From Bugula neritina (Eukaryota > Bryozoa > Gymnolaemata > Cheilostomatida > Bugulidae): a DNA stretch of 64,000 nt. The position numbers and the translations under genes are program-made. The notes under the pieces were generated by a model, which was not told where the DNA came from, made no database searches, and worked only from the letters and a program-made list of their open reading frames with translations. Every line of letters begins with the position of its first letter. Position 1 is the stretch's first letter. Below are positions 1 to 64,000 of the stretch, piece by piece. The stretch spans positions 1,081,001 to 1,145,000 of the forward strand of contig OZ037772.1 of NCBI GenBank assembly GCA_964035545.1. The letters are read 5' to 3'.

Positions 1-650
1 TATTGAAAAAGAAGAGAATAGCCTCTAGACTCCCTGACACACTTCACTTATGTGGTAATAAAATATTCTCATATATACATACTAGTTTTCATTTACATAC
101 TCACTCCATAATCTCTGAGCACAGGCTTGTTGCTCTGATTCAGATAAGCTTTGATCTGAACAGACAACTCTTAATCTACAGAGAAAATTTAATATTTGCG
201 ACACAGAATAATATAAAATAACCCTGCAGCATCCTGTTTTACAGAAATCTCATGGTTTTGTATTTAGGAATGAGCAAAGTACAAATGGAGGAGTCCAAGC
301 TACTCATTTACTTTGATATAACACATTGAATAAAACACAATAATTCTCATCACAGATTGTAGACTAATAATTATGGTTTTCATACAAAATTAATTTGTCA
401 GCAACTTCTTCTAGTTTGAAAAAAGCAATAGCTTTTACTAAATTTACTACTAAACTGTTGATCTAAATACGGAATGGAAAATTCAACATCCCGTAGCAAA
501 CAAATCATAAAGAGTTACAAATGTTTTGCAGGAAAAAATTGCATTTATACTTTCAAAGTTTTCAGTCAGAAATTCAATTTGACCGAGCTAAAATTTCACC
601 AAGTTGCATTGCATTTTAAAAGAATAGTAAGTTTAATCACACCTAAACTA
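1..650. other. Non-coding, AT-rich; no gene seen
   Basis: Only short chance ORFs are present and none shows a recognisable domain or convincing splice structure. It may be intron of the minus-strand gene whose exon lies at 958-1105. Confidence 0.5.
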
Positions 651-654
651 ATAT

Positions 655-950
655 GTGTCATCACAACTAAACTAATATGAGTCATAACAACTAGACTAGT
701 ATGAGTCATCACAACTAGACTAGTATGAGTCATCACAACTAGAATAGTATGAGTCATCATAACTAGAAGAGTATGTGTCATCACAACTAAACTAATATGA
801 GTCATCACAACTAGAATAGTATGAGTCATCACAACTAGAATAGTATGAGTCACCACAACTAGAATAGTATGAGTCACCACAACTAGACTAGTATGAGTCA
901 CCACAACTAGAATAGTATGAGTCATCACAACTGGAATAGTATGAGTCATA
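655..950. repeat. 24-bp minisatellite, about 12 copies
   Basis: Tandem unit of the type CATCACAACTAGACTAGTATGAGT (positions vary by single bases: ACTAGA/ACTAAA, CATCA/CACCA). Because 24 is a multiple of three it leaves a long open frame on the minus strand with a period of eight residues; this is a by-product of the repeat. It starts a few bases downstream (in minus-strand sense) of the splice donor of the exon at 958-1105, so it lies in that gene's intron. Confidence 0.9.
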
Positions 951-957
951 GACCTAC

Positions 958-1105
958 CTGCCTTTCTGCTTTTCACCAGCTGGGTGTCTTCCAGCATAGA
1001 TGAAGTGGTTGATATTGTCAGGGTAGCTGCACGGTTTCTCTCTGCATTTCTTGTATGATTCTTCATCAAACGTCTTACATGGACCAAACTCAAACACTTG
1101 GTGTA
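958..1105 (-). CDS. Single Cys-containing exon of an unidentified minus-strand gene (partial)
   Basis: On the minus strand a TTACAG acceptor (just above 1105) and a CAG/GTAGGT donor (below 958) enclose 148 nt that are open in the frame reading FEFGPCKTFDEESYKKC, then REKPCSYPDNINHFIYAGR and HPAGEKQKG. The three cysteines and mixed polar composition look like a piece of an extracellular or small zinc-binding domain, but I do not recognise the family. The other exons are not evident: the upstream side (above 1110) has no clear partner and the downstream intron is filled by the 24-bp minisatellite. A second frame is also open through the exon, so the frame choice rests on composition only. Confidence 0.4.
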
Positions 1106-1106
1106 C

Positions 1107-1247
1107 TGTAACACAATATACTAGAACATGCTTATAGTCTATACTATACTAGGGTACACTATACTATACTAAGAACACACTAGAATATACTAAGTAATTG
1201 TAAACATTTGGTCCACTGTAACATAATATAAAAATATATTAGTTGCT

Positions 1248-1279
<32 letters not shown>

Positions 1280-1850
1280 TTGCATAGTTTGTTAAGTCCT
1301 ACTAATCAAACTGTAAATTTTTACCGGAAACAGTGTTAGAAGGTACATAGTATATTAGGTGTTCACCTGTATATAATACTATATGTATATGTACATAGTA
1401 TATTAGGTATTCACCTGTATATTATAGTACTATATGTATATAGCGTTTTGTATTTTTTTCAAACTGCTACAAATGCTTATAAAGAAACAAGCAATACAAG
1501 CCGCTAATATAATGTGTATACCAGCTTCATGCTACTTTACCTGAGCATTCTATGCTATTGAATGTTTATTTTCTGCAATATTTCTAGATGTTATAGCTTT
1601 GAATTTAACATTTCTATGGTGTTTGTGATACAAGTTTCATTTGTTAATAAAGGTGTGCATTCTTTGGCTGAAATGTGGTTTACTTAGCTAGACTGATCCT
1701 AGTGACTTCCAATATTACTATATTTATGATGCTGCTATTCTAGTAAACTGAATGGTGAAGACGTGACTAGGGAAAGAGACAGCACGTCACAAGACCGCTG
1801 TATACAGAAGTTCTTGCCGAAGTGACTCCCCTCTCAACTACCGCATAGCA
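1107..1850. other. Intergenic; short GACA microsatellite
   Basis: Contains a (GACA)n run at about 1251-1278 and a direct repeat around 1340-1440 (the phrase GTACATAGTATATTAGGT occurs twice). No coding sequence supported. The last 100 bp are the presumed proximal promoter of the small gene beginning near 1880. Confidence 0.5.
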
Positions 1851-1856
1851 TATAAA
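1851..1856 (+). promoter_or_regulatory. TATA box
   Basis: TATAAA at 1851-1856, 63 bp before the ATG at 1914 and followed by pyrimidine-rich leader sequence. A start site about 25-30 bp downstream (about 1880) would give a short 5' UTR. Inference from position and sequence only. Confidence 0.45.
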
Positions 1857-1913
1857 CCCACAAATTACTCTACACCACCATCTTCTGTCCTACAATCTCA
1901 GTCTAACCAACCA

Positions 1914-3153
1914 ATGGTAAGTCATAACCAACTTCTGTCAGTCACTCATTCAACATGGTGCATTCTGATTGCATCAATTATACATCTGTTGAGTACTACT
2001 GCATGCTGTAGAACGGTCCTGACCTGCAAGGAGCGGAGGGTAGTGAGGAGTTTCTGATTGACGATTCAGATGAAGATATGTCCCTGGACCCCTCTGACTC
2101 CGTCTGTAGAATACTCAAAGAGCTGTCTAATCATGACGAGAGGTTAGTCTTTTATCAAATAGTTGCTTTCGCCTATCGCTTGTTAAATAAATAAACGCTG
2201 CTGACATAATGAACAGTTTTAAAATAGTGCAGACTAACTTATCTCTATGTATACATGTATGGTTTGCTATATGGTCAGTGTCAAATGTGTATGTATAGAC
2301 ATAAATAAAGATACTCTTTTAGATCTACAGCAAAATTCATGTTTTAGCTGTACAGTTTGTGCCACTACGGATAGCAGAGGAAGGCAAAATCAAACGCACG
2401 TCACTCGGTTCTGCAGTGCCATATATTATCATTACTGTTTAGAACAGGCCATCAGTTCTTCAAAAAAAAACATGTTTGAAACTAAACTATAAAGATCTGC
2501 TGAGAATAAGTGCCTGTTACTTGCACTCTAGTAAACAGTAAATCTAATGGATGTATATTTTATCTAAAATCGTATGTTTTGAACTGCCCCTAGCACATTT
2601 ATAACCAAAGAGTTTTGGTAACAACATTTTTGTTTTAGTCATTTTTATATGATAGTTTTTATACTTAGCTCAATAATTGAATTCACTACTTGTCTAAATA
2701 ATACATCAGAAAAATGCAAAATAAATGTTATTTTCAATATTAAAAGTATATTTCACCTCGCACGTCTAACATCACACATTTATAGAGTTGGTTATTAAAT
2801 GACCAAGTCTTTGGTATGAATAAACTGGACAGTATTTGGCTAATGACTATACACTGTACCATCATTATTGACTCTGTGGTTGGCATCACACTTCCCAGAC
2901 TATTCTATCTTTTGTAGCTGAAACTTCTCAATCTATATATTAAGAGAGCAGAAGAAAAGCGTGCAGAGCTTCACCACGACACTATCACAAAGAAATAAGT
3001 TACTCAGGAATTATACTTCCTTATATTCACAAGAATCAGATGTCGAGAGCCAGTTATGCCTCAGTTGACTACAAGATGGGAGACGCCCACGGTTACACCG
3101 TCAACGCTAAGGGTGCCATGAAAAATATGAAGAAACGTACCCTCAACATGTAG
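1914..3153 (+). CDS. Small spliced gene, acidic protein of unknown function
   Basis: The ATG at 1914-1916 is followed at once by a perfect donor (GTAAGT), so exon 1 codes only for Met. Exon 2 (2012-2142) follows a TGTAG acceptor and is open: NGPDLQGAEGSEEFLIDDSD, then EDMSLDPSDSVCRILKELSN and HDE(R), ending at GTTAGT. It is strongly acidic. The 3' exon is less certain. A TTTTGTAG acceptor before 2918 opens the frame LKLLNLYIKRAEEKRAELHH to a stop at 2996, a likely short coiled coil, but its phase does not match exon 2 unless a weaker acceptor within 2930-2940 is used. A second frame, ATG 3040 to stop 3151-3153, encodes MSRASYASVDYKMGDAHGYT plus a basic tail ending KKRTLNM. The sequence around that tail is duplicated near 7.8 kb. 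Family not recognised. Confidence 0.45.
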
Positions 3154-4787
3154 ACATTGCATCATCAGCCTGAGCTAATGTCAAGGTTAAACTCTGTTTC
3201 CTGTTGATCGACTTCCTTCTTGAATATCAGCTGTACCTTTATCTTGTATCTTGTATAGATATTTTAATTATATTCTCCTTGTATGATTAGGAAAATAGTT
3301 TGGATACAAATCATGTCACAATTTACCCTTTATTGTTTATGTGCTTTTGAAAATAATGTTTGGTAATTCTTTCATGTTGCTGTGATCAATTGTTTAATAA
3401 TAATAGATAATGATTATTCAATAATGACTTCTTCTGAAATTCCCTCAGAGTGTTGCATGTTGTCTATTTTAAAGAGGAAAGTAAAGCATTGTTTATAAAT
3501 AAACAAAGGAAACAGCTCTGGTTTAGGGTAAACACAATGTCAATGATTTGAATCTTTGGTAAACAATAAGACATTTTCATAATGACCATAGAAAGCTCCA
3601 TTAAATTGTTTATCACTAAACAATAGTTCTATATACTTCAAGTGGTTCATTTCATGATCCTAGTTTAGCATCCAAAAAGAAATCTCATGATAAGTAGTCT
3701 ATGAGAGTGCAAGGGAATAGAATAGATATGAGGAACACAATTAGAGTAGAAAAACAAAACAATAACGATAATTAGTAGTGAATTAACAAACAGCCATTTT
3801 GATCGGAGAGAGGACTGAGAAAACTTCATAACTCTGTTTAGAGTTGTCTTCTTAATTTTGAGCTCATGGCATGTGTATGTGCTACCTAGCAGCAGTACTA
3901 TAATATAAACAAGAAACAATCTCTGTTATATGCCCATCATTGACATCTTCGGTGCATCTATTGATCCTATTATCAAGTATCAGCGGTTCATTTAGTTTTT
4001 TCAACTTTTTCTAAAATAGTTAGCTCAGCTAACAGACTGGTTTTATAAATTACACTTTGAAATGTGTTTTTTTTGTAATTCTGTTCTAAGCATTGTCCTA
4101 CAGTGGCAAATTATCAGGCCTACTTTTAACAGTCAGCTGTTGGAGCAGCAAAGTATTTTGGGTTGAATAGTGTATCAATAACTTTCCTTTTAATGACTTA
4201 CAGTCTAGTAGCAATACAAACAATACTTTTACAAAACTTTTCATCTTTACCAACAATGCAGCTAAATGCTGAAAAGTTTTGTAATTATTTGATTTATCTC
4301 GTTGCATATGACATGCTATTCATGCCAATGCCTAATAGTGACTATGTATATAGAACACAGTATATTATATGGCTCTGCTGAGTCAACAACCATTAATTCT
4401 ATACAAATTCAAACCCAGAATATTGAGGTGTGTCTATTTATTCTAGTTGTATGTAGTTGTATTTATAAACTTTGCATGTACCACATTAAAATTTATTTTA
4501 TTTAAGAAAATTCAACATTTGTTATGCAAATTTTGCCAGCAAATGACTAAAAAAGTTATTTGATTTTTTGAAAATTTAGTAAGAAAAGTAACTCCTAAAT
4601 AAAGTGACTGGCCCATGCTATGTCCTATTGATTTTAATATTGAACACATGATGTAATTATGTAATATTTAGGATGTAAACTATCATCCCTGGTTTGTAAA
4701 CAGGCACAATGTGGCCTTTAGTCTCTACGTGAGAACTACAATTAGTGAAGTTGTAAATATGCCATAATGAATTATAACAAGGGTAAC
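3154..4787. other. 3' flank and intergenic, no gene seen
   Basis: AT-rich sequence with only short chance ORFs on both strands. The first 100 bp are probable 3' UTR of the small gene and share sequence with 7.86-7.96 kb. No conserved protein motif was found. Confidence 0.5.
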
Positions 4788-5063
4788 GGGGGGGGGGGGG
4801 GGGGGGGGTACAATGGTCATAGGGGTACAAAAAGCCGGCCAAATTGTCAGAGAACTAAATGACTTAGAGTTGTGATTTTTTTTCATAAAAAGATATTGAC
4901 ATAATTATTCAGCCATTGTAGTTTCAACACTTGCGGAAGATACGTGTTGAAAAGGCAAGAAAAAAACTGTTTTTACCTACTTTTTGTAAATTCTTCAAGT
5001 CAATAAGTTCTCTCACAATTTGGCCGGCTTTTTGTACCCCTATGACCGTTGTACCCCCCCCCC
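4788..5063. mobile_element. Foldback/MITE element with 47-bp inverted repeats capped by G21 and C10
   Basis: Left arm 4809-4855 (starts TACAATGGTCATAGGGGTAC) and right arm 5007-5053 (ends GACCGTTGTAC) are near-perfect inverted repeats around about 150 bp of AT-rich core. The left arm is preceded by 21 G and the right arm followed by 10 C, so the homopolymers are themselves inverted-repeat tips of unequal length. No ORF inside. The superfamily is not assignable from the termini. Confidence 0.75.
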
Positions 5064-5112
5064 ACAAAAATTTTACCATCAGTGTGTGATTTTTACTTGT
5101 GTCATTTTTACC

Positions 5113-5658
5113 TAAAATTGGAACAGGTTCTTCTCCTATAACAGTTCATTAAGTGTGGAGAAAGAATCCACAATTTTAAAAAATACACTACCGCTTTAGT
5201 GTAACTTTAGAAACACTGACGCTGCTATGAAAAGCAATGATATGATGATTGCACTCCTGCATGTTTAGGTTCAGATTATTTAGAGTAGCAAATATATTTA
5301 CAAGTTATATGTAGTATACAGTTTATAGAGATTGACTATTGCATGGCTGCTAGAAGGTGGCTTGTTATTTTTAGCAAACTTTTTGACTTCCATTTGGAAG
5401 TAGCACAGAAAGCAGTTAGGGTAGAGTAATTAATAAACACATTCATGTCGAAGTAAACTGAGATTGCAGAATATAGTTTGGTTAAATAAGGGAGCTAAGA
5501 TGAAGGTTTATATAGATATATTCACATATATGACATGTAACTTGCAAGAACCCGAAAAGCCTTCATCAAACTTTGTAAATTTTTCAAATTTAAAATTCTC
5601 CCCCTAAAATGTCCAAATTTTCTTCTAGGAGGAATTTTCTCCAGGTTGGGAACCACTG
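5113..5658. mobile_element. hAT-like non-autonomous transposon, copy A (5' truncated)
   Basis: Shares several blocks in the same order with the elements at 54927-55431 and 57592-58239: an internal block around 5115-5310 (GGAACAGGTTCTTCTCC; TTTAGGTTCAGA; AGCAAATATATTTAC), a block near 5435-5560 (CACATTCATGTCGAAGTAAA; CATGTAACTTGCAAGA) and the right terminus ending AGGTTGGGAACCACTG. The left terminus is not recognisable here; the foldback element at 4788-5063 lies just before it. No coding capacity. Confidence 0.7.
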
Positions 5659-5880
5659 AACTAAAAGAAAACATGTAAACATGAACATTACTAACTGCAT
5701 GCATTGCAGTGTAGTATAATGTGACAGGTAGTGCCATGTGTCATTCTTACTCACTTTTCTATTTGTGTCATTATTACCTTGTCCACATTTTCCTCTAAGA
5801 GGAATTTCCTCCAGGTTGGGAACAACTGAGCTAAAAGAAGGCATGTGAACATGAATATTACCAACTGCATGCATCACTAG
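5659..5880. repeat. Duplicated tail of hAT-like copy A with flank
   Basis: The sequence around 5620-5705 (GAGGAATTTTCTCCAGGTTG through ACTGCATGCAT) recurs at about 5798-5875 with some substitutions. The duplicate includes both the element's right terminus and host flank (AACATGTAAACATGAACATTA type), so the duplication happened after insertion. Confidence 0.7.
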
Positions 5881-7361
5881 TTACTAGACTGTTGGGTTAC
5901 AATATTTGTAAGCTGAAGAACTATTAATAGAGATGATGGTAATACAGTATAATTTAGTCAGCTTATTATCATGAGTTAGTCACTGCTAATATGCTATGCT
6001 ATGGCTAACAGTCACATAGCTACTTACAAATAATTCTACTATTTATTATGACTATTATGACATCTATGATGATGAAGTAAAATGTGCCTTTAAATACACA
6101 TCGTATTTATATTGTGTAAAAAAGTGTTTAAATACAGTACTCAACTTTCAGTGTTCGAAATTTATTTTTTTTGTTTTAAACGTTAATAAAATACAAATCA
6201 AAAGATTTTTCAACAATTAATAGTAAATTGAACTGAAGAACTAATGTTGACTAATTGTAGAATAAATTAGCAAGAGAAGTAACTCCTGATTAACATGATT
6301 AAACAGTCACAATAATATTCCTGAAAGATTCCTAGAGCCTAAAGTTCATACACTATTGTGATGCAGTAGGTATTCTATAGAGTCGGTATTGATATCACAG
6401 TACAATTAGGTCATGAGCTTTCACTAGGCATTAAGTTTTTACCTTCACTGATGGAGTAATCTTAGGGCTGCTACAGTTTATCGAATAATTGCAAACTATT
6501 TTGTATATACAATGCAAATTTCTTTTAGAAAAGTGTCCAATTTTTGTTGAAGAAATTACTAAGATTTTTCTTTGAAATAAATGCTATATAATATGTTTAA
6601 AAATAAGATTTTAAAATTATTGTATCAGCTTTTATTCATAGTAAAAGAATTAAATGTATATAACTGTATATAACTGTATATCGCTGTTGATATTTATAAA
6701 AGAAGCGAGAGATGCAACTCCCAATAAATATTGAATCCAGAAATAATATTGAATAATAAGGACTATAAGCTAAAGATCATACAGCACTGTCAGCTTGTAA
6801 TAAATAATATAGTATAAGATTACTCAAATGAAAATACTATAAAGGTACATTTACATACAAAACATATTTGTGTATAAGAGTATTTGAATTACAGTTGAAA
6901 AAACTACTCAGTGTTAATACAACATTTTATTGTAATTAAAGCTTTATTGTAACATATATACAAAAACCTTTTGTTAGTTACTAAAAAATTACGCTGAAAA
7001 AATAATAAAGGAAGTTAGCAGGGGAAGTAACTCCTAATAAACATAAATGTACCAAAAAAAGCAATTTGATTGAAAATTATAGTTTGACATTCACACAACA
7101 CACCACAGCAGTAAGTAATACTCATTGCTGTATAATCAGATAATTTACTTCTGTTACAACTTATGTTACACAATGCTGGTGCTAATTGAGCAATGTTATA
7201 CAATTTCATGATATCAACGGCACCAGTGAAGTAGTCGTATCCAAATAAAACATGATAGACACTTTTCACATGTGCCTTTGGGACATTAGCGTTCTTCAGT
7301 GTTTAGTTACTCAATATATACAATGCAAATATTTTTGTAGAAAGGTGCCAAATAGTTTTTG
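5881..7361. other. Intergenic, AT-rich; no gene seen
   Basis: Short ORFs only. The phrase AAGTAACTCCTAATAAACAT and close variants recur (around 4575, 6275, 7025), suggesting remnants of an old dispersed repeat. No protein family recognised. Confidence 0.45.
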
Positions 7362-7812
7362 AAGCCCTCAACAATATTCTGTGAGGATAGGGTTGTGGGG
7401 GACACGGTAAACATATCGGGACAGTCCAACAGCCTCTGCGTCAAAGTTCCTCCTTCTAGACTCAGTGAAGAATTGGCCAACCTTCTAGAAAGTTCCAACT
7501 GCTCAGACGTCACTCTGGCCATCGGACCGCGAGAGGTCAAAGTTCACAAGTCCAACCTCTCCGTCAGGTCTCTTGTCGTCAATGCTATGTTTGAGCATGA
7601 GATGGAGAACAAACAGAATTTAGAATTTAGACAAGATGGTGGCTGACCTTCTCTCCGCAGCAGATAAGTACGCACTAGAGAAGAGTCCCTGTTTGGTAAC
7701 CTCTCCATAGACAATGTGTGTGAGGTGCCATGGTTCTAGCAGACCTCCACTCGGCTGAACAACTCAAAACACACGCTCTGGACTTTGTCAACAGCCACGT
7801 CACAGACGTCGT
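7362..7812 (+). pseudogene. SPOP-like MATH-BTB pseudogene fragment
   Basis: The translation follows the family of SPOP, the substrate adaptor of cullin-3 ubiquitin ligases, over the end of the MATH domain and the BTB domain. Segments seen: VVGDTVNISGQSNSLCVKVP; RLSEELANLLESSNCSDVTL; VRSLVVNAMFEHEMENKQN; then, after a frame change and loss of roughly 20 residues of the BTB, LDKMVADLLSAADKYALE; then, after another frame change and deletion, [13 protein letters not shown]; then [20 protein letters not shown] up to HVTDVVE. No introns interrupt it, which fits a processed copy, but no poly-A tail or target duplication was seen. At least three frame breaks make it non-functional as read. It joins directly to sequence duplicated from 3114-3245. 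Confidence 0.85.
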
Positions 7813-7819
7813 GGAAATA

Positions 7820-7957
7820 TGCCATGAAAAATGTGAAGAAACGTACCCTCAACATGTAGACATTGCATTGCCAATCTGAGTTAATGTCAAAGTTTAGCTC
7901 TATTTCCTAATGATACTTCCTTCTTGAATATCAATTGTACTGCTATCACAAACACTA
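7820..7957 (+). repeat. Duplicate of the 3' end of the small gene (3114-3245)
   Basis: GCCATGAAAAATGTGAAGAA through the stop and 3' flank, including CTTCCTTCTTGAATATCA, matches 3114-3245 with roughly 15% difference by eye. The coding tail (AMKN-KKRTLNM-stop) is kept. It begins at the point where SPOP homology stops, making a chimera of two sources. Confidence 0.8.
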
Positions 7958-9700
7958 GTTACAGTAGTATAAAAAAGATCAAATGGCTGGAATTATTGAA
8001 AACAAGCTGACGAGAAAAAATACAGCATTTGGAAGTTTAAACTCAAGTAAGCAGTATAATAAGCGCCTCTACGGCTATGGAAGTAAGCATCTTGCAGCAA
8101 CAAACTTGTCAAAAGTAGGAGTTATCTCCGCTCGACGAATGTTTACTTATGGTTTAGATTGGCAATGTTATTACTGCATAAACAATATAATATGCGGTTC
8201 TATGTGTATTGTGTAACAGTTAGCACTCAGGTTACTATTCTGTGAGACAAATTTGGGATTTGCTCTACCAAAAGAATTGAAACTATAATATATATGTTTT
8301 GTATAACATGTTTATCTATTTGATGATAATATTGAAGCAAGCAAAATTACAATAACAAAATATTACAAGACATTAACCAAACCAAAACAAAGATTATCCT
8401 AGCCATCCTTTGAAATCTTGCTGTGTAATACTAGCAAACATAAATTGATAAGTCTGACAATCGAGATAGATAAGTTATACAAATTAAATACATAAGAGAA
8501 CTGCAGTTAGAACACCAATATTAAAATATTTCCTTCAACGGAAATTTTTGTAACCTTAAAATAAATTCTCCAATTCAAATATTTCTCGAATATAAAATTG
8601 TGCAGCTTCAGAAATTCAAATATTTTCTCCAATATAATTTGTGAAGACTAGAAACAAATTTCTCAATTCAAATATAAATTTGTGCAGCTTTAAGATAAAA
8701 TTTCTAATTCAAATATTTTCTTCAAATAAACTTATGCTGTTTCAAAATCAATAAATCAAATCAACAATTTTTCTTTAAATAATTCATGCCGCTTAAAAAT
8801 TAATAGATCAATTCAAACAAAATTTCCTCAAACAAGTTTTTGCTGCTTCTAAAGAAAACTAATACACTTGTTAGTCTAAATAACAAAAGAGGTTAAGAAT
8901 ATCCTTAACATAAAATTGTAACATTACTTACTGCAGCCAGTCTATATTATCGATATTTGTATCAATTAGTCAGTTTTCTAGACGTCCCCCCCCTAATATA
9001 ATTATTACTGCTGCTATATCTTCTATGCTCCAATCGTCTTTAGCTGCTTTTATCTTCTTGTATATCTATCTTCATTCGTCATTTATCATTCATCCTTTTT
9101 CTATTTTCAGAAATTCAGCTCCTTTTGTACCAAATCTTTTTGGCAATGGTTCAGATTTTAAGGATACCGACAATAACTGACCAATGAAAACCAGCGGCAG
9201 ACTGACGTAGAACTCGGTTAGGTATGTTGGCAGCCAAGATAGGGATTGACGTAAGAAGGATCTGTTGTTATTGGCTCATCTTTGTATATTGTGGGCTATA
9301 TCATCAATAATTGTACAGCAATCCTTAATCTAAAAAATAACTTTAAAACTATAATATGATAAAATGTATCAGTCGATGCTCACGTGTTGACCTTTGTAAC
9401 AGGCTGATCAATGTCAAAAAATTTATTATGCGTTTGAAACATTATATCATCTACATGTTGGTGTAAACAAATATTTACACATATGTGTATCTCTATTTAT
9501 GAACAGCATCTGCTATATGTTTCAGCTTTTTTATTCATTCCCATTTGTTCATCAATTAGTGCTTTATTTCAAAAGTCAATATTACAAATTTCAACACGTG
9601 ATCATGGCATGTGGTACTATCCTAACACACAATTACTTATCTAAAAGCCACACTACTAAATAATACTATATTTGCATTATCTAAAGAAGCTATAAAACCA
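7958..9700. other. Intergenic; no gene supported
   Basis: A 77-codon ORF at 7983-8216 has an ATG start but no recognisable domain and poor composition. From 8520 to 8830 the sequence holds degenerate tandem blocks of about 55-75 bp around TTCAAATATTT (TTCTCCAATTCAAATATTTC and relatives), an old minisatellite. Nothing else is evident. Confidence 0.45.
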
Positions 9701-9704
9701 TGTG

Positions 9705-9705
<1 letters not shown>

Positions 9706-9795
<90 letters not shown>
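9706..9795. repeat. (TA)n microsatellite, about 90 bp
   Basis: Uninterrupted TA dinucleotide run. Together with the second (TA)n at about 9888-9908 it brackets the hammerhead ribozyme at 9827-9889. Confidence 0.97.
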
Positions 9796-9798
<3 letters not shown>

Positions 9799-9826
9799 TC
9801 TACTATCGCCAAGGTGTGGGCCATGG

Positions 9827-9889
9827 TACTCTGTTGTGTGCTGATGAGGGGACAAACCCCGAAACAGCTGCTGTCCACAGATTGAGGTA
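9827..9889 (+). ncRNA. Type I hammerhead self-cleaving ribozyme
   Basis: All parts of the hammerhead core are in place. Box 1 CTGATGA lies at 9841-9847. Stem II is GGGG (9848-9851) paired to CCCC (9857-9860) with loop ACAAA. Box 2 GAAA is at 9861-9864. Stem III ACAG (9864-9867) pairs with CTGT (9871-9874) across a CTG loop. The cleavage triplet GTC ends at C9875. Stem I is TGTG (9837-9840) paired with CACA (9876-9879), then an internal loop, then an outer helix TACTC (9827-9831) with GAGGTA (9884-9889, one bulge). Very short stem III and an open stem I match the hammerheads reported in Penelope-like retroelements. Flanking (TA)n on both sides fits such an element's short repeat end; no reverse transcriptase is present nearby. 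Activity is inferred, not shown. Confidence 0.85.
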
Positions 9890-11282
9890 TATATATATAT
9901 ATATATATTTAATAATGCATTAAACAATTTCTATGCAAGACCGAAATATTTAACTTACTCAAAACTTGTACATTTGAACTTTCAACTTCACTCAATTATT
10001 GGGCCTCATGCATCATAAAACTTTTGAACTTGTTTTATATTCTTTCTTGGATGTTGTAGATAAACTGTAGTCTACATACCGTGGTGGAGCAGATATAAGA
10101 ATTTATAATTGCATCAACCCGTTGCAGCAGCCATCTTACTGGAAATCTCAAACAAACCTCAGCATCGCCAAAGCCATATTTTAGCGAGCTGACAGAATAT
10201 CTCAGAGACATAACTTGTAAAGTACAGAAGTAAGAATTGAACACAAAGGACAGTATATGTATAATCCTGCCTTCCATCAAGGATATAGCTTTCTTAAAGG
10301 ATTTTCTGAGAATAATGATACAAATATTACCACTTCAGCTTAACAACTTATGACATAACGGTTACATTGGATATCATTTTCTAGATTTCATATTTGTCTG
10401 TGTTTTAGTACTGCCAAGGATATCACTCAGCACTAAATGGACAAAATTGCTTCTTTTAATTTGGACACTATGCTGGAGAAAGGCCAATATATATGAATTG
10501 GATAAAGAAACTAGTAAATTATTCAGTGTTATAACTTATAATTAAACTTTGAACGAGCTTTGCTCTGATTGGTTTTTTCTGACTTATCGTAATATATATC
10601 TATATCTAGCCAGGGTTTTGTGCCTACATAGTAATGTACACGTTCTATGATAAGAGTAATTGAATGCAAATATAAATGAACATAATTTTTCTGATTTTAG
10701 TCTAGTTATGTTATAAGCATTAGATAACTTGTTTTTGAGACAGCGGGGTGAGAGCTTTGTAAAAAATTTAGCCTAATTAGAATTTCTGTAATAGATAAAC
10801 TTTACTAGCTCCTTAACAATTCAATTGAAGTTGAGTAAAAATATACATCAGATTACCAGTTCAAAGTAAAAGACTTTGAAGGCTAATAACTTACTACGAG
10901 CATTTTAAACAAATAACAAGAGACTAAATTCAAAACCAATTTATAATTATTCTTAGCATATGACAAGTATGAATGTTACAGCTGCTCTTATACAATGTAC
11001 TTGTACAGCTCTTACTCATCCTAGTATGTTTAACTGACATAGAATCCTTGTCTTTCTAGGGACTCCGCACATCGTTGGAGTGCAGAGGTCATCTCCAACA
11101 AAAGACTTTGAATTAAAGTGGATAAATAAAAGTAAGCGCTTGTAATGTTTTTCAGCTCTAATTAAAGTTCCCAAAATGTTATTGTTGGTAAGTTTCAGGC
11201 TCAAGAATAATCTTGTATTTTCTTATTAAAAAACAAAAAGAGAAAAAAAAAGAAAATAAGGGTCCTCAGTCGCAAAAACCAA
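9890..11282. other. Intergenic; no gene supported
   Basis: Begins with the second (TA)n tract. Minus-strand ORFs at 10035-10280 and 11016-11204 have no recognised motif. AT-rich throughout. Confidence 0.45.
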
Positions 11283-11469
11283 AAGATAGCTTTTCCAGAG
11301 GTGTGGACATATTCAAAAGTTTCAAATTTGGGGAAGGAGAATCTATAGAGGTTCACAAGGATGTCCTAGAAAAATTTGACAACTTTTGTAAAAAGACCTC
11401 CAACAAAATAATCAAGAGACATCAACTGCTATCAATAGATGAGTATGTCACCAACTTACATTGTTTATG
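11283..11469 (+). pseudogene. Ty3/gypsy-like gag fragment 1
   Basis: Encodes RGVDIFKSFKFGEGESIEVH, then a segment reading FDNFCKKTSNKIIKRHQLLS and IDEYVTNLH. The same protein is present in the fragments at 11590 and 13947. It resembles the capsid region of Ty3/gypsy gag (a conserved IDEYVTxLH-type motif). It lacks both the N-terminus and the zinc knuckle and skips about eight residues (TKQECL) found in the other copies. Confidence 0.65.
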
Positions 11470-11541
11470 AGCTTGATAGAGATAAAACTTCACTCAATAC
11501 CAGAGACATATTTTCAAATATTGTTTTTTTTGTGTTTGCAG

Positions 11542-11590
11542 GTAAAAGACCATTTCCATGTGATGTCTGTGGCAAGGCTTTCAAGCGCAG
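11542..11590 (+). pseudogene. C2H2 zinc-finger half-exon
   Basis: After a strong TTTGCAG acceptor the sequence reads (G)KRPFPCDVCGKAFKR, the linker and first half of a classical Kruppel-type C2H2 finger (two Cys seen; the His half is missing). It runs straight into gag sequence at the AGAAAAATCTGATAAAG block, so a host zinc-finger exon was cut by, or captured next to, a gag fragment. A stop codon follows in the finger frame. Confidence 0.75.
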
Positions 11591-11945
11591 AAAAATCTGA
11601 TAAAGAGGATAAAACAAAAATGGCCATTCTAATGCGGACCATTAGACCCAGAGGTGTAGACATATTCAAAAGTTTCAAATTTGGGGAAGGAGAATCTAAA
11701 GATGTTTAAAAGGATGTCCTATATAGGAAAATTTGACAACTTTTGGAAAAAGACCTCCAACAAAATAATCAAAACACATCAACTGCTATCGACAAAACAA
11801 GAATGCTTATCAATAGATGAGTATGTCACCAACAGCTTACATGGGATCGCCAGAAAATGTGACCTTGGTGACATGTATGATGTCTTTTTTATGCAGGCCT
11901 TTCTTCTTGGCATATATAATTTTGTATGCTCACATGGAACTATAG
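11590..11945 (+). pseudogene. Ty3/gypsy-like gag fragment 2
   Basis: Reads SEKSDKEDKTKMAILMRTI, RPRGVDIFKSFKFGEGE, then after a frame break FDNFWKKTSNKIIKTHQLLS, CLSIDEYVTNSLHGIARKCD and FFMQAFLLGI. Homology with the copy at 13947 ends at the codon for LLGI, where the 310-bp repeat (11924 onward) takes over. Confidence 0.7.
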
Positions 11946-12233
11946 AAGGAAATGTCAGCTAGAAGAGGAAGGAAATGGAGGTCAAGGCCAGCAACGCAAT
12001 ATCAAGGTCAACTGGAAGAAAGTAGTTTTAGGTCACGACTTGTCATTCTCAATTATGGCGGCTAGTTTGAGCACATTTTTGGACTAGAAGAGGAAGGAGA
12101 CAAGGAGACCACAGAACTCTCTGGGGAGGGAGGTAAAACACGCTTCAGCTACAAAGCAAGAGTTGAAAAGAGAAATAATTGGAAAAAGTTGAAATTTTAC
12201 TCCATTTGATCCAAAATTAACAGATATTAATAA
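11924..12233. repeat. 310-bp dispersed repeat, copy 1
   Basis: Nearly identical (about 20 differences by eye) to 18904-19213 in the same orientation. It contains an internal repeat of CTAGAAGAGGAAGGA (about 11959 and 12086). It has no ORF, no obvious terminal inverted repeat, and no tRNA-like boxes that I can defend. Because it abuts gag fragment 2 it may be non-coding sequence of the same retroelement (LTR or leader). Confidence 0.9.
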
Positions 12234-12438
12234 GAGTTGCAATCACATGTTCTCCTGTAGTTTTCAGAACAAAAGAATGCTTTTGTTGAGCAGAGTCTTA
12301 AGCTTGGTGACTTGACAAAATTGCTTTGATCTTAGATAAGTCACAAAAGCATTTATTTGTAGTTAATCTAAATACTAATATAAGACATTTATAAACTAGA
12401 TCTTAGTTTTAGGTCATATATAGTATGAAATTTTACAG

Positions 12439-13349
12439 ACATGAAGAAACAACTAAAGGAGGTGCTGGATGGGCAGAAAAAACTGATGGCTATAATCACT
12501 GATAGCCATAGTGGCAAAGACAATATAACTGAGCAGCTGGAGGAGCCGCTAAAAACAATACAAGAGTTTGAATCTCATGAAGAACTTCTCCAATCCTCAA
12601 GAGAAAAACGTTCTGCTCTGGTACATAGTATGCTACTATATAATATAGATTGTATAGCTAGTTTAAAAACTTTTGGTGTATAATATGCAATATATAACAT
12701 CCTGGCGTAGTTGATATTAGAATACAATTTCTAGTGAACTGTAGATTTTCAAGCTATAAAGTGTGTTTCTCTTATGAAATGTTTCTCATTAAAGTGTTAG
12801 AAAAAATATTTGCCCCACTGCAATAACACATTGAATGTATTCATGTAAATTCCTGCTATGAAATATAGGTGCATTAATGTTGTAAACAAAGTTTCTTTTC
12901 CAACTGGGAGGAAAAAACTGCGCAGATATGGTGAAAAGAGCCATGAGAAGAATTGGCACCAATGGGCTGTGGAGCCAATTCAGTATGAAGGGCAAAGCCC
13001 ATAAACAACATAAAAAGCTGTCTCTAAAAATATATTGAAATAAAATCTGTATCAAAACTTATCAAATCTCTGGGGCTGCATCAGCAGTTAAAATAGTTGT
13101 TGAGTTGTTGAGTTTAGAATAATTGCTCATCTAAAAATTTACTGCATTCACTAAGTTTTACTTTCTAATTATATTTCAGAAGCTCTGCTGAAAAGTAAAA
13201 GTAATAAAGAAATAGATATAGAGATTGAAGTATCGCTATTTTTGTCGCAGTGCCCTTATCAACTGGGAGGGGATAAGTATAAAAAGACAAGTTTGCAAGA
13301 TGAGGTTTTTGTTCTGTTGTTTTTCATTTTTCTTAACAAAATAAAATAG
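12439..13349 (+). CDS. DUF4806-like gene (partial, 3' exons)
   Basis: Three exons resemble the C-terminal DUF4806 domain found in many invertebrate transposon-derived or zinc-finger proteins of unknown role. Exon A (12439-12620; acceptor TTTTACAG, donor GTACAT) reads DMKKQLKEVLDGQKKLMAII, a coiled coil, then PLKTIQEFESHEELLQSS and KRSAL. Exon B (about 12902-13038) reads GGKNCADMVKRAMRRIGTNG, then LWSQFSMKGKAHKQHKKLSL before a stop. Exon C (13180-13349; acceptor ATTTCAG) reads ALLKSKSNKEIDIEIEVSLF and LSQCPYQLGGDKYKK. The order and motifs (PLKTIxEFE, VKRxMxRIxTN, FSMKGK, ExEVSxFL) are what I know of DUF4806. The donor of exon B is not clear and the 5' exons are not found: gag and repeat sequence lies upstream, so the gene may be broken. 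An AATAAA lies at about 13340-13345. Confidence 0.55.
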
Positions 13350-13946
13350 CCATTACAGAGATCGGTGTAGGATCGCCAACCTTTCACCAATGTTGTATGA
13401 AAACCATTTATGCAACGTTATGCAACACAACGTTTATGGAACGTCGGTGAAAGTTTTGCGATAAACGTTTGTTTTAAAAGTTGTATATAGTACAAAAATG
13501 TGTCGACATTTAAACGTTTATTAAACAATTTGTAAATTGTTGGTGGAGTGATTGTTAAAGAACTAGGGGGATGTTTTGATGGCTCTATAACTGAACCTGA
13601 AGAATCAGCTAGTGCTATACTAGACTGACTATACAAAGATATCAAGCAAGGCTATGTCAATTATTGTACTTGCTATGAGCGATAATTTGCTATACCTCAT
13701 AACCAGCTGCACAGAACCATAGCAATATACCACTGACAGGGTGGGTGGGAGCATGACTAGCAGAGACTTAGCAATTATAAACTAGGTCATGGGGCACTTT
13801 ACAAAAACACAGAATCAGAAAGCAAGTCAGGAAACTGACAGTGCCTTCCTCCTATCAAAAAGGGAGACAATCAACTACTAACCAAAAAAATACTTAAACT
13901 GACACTTCATCTAAATTCGTCAAAATAAAAAATAGTTGTTGTAAAC
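13350..13946. other. Intergenic; no gene supported
   Basis: AT-rich, with a minus-strand ORF of 75 codons (13418-13645) that has no recognised motif. Short direct repeats of AACGTTTAT occur around 13420-13520. Confidence 0.4.
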
Positions 13947-14767
13947 ATGACAACTGCACAAGATGGTGCAGAGTTGTCCACCCAATGGTCTTGCTTCAAG
14001 GAAGAGTTCAACTATTATCTAATAGCCTCAGAAAAATCTGATAAAGAGGATAAAATAAAAATGGCCATTCTAATGCGGACCATTAGACCGAGAGGTGTGG
14101 ACATATTCAAAAGTTTCAAGTTTGGGGAAGGAGAATATAAAGATGTTTACAAGGATGTCCTATATAGGAAAATTTGACAACTTTTGTAAAATGACCTCTA
14201 ACAAAATAATCAAAAGACATCAACTGCTATCGACAAAACAGGAATGCTTATCAATAGATGAGTATGTCACCAACTTACATAGGATCGTCAGAAAATGTGA
14301 CCTTGGTGACATGTATGCTGATTTTTTTATGCAGGCCTTTCTTCTTGGCATCAACGACACGAACAACTTTGTGGAAAATTGTTTGAGGAGTCAGAAAACA
14401 TAGACCTCAAAAAAGCTATTAAAAGTGCAAAGTGGCTGAGAGCTCTCAGAGTAATATGAAGACTATCAAATCGGAAGGAGAATCAATTTATACACTTGGT
14501 TTCAAGGCCGCTAAGGCAAACAAAAGTGCCAAACTGTACTCACGCACAACTGACAAGGAAGCGAATAATCCTGCCAAGTCTAACTGTGGAAACTGTGGCA
14601 ACTCTCATCCTTCCGAAAATGCTTACGGTAAACAGTGTAGTAACTGCAAGAAATCCAACCACTTCAGAGCAGTCTGCAGATCCAGGAAAAACGGCAGAAT
14701 AAATGCAGGCACTGGACACATAGCTAAAACATTAAAGCTTTACCTGCAATGTTTTTACCTTTTTTAG
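13947..14767 (+). pseudogene. Ty3/gypsy-like gag, most complete copy, with zinc knuckle
   Basis: Starts with ATG (MTTAQDGAELSTQWSCFKEE), continues through SEKSDKEDKIKMAILMRTIR and RGVDIFKSFKFGEGEYKDVY, changes frame near 14160, continues FDNFCKMTSNKIIKRHQLLS, IDEYVTNLHRIVRKCDLGDM and FFMQAFLLGINDTNNFVENC, changes frame again, and ends with a Cys-rich segment CGNCGNSHPSENAYGKQC and CKKSNHFRAVCRSRKNG. The last part is the paired zinc-knuckle region typical of Ty3/gypsy gag (CxxCxxxH...C then CxxCxxxxHFxxxC). Gag packages element RNA. Two frame breaks and the lack of protease, reverse transcriptase or integrase downstream show a dead, truncated copy. Confidence 0.75.
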
Positions 14768-17700
14768 GTTAAATGCAATAAAAAGAAGTGCAGTGTCAAA
14801 TATACATGTAGCTTCAAATAGACTTGCACTCATGGCAACTGAAATTCATGGACAATAATAGTTCTATACTCAAAATACGTGCAGATAAGTCAGTAATAAG
14901 TCTAAAGTTGTGTTTATACCTCTCCTGAACAAAGTATTTGTGTTTCAGTTAATAACACTCTTCAGAGTGCACCCTTATATAGTCTTACTGAAACTTGGTG
15001 ACATTTCAACTTGAATTTAATTGCTGACTAAAAATTTGGAAGGTATAAATGCAACTTAGCAAATATTACCTAAAAACCCTATCTAATAAAATAGTTGTGA
15101 AGTTTTAGCTACATGTAACATTTTAATAGACAAAATTACAATCACCCACCCTAGTGCTTACAAACTACAAAACCTGGTTTGATAACCGGGAATTTTAAAT
15201 AACAATTCATTTCATCAAGATTAGAATTAAAATAAATTTTTTATGGCATTCTCACCAAATAAAGATTCGCTGTTATTGTCCAACTTTGCTCTTTTAATCA
15301 AATTATTAAAAGCACTTTGAACGATAGAAGCTGAGTCTACAAAAGAAGGAAGATGCATGTAAATACAATTTTATATCTGAGTGTTATTCCGTGCATTTAA
15401 TCCAAAAATGTTAATAAGAAAAACTGAAGGCTACTGAGTGTGTGTTACAAAAATGTTATATAAAGCCTGAGATCATGCTTTAAAACACTTTAAATATTGC
15501 ATAATATATATTAAATCAAATAAGTACAGGATCAAAATATATATAGATATTATAATTTATTATATGTATAAATATACATGAAGTGCTAGCATAATGTAGC
15601 TAATATTTTATATTATGATAAGCCATAAGTGATCATTATAATTTTAAACAGTGTATAAGTTCGCAGTCTAAATACAATAAATAGATAGCTGTTGTCCATA
15701 TTTTCAATGCAAGCTGATTAGAAATTGCCAGTGCAGAGTGTGACAGCCGATACTGGTTGCTGTATCAGCTGATAATTGTTGCTGCGTCAGCACGGGTGCT
15801 GTTTGGCACGGATGCCTATGTATTATGATTCACTTAACAAAGGGTGAATGAATTGAGGACACAGATGCAGGCCACAACTCTATTTTTTGTTTATTGCCAA
15901 CAGTATATTTTCTAAGTTAGACTTAGACTCGAACTCATACTGATGCTCATACTGTAACCTATAACCATGAGAATTACAAACATCATGTCAACTCAACATT
16001 GATTACACAGCTGACAAAACATTTAGTTGATGAAGTTCAAAACAAAAGATAATATAATACTTGATACTCACAATTAAGTACAGATTGCCTGCATCTTTAG
16101 CAGGAGGAAAATTGAGCTACAGTGACTCATTGAATAAAAACAGCCAGCAAATAGCTATCTCGAAAGCTTTCACAAATAGCTTTCATTTCACAATGGTTTT
16201 TGGAAAGCTGCCAAAACTCCTGCAACACAGAGATCTATACATGGCCTTCAAAGCTATTAAAATATATTTCATAGAGTTCCAATCACCATTAAAACAAAGT
16301 TTGAGTATAGTAGGCAATATAATTACTGAACAGACTAACTTTAAATATATATTAACGTAGGAGGTCTAACATTATTCTTAAAAACAAAGTAACAAAAGTA
16401 ACAAGCCAAAGTTGCTTTCGAAACAAAATAATGATTTACAGGTATACATTATTAAATTAAAATGTTTGGTATTATATTACACCATATAGTTTTTTTGTAA
16501 GCCTTATGCATGATTGTCTCCCCAATCAACAAGAAGTCATATTATGCAGTTTGATGATTTTAATTATTTAAAAAAGATAATTGTATTTTTAGTAAATTGT
16601 TACATGAAACAAAATTGCACATTTCCTCATAAATTTAACTACAGTTGAAACAACATTATTATTTTTTGGTAAGACTGGAAGATATTAAAATAATACTCGA
16701 CCTAAGAAGATACATACCTTTTGCTGTCTCCAACTTGCTGCTCAACTTTTCATTTTTGCTTTTGGTAAAAACAAGCATTTTTTCTAAGAATTTGGTTATA
16801 TAGTGGTTAAAAGTACTATATGGTTTCCCAGCAAGTTTTACCTTGCTGAAATGTAATTTTCCAGTGTCAGAATAGCAGGTTTGACAAAATTTCTTATTTA
16901 TATACTGCTATAATAGTAACAGAGAAAATTATCTGTTCCTGCAATTACTTCTACTAAGGTCTAGAGAGAGAGTGCATCCCTATAATTATGCAAAAGATAA
17001 TAAACCCTTTGTAGTTCTGTAGTTTCTTTTCATCATCATAATAATCAGGAAGCTTAAGTAAGCTTAAAAGTTTTTAATGTACTAAAAATGGCTGCCAAGA
17101 GTTGTACTTTAGTTTGAGCCTTATAAAAAAACCCTGGAATTAGCCTATTTGGCCGCAACTTCAAAAGCACTGTCATAATTATAAATTCTTTTGAAGAAGT
17201 TTACCCTCAAATACTGTATACAATAAAGAAAAATCTTCAAGCTAGGTGTTCTATTTTTCTTGGTTTTGTGTTATCTCAGTACATGCAAAGTTTATAGTTT
17301 CTATGAGAGACCTTTTTCAACTGGCTGAGCATTATAGCTGAAAATTTTGTCTGCTGTCACTACAACGTGAACTTTTATAATAGGAGATGTTAAGAAATGC
17401 TTGCAGCTTACTTTTGCGACTATAAATATTAGACCCTGTAGCATATAAGACACCAAGTTTCATTCACAATAAACCTAATGGGAATCAAGAGATAATAAAT
17501 TCAAAGTTATTACCACATATTATTGAAAATTATCTATACATGTCTTACTCTTTTTTTGTGTAAGTAATCATATTATATGACTAGCAAGAAATTTAGATTT
17601 TGATATTCACCCATTGCGTGAACAATATTTTTTCTAACTGAATTAATTTACTTGAAAAATTTTCAAAACAGGGAAACCAATTCAGCAACTAGTTCTAAAG

Positions 17701-17940
17701 TTTGAAAAAGGCATGTAGCACCAGTGCTACACTGGTCGTCTGTCTTTAAGAGTAACAATTCCAATAGACCATGTAAAACTCAGCCAATCAGCGAAGTGTA
17801 CCAGGTCAATGTCTTACCATTGTAACTGATATAAAATTCTGCAAGTTCAATTGCAAAATGCATGCTTCTAAAAGCTAGTTGTGCAACTTTTTTTTCATGC
17901 ATCATTTAATTTCATATCTTAAATTGATGGCTTTTGAAAC
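14768..17940. other. Long non-coding stretch; no gene supported
   Basis: About 3.2 kb of AT-rich sequence. The longest ORF (16061-16360, plus, 99 codons) begins without a Kozak context or domain I recognise. No LTR pairing with the gag fragment was found. Several runs such as the TATATA-rich segment at 15500-15610 are present. Confidence 0.45.
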
Positions 17941-18196
17941 GAAAAAGGGCTGGAAAGCTGCACAACTTTGAGACATTTCTCAAAGAGAAAACAATTCAGC
18001 ATTGTGGGCAAACCACTCCAGGCGGGATAAGCAAACTCCGACAGCTGGTCAAAGTTTTAGCTACAGAAAAGGAAGAATTGCGAGTATTGTAATTATTCAG
18101 TGAGGAAAACAGCATGCTTACCTTGTTCTGGTAACCACTACACAACTGTGAAGAGAAAGGGCTGGAAAGCTACACAACTTTGAGAGATTTCTCATA
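17941..18196. repeat. Direct repeat pair, about 45 bp, 205 bp apart
   Basis: AAAGGGCTGGAAAGCTGCAC plus AACTTTGAGACATTTCTC at about 17945-17985 recurs at about 18154-18194 with a few substitutions. The spacer has no ORF. It could be a local duplication or the ends of a small element; no target duplication was seen. Confidence 0.7.
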
Positions 18197-18903
18197 CAGA
18201 CAGCTGTTCTATAAGAAGTGTTACATAAGAGTTGTGACTATTGACTATTATATACAGGGTTGTAGGGATGTGGACACAGTTTTAGGATTTCTTATTTTAG
18301 GAATCCAATATTTTAGTTATGTTATGATATCATTAACTTAGCAGAAGCTTTGGTGGAATTTGATATAATGCTTAATTACTACTCAGAGCAGGATAGTTTA
18401 GTATTTTTTTAAAAAGAACATAATATTATATTTGTATTTTCTTATAAATAGATGTTTATTATACATGCCGATCATAAAAGTCAATTCATTATATGGTATA
18501 CTAAAATTACATCTGTAAATAAACATGTGCATGCTGCAGCTGAAGAATAAAAATAAAATGAGAAGGAAACAAAACGTATTCAACTAGATGAGTCATCAAA
18601 TGACATTGCTGTATGAAATGACGAATTAGGAAAGAGAAAGCCTGTGGAAACAAAGCAACACTGAACTACAATGTGGCTAAAAAATACCAGGTCAACAGAA
18701 ATAATATCAAAACCAGTAAATAAAATAACAAGAGGTGTAAAATGTCAATATAATTACACATAGAAAAAATAGGTGACATACAGAATAAAAACTAACAGTT
18801 TAATATTGATAAAGCTTTTCATTTTCACACAAACATAAAATCTTTACAAGGCATTATTGTATATATAACTATTTGTATTAGAAGAGAGAAACAATATAAT
18901 TTA
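18197..18903. other. Non-coding; no gene seen
   Basis: AT-rich sequence without recognisable features. It could hold the missing 3' exons of the minus-strand gene whose last identified exon ends at 19440, but I see no convincing candidate. Confidence 0.4.
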
Positions 18904-19213
18904 GTATGCTCACATGGAACTATAGAAGGAAATGTCAGCTAGAAGAGGAAGGAAATGGAGGTCAAGGCCAGCATGCAATGTCAAGGTCAACTGGAAAAAA
19001 AGTAGTTTTAGGTCACGACTTGTCATTCTCAAACATGGCGGCTAGTTTGAGCACACTTTTGGACTAGAAGAGGAAGGAGGCGAGGAGACCACAGAACTCT
19101 CTGGGGAGGGAGGTAAAACACACTTTAGCTACAAAGCAAGAGTTGAAAAGAGAACTAATTGGAAAAAGTTGAAATTTTACTCAATTTGATCAAAAATGAA
19201 CAGATATTAATAA
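18904..19213. repeat. 310-bp dispersed repeat, copy 2
   Basis: Second copy of the element at 11924-12233, same orientation, with matched ends at GTATGCTCACATGG and CAGATATTAATAA. Inserted just 3' of the last recognised exon of the minus-strand gene. It is followed by an AT-rich inverted-repeat patch (19250-19390, TATATTATAATTATATTA type). Confidence 0.9.
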
Positions 19214-19439
19214 AAAAATTCTACAGATTCTAACGCTGATAAGCCAGGAAAACTATAGCATATTATAATTATATTATCACCTCCATTATATAATAATTAT
19301 ATTACATAATATATTATACTGTTTATATGCCATATTACCATTATATTATATTATAATCATGCTATATTATAAATATGGTATATTATTATATTATACTATC
19401 AATGTACATGACTTGCACCAAGTAGATGCCAATTGTTAC

Positions 19440-21320
19440 CTTTTCTGTGTTGGCAACTTGGGGCAGAACTCTTTTGGGTCGAATGTCTGAAATAGATGGG
19501 GAAGAGATGATTCACCGCCCCTAGCAGAGGCGTGATGTCAGGAGAAGAACCCGAGGCTAAGTTACGACAACTTCTCATGGTGTTGGCGGCTTTGAGAAAG
19601 ATAGCTCTGTCGTACTCCTTGCCTGAAGACAGGAAACGGGTCATTGTACTTCCATAAAGGAAACGTACATGAACTGTATCAGAAGCTCAAACTAACGTCT
19701 GTTAATAGTAATGGAAGATATAACAATCCTAATGAGAATTAAAGGCTCTATTATTAGTAATCATCAGATATTTGAATTTGAATTGTGGGAGGCTAACGCA
19801 CTCACCCTGAGTAAACATCAGTTTGAACAGAGCACTGAGGTTATCTCCAATACTGTTGAGACTAGCTATAGCCTGGGAGCACATATCATATTGCAGCCAC
19901 GGGTCTACCTTAGTAAGTTTCATACCTTCCAACTGTAAAAAGACGACAGAGCGAATAAAAATGAATAACTGAACAGAGAATACATTCCATAACAGGTGGT
20001 TGTCAGGTGGGTGATATTCACTACTGCTTCCCTCTGATCGCGTGATGTAACAGTCAAATATGACATCACATGTCGACTCACTCTACCCTGCGGGTGGCTG
20101 TGACAAGCAGTGCTCCACACTCAGACCACCCACAGTCCAAGCACCTGGAGCACTGCCCACACATGGCAACAAGTGACAAGACAAAGTGCTGGGGATAACT
20201 AGCAATACAAAGAGAATTAACAGTCAGAGTATGAAGCTGGTACTCACAAGTTTGAAGGTGTTCCCAATATCATCTCTATAACTGGTTAGAAAGGATTGCA
20301 CTTGGTTGAGGACTCTGTTAACAGCACCATAAATATCCTCTTCAGCGTGGCAGTTGCCGGCACCTGCACAACATGAAATAACTACCACCTGCTATCCGTT
20401 GACATATGTGAGACCAGTTGCTAGTGACATCAAATGACAGGTACTTGGTTAGCAAATTTATACAAAGATGAGAGTTCTACTGTCACTTGATCAAAGCTTC
20501 CGACACTCTTTGCCTAGTGTGACTCATAAGTTATATATGACTTAGGCTAGCAGGTAAGCATGAGCTCATTTTATAAGCTATGTAGCTCAAAACTATGCAA
20601 GCATCGTACCATAAAGAGACACCACTATACACCGCACCATTAGTATGAGAGTCTTCATAAGAACTAAAGCTACACTCAAGCCCCACCAGCATGATAGAAT
20701 ATGTCACAGACACTTACTATTGCACATATAGTCTATGAATGAGAGGGTTGCAGTTAGCTTCTCTGTAGATGTATGGATACATTGAGCAAAGGCACCTTGG
20801 GCACATGCCATGCGCACATCTGTTGACAGCTGTCAAGTACATGGCAGTACATATTGATGAACAGGTTTGAATGTAATCAACCAGGATTACTGCCACGTTA
20901 TAAAAACACAGGGTCTAAAAACTTAGATCTATTTGAGAGACTTTAAATCTTGGTGAAGAGAAAATACAACTCATCAGAAATATGTACAAATTATTACTAA
21001 CTGGTATGTATCATATAGTATGTATTACAAATATTATAAGAAAGCCTGTCTAATGCAAAAACACTAAGTGCACTTGTTACTGCTACTACAACCATTGGAC
21101 AATCACCTGCATGAATTTAATGATGAGCCTGGATATCTTATTGCTGAGCTGTGACATCCTCTGCACAGTGTCTGCAAGGTGCTCGAGTCAATATCATCAC
21201 ACACACTAGAGCACAGCTGGCACTGTTCCATCAACACCTCCGATGAGGTCACCAGTTGCAGACAACACGTCCCTGTAGCTTCTTGACGCTGAGAATCTTC
21301 TGGCTCTATAAGTTTGTATA

Positions 21321-21381
<61 letters not shown>

Positions 21382-24196
21382 ATACGATGTAATGGGAACA
21401 TAGGCTTTACATTACTACATTACAATACATACACATGTATAACAGAAGTTGATTAAAATATTTGTATATTCCTATCCTAAAGATTTAAATATTTTTCAAG
21501 TCAGTTGGGTTTTACCTTTTATATGTACACTGTTCAGTGGAATGCTTCTTTTAAACAAAGAAAGTGTTATTTAAACTCATTAATTTTAGTTGCCAAGGGA
21601 GATAAAGTTGCAGATAGTTTCTTTTCCTTTCAGATAAAACGTGTTACATATGCACATGAATATGTTCAACTGATGATAGCAATCAAAATACAAATACCTT
21701 GCAACATAAAATAACACAACACCTGCAAAATACTGCTTACAATAGAATTTGCAGCTCTAACTGTAATATTGAGTCTACCCTGTGGAGTAATGGTAGCAAG
21801 CCAGCGGGTGAAAAGTTTTTAATTGAGTTTTGGGTTTGAAAAGAAATTAGGACTCACCTGCTGACGCTGCCTTGTAGCTCTCCAGAATGCTGCCAGCAGA
21901 GATTCTACACAACTCACACTGCCACAGTATGCAGTCAAATACCTTCCTGCTCCCTACATTGGTTGCTATAAACAGTACAGAGCTACACGTATGAGATAAG
22001 AGTGGACTAACAGAGAGAGAGGGAGAGGGAGGGGGAGAGAGGGGGAGAGAGAGAGAGAGAGAGGGAGAGAGAGAGGACGGATCAACAGTTACTAGCATCT
22101 CAATTTCCCCACACTTCTCACCTGTTCTGTGATTTTCACCTTGACCTCTTCAAACTTGTCATGACTTGGTAACCTGCTGTCTCCACTGTTGGAATCTGGT
22201 CTTATACCCTCACTTTCATTGGACAAGTTGCTAGCTAGTAACGTGCCAGCAGATGGTGTGTTGGTGTTTAATGCTGAGTTATTACTGGTGTTTACTGCTG
22301 ACTAAGAGAGATTCGGCCTCAACTACAAAACATAACAGGATAATCTACAGTACAAGGAGAAGATCTACAGTACAAGGAGAGGTTCTACAGTACAAGGAGA
22401 AGATCTACAGTACAAGGAGAGAATCTACAGTACAGTGAGAGAATCTACAGTACAAGGAGAAGATCTACAGTACAAGGAGAGGATCTACAGTACAAGGAGA
22501 GAATCTACAGTACAAGGAGAGGATCTACAGTACAAGGAGAGGATCTACAGTACAAGGAGAAGATCTACAGTACAAGGAGAGGATCTACAGTACAAGGAGA
22601 GGATCTACAGTACAAGGAGAGGATCTACAGTACAAGGAGAGGATCTACAGTACAAGGAGAGAATCTACAGTACAGGGAGAGAATCTACAGTACAAGGAGA
22701 AGATCTACAGTACAAGGAGATGATCTACAGTACAAGGAGAAGATCTACAGTACAAGGAGAAGATCTACAGTACAAGGAGAGGATCTACAGTACAAGGAGA
22801 GGATCTACAGTACAAGGAGAAGATCTACAGTACAAGGAGAGGATCTACAGTACAAGGAGAGAATCTACAGTACAAGGAGAGGATCTACAGTACGAGGAGA
22901 GGATCTACAGTACAAGGAGGGGATCTACAGTACAAGGAGATGATCTACAGTACAAGGAGAGGATCTACAGTACAAGGAGAGAATCTACAGTACAAGGAGA
23001 AGATCTACAGTACAAGGAGAGAATCTACAGTACAAGGAGAGGATCTACAGTACAAGGAGAGGATCTACAGTACAAGGAGAGGATCTACAGTACAAGGAGA
23101 AGATCTACAGTACAAGGAGGGGATCTACAGTACAAAGAGAGGATCTACAGTACAAGGAGAGGATCTACAGTACAAGGAGAGGATCTACAGTACAAGGAGA
23201 GGATCTACAGTACAAAGAGAAGATCTACAGTACAAGGAGGGGATCTACAGTACAAGGAGAAGATCTACAGTACAAGGAGAGGATCTACAGTACAAGGAGA
23301 GAATCTACAGTATAAGGAGAAGATCTACAGTACAAGGAGAAGATCTACAGTACAAGGAGAGAATCTACAGTACAAGGAGAGGATCTACAGTACAAAGAGA
23401 AGATCTACAGTACAAGGAGAGGATCTACAGTACAAAGAGAAGATCTACAGTACAAGGAGAGGATCTACAGTACAAGGAGAAGATCTACAGTACAAGGAGA
23501 AGATCTACAGTACAAGGAGAAGATCTACAGTACAAGGAAAGAATCTACAGTACAAAGAGAGGATCTACAGTACAAAGAGAAGATCTACAGTACAAGGAGA
23601 AGATCTACAGTACAAGGAGAGGATCTACAGTACAAGGAGGGGATCTAATGTATCTCTTAGCTACAGTCTCACAAGAGAATGGATACTCTACCAGATGTGT
23701 GTATGATATGTGAGTGGTAGATGAACTCACCTGGTCAGTCATTGAAAGTCGAATGAGTTCACTGGATATCACTCCGTCTGTGTCACATAGGAAGTGCTTC
23801 CTCTGAGAGTTCTGGACCTTTGTCTTCGCTCCTATAGCAACAGCAGGGAGACTATTAGTTACTATAGCAACAGCAGGGAGACTATTAGTTACTATAGCAA
23901 CAGCAGTGTAACTAGTAGCTTAACTAACAAATATAAATATACACAGTTATACACAGAGTAGATATAAATATACACAGCTATACACAGAGTATATATAAAT
24001 ATACACAGCAACAGTAAGGGTTGACACCATAATTTAGAATGAAGGAAGATTCTGTTTTCACCTGAAGAAGGTAGAAGCTGTTGGGTGGTCCTGTGTTCAA
24101 TAGATGAAAGATTATCTCGGTATATGGTGTACGCATCATCAGATATGGGAGTGAGTCCTTGGTGGTCACATTTGAAGAGAGAAAGGTTCTGATACT
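19440..24196 (-). CDS. Multi-exon helix-rich protein, unidentified (partial)
   Basis: Read 5' to 3' on the minus strand, exons are 24062-24196, 23731-23831, 22122-22301, 21858-21965, 21253-21288, 21107-21171, 20718-20829, 20248-20363, 19806-19932 and 19440-19622. Each has AG/GT borders, and phases agree at every junction except 22122 to 21965, where an exon is missing or a boundary is misjudged. Sample sequence: ISDDAYTIYRDNLSSIEHRT; HFLCDTDGVISSELIRLS; VGSRKVFDCILWQCELCRIS; TVQRMSQLSNKISRLIIKFM; AFAQCIHTSTEKLTATLSFI; EDIYGAVNRVLNQVQSFLTS; MCSQAIASLNSIGDNLSALF; DRAIFLKAANTMRSCRNLAS. The second half is a run of amphipathic helices with scattered cysteines; exon 22122-22301 is Ser/Asn-rich and probably unstructured. 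I do not recognise the family. Both ends are missing: the first exon has no start, and the last ends at a GTAACA donor in phase 1 with no partner found. Introns carry a (TA)n, a (GA)n and the 20-bp minisatellite. Confidence 0.65.
21320..21379. repeat. (TA)n microsatellite in intron
   Basis: TA dinucleotide run in the intron between the exons at 21858-21965 and 21253-21288 of the minus-strand gene. Confidence 0.95.
22012..22076. repeat. (GA)n purine tract in intron
   Basis: GA/GGGA-rich run on the plus strand, hence a CT-rich tract on the sense strand just before possible acceptors of the exon at 21858-21965. It may act as an over-long polypyrimidine tract, and may explain why the acceptor phase there is hard to fix. 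Confidence 0.9.
22342..23646. repeat. 20-bp minisatellite, about 65 copies
   Basis: Unit ATCTACAGTACAAGGAGAGG. The array keeps a strict 20-bp register for about 1.3 kb with no indel visible; variation is almost only A/G at the three bases before ATCT and at AAGG/AAAG. Twenty is not divisible by three, so it yields long open frames with a 20-residue period (423 and 257 codons) that are artefacts. It lies in the intron between exons 23731-23831 and 22122-22301 of the minus-strand gene. Confidence 0.98.
23832..24006. repeat. Two short tandem repeats in intron
   Basis: A 30-bp unit (CTATAGCAACAGCAGGGAGA...) is present about 2.5 times from 23832, starting at the acceptor of exon 23731-23831. A 29-bp unit (ATAAATATACACAGTTATAC...) follows about three times at 23930-24006. 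Confidence 0.85.
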
Positions 24197-24199
24197 CTG

Positions 24200-25590
24200 C
24201 GGGATATGTACAGTACATCAATTCAGATATGTACAGATTTGATGGATATAACGGTTTGTCTACTGTGAGCTAGCTAGTCAACTATACTATGTATTGTACA
24301 GAAAGAAACAATTTCTCTCTCGGATACAATGGCACATATTCAGATATATCTTTATTGTATACTGTGGTGTTACTAACTGGTCAATATTAATACAGTCTCT
24401 GCCCCCACTACTATAAACCACATGTAAAACTAGTAACATTTCTGTCAATATCTATTAATAACATTCTGAGAACAGCATGTATATAAATGATAACTTTTCA
24501 CCAGTAAATATTTCTACTGTAAGAACAGCTCACAGGAAAGCCAGGTTGTCGACTACTGACTCATAATTATCACTAGTTGACTACTAGTAACCATGGTAAC
24601 AACTAACATCTTATTACTAACAAATGTTACTTGCTATCACCTGAATAAGTATCAGAATAAAGGTATAATGTATGAATAATGTTGGCAGACAGCAGCCTAC
24701 CAGTATGTCACTCTTAGTAACTGAGTTAATATATACTGAGAAGTTACAGGGAGATGATACAATCCTTATATCTAATCACTTGTACTAAACGAGGAATAAG
24801 AAAACTTGTGTTCTAGTGTGAACCAAAATCTCTACTTAGCTACAAACATAGCTGATACTCTCCCCTGTTTATATAATAAAATTGTAATCTAAAGAATACA
24901 AACACACTTTTCCTTAGTGGATGTCAGGACTGGACTACTCAAAGCTCTCACCAGTTTCAACTTCTCGGGAGCATTAAGGAACACGGTCTACAAAATACAC
25001 CCACACATATCTAGAACTACCCTCTATATTCACTAAACAGAGTTCCTCAGTCTACTCGGCATGATAGGACAAACCCAGCAGAAAACAAACTCAAGGCTAA
25101 AACAGTTATCTGACTGTGAATCACACATTTTATGTTTCCACATTGCAGAACACATTTAACCAGCACACACTAGGCTAACTACAATCAGCTAGTCTCATGG
25201 TTCTCTCTCATACTACAGAGAGCTAAGTCTATCTAACTGGTGGCCAGCTATAAAGTTCTGAGTATTTATATAGTGTGCCCATGAATTGTTAACAGGGTGG
25301 ACTTAACTTCTTTAACCCCTTCGTCTCCAACTCTCTGTATAATACTTATATTATGGGGCGCAGTAGCTATGTATTTTGTAAATTGAAAAAAAGTATTTAA
25401 ATATACTCCAGTTGCAGTTTTATAATAGATTAGCAGACAACTAGCTAATGTTTAAATGAAAACATTTAATGGCCTACACCAAGCTTGAAAATAATTAGAT
25501 ATAAGCCCACCCCTTGTGCTAGTCACATATTCATATTCATAGCTTAAGTGAGCTGAAGCTCACATTACAGTGGCTGATCATCACCACACA
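24200..25590. other. Probable 5' part of the minus-strand gene; exons not resolved
   Basis: On the minus strand a TTTTGTAG acceptor before 24991 opens a short frame reading TVFLNAPEKLKL up to a GTGAGA at about 24954, which could be a further exon, but its phase does not match the exon at 24196. Otherwise no supported coding sequence. Confidence 0.3.
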
Positions 25591-28370
25591 CATTCTCACA
25601 CTGTTCTCATAAACTGCAGAGTCGTAAATATGTTCTCCTTCACATTGGTACTTGAACTCGTACTGAAAGTGTTGCTCATAACTGTTCATATTGACACTGA
25701 CATTATGAAGTTAGTAATGATATTTCATTTTCAATAGTAGGGCTTTTAGATGGTATTGATTCATCCACAATGAGAAATACTTGCAAATGTTGATAAATTA
25801 CTTTATGATTGAATTGGTGAGTTATAATGTGTATCATTCAAATGTGAACACTGAACATGATCTGGTCACCTTGATTACCTCATATTGATTCATCGCAATT
25901 GTCAGTATAATTGTGCCATAGAGAATTCTATTAAGTTTGAAAATTGACATTCAGTTTCACATTGATCATTCAGTGATCCATGCTTAGTGTCACATTGGCC
26001 TTTAGGCTTAAAGCAACGAAATCTAACAGTAACACTATCTATAAGTATATTTATATTATTATCAAGTATTAGCATTATGACATAAAATTAAACTTAAAGC
26101 CTGTCAGTTATAGTGTCTATGAAATTAAATTCCAAAAATAAAAAAAAAACAAAAATAACAACTTTTATTCACGCTTCAACTTTTAAAACGAAGACTAAGT
26201 TAAACCCAACGAGGTAAGAGATGATCATTTAATCAGTTGATCACAATGCCTAGTATGTTATCACATTCACGCAAACTTTCACTGTGAATCACAATGATTA
26301 TGAGTATGATTTAATGAGTATCAGTATGGCAATCCCAACGACAATAAGTATAACTGTGAGTGTCAGTGTGAGTGACTGACTGAGTGTGACTGATAAGAGC
26401 CAGGCCAATGCCAGGGGCAATCGCAATCACAATCGGTATGACTGAATCACTATCAGTATAAGTATTACAATCACAAAGTCAAATGACAATGCCAATAGCA
26501 CTATCAATATCATATTGAATTGAATTTTGAATATCAAATAGCACCCTCTTACTATTAGTATTAGAGTATTACTATTAGTATACTATTAGTATTACTATTA
26601 GTATTACTATTAGTATTAGTAGTAGTATTAGTATTACTATTAGTATTAGTATTACTTACAACTTGCTTATGCAAGAGAATTAAATCTTTAAAGCGTAGCA
26701 TCCTTTTCAAGCAAAATAAGGATAATAAGTTTCGTCAAATTGAGTTAAAAACTACAACTTATAAGTCACAAGTATAAAGCAACTCATGCTCAGTCATCAC
26801 TAATCCTAGTGGGTACGGCAAGCACATAGCATAATTTATTTTACAATGCGACAAGATTATCTAGACGGTGCGCTTTACGCTTTTCAGTGTCCAATTTTAT
26901 GGTTTTTATGACTTTAAAATCCGTTTTTGAGAAGCAAGGCTAGATAGAAATGAATGATCGATGTTGACTCGCTAAGAGTACTCATGTAAACCCGCAAACT
27001 ACAACTTTTAACTTGACCGCAAAGCTGGAAGTACGATAAGCCTCGCCGTATTGATTGTAGGCGAATTTTAGTTTATTTCTTTCAAATTGCTGAGAAGTAA
27101 TATTTGTTTCCATTTTATGTCTCAGTCTGTATCAGCCATCAGGGGTATCACGATACAATTATAAATGTTCTTAATTCAATCAATATTATGAATTAATAAA
27201 TGTAGAAGATTCAATTTCGACTATATAAAATAATACCAATCTGAATAAGTATTATTGTAACACTTGCACTTCCGAAGTGATGACTTCGTCTTACTCTTAC
27301 TCTTACTCTTACTCTTAGTCTTACTCTTAGTCTAAGTCAGATAACATACTCATACTGATACCCATACTCATACTGAGTCATAGTGATAGTCTTTGTCAGA
27401 TAAAGATTATTGCCAGATAACTTAAGCTAATACTAGTACCACTACTAGTACTAGTAGTAGTACTAATACTAATGCTAATAGTAATAGTAATAGTGACAGT
27501 ACTAATACTAATAGTAATAGTAATACTAATGCTACTAGTACTACTAGTAGTAGTAGCAGTAGTGCTAGTAGTAGTACTAGTAGGCTACATGATAATGATC
27601 ATTATGATTATGATTATGGAGATGGTTATTACTATAACTATCAAGGTATGAGTATAACTATAAGTATTAGTATTTGAGTTCATTTTGCATTACTAATTGA
27701 GACCATGCTTTAAAATTAACTGTTTCTTTCTTTTCTAAGTTACATTTCAAGTTGCACACTAATAGACATATAATTATATGCTTTCAAATCTTTTGGTCTA
27801 TCTTTAAGTTGTGAAAGTTGACCAGTATGACTACGACTAACTGTAACTAGAATAAAGAATTTGATGATAGAGAAGTTCCATACAGTTACACCTCCTTTGA
27901 CTCGTGCTACCGTTGGTAGTGATAAAAGAGTGGAGCCAAAGAAGAGCATAATCACAGAATTCACAGCCTGCTGGTTTGAGCTTTTTGTGGTCCAGAGATT
28001 GTACTGGGTTACAGGGATCTTTTTCCCCGTCTGTGAATTTTTGATCCCTGCGGTTGTTTCTGACTGTGGGTAGTTGGAGGTGTTGAGGAAGTGGGCTCAC
28101 TTGGTAGGCTATATTATTGTAATCATATTAACCAACTTGACAGTTTACTAATTCATTGTCTAACTCTGTCTGTCTCTGACTAGTAACACTATAATTATTT
28201 ATTTATTTACTTATTAATTTATTTATTTGACTAAATCTTGTCTGTCTTTGTCTAGTAACACTATTTATTTATTTATTTACTTCCTACTCCTTAGAGTTAA
28301 TATTTACTAAAATTATCTGATAAAAAATTAAAACCTGAACCTGTCTTCGAATATTTTCGAAAAAAAATAA
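25591..28370. repeat. Simple-sequence-rich intergenic region
   Basis: Holds degenerate hexamer, trimer and tetramer arrays: ATTAGTATTACT at 26560-26655, CTTACTCTTACT at 27288-27335, TAGTAGTACTAATACTAATG at 27430-27590, TTTATTTATTTA at 28195-28285, and broad CACAAT/AGTATCAGTATG patches from 26280 to 26500. ORFs on both strands at 27740-28100 include a hydrophobic stretch but have no recognised domain. Confidence 0.7.
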
Positions 28371-31300
28371 TATGACGATACCTAAAAGGTCGGACTCAAC
28401 CTCAAGGACTAACTCATCAACAGCTAAATGCACCCAGAGGCAGTGCTATACTTAATTCTACCCCAGGACTTACCGTGCCTCAGGCAGTGTGTGAAAAATG
28501 TACTAAAATAATAGATAATGAAGATGAAGGTACCCTGTCAATTGAGCGTGAAACTTGTCTCACTTGGTTTCATTTAGACTGTACTGATCTTATAAAGCAT
28601 GACCTAAACACCATTACGAAGAAGAGTATTCATTGGTTTTGTGACCAATATGAAGCTGTGGCATCCCCAAATTTCATAACCAGACTTCAAGCTGTTGAAT
28701 CCTACATTGAAAAAAGTTATGTTCAAGTAATGGATTCATTTAATAATCGCATGACTGCTGTGGAATCTCAACTAACTAGCTTATTTGAGAATCATGTTTC
28801 CAGAAGTGAGAAAACATTTGCTTCGGTAGTTGCAAGACTGGAAGACTCCACTACAACAATAAATAGGCAACTAAAAAACCAAGAAGTTTAAATTAAATCT
28901 ACCAAAACAAAGACTTCTAGTGAAAGCAGAGCTAAAAATATCATAGTTTTTAGAATTTCCGAGGAACACGACTATAGTGAACTAGGCTTTGAGTTGAGCA
29001 TTAACTCTTCACGGATGTTCTTTATTATGTTTTATTATACTTCTATTGACATCCTATTGACATCGTCAAGACTACCATTATTGCAATTCAAACTTACATG
29101 ATCAGGATAAACATAAATAAACAATAAACAAAAAAGGAAACAATATAATTAATGTAAATAACTTACTTATTTTGCTCTCTTAAAATTACACCAGTTCACT
29201 AGCACCAACTATTGCCAAGTGCCAGAGTTAGCACTGGCTGTGCTGTAGAAAGCTTTTCTTAGCGTAGCTAAAATAGCTTAGCAAACTAGCGCTAATTTCA
29301 CTACAACGACACTACTTTAGATGAATCCATAGGTAAACTCTCAGAAGTTTTAGATTCATGTAGTCTCAGATTTCACACATCAAGAGACAATGCCGCAAGA
29401 TTAGGACAAGAAAAGTTGACAAGATTAGACCCACGAGACTAACATTAGCTTCAGAAGTTCAAAAATGGGAATTTCTAAAACGAATCAACGATCAGAAAAT
29501 AGAAGGAGTCTTTGCGCGTCTTGACTGGAATGAAAAGGAACAAGAAAAATATTTTCAACTGAGAAGCGAGCTTAGGGAATTGAGGCAGAAAAATCCAGAA
29601 AACAAGTATAAGATAACAAACGGGAAGATAATAATCGAAGAATATTATCTGTAAATGCAAGATCAGTAAGGGGGAAAATATCGGAGACTCAAACCCTATC
29701 CGTTGAATACAATATCATTTGTATTACTGAAACACACCTAGATAATGCATTTTTGAATTCTCAACTGTTTTCTCCCAAGGATAAAGTAGTATATAGAAAA
29801 AACCGTGACTCACACGGAGGTGGTGTATTGATTGCCATAAATGTAGGAATTCCCCATAAGCTAATCAGGTGTGAAACAGAAGCAGAAGTAATCACAGTAT
29901 GTTTTAGATGGGATAGCAAGGAATATTGCAATCTTACTTGCTATTATAGACCCCCTTCTTCACGTGTTATGAACTTATTCTTTGAGTACATGGAAAATAT
30001 TCACACTAAATACTCATAACTGGTGAATTTAACCTTCCAGGAATCAATTAAGGAAAATACTGGTCTTTCAACTTGTTGGAGGATATACTATACTGACTTT
30101 TGTGATTTTCTAACTGATAATCATTTTGAACAACTTGTTCATAAATATACGCACGTAGCAGGCAATATATTAGATCTCATCTGTACTGACTTGTCATATA
30201 AAGTTTAAAGCACAAATATAATAACACCGGGTATTAGCGACCATTCCATGATAGAAACGGTCTTGACTGGTAAAGTTGAACAGAAGAAGAAACCACCTAT
30301 CCCCCCCCCCCCCCCCCCATCAAGCTATTTCACAAAATCGAGTTTCGAACTCGGCGGGTTTACAGCTGGTCTAGACGAGTTGCTTTATACTATTAAAAAC
30401 AAAGTGATGCTGAAATATGATATTAATGTTATATGGAATACATTTCAGACTGAATTACATATACTTGTTGATTCATATGTCCCAATTAAACAACGTAAGC
30501 CTATAAATCTGCATGAGCCTTTCTGGTTTAATGATGAAGCCAGACGGGCATGTTAGAAACAGCGAAAGTTCTACAACCGCTTTCACAAGTCTGGTGATAC
30601 TGATCACTTGGCTAAATATAAAGAGTTACGTCGCCATAATGAAAAATTATTTAGGAAGCTAAAAGCATCTTTTCTGGTGAATCGTCTATACCAACCTCTT
30701 TCCAGTGGCTACACAAAACTGTTTTACAAATATGTTAAAGACCTAAAAGGGAATGATAATGAGATTACTTCCATAGAAAATAACGATGCTATTTTGATGC
30801 ACAATAAAACTAAGATATCTAACACTCTGAATGGGTTTTTCTACAGTGTGATTACCACCTTTACCAGAATTACCATCAGTCACTGAGAAAGATAATATAG
30901 TGGTAACTAAAGAAGGAGCTTTAAACCTGCTGAGACAACTTGTGCAAGGTAAAGCTCCTGGAGTAGATGAATTCACAAAGAACTATCTCACAGTAGACTT
31001 GGATCGAACAGCAGAAATACTGGTGTGTATTTTCAATCATTCACTCAGTACAGGAATAGTGCCGGATGACTGGAAGACTGCAAATGTAACACCTGTGTTT
31101 AAACAGGGTAACCGCACTCTAGCTTCCAACTATTGACCAGTATCACTAACGTGCATTTGTTGTAAAATTCTTGAACATGTGGTTCTGCATCATTTAAACA
31201 TACAATTGGAAAATTTCATACATGAAAGCCAACATGGTTTTCGCCGCAACTTTTTATGTGTAACTCAGCTTGCTACTGTCAACCATGATATATTAAGGCA

Positions 31301-32480
31301 TATAGATAAAGGACATTTTGTAGATGCAGTTGTGCTGGATTTTTCTAAAGCCTTTGATGTAATTGACCATCATATTCTTGTAAGCAAAATGATATTGTTA
31401 AAAAAATAAACCCCTGTATTATCTGATAAGTTTCATCATTTTTAACTGGACGCTCACAATGAGTGGTCATTGATGGGGTATCTTCGGATTTAACACCAGT
31501 GACTTCCGGGGTTCCACAAGGAAGTGTGCTGGGTCCAACATTATTCGTTTTGTTTATTAATGACATTGTAAACTGCGTTACACACAGTACAATCAGACTT
31601 TTTGCTCATGACACTTTTGTCTATCTGCCCATTACTGATGCAAATGACCATCATAAACTACAGGGAGATCTCTAGACTTTATAGGTGGGCAAAAGAAAAC
31701 AATATGAAGTTTAACTCAAAGAAAAGTAATGTCATCACCTTTGGTAAGAAAACAGAAAATATGGAAAATGTCTTCACTTATAAATTAGGAAAAGATCCCC
31801 TGAATAGAGTTGGAGTTGTAAAATACCGTGGGATATTGCTATCAGCAGACTTGAAATGGAATAAGCATGTCGAAAACGCCATATCAAAGGCATACAGAGT
31901 ATTAGGATTAATCAAACTCACACTAGGAAATGCCCTAGAAAATGTAATAAGTCTTGCATAAAATTTATAAGTCTTGCATAAAAAAACTTTTGGTAGACCT
32001 CTCCTGGAATATGCTGCGGAAGTATAGGACCCGACCAATTAACATCTAATAACAAAATTAGAAGTTACTCAAAATAGGGCTATACGGTTAATTAAAAATT
32101 TAAAGGGTAGAAAAGTATTGATAACAGCTGCCAAATTTGACCAAGGCCTGGAAACATTAAGAAATCGCAGACAATCACAAAGAATTTCTTTGTTTTGTCG
32201 CATTACTGCTAATGATGATTTATTTCCAACCTTAAATAACACACTTAAATCAATGAAATCCTCAACCCATGACATGAATACCCGTATTAAGACTTTCAAT
32301 GCTATAGCCTGCGATTGGAGCCTGTACCTGCAGGGTTTCCTGGTGCGCACTGTCCGGGAGCTCCATACGGGGGAGATAGTAGCGGATTTCTGAGCCTGGA
32401 TAGATCCGAGAATCCCACAATTACTTTCTCCGAGAGGTCTTGGGACTTAACCCAATCAAGATCAAGATAACATTAACTAA
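28371..32480 (+). mobile_element. CR1/jockey-type LINE, decayed full-length-like copy
   Basis: A non-LTR retrotransposon read from three regions. ORF1: an ATG at 28371, then after a frame change a PHD-like Cys/His segment (AVCEKCTKIIDNEDEG; CLTWFHLDCTDLIKHDL; HWFCDQYEA), a coiled coil (ESYIEKSYVQVMDSFNNRMT) and, beyond an apparent insertion, DWNEKEQEKYFQLRSELREL ending at about 29654. Endonuclease (APE type): NIICITETHLDNAFL at about 29705-29755 (starting in another frame from the rest), DSHGGGVLIAINVGIPHKLI and CYYRPPSS. Reverse transcriptase: GKAPGVDEFTKNY, ILEHVVLHHLNIQLENFIHE, SQHGFRRNFLC, AVVLDFSKAFDVIDHHIL, SGVPQGSVLGPTLFVLFIND and LFAHDTFVYLP, where the catalytic FADD box reads FAHD. 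Thumb: WAKENNMKFNSKKSNV. The 3' end carries an ATCAAGATCAAGATAAC-like tail. Many stops and frame shifts plus the damaged catalytic box show it is dead. Confidence 0.88.
28990..29320. mobile_element. Probable nested insertion inside LINE ORF1
   Basis: ORF1 reads NIIVFRISEEHDYSE up to about 28985 and resumes as NDTTLDESIGKLSEVLDSCS from about 29310. The roughly 325 bp between have stops in every frame and no LINE-like translation. Exact ends and target duplication are not resolved. Confidence 0.45.
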
Positions 32481-33117
32481 AAGTTCACTGTGATTGTGTA
32501 GATATCTTGATGTGTTTATCATGATTATCAATATCACTCGTTATTCATTATCATTGTGATTATCATTTAAGTTTAAGTGATTTACTTTTAGTTTTAGTTC
32601 AACACTTACAGTGAATGGGACTCAGACTGCAAATCAAATTTAAATTATTCATATTGACGTTGCAGTTTAATTTTATTTTGAAACTTGAAAATTAAAATTA
32701 ATTTTAGTTTGTTCAAACAATTAAAATTATATTAATTATTGTAATGATCATAATCATAGTCATAACGTTAACTCATATTGCAATAGACATTGATAGTAAT
32801 ACTAAACTTTGGTCTTTTGCTTTTCAAACTTGCAGGTAGAAACAATTTTAAATGAGTATTAGTATGTTGAATACTGGTGATCATATGGGCAAAATGATGA
32901 TAGTTCTTACTTGCAATTCATTTGTTTGTTTGATTATGAATTTGTATGTTCAGTAAATTTTATGTATTTCTAGGTATTGCATACTCTAGCAATAATAACT
33001 TTTATTCTGTAAATGGATGTATAATAATGTTAAGGTGACTATAGTTTTATATGATTGTCTATAAAATACTCTTTTAGCATTAGTATTCTTGATGTATCAT
33101 TAGTGTTACTAAAAACA
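32481..33117. other. Intergenic, AT-rich; no gene seen
   Basis: Contains many near-palindromic TTAAAATTAA words. Nothing supported. Confidence 0.45.
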
Positions 33118-33888
33118 ATGTTTAGGCTTAAAATCAATACTATTGTCATAATTCAAATTTATTTGTTGTGTTTGTTTTTCGAAATTTTGTTAGTTCTGAA
33201 ACCAGGACCAACCACTACTACTACTACTACTACCACCACTACTACTACTACTACTGCTACTACTACTACTACTACTACTACTACTCCCACTACTACTACT
33301 ACTACTACCACTACTACAACCACTACTACTACCACTACTACTACTACTCCCACTACTACTACTACTACTACCACTACTACAACCACTACTACTACCGCTA
33401 CTACTACTACTACCACTACTACTACCACTACTACTACTACTACTACCACTACTACTACTACCACTACTACTACTCCTTCAACTACTACTACTACAGCTGC
33501 TACTACTACTAATACTACTACTACTACTACTATGGCTGCTACTACTACTACTACTACCACTACTACTACTACTACTACCACTACTACAACCACTACTACT
33601 ACCACTACTACTACTACTCCCACTACTACTACTACTACTACCACTACTACAACCACTACTACTACCGCTACTACTACTACTACCACTACTACTACCACTA
33701 CTACTACTACTACTACCACTACTACTACTACCACTACTACTACTCCTTCAACTACTACTACTACAGCTGCTACTACTACTAATACTACTACTACTACTAC
33801 TATGGCTGCTACTACTACTACTACTACCACTACCACCGCCCCCACCACCACCCGCTGCTACTCCAACTGCCGAACCAACAACAACTAA
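33118..33888 (+). CDS. Putative secreted poly-Thr (mucin-like) ORF over an (ACT)n tract; doubtful
   Basis: ATG at 33118 opens 256 codons ending TAA at 33886-33888. The first about 30 residues are MFRLKINTIVIIQIYLLCLF then FEILLVLKPGP, a good signal-peptide or membrane-anchor profile. The rest is almost all Thr encoded by ACT/ACC with sparse Pro, Ala, Ser, Asn and Met. A block of about 270 bp is duplicated head to tail: the stretch containing CCTTCAACTACT, GCTGCT and ACTATGGCTGCT occurs near 33475-33540 and again near 33745-33810. Every reading of an (ACT)n repeat is open in some frame, so openness is weak evidence. The hydrophobic leader in the same frame and the CYSNCRTNNN end are the only arguments for a gene. 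Confidence 0.3.
   Translation: MFRLKINTIVIIQIYLLCLFFEILLVLKPGPTTTTTTTTTTTTTTTATTTTTTTTTPTTTTTTTTTTTTTTTTTTTTPTTTTTTTTTTTTTTTATTTTTTTTTTTTTTTTTTTTTTTTTPSTTTTTAATTTNTTTTTTMAATTTTTTTTTTTTTTTTTTTTTTTTTTPTTTTTTTTTTTTTTTATTTTTTTTTTTTTTTTTTTTTTTTTPSTTTTTAATTTNTTTTTTMAATTTTTTTTTAPTTTRCYSNCRTNNN
33213..33885. repeat. (ACT)n trinucleotide tract with internal duplication
   Basis: About 670 bp of ACT/ACC repeats with interspersed GCT, CCC, TCA and ATG variants; a roughly 270-bp segment is present twice. The interruption pattern is shared between the two halves, showing segmental duplication rather than slippage alone. Confidence 0.95.
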
Positions 33889-34750
33889 AATGTTTGTCAA
33901 TTCCAGAACCCTCGACTTCAGTATGAAATTCCCATAACTTGGTGGCCATGTTGCAATTTAGAGTAACTATAACTTTGAGATTGTAAGCTAAAATCTACAC
34001 AATATGTTCTTTAAAATTGTACTCTGCTTGTCACCAATTTCAATATTAACTAATTATTTGTTTTCTTAACTTAACTTCCAGAATTTTCTTCTAACCTATC
34101 CAATCTATAGTATAACACTAAATCCTCACTTCCTTTCTATATAACCCTAGATTATATTAGCTCAGTATAAATTTGTAGGCTCAGTTCCTTGGAATATAGT
34201 GTTTTATGGTTAATTCAACTTAGCATGTAATGCACCGTCTGCTAATTTTTAGATATGCGAGACATTTTTAGAGGTGTGAGCTATGATCAAAAAGTCAATC
34301 TTTTTTTACTTTGTTCTCTGCTATTCTTTCACCATATTCTACACTATTTTACCTTATTCTTGCACACCATTTTTTACATTACATTACATTCTTATTTGTT
34401 ACACCACATTCTACCTTATTCTACATTATTCTTGCACCATATTCTACCTTATCTTCACACCATATTCTACCTTATTCTTACACCATATTCTACCTTATTC
34501 TTACACCATATTCTACATTATTCTTACACCATATTTTATTCAAGTGTTGGATGCTTGGGGAAAGCCACCGACCGGATTTTATGGGTTTTTAGTGTATAAG
34601 TGCTTTCTGACTCTCATAAGTTTGTATAATACAAGAACCCAGGAGAATCACTGAATTGGTATAACATAGAGATATGTTCATCAGAAATGTACATGGTGTA
34701 GCAGTGCAGCCCAATGAAGTCATTCTAGAAAATTAAATGATGTTCTTTTA
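33889..34750. other. Non-coding; 23-bp tandem repeat at 34330-34540
   Basis: Unit of about 23 bp (TTCTACCTTATTCTTACACC ATA), around eight or nine degenerate copies, producing parallel long ORFs in all three plus frames that are artefacts. It may lie 5' of, or in an early intron of, the collagen gene; no signal-peptide exon for that gene was identified here. Confidence 0.7.
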
Positions 34751-34910
34751 GACATTGCTCTGTAGAACTCAGACTGAGCATGTGACATCCAGGTTCCGAG
34801 TGTATTACCATAAGTGGTGGAGAGGAAGGAGGTTGTTGGTGTACAGGGGGTACTCACTACTACAACCGAGCTTGTGTACCTGACATGACTAGTAAGTGTG
34901 TATCTACAGA
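34751..34910 (+). pseudogene. Partial duplicate of the collagen N-terminal Cys-rich exon
   Basis: 34751-34791 matches intron sequence at 35054-35095 (TAGACATTGCTCTG...CATGTGACATCC), and 34789-34910 matches the 3' half of the exon and donor at 35287-35409 (GTTGTTGGTGTACAGGGGGT...CATGACTAGTAAGTG). Relative to the intact copy about 195 bp, including the acceptor and the 5' half of the exon, are deleted. Confidence 0.85.
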
Positions 34911-34926
34911 CAAGCAGAGTGACAGA

Positions 34927-35040
34927 TGAACTGACTGACTGACTGACTGACTGACTGACTGACTGACTGACTGACTCACTCACTGGCTGACTCACTGACT
35001 GACTGACAGATAAACAGATAAGCAGATAAACAGATAGGTA
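34927..35040. repeat. (GACT)n tetranucleotide repeat
   Basis: GACT run at about 34930-34985 followed by related AGATAAAC units. Lies between the duplicated and intact Cys-rich exons. Confidence 0.92.
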
Positions 35041-35151
35041 AATAATGCTCCTTTAGACATTGCTCTGCAGAAGTCAGAGTGAGCATGTGACATCCATTCT
35101 AATAATAGACAGGATGTTCAGGGGCAGACAACTTTCACATTATCATTGCAG

Positions 35152-38100
35152 GGTCCTCGGGTCTGTGTCTGTACGGGAAGTGCCTGGTGATCTACGATAA
35201 TAATGGTGATCTCAAGGTCATGCCCAAACCACACAGGTGTTCTGTGTCAAATGGGGCGTCGGACTGCGCCGGCAACTCCGGCATACCAGGTTCCCAGTGT
35301 GTTACCATCAGTGGTGGAGAGGAAGGAGGTTGTTGGTGTACAGGGGGTACTCACTACTACAACCGAGCTTGTGTACCTGACATGACTAGTAAGTGTGTAT
35401 CTACAGTGTGTATCTGCAGTGTGTATCTACAGTGTATATCTACAGTGTGTATCTAGTGTGTGTCTACAGTGTATGTCTACAGTGTATATCTACAGTATAT
35501 ATCTACACTGTATATCTACAATGTGTATCTGCAGTGTATATCTACAGTGTATATCTACAGTGTATATCTACAGTGTGTATCTACAGTGTATATCCATAGT
35601 GTGTATCTACAGTGTATATCTACAGTGTGTATATACAGTATATATCTACAGTGTATATCTACAGTGTGTATCTACAGTGCATATCTACAGGGTATATCTA
35701 CAGTGTATATCTATAGTATATATCTACAGTGTGTATCTACAGTGTATATCTACAGTGTGTATCTACAGTGTGTATCTACAGTGTGTATCTACAGTGTGTA
35801 TCTACAGTGTATATCTACAGTGTGTATCTATAGTGTGTATCTACAGTGTGTATCTACAGTGTATATCAGTGTGTCTCCTCTGAAATATTTGGAAGTATCG
35901 CTTGAGTTTCACGTTTTCTTGTATTACCGGGTAACTACTTGTATTATCGGTTGGCAATGCCTACTTGTATTATACTTTAATCTTGTTTTGCAGAGGACAG
36001 AAAGGGAGACTCGGTCCCAAAGGACATCCAGGATCTTACCGAACTTATGGAGAGGAAGGGTTCACCCGGTGTTGATGGCCTGCCTGGTATATCCGGCAAT
36101 CCCGGAGGTGCAGGAGAAAGGAGACCACCTGGTTTCCCAGGAGATACCGGACTTTTTGGACAACCAGGTAATGTTTATGCTCAATTGAGTTTAATCTGTC
36201 AAGTTATGTTTGGATATTTTTCATTTTCGTTATTTTCTATTTCATGTTTGTTACGTGGAAAGGGAGAAAACTCTGTCTCGGAGCATTTTTGTTTCTTCAG
36301 AAAACTTTGGATTATTTTATTCTGGTCTACACAGGGGTGTAGACAGAATAAAAACACAGGGGTGTAGACAGAACAAACTACACAGGGGTGTAGACAGACT
36401 AAACTACACAGGGCTGTAGACAGACTAGACTAACCAGTAGTGTAGATAAACTAAACCTACTACGAACGTATAACTACCCTGCGTCATGCTGACATGACAT
36501 CTCTATTCTCTCCTATAATTTGACTTTTATTTAGCGAGCAGATTTCAAGTGGGCTTTTCTATAGTGGCCAGCCACACTGTTTATTGTAGCAACATAGAAA
36601 TCAAGTTAAAAACTAGTTGCACGTGTTGTGATGCTATCAATGGGTGCTTACAGGTAGAGACGGAGCACTTGGACCACAGGGTTCATGAGGTGTTGAAGGA
36701 CAAGATGGCTCTGACGTTGCGCCTGGTGCCCTTGGAACTCAAGGAGAACCCGGGCCTGTTGGTAAATACTAAATGCTACTCTTTGTATAACACAGGCTGT
36801 ATTTGACATGAGTTTCCCATCTTAGCAACTCATCACTTCGCGTTTAACATTTCTACTCTCAGATACAATCTTGTTGTACAGGTAAACCTGGCGAAGATGG
36901 ATTCGACGGAGAACCCTGACCTAAAGGCGCTGCTGGAGCTGCTGGTGAACCTGGTCCAGCTGGACCTCCAGGTCCTACTGGATTCCCTGGTCCACGAGGA
37001 AACACTGGCCCAGTTGGTCAACCAGGAGATGTTGGCCCTGTCAGCTTGAAGGGTGCTCGTGGAGAGGCTGGACCTAAAGGCCCAAGAGGTCCGTTCAGCT
37101 TATGTATACAAAGTTCATATACATGACTCTTCTATTAACTGCTATTAACTCAGTAGGTTTTCATTCCAAACATTATAAACTGAGAATGTGACAAAAAGTG
37201 ACCAACTATTACAGGACCAGCTGGTACTGACGGCTTTAGCGGAGAACGTGGACCTAAAGGAGAACCGGTGCAACTGGAGTTACTGGACCACCTGGTCTGC
37301 CCGGACCTGCTGTCTTGATGGAAAGCCTGGTTCACCAATTGTTGATGGAAAACCAGGACCAATGGGTATTCTAATCATTTGTTGTTATTGATCTGTATAT
37401 TGCTGAATTACCTTACCTACTGCTACCACCTTACCTTCTGCTACCATCTTATCTTCTGCTACCATCTTATCTTCTGCTACCATCTTATCTTCTGCTACCA
37501 TCTTATCCTCTGCTACCATCTTATCTTCTGCTACCATCTCATCTTCTGCTACCATCTTACCTTCTGCTACCATCTTACCTTCTGCTACCACCTTATTTTC
37601 TGCTACCATCTTATCTTCTGCTACCATCTTATCTTCTGCTACCACCTTACCTTCTGCTACCATCTTATCTTCTGCTACCATCTTATCTTCTGCTACCATC
37701 TTATCTTCTGCTACCATCTTACCTTCTGCTACCATCTTATCTTCTGCTACCATCTTATCTTCTGCTACCATCTTATCCTCTGCTACCACCTTATCTTCTG
37801 CTACCACCTTGCCTTCTGCTACCATCTTATCTTCTGCTACCACCTTACCTTCTGCTACCATCTTATCTTCTGCTACCATCTTTTCTTCTTCTACCACCTT
37901 ATCTTCTGCTACCATCTTATCTTCTGCTACCATCTTATCTTCTGCTACCATCTTACCTTCTGCTACCATCTTATCTTCTGCTACCATCTTATCTTCTGCT
38001 ACCATCTTATCCTCTGCTACCACCTTATCTTCTGCTACCACCTTACCTTCTGCTACCATCTTATCTTCTGCTACCATCTTATCTTCTGCTACCATCTTAT

Positions 38101-41100
38101 CCTCTGCTACCACCTTATCTTCTGCTACCACCTTATCTTCTGCTACCATCTTACCTTCTGCTACCATCTTACCTTCTGCAGCGTCCTGTGTTAAATTAGT
38201 AACATCTAACATTTTTATTGCAAGTAAGTCACAAAAAATACATTCAAATTATTAATTTACATTCATCGTGTAAACGCTTTGAATAAACTTCCGTCAGTTT
38301 ATAATCACTATCCCTGTGAGAACCCCTGATTGAAAGGTGGTTAAAGTCGGCTGGGGACTATTTTGTAATGTGCCACAGGAGCAGTTATGACTGGGTGCTC
38401 TTCCCAACATCTTTGCTGGTGTTTTGACTCAACCTACTGCCCTCATGTTTCTTCCGTCAGCACTCTAGCTACTACACCATGCCTGATTCCTGGAAACTCT
38501 GAATATGACTTAAATTTTGAGTTGGAAAATATTGCTAATTTGATTTAAAATGTTTATTATTGTTATTGTAGTCTTACAATCGGCCATTTTGTAGATTCAC
38601 TCACTCCCATGTAGTCCTGTCACTCTATCCTCCATTTACAATTTCTCTATTCACTCTTTCAGATGTTTTATAAGAATATTTGTTGTACATTTAATATGTT
38701 GTGTTGCATTTGGTTACCTTTTATAAATGATCTCTGAACATAGTTAATATTGTTGAGCTACTATCCTCGCAGGTGCCATCGGTTTGGACGGACCTCAGGT
38801 AAACAGGGTGAGCGCGGGCGTTAGAGGGGAAATGGGCTTAGAAGGCAGAGTGGGACCTGAAGGCAAGCAGGTAGTGACCTCTGGGGACCTCTAGTCATGA
38901 CCTCTATAACTTTTGGCCATGGACCTTTTTTAGTGTAACTCCACTAGCAAAATATATTCTCTAGAAGAGCGTAGAACATTTGTTCACAATATAATATAAA
39001 TATATCTATATAGATATTATCATATATCTATTTAGATATATGATAATATCTATATAGATATTATCATATATCTATATAGATATTATCATATATCTATATA
39101 GATGTTATCATATATCTATATAGATATAGATATATGATAATATCTGTATAAATATTAACATATATCTATGTAGATATATGGCGTTTCCCAATTATCTAAC
39201 TTCTCTTCTAGTCCACATTCACTTAACCATAATATGCTGTAAGCAATACCCTTCCTGATAACATAGAAAATACCCTCTGATAACATAGAAAGTACCCCCT
39301 AATAACATAGAAAGTACCCTCTGATAACATAGAAACTTTAAATTTTCTGAATTTTGTAATTATTTTTCTATTTTCTCATTTCCTATTGCGCAACATAAAG
39401 TTGTGTGCCCTCTTTATTCCATGTTAAAAGACTTCATAAAATCACCACATGCAATATTTGAGTTGAAGTTTTACTTTTACAGGGAGAGCGTGGACCAGAT
39501 GGAGACCAAGGTCCTGTTGGCCCACCTGGACCCACTAGACCAAATGGTGCTCCTAGTAAGATCGGATTTCAGGGTAAACAAGGAGAGCAAGGTCCTGCAG
39601 GTATAAGAATGAGGAGTTTCTCACCCTTGTTTGTGTATTTTGTTCCTTTCAGGTATTCTGTAATATGCTGGGGCTTCCCTCACATCTATGATATTTTCTA
39701 AGGTTTCCCTCACAGCTAAGCTATATGTTGGGGTTTCCCTCCCACAAACGCTATATGCTGGGATTTCCCTCACAGATATTCTATATGCTGGGGTTCTCCT
39801 CACAGCTAGTCTGCACTAAGGCAGTGAGTAGGCTAAGTAATCATACTGAATCCTAGCAGTGATTGTTACTTCAACTGACAGGATTACTATGTATGATAGT
39901 TGCTCTGACTGGTTTTCATGGATAATTTTTGCCATACTGTTTGCCACATGATGCATTGTCTAAGTAAAAACAAGGAAACAAAGAAATATACCAAAAATGT
40001 TGAGAAAATTTGTGTTATGAAACCATTAAATGACCACTTGTAATGCATACTGGTGTTGCTTGGTTCATAGGACCTGTCGGACAAGCTAGAGAACCCGATC
40101 GGCATGGCAGAAATAGAAAGACAGAAGAAACTGGACCAGCTGGTATGCCTGGTCCAACTGGCTCAAGGGGATTCACAGGAGAACCCGGATCTGATGGAAG
40201 GTATTTTTGTGCTTTACTTCGCCCTATTCAGCTTCTTGGAACTTTTTATTTGATTTAGTTTTTATAATTTGTTGTCAATTTTTTCAGAGACGGTTTACCT
40301 GGAGTACTGGGTGCTGATGGTAGACCTGGGGAGCAGGGTGATCAAGGACCTCCTGGCCCCATGGGTCCAGTGGGTATTCCCGGTAACCAGGGACCTGAAG
40401 GTGCTCAAGGAGACAAGGGTGATAAGGCAGGAACATTCTTTATTCAGTTTTCTATTTATTTCAGTTCTCTGGTTTTCCACTAGTCAATCCTTTAGTTGTT
40501 TATTTGTTTTAGTTTATTTATGTTAATACTAGAGTTGCTTCAGTGACATAACATCTTGTAATCTTGTATAATACACCATAATATAATATGTTCTACAATA
40601 CAATATTGTTACAGAAAATATTATCCACTAATATCTCACAGCTAAGTTGTGTCTCCTAAATATATTCATTACTATAGGGGCCAGCTAGACCACAGGGTGC
40701 TTCTGGATCAACTGGATTGTCCGGACCGGCGGGTCCACGTGGGCCAACTGGTCCTCAGGGACCCCAGGGAGCTTCCGGGAATTCCCGGTGAACAAAGACC
40801 TAAAGGTATGAATGAAGTTGAACCAATATTTGTCCCTATTTATTGGCCATGAAAAGAATCATTGCTCTAAGAGTTATCCTACTTGGTAAGAAGATAAGGC
40901 AACTCCTAACTCATAATAATATGAATATAATCTGTTGTTGTAGGACCCACTGGTTTTCAGGGACCTCAGGGATTCCCCGGAGCTCGTGGTATTGATGGTG
41001 AAAGGGGAGATGTCGGGCCAGTTGGTATTGATGGACCACCCGGCCTACGGGGTGCTGACGGTAAACAAGGAATTACTGGTTCTCTTGGTGCTATGGGTGC

Positions 41101-43495
41101 TATGGGACCACCTGGACCTGATGGTGCTAAGGTAAACACTTACACTGCTAACAGGTTATTGTTATTCATCTTGTTAGTTTAGTTGTAATAAACCAATAGT
41201 CTGTATTTCTAGGGTGAACAAGGAAGAGATGGAGAAATGGGTAGTCCCGGCAGACCGGGACCTCCTGGTAAAGCCCAGTATTTGGTTAGTAATTAGTAAA
41301 ACCAAGTTATTGTTCATCACTTGTCTCTTTTTCATTTTCTTTCAACTGTTTATTGGTAATATTTTAGGAGTTCCATCCATAGCCTGTGATTGAAACTTTA
41401 TTTTATTCTATCATGGGTTATGTTAGGTGCGCCCCCTATGATGATGAGTGCAATGATGTCCAACGGTAAAGGTGTACAAGCTGATGATGCAGGCGCCAAC
41501 AATGAGCTCTATAATATGTACCTCAGTGAGTAATGGCCATGACGTGCTTTGATGTTGCCCGATTTGTAGTGGAATGGCCTTTTTGAATGCTGTTTTGGGA
41601 CTCAAATGACGGACCTGTTGTATGTTTTTGCAAATGAACAATTTTATAATCAACTGCTAGAAACTATTGTAATAAAAATATAGACAGCTGTTGTAATGTG
41701 TTTCTCCTCCTAGCATTGATGATTGACATTTTTGTTTGATGAGTCACCTATTTAGTTCGTTTCTTCAGTTAAATGTTGCTACATTCTGACATATTATATA
41801 ATGTTGGTTTTATTGCTGTTAGCTTACATCGCTACTTCCACCTTATTTCTCTAGAAACAGAAGTAAGAGACGGGTCCAAAGACAGCCCTGTTAGAGACTG
41901 TAGAGAACTCTTCACTGAAAACCCAAAGTTCAAGAGTGGAACTTATTGGGTGAGAGAAGATGCTGATATGTTTCTATTTTCTCTGCTCAGAAGAAATCTG
42001 CATCTAAGTCTAATGACTGAAATTTTGTGAACATGTTTTACATTCTACAATTACTACTCCTGAGGTGTCAATATAATGTCATGTGAAGTTTCCACAGATA
42101 TTTAATGAATTGTTGTTTAAGAATAAGAGTTTTCCCATGAGTTGCCTGTATTATATAATTCTGTATATTCAACAGCTGAACATGTTTTAGTAGTTTTATT
42201 TGATATTGGCATTGTGTTAGTGTGAAATAGAGAAGTTGTATTCTCTATCGTTTGTTGTCAGGTGGATCCAGATGGTGGCTCCATAGCTAATGCTATCCAG
42301 GCGTACTGTCGCAAGGAAATGAAGAGCACTTGTATCAATGCTAAGACCTCCATGTTTGCTACCAAATCGTACGTCACCCAGCAGCTAGGTAATCAGCCAT
42401 TTGTTGCTAAACACATGGGAACAACAATTGTGAGTGTTTATCTTGTATCAGCCATGACTTTCTCAGTATTACTTTAGAATATCCAAAAGTTTTTTTGTTG
42501 AGCATTGTCGCTTTAGTAACATATTTGTTTACTGTATGGATGTTGACAAGTGTTGCTATAGTAACATGTTGGTTTACTGTATATGGATGTTGATAAGTGT
42601 TGCTATAGTAACATGTTGGTTTACTGTATGGATGTTGATAAGTGTTGCTATAGTAACATGTTGGTTTCCTGTATGGATTGTAGTTTGAGTATCAGGCAGA
42701 GTCTTCCCAACTCAACTTCCTTCGAATTCACTCTGAGAGAGCAAAGCAAACCCTGACTTACAGGTAATAGTCACTGCTAGCAGCTTATCAAATAGTCACT
42801 AGTCGCTAGTCACCAGATATTAGTCCTCTACTCTGTTGCAAGTCACTTGATAATCTGAACAATCACTGGCTTCTTTTAAAGCTGAGCAAGTTGTTGGTAT
42901 GACTATTCCTTTTGCCGATCGTAGATGTATAAACTCAGTGGCAGTAGAGGACGCATGCGGTAGGAAGAATAAGTCAGTCATTTTATATACAGCTGGTGAA
43001 AAAAGAATACACAGCAACAGATAGCAGGTCCCAATATTCAGTGCTGCAGGATGATTGCAAGGTATGTAAATCTGACCTGTACAGTGTAAATCTAATCTAT
43101 ATAGCGTAAATTCGACCTGCATATGAACATGATTGCGATAGTTGCATCTTTTTTTCTATTAATATACAATATAGCTTGCCTTTGAGGCTTTTTAACAACT
43201 ACTTATGAGTTCAATCCAAAAGCCACTTTGATTTCTGTGCGAGTTTAGAATTTAGAGTTTGCCGTCTGTCATTTTGTAGTATGCCAAATCATCAGAAGCT
43301 CTGACAGTGATTGAGATTTACACCAAGACCGCCACCCACTTGCCTATTATTGACATTGCTCCTGGTGACATTGGGACCATTGCTCCTGGTAACATGAGCG
43401 TAACTTTAAAACAACCGGAGTTATCCTCTCTCAAAAACACAAAGAGCTTTGCAGCACGTGCAAACATAAAAGTAAATATTTGCTTGTGCATTTGA
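35152..43495 (+). CDS. Fibrillar collagen gene, damaged in the triple-helix region (5' end not found)
   Basis: Extracellular-matrix collagen. Eighteen exons, all AG/GT-bounded except one GC donor: 35152-35388, 35994-36167, 36654-36761, 36882-37088, 37215-37365, 38773-38870, 39483-39600, 40071-40200, 40288-40426, 40678-40805, 40944-41131, 41213-41267, 41427-41525, 41855-41949, 42262-42429, 42684-42763, 42925-43061, 43280-43495. The first is a Cys-rich module ([40 protein letters not shown]). The second has a linker, then the Gly-X-Y start [17 protein letters not shown]. Exons at 40288, 40944 and 41213 are flawless Gly-X-Y. The last five form [86 protein letters not shown]. Damage: stops at 36686 and 36917, two lost bases in exon 37215, a shifted window in 38773, one extra base in 40678 and one in the A6 run at 42999-43004. 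Either a decaying gene or partly sequencing error. Confidence 0.88.
35389..35876. repeat. 13-bp minisatellite in collagen intron 1
   Basis: Unit TATCTACAGTGTG/TATCTACAGTATA, about 37 copies. The first unit starts within the splice donor (GTAAGTGTGTATCTACAG), so the array appears to have grown out of the donor. The 13-bp period makes all three frames open with a 13-residue repeat; these ORFs are artefacts. Confidence 0.95.
36327..36440. repeat. 24-bp tandem repeat in collagen intron 2
   Basis: About four copies of ACACAGGGGTGTAGACAGAA with short variable linkers. Confidence 0.9.
37405..38180. repeat. 18-bp minisatellite in collagen intron 5, about 42 copies
   Basis: Unit CTGCTACCATCTTATCTT, with C/T changes at a few positions. 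Divisible by three, so it is open on both strands with hexapeptide periods (CYHLIF and VAEDKM). No splice or start evidence for translation. Confidence 0.97.
38995..39180. repeat. Palindromic AT tandem repeat in collagen intron 6
   Basis: Repeated blocks of ATATATCTATATAGATATTA TC, each nearly self-complementary, so the tract can form stacked hairpins or a cruciform. Confidence 0.9.
39235..39335. repeat. 27-bp tandem repeat in collagen intron 6
   Basis: Four copies of a unit built on CTGATAACATAGAAAGTACC. Confidence 0.9.
39645..39808. repeat. 33-bp tandem repeat in collagen intron 7
   Basis: About five degenerate copies of CTATATGCTGGGGTTTCCCT plus CACAGCTATT. Confidence 0.85.
40427..40432 (+). 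other. Non-canonical GC splice donor
   Basis: Exon 40288-40426 ends GATAAG and is followed by GCAGGA rather than GT. The next exon (acceptor ACTATAG before 40678) continues Gly-X-Y in phase 0, so the boundary is required by the protein. GC-AG introns are a known minor class. Confidence 0.6.
42510..42683. repeat. 46-50 bp tandem repeat running into a splice acceptor
   Basis: Four copies of GCTATAGTAACATGTTGGTT plus TACTGTATGGATGTTGATAAGTGTT. The last copy ends CTGTATGGATTGTAG, the acceptor of the exon at 42684, so the intron's 3' end is itself a repeat unit. Confidence 0.93.
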
Positions 43496-43563
43496 CAGAC
43501 GCTAGTTAAGACATTCCAGCGTAGCAATACACAAATAATGTAAATTTCCAAACAAAATCACTT

Positions 43564-43644
43564 AACTATATACACAACGACCTGATGAGCGTAGCTTGCA
43601 CTACGTGAAACATTATTGTTGTCGATAAAATGAATATATAAGTT
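43564..43644 (+). ncRNA. Hammerhead-like motif, weaker candidate
   Basis: CTGATGA at 43582-43588; stem II GCGTAG/CTACGT (43589-43594 with 43601-43606) and a CTTGCA loop; GAAA at 43607-43610; a 3-bp stem III (ACA with TGT 43620-43622); cleavage triplet GTC ending at 43623. The outer helix AACTATATA (43564-43572) can pair with TATATAAGTT (43635-43644). Only one pair forms in inner stem I, so the motif is probably degenerate. It lies about 70 bp past the collagen stop codon. Confidence 0.4.
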
Positions 43645-43899
43645 TATTATATCCGAAGTTGTATCAGTACCAAATATATATACTCTATTTTTCAAAATAT
43701 TGAGTCCTTTTGATTCATTTTTTAATCATAGAAACTCAGTCATCATGAACTTCAATGTAAATAATTTAAATATAAAACAATACATTTTATGATATAATAT
43801 AATATTATATTTTTCTTTCGGGATAATTATTCTATTTATATTAAAACTTATTTATTTGAAGTAATTTAATTATAAAACATATCATGTTGGTGAAACACT
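43645..43899. other. 3' flank of collagen gene, no gene
   Basis: Very AT-rich; no clear AATAAA signal in a good position was identified. It leads into the 17-bp satellite. Confidence 0.4.
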
Positions 43900-46800
43900 A
43901 TACAGTATAATATGTTATACAGTATATTATGTTATACAGTATATTATGTTATACAGTATACTATGTTATACAGTATACTATGGTATATTATGTCATACAG
44001 TAAATTATGTTATACAGTATACTATGTTATACAGTATATTATGTTATACAGTATATTATGTTATACAGTATACTATGGTATATTATGTCATACAGTATAT
44101 TATGTTATACAGTATACTATGTTATACAGTATATTATGTTATACAGTATACTATGTTATACAGTATACTATGTTATACAGTATACTATGTTATACAGTAT
44201 ATTATGTTATACAGTATATTATGTTATACAGTATACTATGGTATATTATGTCATACAGTATATTATGTTATACAGTATACTATGTTATACAGTATACTAG
44301 GTTATACAGTATATTATGTTATACAGTATATTATGTTATACAGTATACTATGTTATACAGTATACTAGGTTATACAGTATATTATGTTATACAGTATATT
44401 ATGTTATACAGTATACTATGTTATACAGTATATTATGTTATACAGTATATTATGTTATACAGTATACTATGTTATACAGTATATTATGTTATACAGTATA
44501 TTATGTTATACAGTATGTTATGTTATACAGTATATTATGTTATACAGTATACTATGTTATACAGTATACTATGTTATACAGTATATTATGTTATACAGTA
44601 TACTATGTTATACAGTATACTATGTTATACAGTATATTATGTTATACAGTATATTATGTTATACAGTATGTTATGTTATACAGTATATTATGTTATACAG
44701 TATACTATGTTATACAGTATACTATGTTATACAGTATATTATGTTATACAGTATACTATGTTATACAGTATATTATGTTATACAGTATATTATGTTATAC
44801 AGTATATACTAAGTTATACAGTATACTATGTTATACAGTATATTATGTTATACAGTATACTATGTTATACAGTATTCTATGTTATACAGTATACTATGGT
44901 ATATTATGTCATACAGTATATTATGTTATACAGTATACTATGTTATACAGTATATTATGTTATACAGTATATTATGTTATACAGTATACTATGTTATACA
45001 TTATACTATGTTATACAGTATACTATGCTATACAGTATACTATGTTATACAATATATTATGTGATACAGTATATTATGTCATACAGTATATTATGTTATA
45101 CAGTATATTATGTTATACAGTATACTATGTTATACAGTATACTATGGTATATTATGCCATACAGTATATTATGGTATACAGTATATTATGTTATACAGTA
45201 TATTATGTTACACAGTATACTATGCTATACAGTATATTATGTTATACAGTATACTATGTTATACAGTATATTATGTTATACAGTATACTATGTTATACAG
45301 TATATTATGTTATACAGTATACTATGGTATACAATATATTATGTTATACAGTATATTATGTTATACAGTATATTATGTGATACAGTATATTATGTTATAC
45401 AGTATACTATGTCATACAGTATACTATGTTATACAGTATATTATGTCATACAGTATATTATGTTATACGGTATATTATGTTATACAGTATACTATGTTAT
45501 ACAGTATACTATGTTATACAGTATATTATGTCATACAGTATATTATGTTATACAGTATACTATGTTATACAGTATACTATGTTATACAGTACACTATGTT
45601 ATACAGTATACTATGTTATACAGTATATTATGTTCTACAGTATATTATGTTATACAGTATACTATGTTATACAGTATACTATGTTATACAGTATATTATG
45701 TTATACAGTATATTATGTTATACAGTATACTATGCTATACAGTATACTATGTTATACAGTATACTATGTTATACAGTATATTATGTTATACAGTATATTA
45801 TGTTATACAGTATACTATGTTATACAGTATATTATGTTGTACAGTATATTATGTTATACAGTATATACTAAGTTATACAGTATACTATGTTATACAGTAT
45901 ATTATGTTATACAGTATACTATGTTATACAGTATACTATGTTATACAGTATACTATGGTATATTATGTCATACAGTATATTGTGTTATACAGTATACTAT
46001 GTTATACAGTATATTATGTTATACAGTATATTATGTTATACAGTATACTATGTTATACATTATACTATGTTATACAGTATACTATGCTATACAGTATACT
46101 ATGTTATACAATATATTATGTGATACAGTATATTATGTCATACAGTATACTATGTTATACAGTATACTATGTTATACAGTATACTATGTTATACAGTATA
46201 CTATGGTATATTATGCCATACAGTATATTATGTTATACAGTATATTATGTTATACAGTATATTATGTTATACAGTATACTATGCTATACAGTATATTATG
46301 TTATACAGTATACTATGTTATACAGTATACTATGTTATACAGTATATTATGTTATACAGTATACTATGTTATACAGTATATTATGTTATACAGTATACTA
46401 TGGTATATTATGTCATACAGTATATTATGTTATACAGTATACTATGTTATACAATATATTATGTTATACAGTATATTATGTTATACAGTATATTATGTGA
46501 TACAGTATATTATGTTATACAGTATACTATGTCACACAGTATACTATGTTATACAGTATATTATGTCATACAGTATATTATGTTATACAGTATACTATGT
46601 TATACAATATATTATGTTATACAGTATATTATGTTATACAGTATACTATGTTATACAGTATACTATGTTATACAGTATATTATGTTATACAGTATATTAT
46701 GTTATACAGTATACTATGCTATACAGTATATTATGTTATACAGTATGCTATGTTATACAATATATTATGTCATACAGTATATTATGTTATACAGTATATT

Positions 46801-48290
46801 ATGTTATACAGTATACTATGTTATACAGTATACTATGTTATACAGTATACTATGTTATACAGTATACTATGTTATACAGTATATTATGCTATACAGTATA
46901 TTATGCTATACAGTATATTATGTTATACAGTATATTATGTTATACAGTATACTATGTTATACAGTATATTATGTTATACAGTATATTATGCTATACAGTA
47001 TACTATGTTATACAGTATATTATGTTATACAGTATACTATGTTATACAGTATACTATGTTATACAGTATACTATGTTATACAGTATATTATGTTATACAG
47101 TATACTATGTTATACAGTATACTATGTTATACAGTATACTATGTTATACAGTATATTATGTTATACAGTATATTATGTTATACAGTATACTATGCTATAC
47201 AGTATATTATGTTATACAGTATGCTATGTTATACAATATATTATGTCATACAGTATATTATGTTATACAGTATATTATGTTATACAGTATACTATGTTAT
47301 ACAGTATATTATGTTATACAGTATACTATGGTATATTATGTCATACAGTATATTATGTTATACAGTATACTATGTTATACAATATATTATGTTATACAGT
47401 ATATTATGTTATACAGTATACTATGCTATACAGTATATTATGTTATACAGTATGCTATGTTATACAATATATTATGTCATACAGTATATTATGTTATACA
47501 GTATATTATGTTATACAGTATACTATGTTATACAGTATATTATGTTATACAGTATACTATGGTATTATATGTCGTACAGTATATTATGTTATACAGTATA
47601 CTATGTTATACAATATATTATGTTATACAGTATATTATGTTATACAGTATACTATGCTATACAGTATATTATGCTATACAGTATATTATGTTATACAGTA
47701 TATTATGTTATACAGTATACTATGTTATACAGTATATTATGTTATACAGTATACTATGGTATATTATGTTATACAGTATACTATGGTATATTATGTCATA
47801 CAGTATATTATGTTATACAGTATACTATGTTATACAATATATTATGTTATACAGTATATTATGTTATACAGTATACTATGCTATACAGTATATTATGTTA
47901 TACAGTATGCTATGTTATACAATTTATTATGTCATACAGTATATTATGTTATACAGTATACTATGTTATACAGTATATTATGTTATACAGTATATTATGT
48001 TATACAGAATACTATGTTATACAGTATATTATGTTATACAGTATATTATGTTATACAGTATACTATGTTATACAGTATACTATGGTATATTATGCCATAC
48101 AGTATATTATGTTATATGGTATATTATGTTATACAGTATACTATGCTATACAGTATATTATGTTATACAGTATACTATGTTATACAGTATACTATGTTAT
48201 ACAGTATATTATGTTATACAGTATACTATGTTATACAGTATACTATGTTAAACAGTATACTATGTTATACAGTGTATAATGCTATACATA
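43900..48290. repeat. 17-bp satellite array, about 4.4 kb, with higher-order structure
   Basis: Unit TATACAGTATACTATGT (T/C at TAYTA), about 255 copies. The core TATACAGTATA is near-palindromic. Most variants are single substitutions; a shortened variant (CTATGGTATATTATGTCATA) recurs. Rare markers recur about 1.06 kb apart: the TATACTAAGTTATACAG variant at about 44806 and 45865, and a whole stretch at 44828-45064 repeated at 45887-46123. Seventeen is not divisible by three, so all three plus frames are open for up to 941 codons with a 17-residue period; these are not genes. Confidence 0.97.
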
Positions 48291-48406
48291 GACTGGAGTA
48301 TGATTTAATAGTCCAATTAGATACAAGTGTCAACTGCGTGTTCGTGTAAAGTACAGCCAATCATAATCCTGTGCCAACTTCAGTGTTTCACAGTTAGCCT
48401 AGGGCC

Positions 48407-48739
48407 ACACGGTGCGTATTTTCGCATGCGAAAATTGAAATTACAAGTAGCAAAGGTGTCCACTGTGCGCGTTGAGAAAACATTCGCACTTGTCGCTCTG
48501 CATTTTCAACGCAAGTGCGAATCGTCTCTGTCGTCGTCACCTAATTGGCTAGTAGTTAATCAGCGAGCCCAATTTCTTTATTTAGTGCTATATTCTAGTA
48601 AATTGCGTTTTATTGAAAGCGAGTGCGATTTAAAAATGAAAGCTTTATTTATCACGCATCACTGACGCTACAGTGGACACCTTTGCTACTTGTGATTTTA
48701 TTTTTTGCGTGCGAAAATACGCACAGTGTGGCTCTAGGC
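48407..48739. mobile_element. PIF/Harbinger-like MITE with TTA target duplication
   Basis: Terminal inverted repeats of about 75 bp: left GCCTAGGGCCACACGGTGCG, right arm the reverse complement of GCCTAGAGCCACACTGTGCG, both continuing to GTAGCAAAGGTGTCCACTGT. Flanked by TTA at 48404-48406 and 48740-48742, the three-base target duplication typical of Harbinger elements. Internal 180 bp has no ORF of note and contains a second smaller inverted repeat around CGCACTTG/CAAGTGCG. Confidence 0.88.
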
Positions 48740-48742
48740 TTA

Positions 48743-49214
48743 GTGAACTGCGGAAAACCAACTCATTCACCACCATGTCAGTCAAAAAATATATAAAGTA
48801 TATTATGTAGCAACAGCTGGGCTGTGGTGAAACTCTACCAGTCTAAATTCCTACACACAGACATGCATATTTAATGAATTTAATCAATTCAAAACATGAA
48901 CCTAAAACTCATGAATTTAGAATATGAAACAAAATAATGTGTCTTATAAAAATAGCACAGCTTCTTAGAAGCAAGTGTTTTACACTTGAACATGCAGAAT
49001 TTGTACAGCTTATAATGGTGACATTGTTGAATTGATACACACCTCTGATTGGATGAGTTTTACATAATAAAACAATTGTTCATCACCTTTATTATTAGTC
49101 TAAGGTTGACAATAATTTACACTGTTAGTTATTGGTTGTAAACTGATTATATATTTGCGTAGGGGAACAATTGACTCTTTTCTACAACAGGAAAAGGAAT
49201 TGATAAGACGCTTA
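48743..49214. other. Intergenic; no gene seen
   Basis: AT-rich, without recognisable coding or repeat content. Confidence 0.45.
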
Positions 49215-49853
49215 CCAATAATATTACATAGTTTATTTTATCAATTCACTTATCCTTAATTCAATTGATTAAAAATTATTTGCATGTAGGCTATTTCATA
49301 AATTGTTCCTATAAGACTAATTTGAGTGTACCTATACAATACTAGGTTTATATGACTGTGGTATATTGCTGAGTACACATTAAATCATAGACAGTGTAAA
49401 TAATAGTAACTGTAGACTTTGCTCTTGGTAAGTTGATTGGAAGAATTTACAGTCCAGTTCTTCGTGATGGAAAATTTCTATCTGCAGAAGAGCTCTAGTT
49501 GAAAAACTGTTATATAAAGTTTATTACTTCAAATACTATACAAATATTATTAGTAGCTTGACATTTGTTATCATTAAGGAGTGTTTAATATAAATATAAT
49601 ACTTGAGATAAACATTCTCATGTGATATACTGCAACCTAAAGTTATATCATATGACTTGACTATCTCTACTAGAGTTAGGGTGGGTCACCTGACAGCCCA
49701 CACATATCCATACACTACAACACATACTGTAGGAACACTGGCACAGCTGAGGCTAGGCTGGCTAATAAGTATATGGAGTAGTTGACCCAGCAGTTAGATA
49801 CTTTGTTATAGAAACTCTAACTTTCTAGTAGTAGAAATAAAAGCAAGAGTGTC

Positions 49854-50245
49854 CAACCTTTTCAGAGCGAGGGCCACTGCATGAAAGCAATTAATACTTC
49901 ATGATGAAGGCCATATTGGACACGTTAGCTTGCTCTGATGGCCACAGCATCAGTATTTTTAAATTTACTTTATTCCAAATTCCTATAAATCACTACACAA
50001 TAAAATTCCAATAGTTACTGTTTTATAGCATGTGTATAAGTAAGACATTAGAAAGATAGCTTCTCACTCTAATCCATGTATACATGTGAAATATTGTTTT
50101 AGTTTTTTGCCTTTGAGGGCCACATATAAATGTAGGCTGGGGGCCACTTAAATGTAGGCTGGGAGCCACATAAATGTGGGCTGGGGGCCACATAAATGTA
50201 GGCTGGGGGCCACATCCGGCCTGGGCCGCCTGTTGAAAAGCCCTG
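49854..50245. mobile_element. hAT-like short element inserted in unit 1, with internal 22-bp repeats
   Basis: Absent from unit 3, where the flanks are continuous. Left end CAAGAGTGTCCAACCTTTTC, right end reading CAGGGCTTTTCAACAGGCGG on the opposite strand: CAG-type inverted ends as in hAT elements. Interior includes four or five copies of GGGCCACATAAATGTAGGCT. Confidence 0.65.
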
Positions 50246-50886
50246 CTTTAAATAGTTGGTATATTAGTATGCCAGTGACCTAAAATTTAATGATCACTCT
50301 AGTGTTATTTTACACTTAACGCAATTCAAATATTGTACATAATAATATACTATACTCCATTAGCATAGTGTAGTAGTTGTCACCACCTGCAAGATGGTCA
50401 CATGACCACTGCTACTTCTCAGACAGTTCACTAAATGACAGAATGAGAAGAATGATGGCTGATCAGATGTATAATAACATAGTTTATCAGTTCACTTGAA
50501 GTCTTAAATTATTTTTGTTGAAAGTTAGTTGCTTGCATTTTAAAACTTGTTAATAAAACTATTATAACTATACAATACTAGGTTTATATGTGACTGCAAT
50601 GGAATATTTACAATGAAATTTACAGTCCAGTTCTTCGTGATGGAAATTTTTTATCTGCAGAAGAGCTCTAACTGAAAAACTGTTATCTAAAGTTTGTTAC
50701 TTCAAGTACTATACAAATATTATTAGCAGCTTGACATTTGTTATCATTAAGGGGTGTTTAACATAAATATAATACTTGAGATAAACATTCTCATGTGATA
50801 TAATGTAACCTGAAGTTATATCATATGACTTGACTATCTCTACTAGAGTTAGGGTGGGTCACCTGACAGCCCACACATATCTACAC

Positions 50887-51922
50887 TGGTGTCAGGTGAT
50901 AATGGTACAATTGGCAAAATAGGTAAAACTATATAGCACATTTTCAATATTAAGGTTTGAGGCAGGTTAAGTAGTTAAAAAGGAGTTAAGGTTTGAGAAT
51001 GAGGTTCTTAGTTTGGGGTTTGGGTTTTGAGTTTGTGGTTTACCCTCCTAATTACGCTTAACGTATTGTACGCCATAACAGCAAATTTCAGCCATTCCTG
51101 GTATAAGTTGCAGCGTTAATCAAGCACTGCTTGGCTCAAAAAATCACACCAGGCAGAGTTGATATGGTACTATAAAATTTAAAAAGTCCTTTCCGCTGGT
51201 TTGTTTTAATCGCTTATTGTTGATTTAATTTAATAAATTCAAAAGTTTCAAAGGATTAAAATATCTTTTTCCCCTTGCTTGAATTAAGTTCAGCTTAAAA
51301 ATGTAGATTTCACTAATTACTAAAGTATGCAAACCAACAATGCAAAAATTAATTGGACAGCTTAAATATTTTTATTATTCAAATTAGTTTGCACAATTAT
51401 ATATTTAATGGACACATATATTTAAAGGAGAGGTTTCTTTTTTTAAATGCTTTTATCTAGTCAAGAACATTATTATCACATTTTTTGAAAATAATGTTGC
51501 AATAGTTTGTGAATAATATTCAAAGGAGTACAAGTAACCGCAGACAAGAATTAGCCTTATTATGATTGGTCATAGCTCAACGTCATGCGTTGTACTTTTC
51601 TCAGTGTGTGACGCATGTCGACCAAACGTAACAGCAGGGCAATTTTATTTTTACCGTACGGTAGGGTGAATAAGGGGTTAGAGTTGAGGGTTTGAGTTTG
51701 GAGTTTAAGAAAACTTATAAACACCAGTAAGCCATTTTTTCCTGCTAGGCTTTTTCCATTTGTGCCCTTGATACCAGAACCATTATTACCTGCGTGCCAT
51801 TCTACCTGCGTGCCATTTTATTTGTGCCATTTTATACCTGTGCCATTTTACCTGTGCCATTATTACTTGTGCCGTTATTACCTGTGCCATTTTCCCTCTG
51901 CCATTATTACCTAAAATCAACT
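50887..51922. mobile_element. About 1.03-kb element inserted in unit 2
   Basis: Unit 2 breaks at CCCACACATATCTACACT and resumes at ACTACACTACATC, so CTACACT is a candidate target duplication. Ends are imperfect inverted repeats: TCAGGTGATAATGGTACAAT on the left, TTAGGTAATAATGGCAGAGG read in from the right on the other strand. No ORF of note. The right end contains a GTGCCATT(AT)TTACCT tandem repeat (51780-51915). Confidence 0.7.
51780..51915. repeat. 15-18 bp tandem repeat, about nine copies
   Basis: Units of TACCTGTGCCATTTT/TTACCTGTGCCATTAT at the right end of the 1.03-kb insertion. The same word (GTGTCATTTTTACCTAAAAT) appears near 5100, suggesting related element ends there. Confidence 0.88.
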
Positions 51923-52335
51923 ACACTACATCACATGCTGTAGGAACACTATGGCACTCTAATTGAAAAATTGTTATCTATAAAGTTTGTTACTTCAAGT
52001 ACTATACAAATATTATTAGTAACTTGACATTTCTTATCCCTAAGGAGTGTTTAATATAAATATAATACTTGAGATAAACATTCTCATGTGATATAATGTA
52101 GCCTGAAGTTATATCACATGACTTGGCTATCTTTACTAGAGTTAGGGTGGGTCACCTGACAGCCCACACATACAACTACACTACATTACATACTGTAGGA
52201 ACACTGGCACAGCTGAGGCTAGGCTGACTAATAAGTACGGAATAGTTGACCCAGCAGTTAGACACTTTGTTATAGAGACTCTAACTTTCTAGTATTAGAA
52301 TATAAATAATTCTCTAAAGATTTGGTATATCAGAA

Positions 52336-52860
52336 AGCCAGTCACTCAACACCAATTAACTTGGTTGTCTCAATCAGAGCTGGTCTCTGTGTAGTTCAGT
52401 TTGTTTTAAAGGTTCTCTGAAGCTTCCCCAGTCATTATATGAGCTGCCTTTAGACATATACAATAGTTTTAATACAATACAAAGACAATTATTGTTAACA
52501 CATGTCAAGTAATAGAACAGGAATAAGGCCTCTCTGGTAGTTATTTGAATATCTACAAGAAGTATAACTAAATATACAATAATAACTACATATTTAGAAA
52601 CATGCAGAATATTATACTTGAAGAAATCCCTTGTAACAAGCTATTGTCACATAACTGGAAAATAGAGAAACTATATTTCACAATTCAGAACACAATCTGC
52701 AATCAGCATTCAGTGCTGAAATTAAGCAAAAGCGATGACAGTTGTTATATGAATATAATAATATCATGATGTAAATAATGATAATGATATTATATTCATA
52801 ATATACCAAATGTCATTGCAGTTCCCTAAGCCAAGCGTAACTGGTTATTGTATGTCACGT
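52336..52860. other. Intergenic; AT-rich hairpin at 52752-52803
   Basis: GAATATAATAATATCAT at about 52752 pairs with ATGATATTATATTC at about 52786-52800. No coding sequence. Confidence 0.5.
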
Positions 52861-52961
52861 GACTCAACAGATACACGCCCCTTCCGTTGTAACATTATAA
52901 CGTCATTGAACACAGTCATTCACACGTTGACTGAAGAGGGCTACACGCTGATAACTCGGAG
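52861..52961 (+). promoter_or_regulatory. Probable first non-coding exon and promoter of the TRIM-like gene
   Basis: A relatively GC-rich patch in AT-rich surroundings, containing CGTCATTG and CACGCCCCTTCCG, ending at CTCGGAG/GTTAGT (donor at 52962). It would splice to the acceptor TTTTACAG before 54425, which opens the coding exon. No TATA box is obvious. Inference from composition and splice motifs. Confidence 0.35.
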
Positions 52962-54424
52962 GTTAGTATAACATTTATAGACTTAGTTTATCAATAGTCG
53001 GCAATCAGTATAAGTATTACATTTACTACATTACTATAACTATTAGAATTAGATTCAGTGTTGCAATCAGTTTTAATACCACGCTCGCTACCATCATCAT
53101 TAAATTTATTTAAAATGATTATCTTAACAAGTTATACTTATACTTATAGTAGGTTTATTAATATTATTATTTATAACCAGTGAGTCCACTTATCTTTACT
53201 TTGTGAATTTATGATTGTAACACTGAATAGCATTATCATCATTATAATTATAATAATAATTATAATTATAATTGCAAGTTTTTAAATTAATGTTACACTT
53301 ACTCGATTTGAATATCAGAATATCTTACCACTGGCAATAGTCAGTTATTAATGACAGTGCATAGTGATCACTGCATGTGAGACATTGTCATACCCTGCAC
53401 ATTCCAATGCACTGCCCTTCTGTATTCATTGTGAATAGCATATTTAGTTGGCTTATATTATTTTACTCAGCTTTGATTATACAACTAACATGTACTGCAC
53501 TGCTCTAATTTATGTAACAACACTAGTTGCTGCTATCTTTACCTCTAAATTTATATCATTTAAAAAACTAACATAGTTACATGATAGGTATTAAAATTAA
53601 AGTTACATAATTGGAATTGACTATTCTATAGATTACTGAGAATATAAGGTTAGCCGCATTTATATGATGTTGTAGACATAAAAAATGAGGTTAGTGTTAA
53701 CAAATCATTTGCTAGGTAAGAGTGTAGAATAAATAATTGGCTAGAGATGAGTGTAGAAGCTGCCAACTCATGAAACAACTACACCTGACCTAACAGAAGC
53801 ACAAACATGTTAAATTAGTTTGTTTCACACCACCATAGTTTCTATTAGATGATTAGAATAGCAAACTAGCAATTGATGGCATGTTTCCTGACAGATGGAA
53901 GGGTGACTCTAAGTAACATATTAAATCATGCATCACTAACACTGCAGAAATGTTAAAATGAGTTTTGTCATGTAGATTATCAAGGAAACAAAGAATTTCC
54001 AACACCCAGCACAAAATATTTCATAGAACTATGTTTTCTCACACTGCTATGTTCCCCCTGTTTAGTTTCTCACTCATGCTATACACTCCTTGCTATGTAA
54101 TAGTTCATAGTACACCCTGGGAAGGAACAAAGTCTATCGTATGCTCAAGTGTAGACTCTGTCCCAGTAGTGTGTCAAAATACTCAGTTAGAAACACATTA
54201 TTATTGGGAGTTCATGAAGTCTCCAGCTTACATAAGCAGCTGAGCCCAATTCTGCTGTTTGTTCATGAAATTAATACATAACTCACTGGTATTCATGTTT
54301 CACTTCTACTCTACATATTGATGGTCTGGTTATGACTTAGAACTTAATAGGCCAGTCTTTGGTTGGGAAACCTTCACAGATGTAGTGTAAAATATTATGC
54401 TAAGAGTATGTGTATCTTTTACAG
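52962..54424. other. Probable first intron of the TRIM-like gene
   Basis: No coding evidence; an ORF at 53965-54243 has no recognised domain. Contains an AT palindromic patch near 53240-53275 (ATTATAATTATAATAATAAT). Confidence 0.4.
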
Positions 54425-54447
54425 GATTTCCTTATTATATAACCAAG

Positions 54448-57400
54448 ATGGCAGAATCCAGAGTTGTGAAAAAGAGACTAAACAATTCGTATCGCTGTGG
54501 GTACTGCTCGCAGTACTTCAACAAACTTGAAGATCCCAGAACTCTGCCCTGTCTGCATGTGTACTGCATGAGATGTTTGAAGACTGACATAGGTGGTAGG
54601 AAGGATCATATTAGATGTGCTTATTGTAGGTGAGTTACAGTACATAACACAATATATCATGTCGTAGGCTTGCATATGATTTTCTCACTATCATCTAGGA
54701 GTTGTCTGATCTGTGTTTATGAAAAGCAAACAATACTGTATATTCTATGTGAACTCTGGTTACTTACTTGTGGAGTGTGTGGATATCTTCTCATTAGGTA
54801 GAGAAACTAACTGTTATGTAGATTGCACCATCAGCTGTCCTCTCTTGTTGAATTGTGGTGCTGTTGGATGTCATGGGATTGGGGTTGTCTCCTCATTATA
54901 TTATTTTGTTCTCATACAGTACAAGACTTGTTAGACCAACCTTTTTCATATCATCCCCACTTTCATAAATGTTTACTATTAATTATCCCCCCTTTAAAAA
55001 ACGATAATATAGATTACTATGCAATATTATTCCTATTACATTTGAATATAATATAGTTATTTCTGATAATTATATTATGCATGTATAAAACACAGAGCAG
55101 TTCAATTATTAATATTATGGCTGCAGCTGATGACATTGTGTCAGCTTGCTTTCAAACCTCCCACCCCAACCCTTAAACCCCAACCCCAATATTGTAATTA
55201 AAAACACATTCATGTAGAAGTAGACTGAGATGGCAGAATTACTGAGATGGCAGAATTAGTTAAATAGATAAGCTAAGATGAAGGCTTATAGATATACATG
55301 TACATGTAACTTGCAAGAGCTCAAAAGTCTTTAAGAAACTGCTTGAAATTTTTAAAATCGAAATCCAGGCTCCCCCTAAAAAGCCCAAAATTCCCTCTTA
55401 TAGGGGGATTCTCCCAAGTTGGGAACTACTGTGTTGAATTGACTTGTGTTTACTATCTTCTTTCCTGCAATTAGAAATATGTATGATGTTGTCATGACAA
55501 CAGAGTTGCTGTGGCACAAAGTATAGTTTACTAGTATGTAGTGATTGTGTAGTGAGAGTGGAGTGTCTGGTTATTGTCCATGGTTATGTGTAATCTGTAA
55601 GGAATAGAATTATATTATTTTAATATAATGTTGAGAGAGGTACTTTTATAATGGCAGTTTGCTAAATAGCTTTAGTTCTATTGCGATAGACTCATAGCTC
55701 TGGAGTCTAGCAGCTGCTACTATTACCACTAGCTGTTCAAAATTCGACCAACATCCAGGCTGCCAAAGTGTAATAGCCATTGACAAGGCCAAGCAGTCAC
55801 TGGGAAATTATTTGACTAAAGAGCAGGTGTTATGACAATTAGACAGGAATCAGTGATTCTGTGACCTATTTAGTTAAATCCAATGCTGACCTTTTGATTG
55901 ATTATTAGATAGCCATCACAATTTTATTTGGTACAATATAATATTATGGGGTGTCAATCAGTGTCTAATATAATCTGTGAATTGAGTGTCTACTTTAGTT
56001 GGTACTTCTTCTACCATCAGTCAGTTGTATTGAGTGTTACTCTGTATTGAGTCATTAATAGTGTTGAGGATTTGGGCCTATATTATGCCACCCCCCCTCT
56101 CTGACTTAGACTGAGACCCAACCTGCTGCACATACATAGTAGTACTACACTGAAGATAGTTAACATGTGTATGTGTCATCCTACTAGTAATGGATTACTA
56201 ACTACAACTTATCCTACGACTCCCTCTTTTTATGCTAGCTGCACGAGATAGGCAACTCACGCGTGACACGCACTCACAGTGCACTAGCTCTTGACACATT
56301 GCCAAGGATGATGAAATGACAGTTTCGCGTCACTCCTAGCAGTTAGAGTGGCAGGGAATAGTTGTAGTATGTTGTAGTATTGGCTCTTCAGAATTCACTC
56401 CTCAGTAATTAGTTGCATTGCACAAACTTGCAACAAAAGTGAATAAATATTGACAATATGGCCTCCACTCAGTAGTTAACTAGTAATTTGTCTTGTCATT
56501 TTACAATACAAGTTACAGTTGAGTCTATTTGTTGAGTAGCAGTTCTTTGTCATGAGTGACTATTTTACAGCATATTAGGTACATAATATAGTCAAGTGTG
56601 TTTGTGTGATAGCCTGTGGTCTATATAATGAATGTGTGTTGATGAGTGATGAGTATTTATTTGAGTATTTGTCAAGGACACAGCTGTGTGTGTGGATGGA
56701 GTATTTCATTACTTGAGATATACTAAACACAGGTAACACAGGTAACATACTGATTGCTATATATTGTAGGAAAGATCACTATGACATCACGGATCCCACA
56801 ACACTACCAGTAGCTCAGCATGGAGACCCCTTAGAATACAAGTCTCCACCCAAACCGGCACCCATTCCCTGCGATGTGTGTAAAGGTGGAACACAAGCTG
56901 CTGTGTTCTGTGTCGACAGTCAAAAAAAGTTGTGTCAGCAGCATCAAGAAGTGAGTCTTTCTTATATCATTTCTCAAGATTAGTTACTAAACCTGTTCTG
57001 GTTTGTGTGTAGAATATTATTGAAAAGAAATGTTGAGTCTGTGTGACTTTTTATACTAAACACACAGTTTCACAGTGCAGTGAGTCAACTATGACAGACT
57101 TGTTGGTGAAAATACAACCAACTAAACTGTTGACCTTTATTATACAGAATCACAGAGAGCTGATGGGAGATAGACATCAATTTATTGACATTGAGGTCTA
57201 CAGAGCTTCTCCCCAAAGATATACTATAACTGAATGTGAACATCATAAAGAGGAACAGCTGACAGAAGTGTGTTCCAAGTGTCACCAGATATTCTGTATG
57301 AGATGTGATATGAGGACTGGCTGTAAGGATAAGACAGGTATTTACTTGCTGTTTCTATTTCTGTAGAAAGAAACTGAGAAATGTTACAAGAACCTGTTAT

Positions 57401-60400
57401 TTATTATTTTATTATTAAAGTGAGTTATGTAACAGTAAAAGAGGAAGTAAGTTTGTCAGCATTAAGGTTTGTGTGAGACAGAAATGGATAGTGCAGGAGT
57501 TTATATTCTCACTGTTATGTTGAATATTTAGTATATTTCATCCTTCAAGTGTCTGTTTCCTTGATAAGATGGTATAGGCATAGCTTTAACTCAGTGGTGT
57601 CCCACCTTCTTCATACCATCCTCCTTTTTATGATAATTTTCTATTAAGTTTCCGCCCTTTTGATAAAATTGTAATTTCATTTATAAAGAAAATCTGGGAC
57701 AGGTTGTTTTCCTAATAATTCATTGAGTGTAGAAAAAGCACTTTGTGTTTGACATGAATTAGTGTCTGCCACAGCTTCAGTTCAGCTTTGAAAGCATTGA
57801 TGCTGGTATTAAAAGCAGTGAGTTGATGATTATACTCATTCATTTTAGGTTCAGAGCTTTTAGTACAGCAAATATATCTACTAGGTATTCAGTAAATAGT
57901 TTATGGCAATCAGTTCTACTGAATGCAAAAACTTCCTGTTGGTTTTTACTTTCAATAAACCTTTTAGCCTCCATTCGTAGTAGGAGGGGTAGCAGCTAGA
58001 GTAGAGTGAATATTAGACACACGGATGTAGAAGTAAACTTAGATTGCAGAGTGTAATGTGGATAAATAAATGAACTACATAAAATGAAGGAGTTATAATT
58101 ATACATATTCATGTAACCTGGAACACAAGGCAAGAGCTCAAAAAGCTGAGAAAAAAATCCCTGAAATTTTAGAAATGAAAACCCCTAAAAAACTCAAATT
58201 TCCTGTGAAGGGGAAATTCCCCAAGGTTGAGAGCAACTGCTTTAATTTTTTCAACCATTTCATTCCAAGTGCAGTGAATATAAATGACATCTTTCTAGTC
58301 CAACCAACTGTCTATAGTTATTACATAGTATGTGTGTAGTGATACATCATCAACCTGTAGTTACAGGTAGTAGGTGTAGAATAAGTACAATGTCATATTC
58401 TGAAATGTTTTTATAAATAGTGTGATTTTATGTATACAGAGGAGACAGTAGCATTCCATGACTTGGCATCTTTGAGTGATTTGTCTTGTGAGTTACGAGA
58501 AAGTCTGACTGGTGGAATAGAGACTCTGTCTGAGAAAGTTGCAGAGTTGAATGACATCTCAAAGGATGCCTGGAAAGAACTGAGTAAAATAGAAGATGAA
58601 GTGAAGAAAATGGTTGCCAGAGTAAACTCTGCAGCTGACGCTCAGGTATGCTGACATGATGATGTCATCTAATGTATTTCTGTTTGTCTGAAATTAGGTT
58701 TTGCATTTGGTTTTTGAGTTGTAAATAGAAATGAATTTCATTTGCTACTAGAATTAACTGGCCATTAAAGTATTATTATTCTGTGTACAAGTAGCAGTAG
58801 TCATTCATCACATGTTACTCAGTGCAGAGGAACCTGTCAATACAGATGACTCACTCATCCTTCTGCAACTGTCAATCACTCACACAGAGAGGTTGGCTGT
58901 GTGAGTGATTGACAGGTGTCAGGAGGAGGAGACTAGTCACGTGATGTACTAGCTCTCTGCTGTGTATAGAGTGTCACGTGACTGAGTCATTGGCCACTCA
59001 GTGGGTGATCTGTCAATTTCATTTCAAGTGTAGAGGTTGTGAGGTGCAGAAGTGGTTACACTGTGTTACTAATTATTAGATAGAAGAGATTAGAAAGAAA
59101 GCTACAAACCTGAGGCTAGAAATATATGGATATTTGAAGAGCTGCACACAGATAGTGGATAATTATAGAATAGAGCTGGCCTTGAGTAAGACAATGGGCA
59201 GACAGTCTCTGCTGGACACAGTACAACATGCAGTTGATAAGTTCAATGATGCAGGGATTGTGAGAGACTACAAAGAGATGAGTGAGAAGATGGAAAAGGC
59301 TACAGATATTGGTGTAATAGAGAAGTGTGTACTTCCAGACAGCATCTTGGTACCAACATGTAGGTGGAGTCTATAAATAGTAACACTAACTATAAATAAT
59401 TTTCTGCTTGTAATCAGTTGAATTGTTTTCACTGAATATTTTAATAGTAGAATAAGTAGATAGAGTTTATTTATTGGAGAATTGAGTTTTGTTTTACTCT
59501 CACATTATGAGACATTTCTGCAGTGTTTCAGAGTTTATGATGTATAAGTGAGCTGCTAAACTGTGTTATGCTGACTACCTGCTGTCAGTATTAACAAGAT
59601 ATTCTCACTTAGACCTGTGCATCACGTAGCAACTTGTAGTAACTACAGACTGCTTGTATTTAAACATCTTTTAGTTTTAAGTTTGAAAATCTGTTCCCAC
59701 CTCCTCAGGTGATGAGATTCTCAAGTTATAGAATTGTTATTTTGTTGTTGCAGACAGTGAAGACAGTCTGGGACTGAAGCTGCTGCAGCCACCATCTTCT
59801 CTCCAGTCTGATGGACTTCCTGTACGTGGCTGGTGTGTCACAGTAAACATCTCAGCTGATGGACATCTCATGTGTCGGACACTAGAAGGTGTAGAAGTAA
59901 TAAATAGAGAGACTCTGGATACTATCAGCTCAGTGAAGAACACCAACACTACAGAGTGGGGGGAGATAATCCAACCTGAAGGGGTGATGGTTGGCAGCTG
60001 GTATAACAGAGAGGAGAAAACAGCTGAAGTCTCACTTCTTGATCCGAACTCCTTTCAGAAGACTCGCTCTCTCTACCAGCAGTCAGTAGGTGGACTCTTC
60101 ACTTACTATAGAATAGCTCAACACGACTCACTGCTCTATATTGTAGACTGGAGAGAGAACCAGCTGGTAGTCTGCAACCTAGTAGACAATAAAATACAGA
60201 AGTTCCCACTTCCTGAGATGAAGTACCCTCGTCCTGTATGCATCCTCCCAGACTCAACTCTCCTCATAGGAGACCTCACTGAAGATGGTAAAGTGAGAAG
60301 ATATAAAGTGGAGAACACAACTCTCTCTCTAATGTGGGAGTTTCTTCACATCTCACATCCAACTGGTATTTCCTTTGATCCAACATCTGAACTGATTCAC

Positions 60401-61582
60401 ATCTGTACAGGGATAGGACCTCTCCTCATCCTCTCACTTGAAGGTAAATACTCTGTTTATTATAGTAAGTTTATTTATTTTATATATAATTATGTTGTAG
60501 TAAATAATATATTTTAATAATTAACAGTAAACAACTTCCACTCATCAGATATATTATGATATTGTTAGTATTTATCAAGTCACTGATGTTATTTTTAGCT
60601 AAAAGTTATGTAATAAAGACTGTAACATGCTGATAGTAGATGTTATATTCTTCATCACATGACTTGTAGCTAATAATAATATTAGTGAATAATACTGCCT
60701 CCCTGCAATAAGTTTATTTCTAGCTGCAGTAACATGCAGGATGTAAGCACAGGTAAAAGTGTATATTATATTGTATAGGTTTAAGGTGTACTCTGTGTAG
60801 TGTGCAGTGAGCTCTTAGTAAACTCTCTATTCAGTCTTCCTTTCCAAGCCTTCGCCTGGTAGTGTAGAGGATAAGGACTCCACACTGCTAAGTGAGTTAG
60901 TGCTGCAAGGGGTTCAAACCCACCTATCAGCGTGTCTAGTTAATATACTATGCAAGTGTTTTACAGTAATTTTAGAGGTGCTCAGTCTAACAACTGTACA
61001 GACTGCCAGCTACATATGAGTTATGAGTTGTAGTTTGACTTCAGTCTAGTGCTGCTGTTGTTTTGGTCATCAGATAATTTAAATATAAATAATTTGATAC
61101 TTTTTGACTGCCATTACTGAGACTATGTAATTTGATAATGGCTGGTAGAGCAGTGTTTGCTGGTGGGACTCAGGTGGCTGTGGTTGGTTCTTGTTAAGTA
61201 TTTTATATGTGATAATGTTGGAGTAGCTGCAGTGGTATTAGAAGTACACACGTGGGTGTGTTCTTGTTAAGAGCCACAGGCTAAGTTTGTGAGTCAAGGT
61301 CAATATTGTTGTATAATGAGACACTATTTTCTGCTCTATTTGAGTATTTACTTCATGCATGTAACCTGCTTAGTTGCATCTTTAAAGGCAGTCTGTCTGT
61401 TTCTCTCAATACACACCAACTGATACAATATGATGCTATTATTTACAGGTCAACTGGTGCTTACTGTTCCCAGAGAAAGTCTTGGTGTGAGTGACTGGGT
61501 GAGGGACATTGCGGTGTGTAACAGAGACACAGTGTTTCTAGCATGTAGAGATGGTTTGAGGAGATACACAATAAAATACTAA
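54448..61582 (+). CDS. TRIM-like protein: RING, two B-boxes, coiled coil, beta-propeller-like C-terminus
   Basis: Complete gene, seven coding exons, every phase matching, 620 aa: 54448-54629, 56770-56950, 57148-57337, 58440-58645, 59080-59359, 59754-60443, 61449-61582. The start is the first ATG after a TTTTACAG acceptor (ACCAAGATGGC). RING (about residues 17-62): CGYCSQYFNKLEDPRTLPC, LHVYCMRCLK, CAYC. B-box 1 (about 92-120): CDVCKGGTQAAVFCVDSQKK, LCQQH. B-box 2 (about 146-175): CEHHKEEQLTEVCSKCHQIF, CMRCD. Coiled coil (about 195-340): GGIETLSEKVAELNDISKD, ARVNSAADAQ, EKMEKATDIG. The C-terminal 270 residues have repeated short beta-strand motifs (VTVNISADGHLMCRTLEGV; RIAQHDSLLYIVDWRENQLV; RPVCILPDSTLLIGDLTEDG; HPTGISFDPTSELIHICTGI; VRDIAVCNRDTVFLACRDGL), as in an NHL/WD-like propeller. 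TRIM proteins are RING E3 ubiquitin ligases, with the C-terminal domain selecting the target. Introns hold two hAT-like elements, a strong hairpin and a tRNA-like sequence. Confidence 0.92.
54927..55431. mobile_element. hAT-like non-autonomous transposon, copy B (TRIM intron)
   Basis: Left end region ACCAACCTTTTTCATATCAT, right end CCCAAGTTGGGAACTACTG. Shares the internal block ACACATTCATGTAGAAGTAG through TACATGTAACTTGCAAGAGC with copies A and C but lacks the first internal block, so it carries an internal deletion. Confidence 0.75.
55432..56769. other. Intron sequence of the TRIM-like gene
   Basis: No additional exon or repeat supported; includes a short C-rich run at about 56090. Confidence 0.5.
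57592..58239. mobile_element. hAT-like non-autonomous transposon, copy C, 648 bp, with 8-bp target duplication
   Basis: Ends are CAGTGGTGTCCCACCTTCTT and, from the other strand, CAGTTGCTCTCAACCTTGGG. Flanking octamers CTTTAACT (before) and CTTTAATT (after) match at seven of eight bases, the 8-bp duplication expected of hAT transposases. No transposase ORF. Inserted in the intron between the B-box 2 and coiled-coil exons. Confidence 0.85.
58840..58950. other. Long hairpin in TRIM intron
   Basis: TGTCAATCACTCACACAG (58870-58887) is perfectly complementary to 58897-58914 across a 9-nt loop, and imperfect pairing continues outward (CTCATCCTTCTG with CAGGAGGAGGAG), giving a stem of about 30 bp or more. 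Could be a small foldback element or an intronic microRNA-type precursor; nothing distinguishes them here. Confidence 0.6.
60850..60936 (+). ncRNA. tRNA-like sequence (SINE head or tRNA pseudogene)
   Basis: Box A TAGTGTAGAGG at 60860-60870 and box B GTTCAAACC at 60912-60920 fit the RNA polymerase III internal promoter consensus at normal spacing. The T-arm pairs only partly (mismatches in the stem) and no acceptor stem forms, so it is not a working tRNA. No SINE body or tail could be delimited. Lies in the last TRIM intron. Confidence 0.45.
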
Positions 61583-61758
61583 ACTTATCAGCTACAGGTT
61601 ACTAATAATCAGCTCAGTGAGGTACTGAGAGATAAACTAGATAATATTTGTCATCAACATAATTATTTCATTACAATTCATCAATACACACACTCTGTAA
61701 TTATAGTTGGATATGAGATGTTTTACTGTATCAAATATGTGTTGCTATTTTACCATCT

Positions 61759-61764
61759 AATAAA
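61759..61764 (+). terminator. Polyadenylation signal of the TRIM-like gene
   Basis: AATAAA 177 bp after the stop codon, followed by GTTTATTTGC and a TG-rich patch. Gives a 3' UTR of about 200 nt. Confidence 0.75.
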
Positions 61765-61799
61765 GTTTATTTGCTAGCGAAAATATAGTCTGTTTTCAT

Positions 61800-63156
61800 G
61801 CCTCATTAGCTTTAGTTCAAGTTGAGTTCACTTACTAAAAAATAATCTTTACTGGAGCAGTAACTGTAAATGACTTGTCTGCGGGAGAATTTATTCACTG
61901 AATTGACATGCAGGTGCAAGTAACTCCAACATGACTAAGTAAATTTATTCCAACCATTCACAATAATATACATTCCATTGCTGTGCAAACAATAGCATTG
62001 AGTAGCCAATCAAATTGTTTCTTGTCTTGCATTCAGGAATCTGATAAATAATATATAAGACAATCAGCTAGATATAAACACTGTATTACTCTACACATGA
62101 GCTGTCTGTGATGCAGCTGCTTTGTAAACTGTGTGTAATTTGATGAGTTTAGTTCAATTGGTTGCAGTTTAATTATGACATGTTCACCCTCATGTAATAT
62201 TAGAGGACAACTCCTCTCCAGTGTGCAGTGGTAGTATACTATTAGTCAAAGGAAGTGCTCAGTATAATATAAATAGCTGACCACTCCTACACCAACACTC
62301 CTGAACACCAGGTAGACGACAAGAACTCTTGAACACCACTCAGGTTAAGGGACTCCAGGCACCTCTGATTACCATCCAAGGCAGACGTGTTCTGGATCAC
62401 AGTCTTAACTCCTCACAGACTAAGACAGGAGCCGGAGTCATCCTCACAGCCAAGCAACCCATGCCAATATACCAACCCTAGCTGACCTGAATACTACAAC
62501 TTATATATAGTATTCGGAATAACTCCAAAGTAGCATATTTCTGTTAAAATAACATTAATAATAAACAGATAAATTATATATTTACTGATTCAATCACTAT
62601 TTGAGTTTTCAAATTAAAATTCAATAAGAGACATCAGCAAGTAATAATCATATGTTATGTAATAATACATGCCACAAAAAGGCATCACTCTAAAATTTAA
62701 CAAAATGTATTAGCAGTTATCTATACTGAGATTATAATGTAATACTAATGTTGCATAAAGTATTAAACTATCAACCCCCTCTCATATTATTATTTAACCT
62801 TTGACCTACAAACAATGATTAAATTATTTTCTTGTTGCTATACTGTCTTTTTTTTTAGTTGGCTCACAGAAACAGTTTCAATCTAACAATGTAGTGTTGA
62901 TACAAATCAGGGTATATAAGCTCAACAATAAAACATAAGAAATAATTATCCTCAATATCCTAAGGAATATTCCAGAGAACACTGCAGGCTGAGCTAAGAT
63001 ATTTTACAACTACATGCAGTTGACATATCTTCATGAATTGTGGACCATTTTGGTGTTTCTGTGTGCACAGACAAGTTGCAATGACTCCAACAGAAATTTT
63101 TTTAGTAGGTTTCAGTTCATCTTGAATATATTACAGCTTGTTGTCTTTTGGTGGAA
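61800..63156. other. Intergenic; possible solo LTR at about 62180-62635
   Basis: Around 62190-62635 there is a promoter-like arrangement: AGTATAATATAAATAGC (TATA box, about 62260-62276), a GC-richer leader with tandem GAACACCA phrases, and an AATAAA at about 62558. This resembles the U3-R-U5 order of a solo LTR, but terminal TG...CA and target duplication could not be fixed. No ORFs of interest. Confidence 0.3.
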
Positions 63157-63335
63157 TATTATTGATGATACACTACCTTGTTTGCCTCAATAGTATTGAT
63201 GGTAGACTACCTTTTTTGACCTCAATAGTGTTGATGGTACACTACCTTGTTTGGCCTCAACAGTATTAATGGTACACTACCTTGTTTGGCCTCAACAGTA
63301 TTAATGGTACACTACCTTGTTTGGCCTCATTAGCC
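63157..63335. repeat. 35-bp tandem repeat, five copies
   Basis: Unit TTGATGGTACACTACCTTGT plus TTGGCCTCAACAGTA. The copies are progressively more similar toward the 3' end (the last two almost identical). Confidence 0.93.
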
Positions 63336-64000
63336 TTGCTAATATAAAATTAAGAGCACAACTTGCACGATTTAACTAATTTAACTTGGTTCATATTATG
63401 ATGTTAATATGTTGACATTTATAACCTCTAATATATTTCTATGTTTATAACCTATCAATATGCTCTGATCTACAGTCTTTATTGTCATTCAAGGTGTTGC
63501 TCACTGCTGGTCAACCCCATTAACCCCCAACTTACTGTCTACATAAAAAACTGTCTACTCTCCCTCCATGGTACATAGCTCATACAATGTGTATAATTAT
63601 TTGCTTTTGCACATTCATTACATAAAATACCAGCCATTGTGTTAAAAGTAGAGTTTTGTTGTATAGTCTCACATATTGGAACATGGCCTTAAGATTTGTA
63701 GTTTCTGAGGCTTTTGTGCTATTGCTGGAGAAAATTGCTAAGAATTTACTGCAGTGAATCTTTGTATAAACATTACTTATGAAATGCATATCTGTGGAAT
63801 ACTTGATCTACTCTGTATCATGTAAACTAACTTACACACAAGTTATATACAGCTACTACTTGATAAGGAAGTAATAGACTTACACTAACAGAGTTATTGA
63901 CATGAAAAAGTAAATAATATTTAAATTGTGATGACTAAGTAAGTGGATGAGTCATAAACTAGTCAAAAAATAATTTCTACAAACAAACTTTATTGAGTAA
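63336..64000. other. Intergenic; no gene seen
   Basis: AT-rich sequence without supported features. Confidence 0.45.

Follow-up and report, generated by a model that had tools for sequence, protein, structure and literature searches.

What kind of element carries a hammerhead ribozyme that sits between two TA microsatellite tracts of the Bugula neritina genome, and which machinery placed it there? The locus lies in a stretch of 64,000 nt (C8:1081001-1145000, hereafter the window) of an assembly of 215.8 Mb in 295 contigs. The best explanation, to which we assign a probability of roughly 0.7, is that the window copy is a partial-lap fragment of a non-LTR retrozyme that was copied into (TA)n by a Penelope-like element (PLE).

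The hammerhead at 9829-9886 is real. All of the components named in the original prediction (the CTGATGA core, GAAA, GTC, stems II and III, and a two-part stem I) can be read in the sequence (Table 1). Stem III comprises 4 bp, with A9864-G9867 pairing with C9871-T9874 around a triloop. The window copy has a G at position 9836 where the other copies displayed have a C, which creates a G.G mismatch and leaves an inner stem I of 4 bp, against 5 bp in copies that lack the mismatch. A type I hammerhead descriptor of our own making matches the window twice, here and at 43578-43624, against a single match in 200 dinucleotide-shuffled versions of the complete window.

Table 1. Features of the two hammerhead-bearing insertions in the window (L, locus; positions are those of the window).
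Feature	Position	Strand	Basis
(TA)44 microsatellite, 5' side, belonging to the insertion target	9708..9795	.	
Retrozyme fragment, unit positions 180-272 (93 bp), 5'-truncated	9795..9887	+	97% to L004 unit
Hammerhead ribozyme of type I, bounded by the two strands of outer stem I	9829..9886	+	direct reading, descriptor match
Stem I, outer part, 3 bp	C9829-C9831/G9884-G9886	+	sequence reading
Stem I, inner part, 4 bp	T9837-G9840/C9876-A9879	+	sequence reading
Conserved core CTGATGA	9841..9847	+	sequence reading
Stem II GGGG/CCCC (G9848-9851/C9857-9860), loop ACAAA	9848..9860	+	sequence and 18-unit alignment
GAAA (9861-9864), stem III ACAG/CTGT, loop CTG, GTC, predicted cut after C9875	9861..9875	+	
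CACAGATTGAGG, the 12 nt from cleavage site to 3' junction	9876..9887	+	
(TA)10 abutting the 3' junction	9888..9907	.	
Hammerhead-bearing repeat, separate insertion, probably the 3' remnant of a second PLE family (PLE-2)	43543..43736	+	
Second hammerhead, CGAC-CTGATGA-6-bp stem II-GAA-ACATTATTGT-T-GTCG	43578..43624	+	descriptor match

The stems are intact in 98.6% of pair cells across 18 retrozyme units hand-chosen from full laps. This conservation and the shuffle background both stand against a chance or degenerate look-alike with no catalytic history, a reading that we consider very improbable. Such a reading could draw on the stem I mismatch of the window copy, on the absence of any compensatory pair change among the 18 units, and on the silence of Rfam. 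The original prediction held that a covariance-model score below threshold would speak against a hammerhead, and this is formally what was found. The Rfam hammerhead models give no match at the gathering threshold, none in the window at E ≤ 1, none in 501 bases at E ≤ 10, and none across the whole genome, and control genomes gave none either, in a comparison that had no positive control known to be detected. Rfam also misses a five-lap retrozyme array (L004) and a PLE hammerhead (L085), and its silence is therefore read as model insensitivity and counts as weak evidence.

The ribozyme belongs to a large family. A genome search for the motif, as the original prediction had proposed, finds the hammerhead core 373 times (191 and 182 matches on the two strands; reversed control, 0), and a 105-bp query has at least 41 genome matches (best 40 of 766 candidates scored). 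The copies derive from a non-coding unit of 271/272 bp and occur as partial, single or tandem units; the tandem spacing is 271/272 bp with one hammerhead per unit, and L004 holds five laps. What had been proposed to be an orphan ribozyme is thus one 5'-truncated copy in a family of hundreds. Two subfamilies differ at about 14 positions (counted by eye) and by 1 bp in length. No sense ATG frame of the L004 circle exceeds 20 aa, and the GC content of one unit is 45.2%. Several units are identical between separate insertions, which makes this a young family. A pattern for other large type I families, CTGATGAGH..CGAAAC, has 7 genome matches against 1 for its reversed control; it does not catch the hammerhead of PLE-2.

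The window copy is near certain to be a 5'-truncated fragment of a metazoan non-LTR retrozyme. It amounts to about a third of one lap, sits in a long TA tract, and has boundary bases that are both ambiguous against TA. The ribozyme is where the original prediction placed it, and the element is larger than the 9827..9889 given there, the retrozyme piece being 9795-9887. The further suggestion of a solo element end or a small non-autonomous retroelement is borne out, the copy being the end of such a retroelement. No RT/GIY-YIG ORF is present in the 93-bp insertion, and the unit is unrelated to the PLE loci. Known metazoan non-LTR retrozymes share with this family a unit of 150-450 bp, a type I hammerhead, the lack of a long ORF, tandem copies, a GC content below 50%, a strongly self-paired circle (predicted here) and coexisting hammerhead PLEs, as far as the available text of PMC7229834 describes them. 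Copy number differs, with hundreds here versus the thousands given for coral, mussel and axolotl in the same partial text (Cervera and de la Pena 2020, PMC7229834).

The near-identity of laps within tandem units would also fit an ordinary tandem satellite that spreads by unequal exchange and without retrotransposition. We regard this reading as the least credible of all: the copies are spread over at least eight large contigs and both strands, most are single or partial (the first 100 of the 373 core places form 85 clusters, 73 of them with one core), and their 3' ends are nearly fixed while their 5' ends vary.

These junctions were read in 47 insertions, which are all the BLAST finds in the retrozyme loci examined. 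Roughly half of them stem from the 30 top matches to the 105-bp query, and the first 20 clusters of contig C1 supplied the rest; the sample is not random, and likely local duplicates (two insertions each in L005 and L017) are kept in it. Every one of the 47 matches stops at unit position 264-272 or runs at most 7 nt into the next lap, over bases at which unit and TA coincide. Five insertions stop at 270 and one at 264, making the junction nearly, not perfectly, fixed. It lies about 12 nt past the predicted ribozyme cut. In subfamily 2 the 3' junction varies, with either GATTGA or GATTGAGA ahead of TA. The 5' ends are scattered over the unit, and insertion lengths range from 56 to 1375 bp (53-1360 bp before shared junction bases are added). 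There are 24 insertions below 260 bp, 9 of 260-290 bp, 15 above 284 bp and 6 of at least 540 bp, classes that overlap such that one 290-bp insertion is counted twice.

The target is mostly (TA)n, in which target-site duplications (more than 4 bp, if present, by the retrozyme criterion) are invisible. A tract of (TA)≥5 lies within 15 nt of the 3' end in 43 of the 47 insertions, is absent there in the other 4, and is found no more than 10 nt from the 5' end in 33; for background, 0.23% of window positions have (TA)≥5 within 4 nt downstream. Copies were located via the ribozyme, so copies ending elsewhere could escape, and a check with a mid-unit word was made. This word, which excludes the ribozyme, occurs 215 times in the genome, and 187 of these places also carry CTGATGAG at the expected spacing. 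For contig C1 the lists are complete: CTGATGAG is found in 26 of 29 mid-unit copies and the unit end in two of the remaining three. As 28 of 29 copies thus reach either the ribozyme or the end of the unit, few 3' ends, if any, can lie between mid-unit and ribozyme. The final word of the unit has 475 genome occurrences (reversed control, 1), and its TA-terminated form has 319 rows in which some places are doubled. Among 65 unit ends on C1, 43 lead into TA, 11 mark lap boundaries inside arrays, and 11 fall in neither class. Two loci show possible double-ended insertions around TA tracts: a divergent retrozyme pair with a long TA tract between its members (L106) and a convergent pair (L107).

PLEs are present in the same genome. 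A PLE protein query returns 85 genome matches with a best E of 8e-29, the weakest of which may be other RTs. A provisional view that the genome has no endonuclease PLE, taken from a single genome GIY-YIG Pfam match (L041), was overturned by these matches. The family termed PLE-1 has an ORF of 775 aa in L085 that starts 37 nt past the hammerhead cut and contains RVT_1 by Pfam. Of 7995 candidates scored against this ORF, 363 are homologues at E ≤ 0.001, and the best 120 of them show 36-97% identity over 54-100% of its length. Pfam detects no GIY-YIG domain in PLE-1, even with the C-terminal piece at E ≤ 1, and annotates one in 2 of 34 aligned PLE members, one of which (P0053) was picked for that annotation. 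The Y, Y-G, R, H, E and N expected of GIY-YIG are nearly invariant in the 34-member alignment. A sequence search of solved structures gave no match.

PLE-1 is organised as a partial tandem in L085 and has a pLTR ahead of the ORF in L067. Its hammerhead, identified by eye, reads GCUACU-CUGAAGA-GGGUAC/GUACCC-GAAAUAUC or U-AGU..., and with its GAAAUAUC or GAAAUAUU it nearly lacks stem III. Dimeric minimal hammerheads were reportedly described in PLEs by Lunse in 2017. The PLE-1 ribozyme resembles these in its nearly absent stem III, whereas the window ribozyme differs in having a 4-bp stem III and a triloop. The original prediction had pointed to Penelope-like elements on the strength of a short stem III and TA-rich borders; the genome does hold PLEs with hammerheads and TA junctions, and the 4-bp stem III of the window copy is unlike the nearly absent stem III of their ribozyme.

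The 3' ends of PLE-1 were read in six loci and fifteen small regions, with L075 and L082, which have no 3' marker, left out. A script finds 23 occurrences of the marker in all loci examined. Of these, 21 run into (TA)≥5, and the other two (L067 upstream and L085) continue into the ORF of the next copy. The TA tract begins 18-65 nt from the start of the marker, a few tracts being imperfect (L079, L080), and it starts mostly at two places, either after CTCGTATACCTATT or about 37 nt further. Measured from the cut of the PLE hammerhead, these usual ends come 57 and about 94 nt later, within the first part of the ORF of the following lap. This arrangement matches the PLE 'tail' as described in the available parts of the Anolis and Adineta papers (PMC11167929, PMC3846280). 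One locus, L064, has two PLE-1 3' ends in opposite orientation, each with its own TA tract.

The second hammerhead of the window lies in a repeat with 48 genome rows, 38 of which end at the same query base. Five of eight loci read run into (TA)n (L112, L055, L079, L110 and L111), which begins a few bases later in L110 and L111; the other three (the window copy, L109 and L030) do not. Copies of this repeat on C8 are mutual segmental duplicates, and a stretch of about 41.4-43.9 kb around the second hammerhead is repeated elsewhere on this contig. The repeat probably belongs to a second PLE family, a label given by eye: in L112, about 75 nt separate a hammerhead of this type from a preceding open frame whose appearance resembles a PLE endonuclease. 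Pfam identifies no PLE domain in the L112 frames. In tblastn searches with 34 PLE proteins, the frame upstream in L112 is matched at E 0.008, the frame beside the hammerhead is unmatched, and the window gives no match.

The original prediction stated that no reverse transcriptase lies within reach of the ribozyme, which does not hold for this window: a LINE copy is found at about 28.4-32.47 kb and the probable PLE remnant at about 43.5-43.74 kb. Neither is physically part of the window retrozyme. The LINE copy (28376-32470, + strand, 3' end at about 32465-32470, 47 genome rows) shows a weak PHD match that stays under the curated cut-off, together with one frame that looks endonuclease-like by eye. 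We take it to be CR1-like. None of 20 LINE 3' ends read, from the 47 rows, lies at (TA)n, and the ends fall around AAGATC repeats; as one family, this is a thin control.

The retrozyme and PLE-1 share both the (TA)n target and an internal 3' junction past the ribozyme. A different account of the microsatellite holds that (TA)n is an inherited 3' tail, that a LINE or another RT copies the tailed linear RNA, and that the coincidence with PLEs reflects AT preference. The greater frequency of (TA)n at the 3' end than at the 5' side agrees with this account, which we nonetheless judge improbable: the ribozyme would remove such a tail by cutting about 12 nt upstream, the 3' junctions of subfamily 2 vary, the LINE family tested is not found at (TA)n, and the 3' junctions of PLE-1 are of like kind.

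Mobilisation of the retrozyme by a PLE is a likely event in our assessment, supported by these junctions and short of proof. The retrozyme unit and PLE sequence share nothing beyond chance words, which counts against PLE mobilisation and leaves recognition in trans without explanation. One strong similarity match between the two was rejected, being a separate retrozyme copy in L064. The retrozyme faces a PLE-1 end across one TA tract in L064 and L081 (among 21 PLE-1 places), lies just downstream of a PLE-1 end in L011, and sits in a PLE-2-type TA tract in L055. The occurrence of retrozyme and PLE-1 in one TA tract is rejected as proof because a shared target alone suffices. Either PLE-1 or PLE-2 may be the one that serves the retrozyme.

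The position of the 3' junction also bears on the template. As the junction lies beyond the cut, the self-cleaved linear monomer cannot be the template; the RNA copied must have been either ligated into a circle or left uncut. One of the 47 5' ends falls within 2 nt of the cleavage site (unit position 261), against 0.9 expected; the lack of an excess there argues against run-off on cleaved linear RNA. The predicted circle folds have 71-72% of bases paired, with z scores of -6.9 and -8.9 for the two subfamilies (200 shuffles each). Past the junction, the next six bases (UAUUAU or UAUUAC, depending on the subfamily) form a predicted unpaired loop that adjoins a paired GAGG/GAGA in both subfamilies, and a TA primer could pair with UAU at this loop. 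Covariation in the rod amounts to 2 compensatory pairs, no more than in shuffles (357 of 500), although the cell count and the covariation score of the rod are above those of every shuffle.

Eleven of the 47 5' ends lie near a complete lap, against 3.6 expected (p = 7e-4, for an interval picked post hoc). This excess may reflect a polymerase that stops at its own primer on a circle, or TA microhomology at the start of the unit. Multi-lap insertions give mixed evidence for an origin from a single circle. Laps within an array are 0-4 bases apart in L004, L010 and L020, and all three laps of L010 carry a variant that is absent from the other aligned units. Within a subfamily, separate insertions often resemble each other as closely as the laps of one array do, L057 joins the two subfamilies, with 17 differences, in one insertion, and L055 has an 8-bp duplication in one lap only.

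The main competitor for the template keeps both the retrozyme and its PLE helper, and replaces the circle by an uncut linear multimeric transcript, which would make the hammerhead incidental to insertion. The mixed laps of L057 and the single-lap duplication of L055 would arise more easily from linear or recombined templates. An Anolis PLE inserts hammerhead-dead RNA in vitro with internal initiation of reverse transcription, and its authors describe unprocessed RNA as the dominant substrate in the accessible portion of their paper (PMC11167929); this independence of ribozyme cutting in vitro speaks for uncut RNA rather than circles. Against this template, animal retrozyme RNA accumulates, where examined, as circles and linear monomers according to the available text of PMC7229834, the laps of L010 share a private variant, and the hammerhead, given its 4-bp stem III, should cleave in monomeric form. 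On balance, an uncut template is a serious possibility that we consider unlikely, and we lean towards a circular template for retrozyme insertion.

Under PLE-mediated copying of a retrozyme circle, retrozyme transcripts are expected to be cut by their type I hammerheads and ligated into circles of 271/272 nt. A PLE protein would cut (TA)n DNA, and the freed TA 3' end would anneal to the UAUUAU segment that is predicted to be unpaired in the folded circle. Reverse transcription would then begin inside the RNA, pass the ribozyme in the upstream direction and cover anything from part of a lap to several laps, after which the cDNA end would be joined to the opposite side of the TA tract, in many cases via TA microhomology. 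For the window copy, reverse transcription would have halted after about one third of a lap. The full proposal, in which PLEs capture hammerhead-made circles in trans and, at TA microsatellites, copy them by rolling-circle target-primed reverse transcription from a start that is set by pairing between the TA primer and a UA loop exposed next to the cut, is tentative and somewhat less probable than its negation. If it is true, the retrozyme is tied to its helper class by junction anatomy.

Several known systems resemble parts of this arrangement, as far as their partial texts allow comparison. The Poseidon element PAc of Anolis (PMC11167929) shares an internal RT start and short and long forms of the 3' end, or 'tail'. 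PAc and the Penelopes of Adineta vaga (PMC11167929, PMC3846280) share the tail, AT-rich targets and tandem laps, and Adineta Pen2 has a 5' junction formed through microhomology (PMC3846280); unlike these PLEs, the window element has no ORF. The available text on the Adineta Penelopes (PMC3846280) does not mention a hammerhead. The RT start of PAc is not homologous to the cut DNA in the portion of PMC11167929 available, whereas the start sites of the retrozyme and PLE-1 are UA-rich and could pair with (TA)n. Chaetognath PLE transcripts joined to (CAA)n (PMC2678813) likewise place PLE sequence beside a microsatellite; they differ in the repeat, in that the accessible text mentions no hammerhead, and in being ESTs rather than genomic junctions. 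Plant LTR retrozymes (cf. PMC4918200), as described in the literature on the animal elements, also form non-coding circles cut by hammerheads, and differ in their type III hammerheads, LTRs, proposed Gypsy helpers and size of about 700 bp.

Mobilisation of animal retrozymes by PLEs has already been proposed on the basis of co-occurrence, shared hammerheads and tandem copies, according to the papers available; in the accessible text of PMC7229834, no mention was found of a fixed 3' junction past the cut or of a (TA)n target shared with PLEs. The kind of element described here is thus known; the junction evidence that ties the retrozyme to PLEs is new, none such having been seen in the literature searched (titles, abstracts and partial texts). 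A shared rare target and an internal 3' junction make the PLE proposal for the mover of animal retrozymes concretely testable in vitro, and the junctions raise the question of whether RNA circles are real templates for retrotransposition.

The window holds several further features. MIR533 scores 56 and 47 bits on the two strands at 4816-5046, below its gathering score of 80, perhaps reflecting an inverted-repeat element. A weak collagen-repeat match at 35981-36367 (+ strand) falls below the curated cut-off. The repeat array at 22336-23713 has a strong base skew and is open in two overlapping frames (STVQGEDLQYKE...), and a long array of 17-bp TATACAGTATATTATGT-like repeats at 43899-48349 contains open frames of up to 956 aa.
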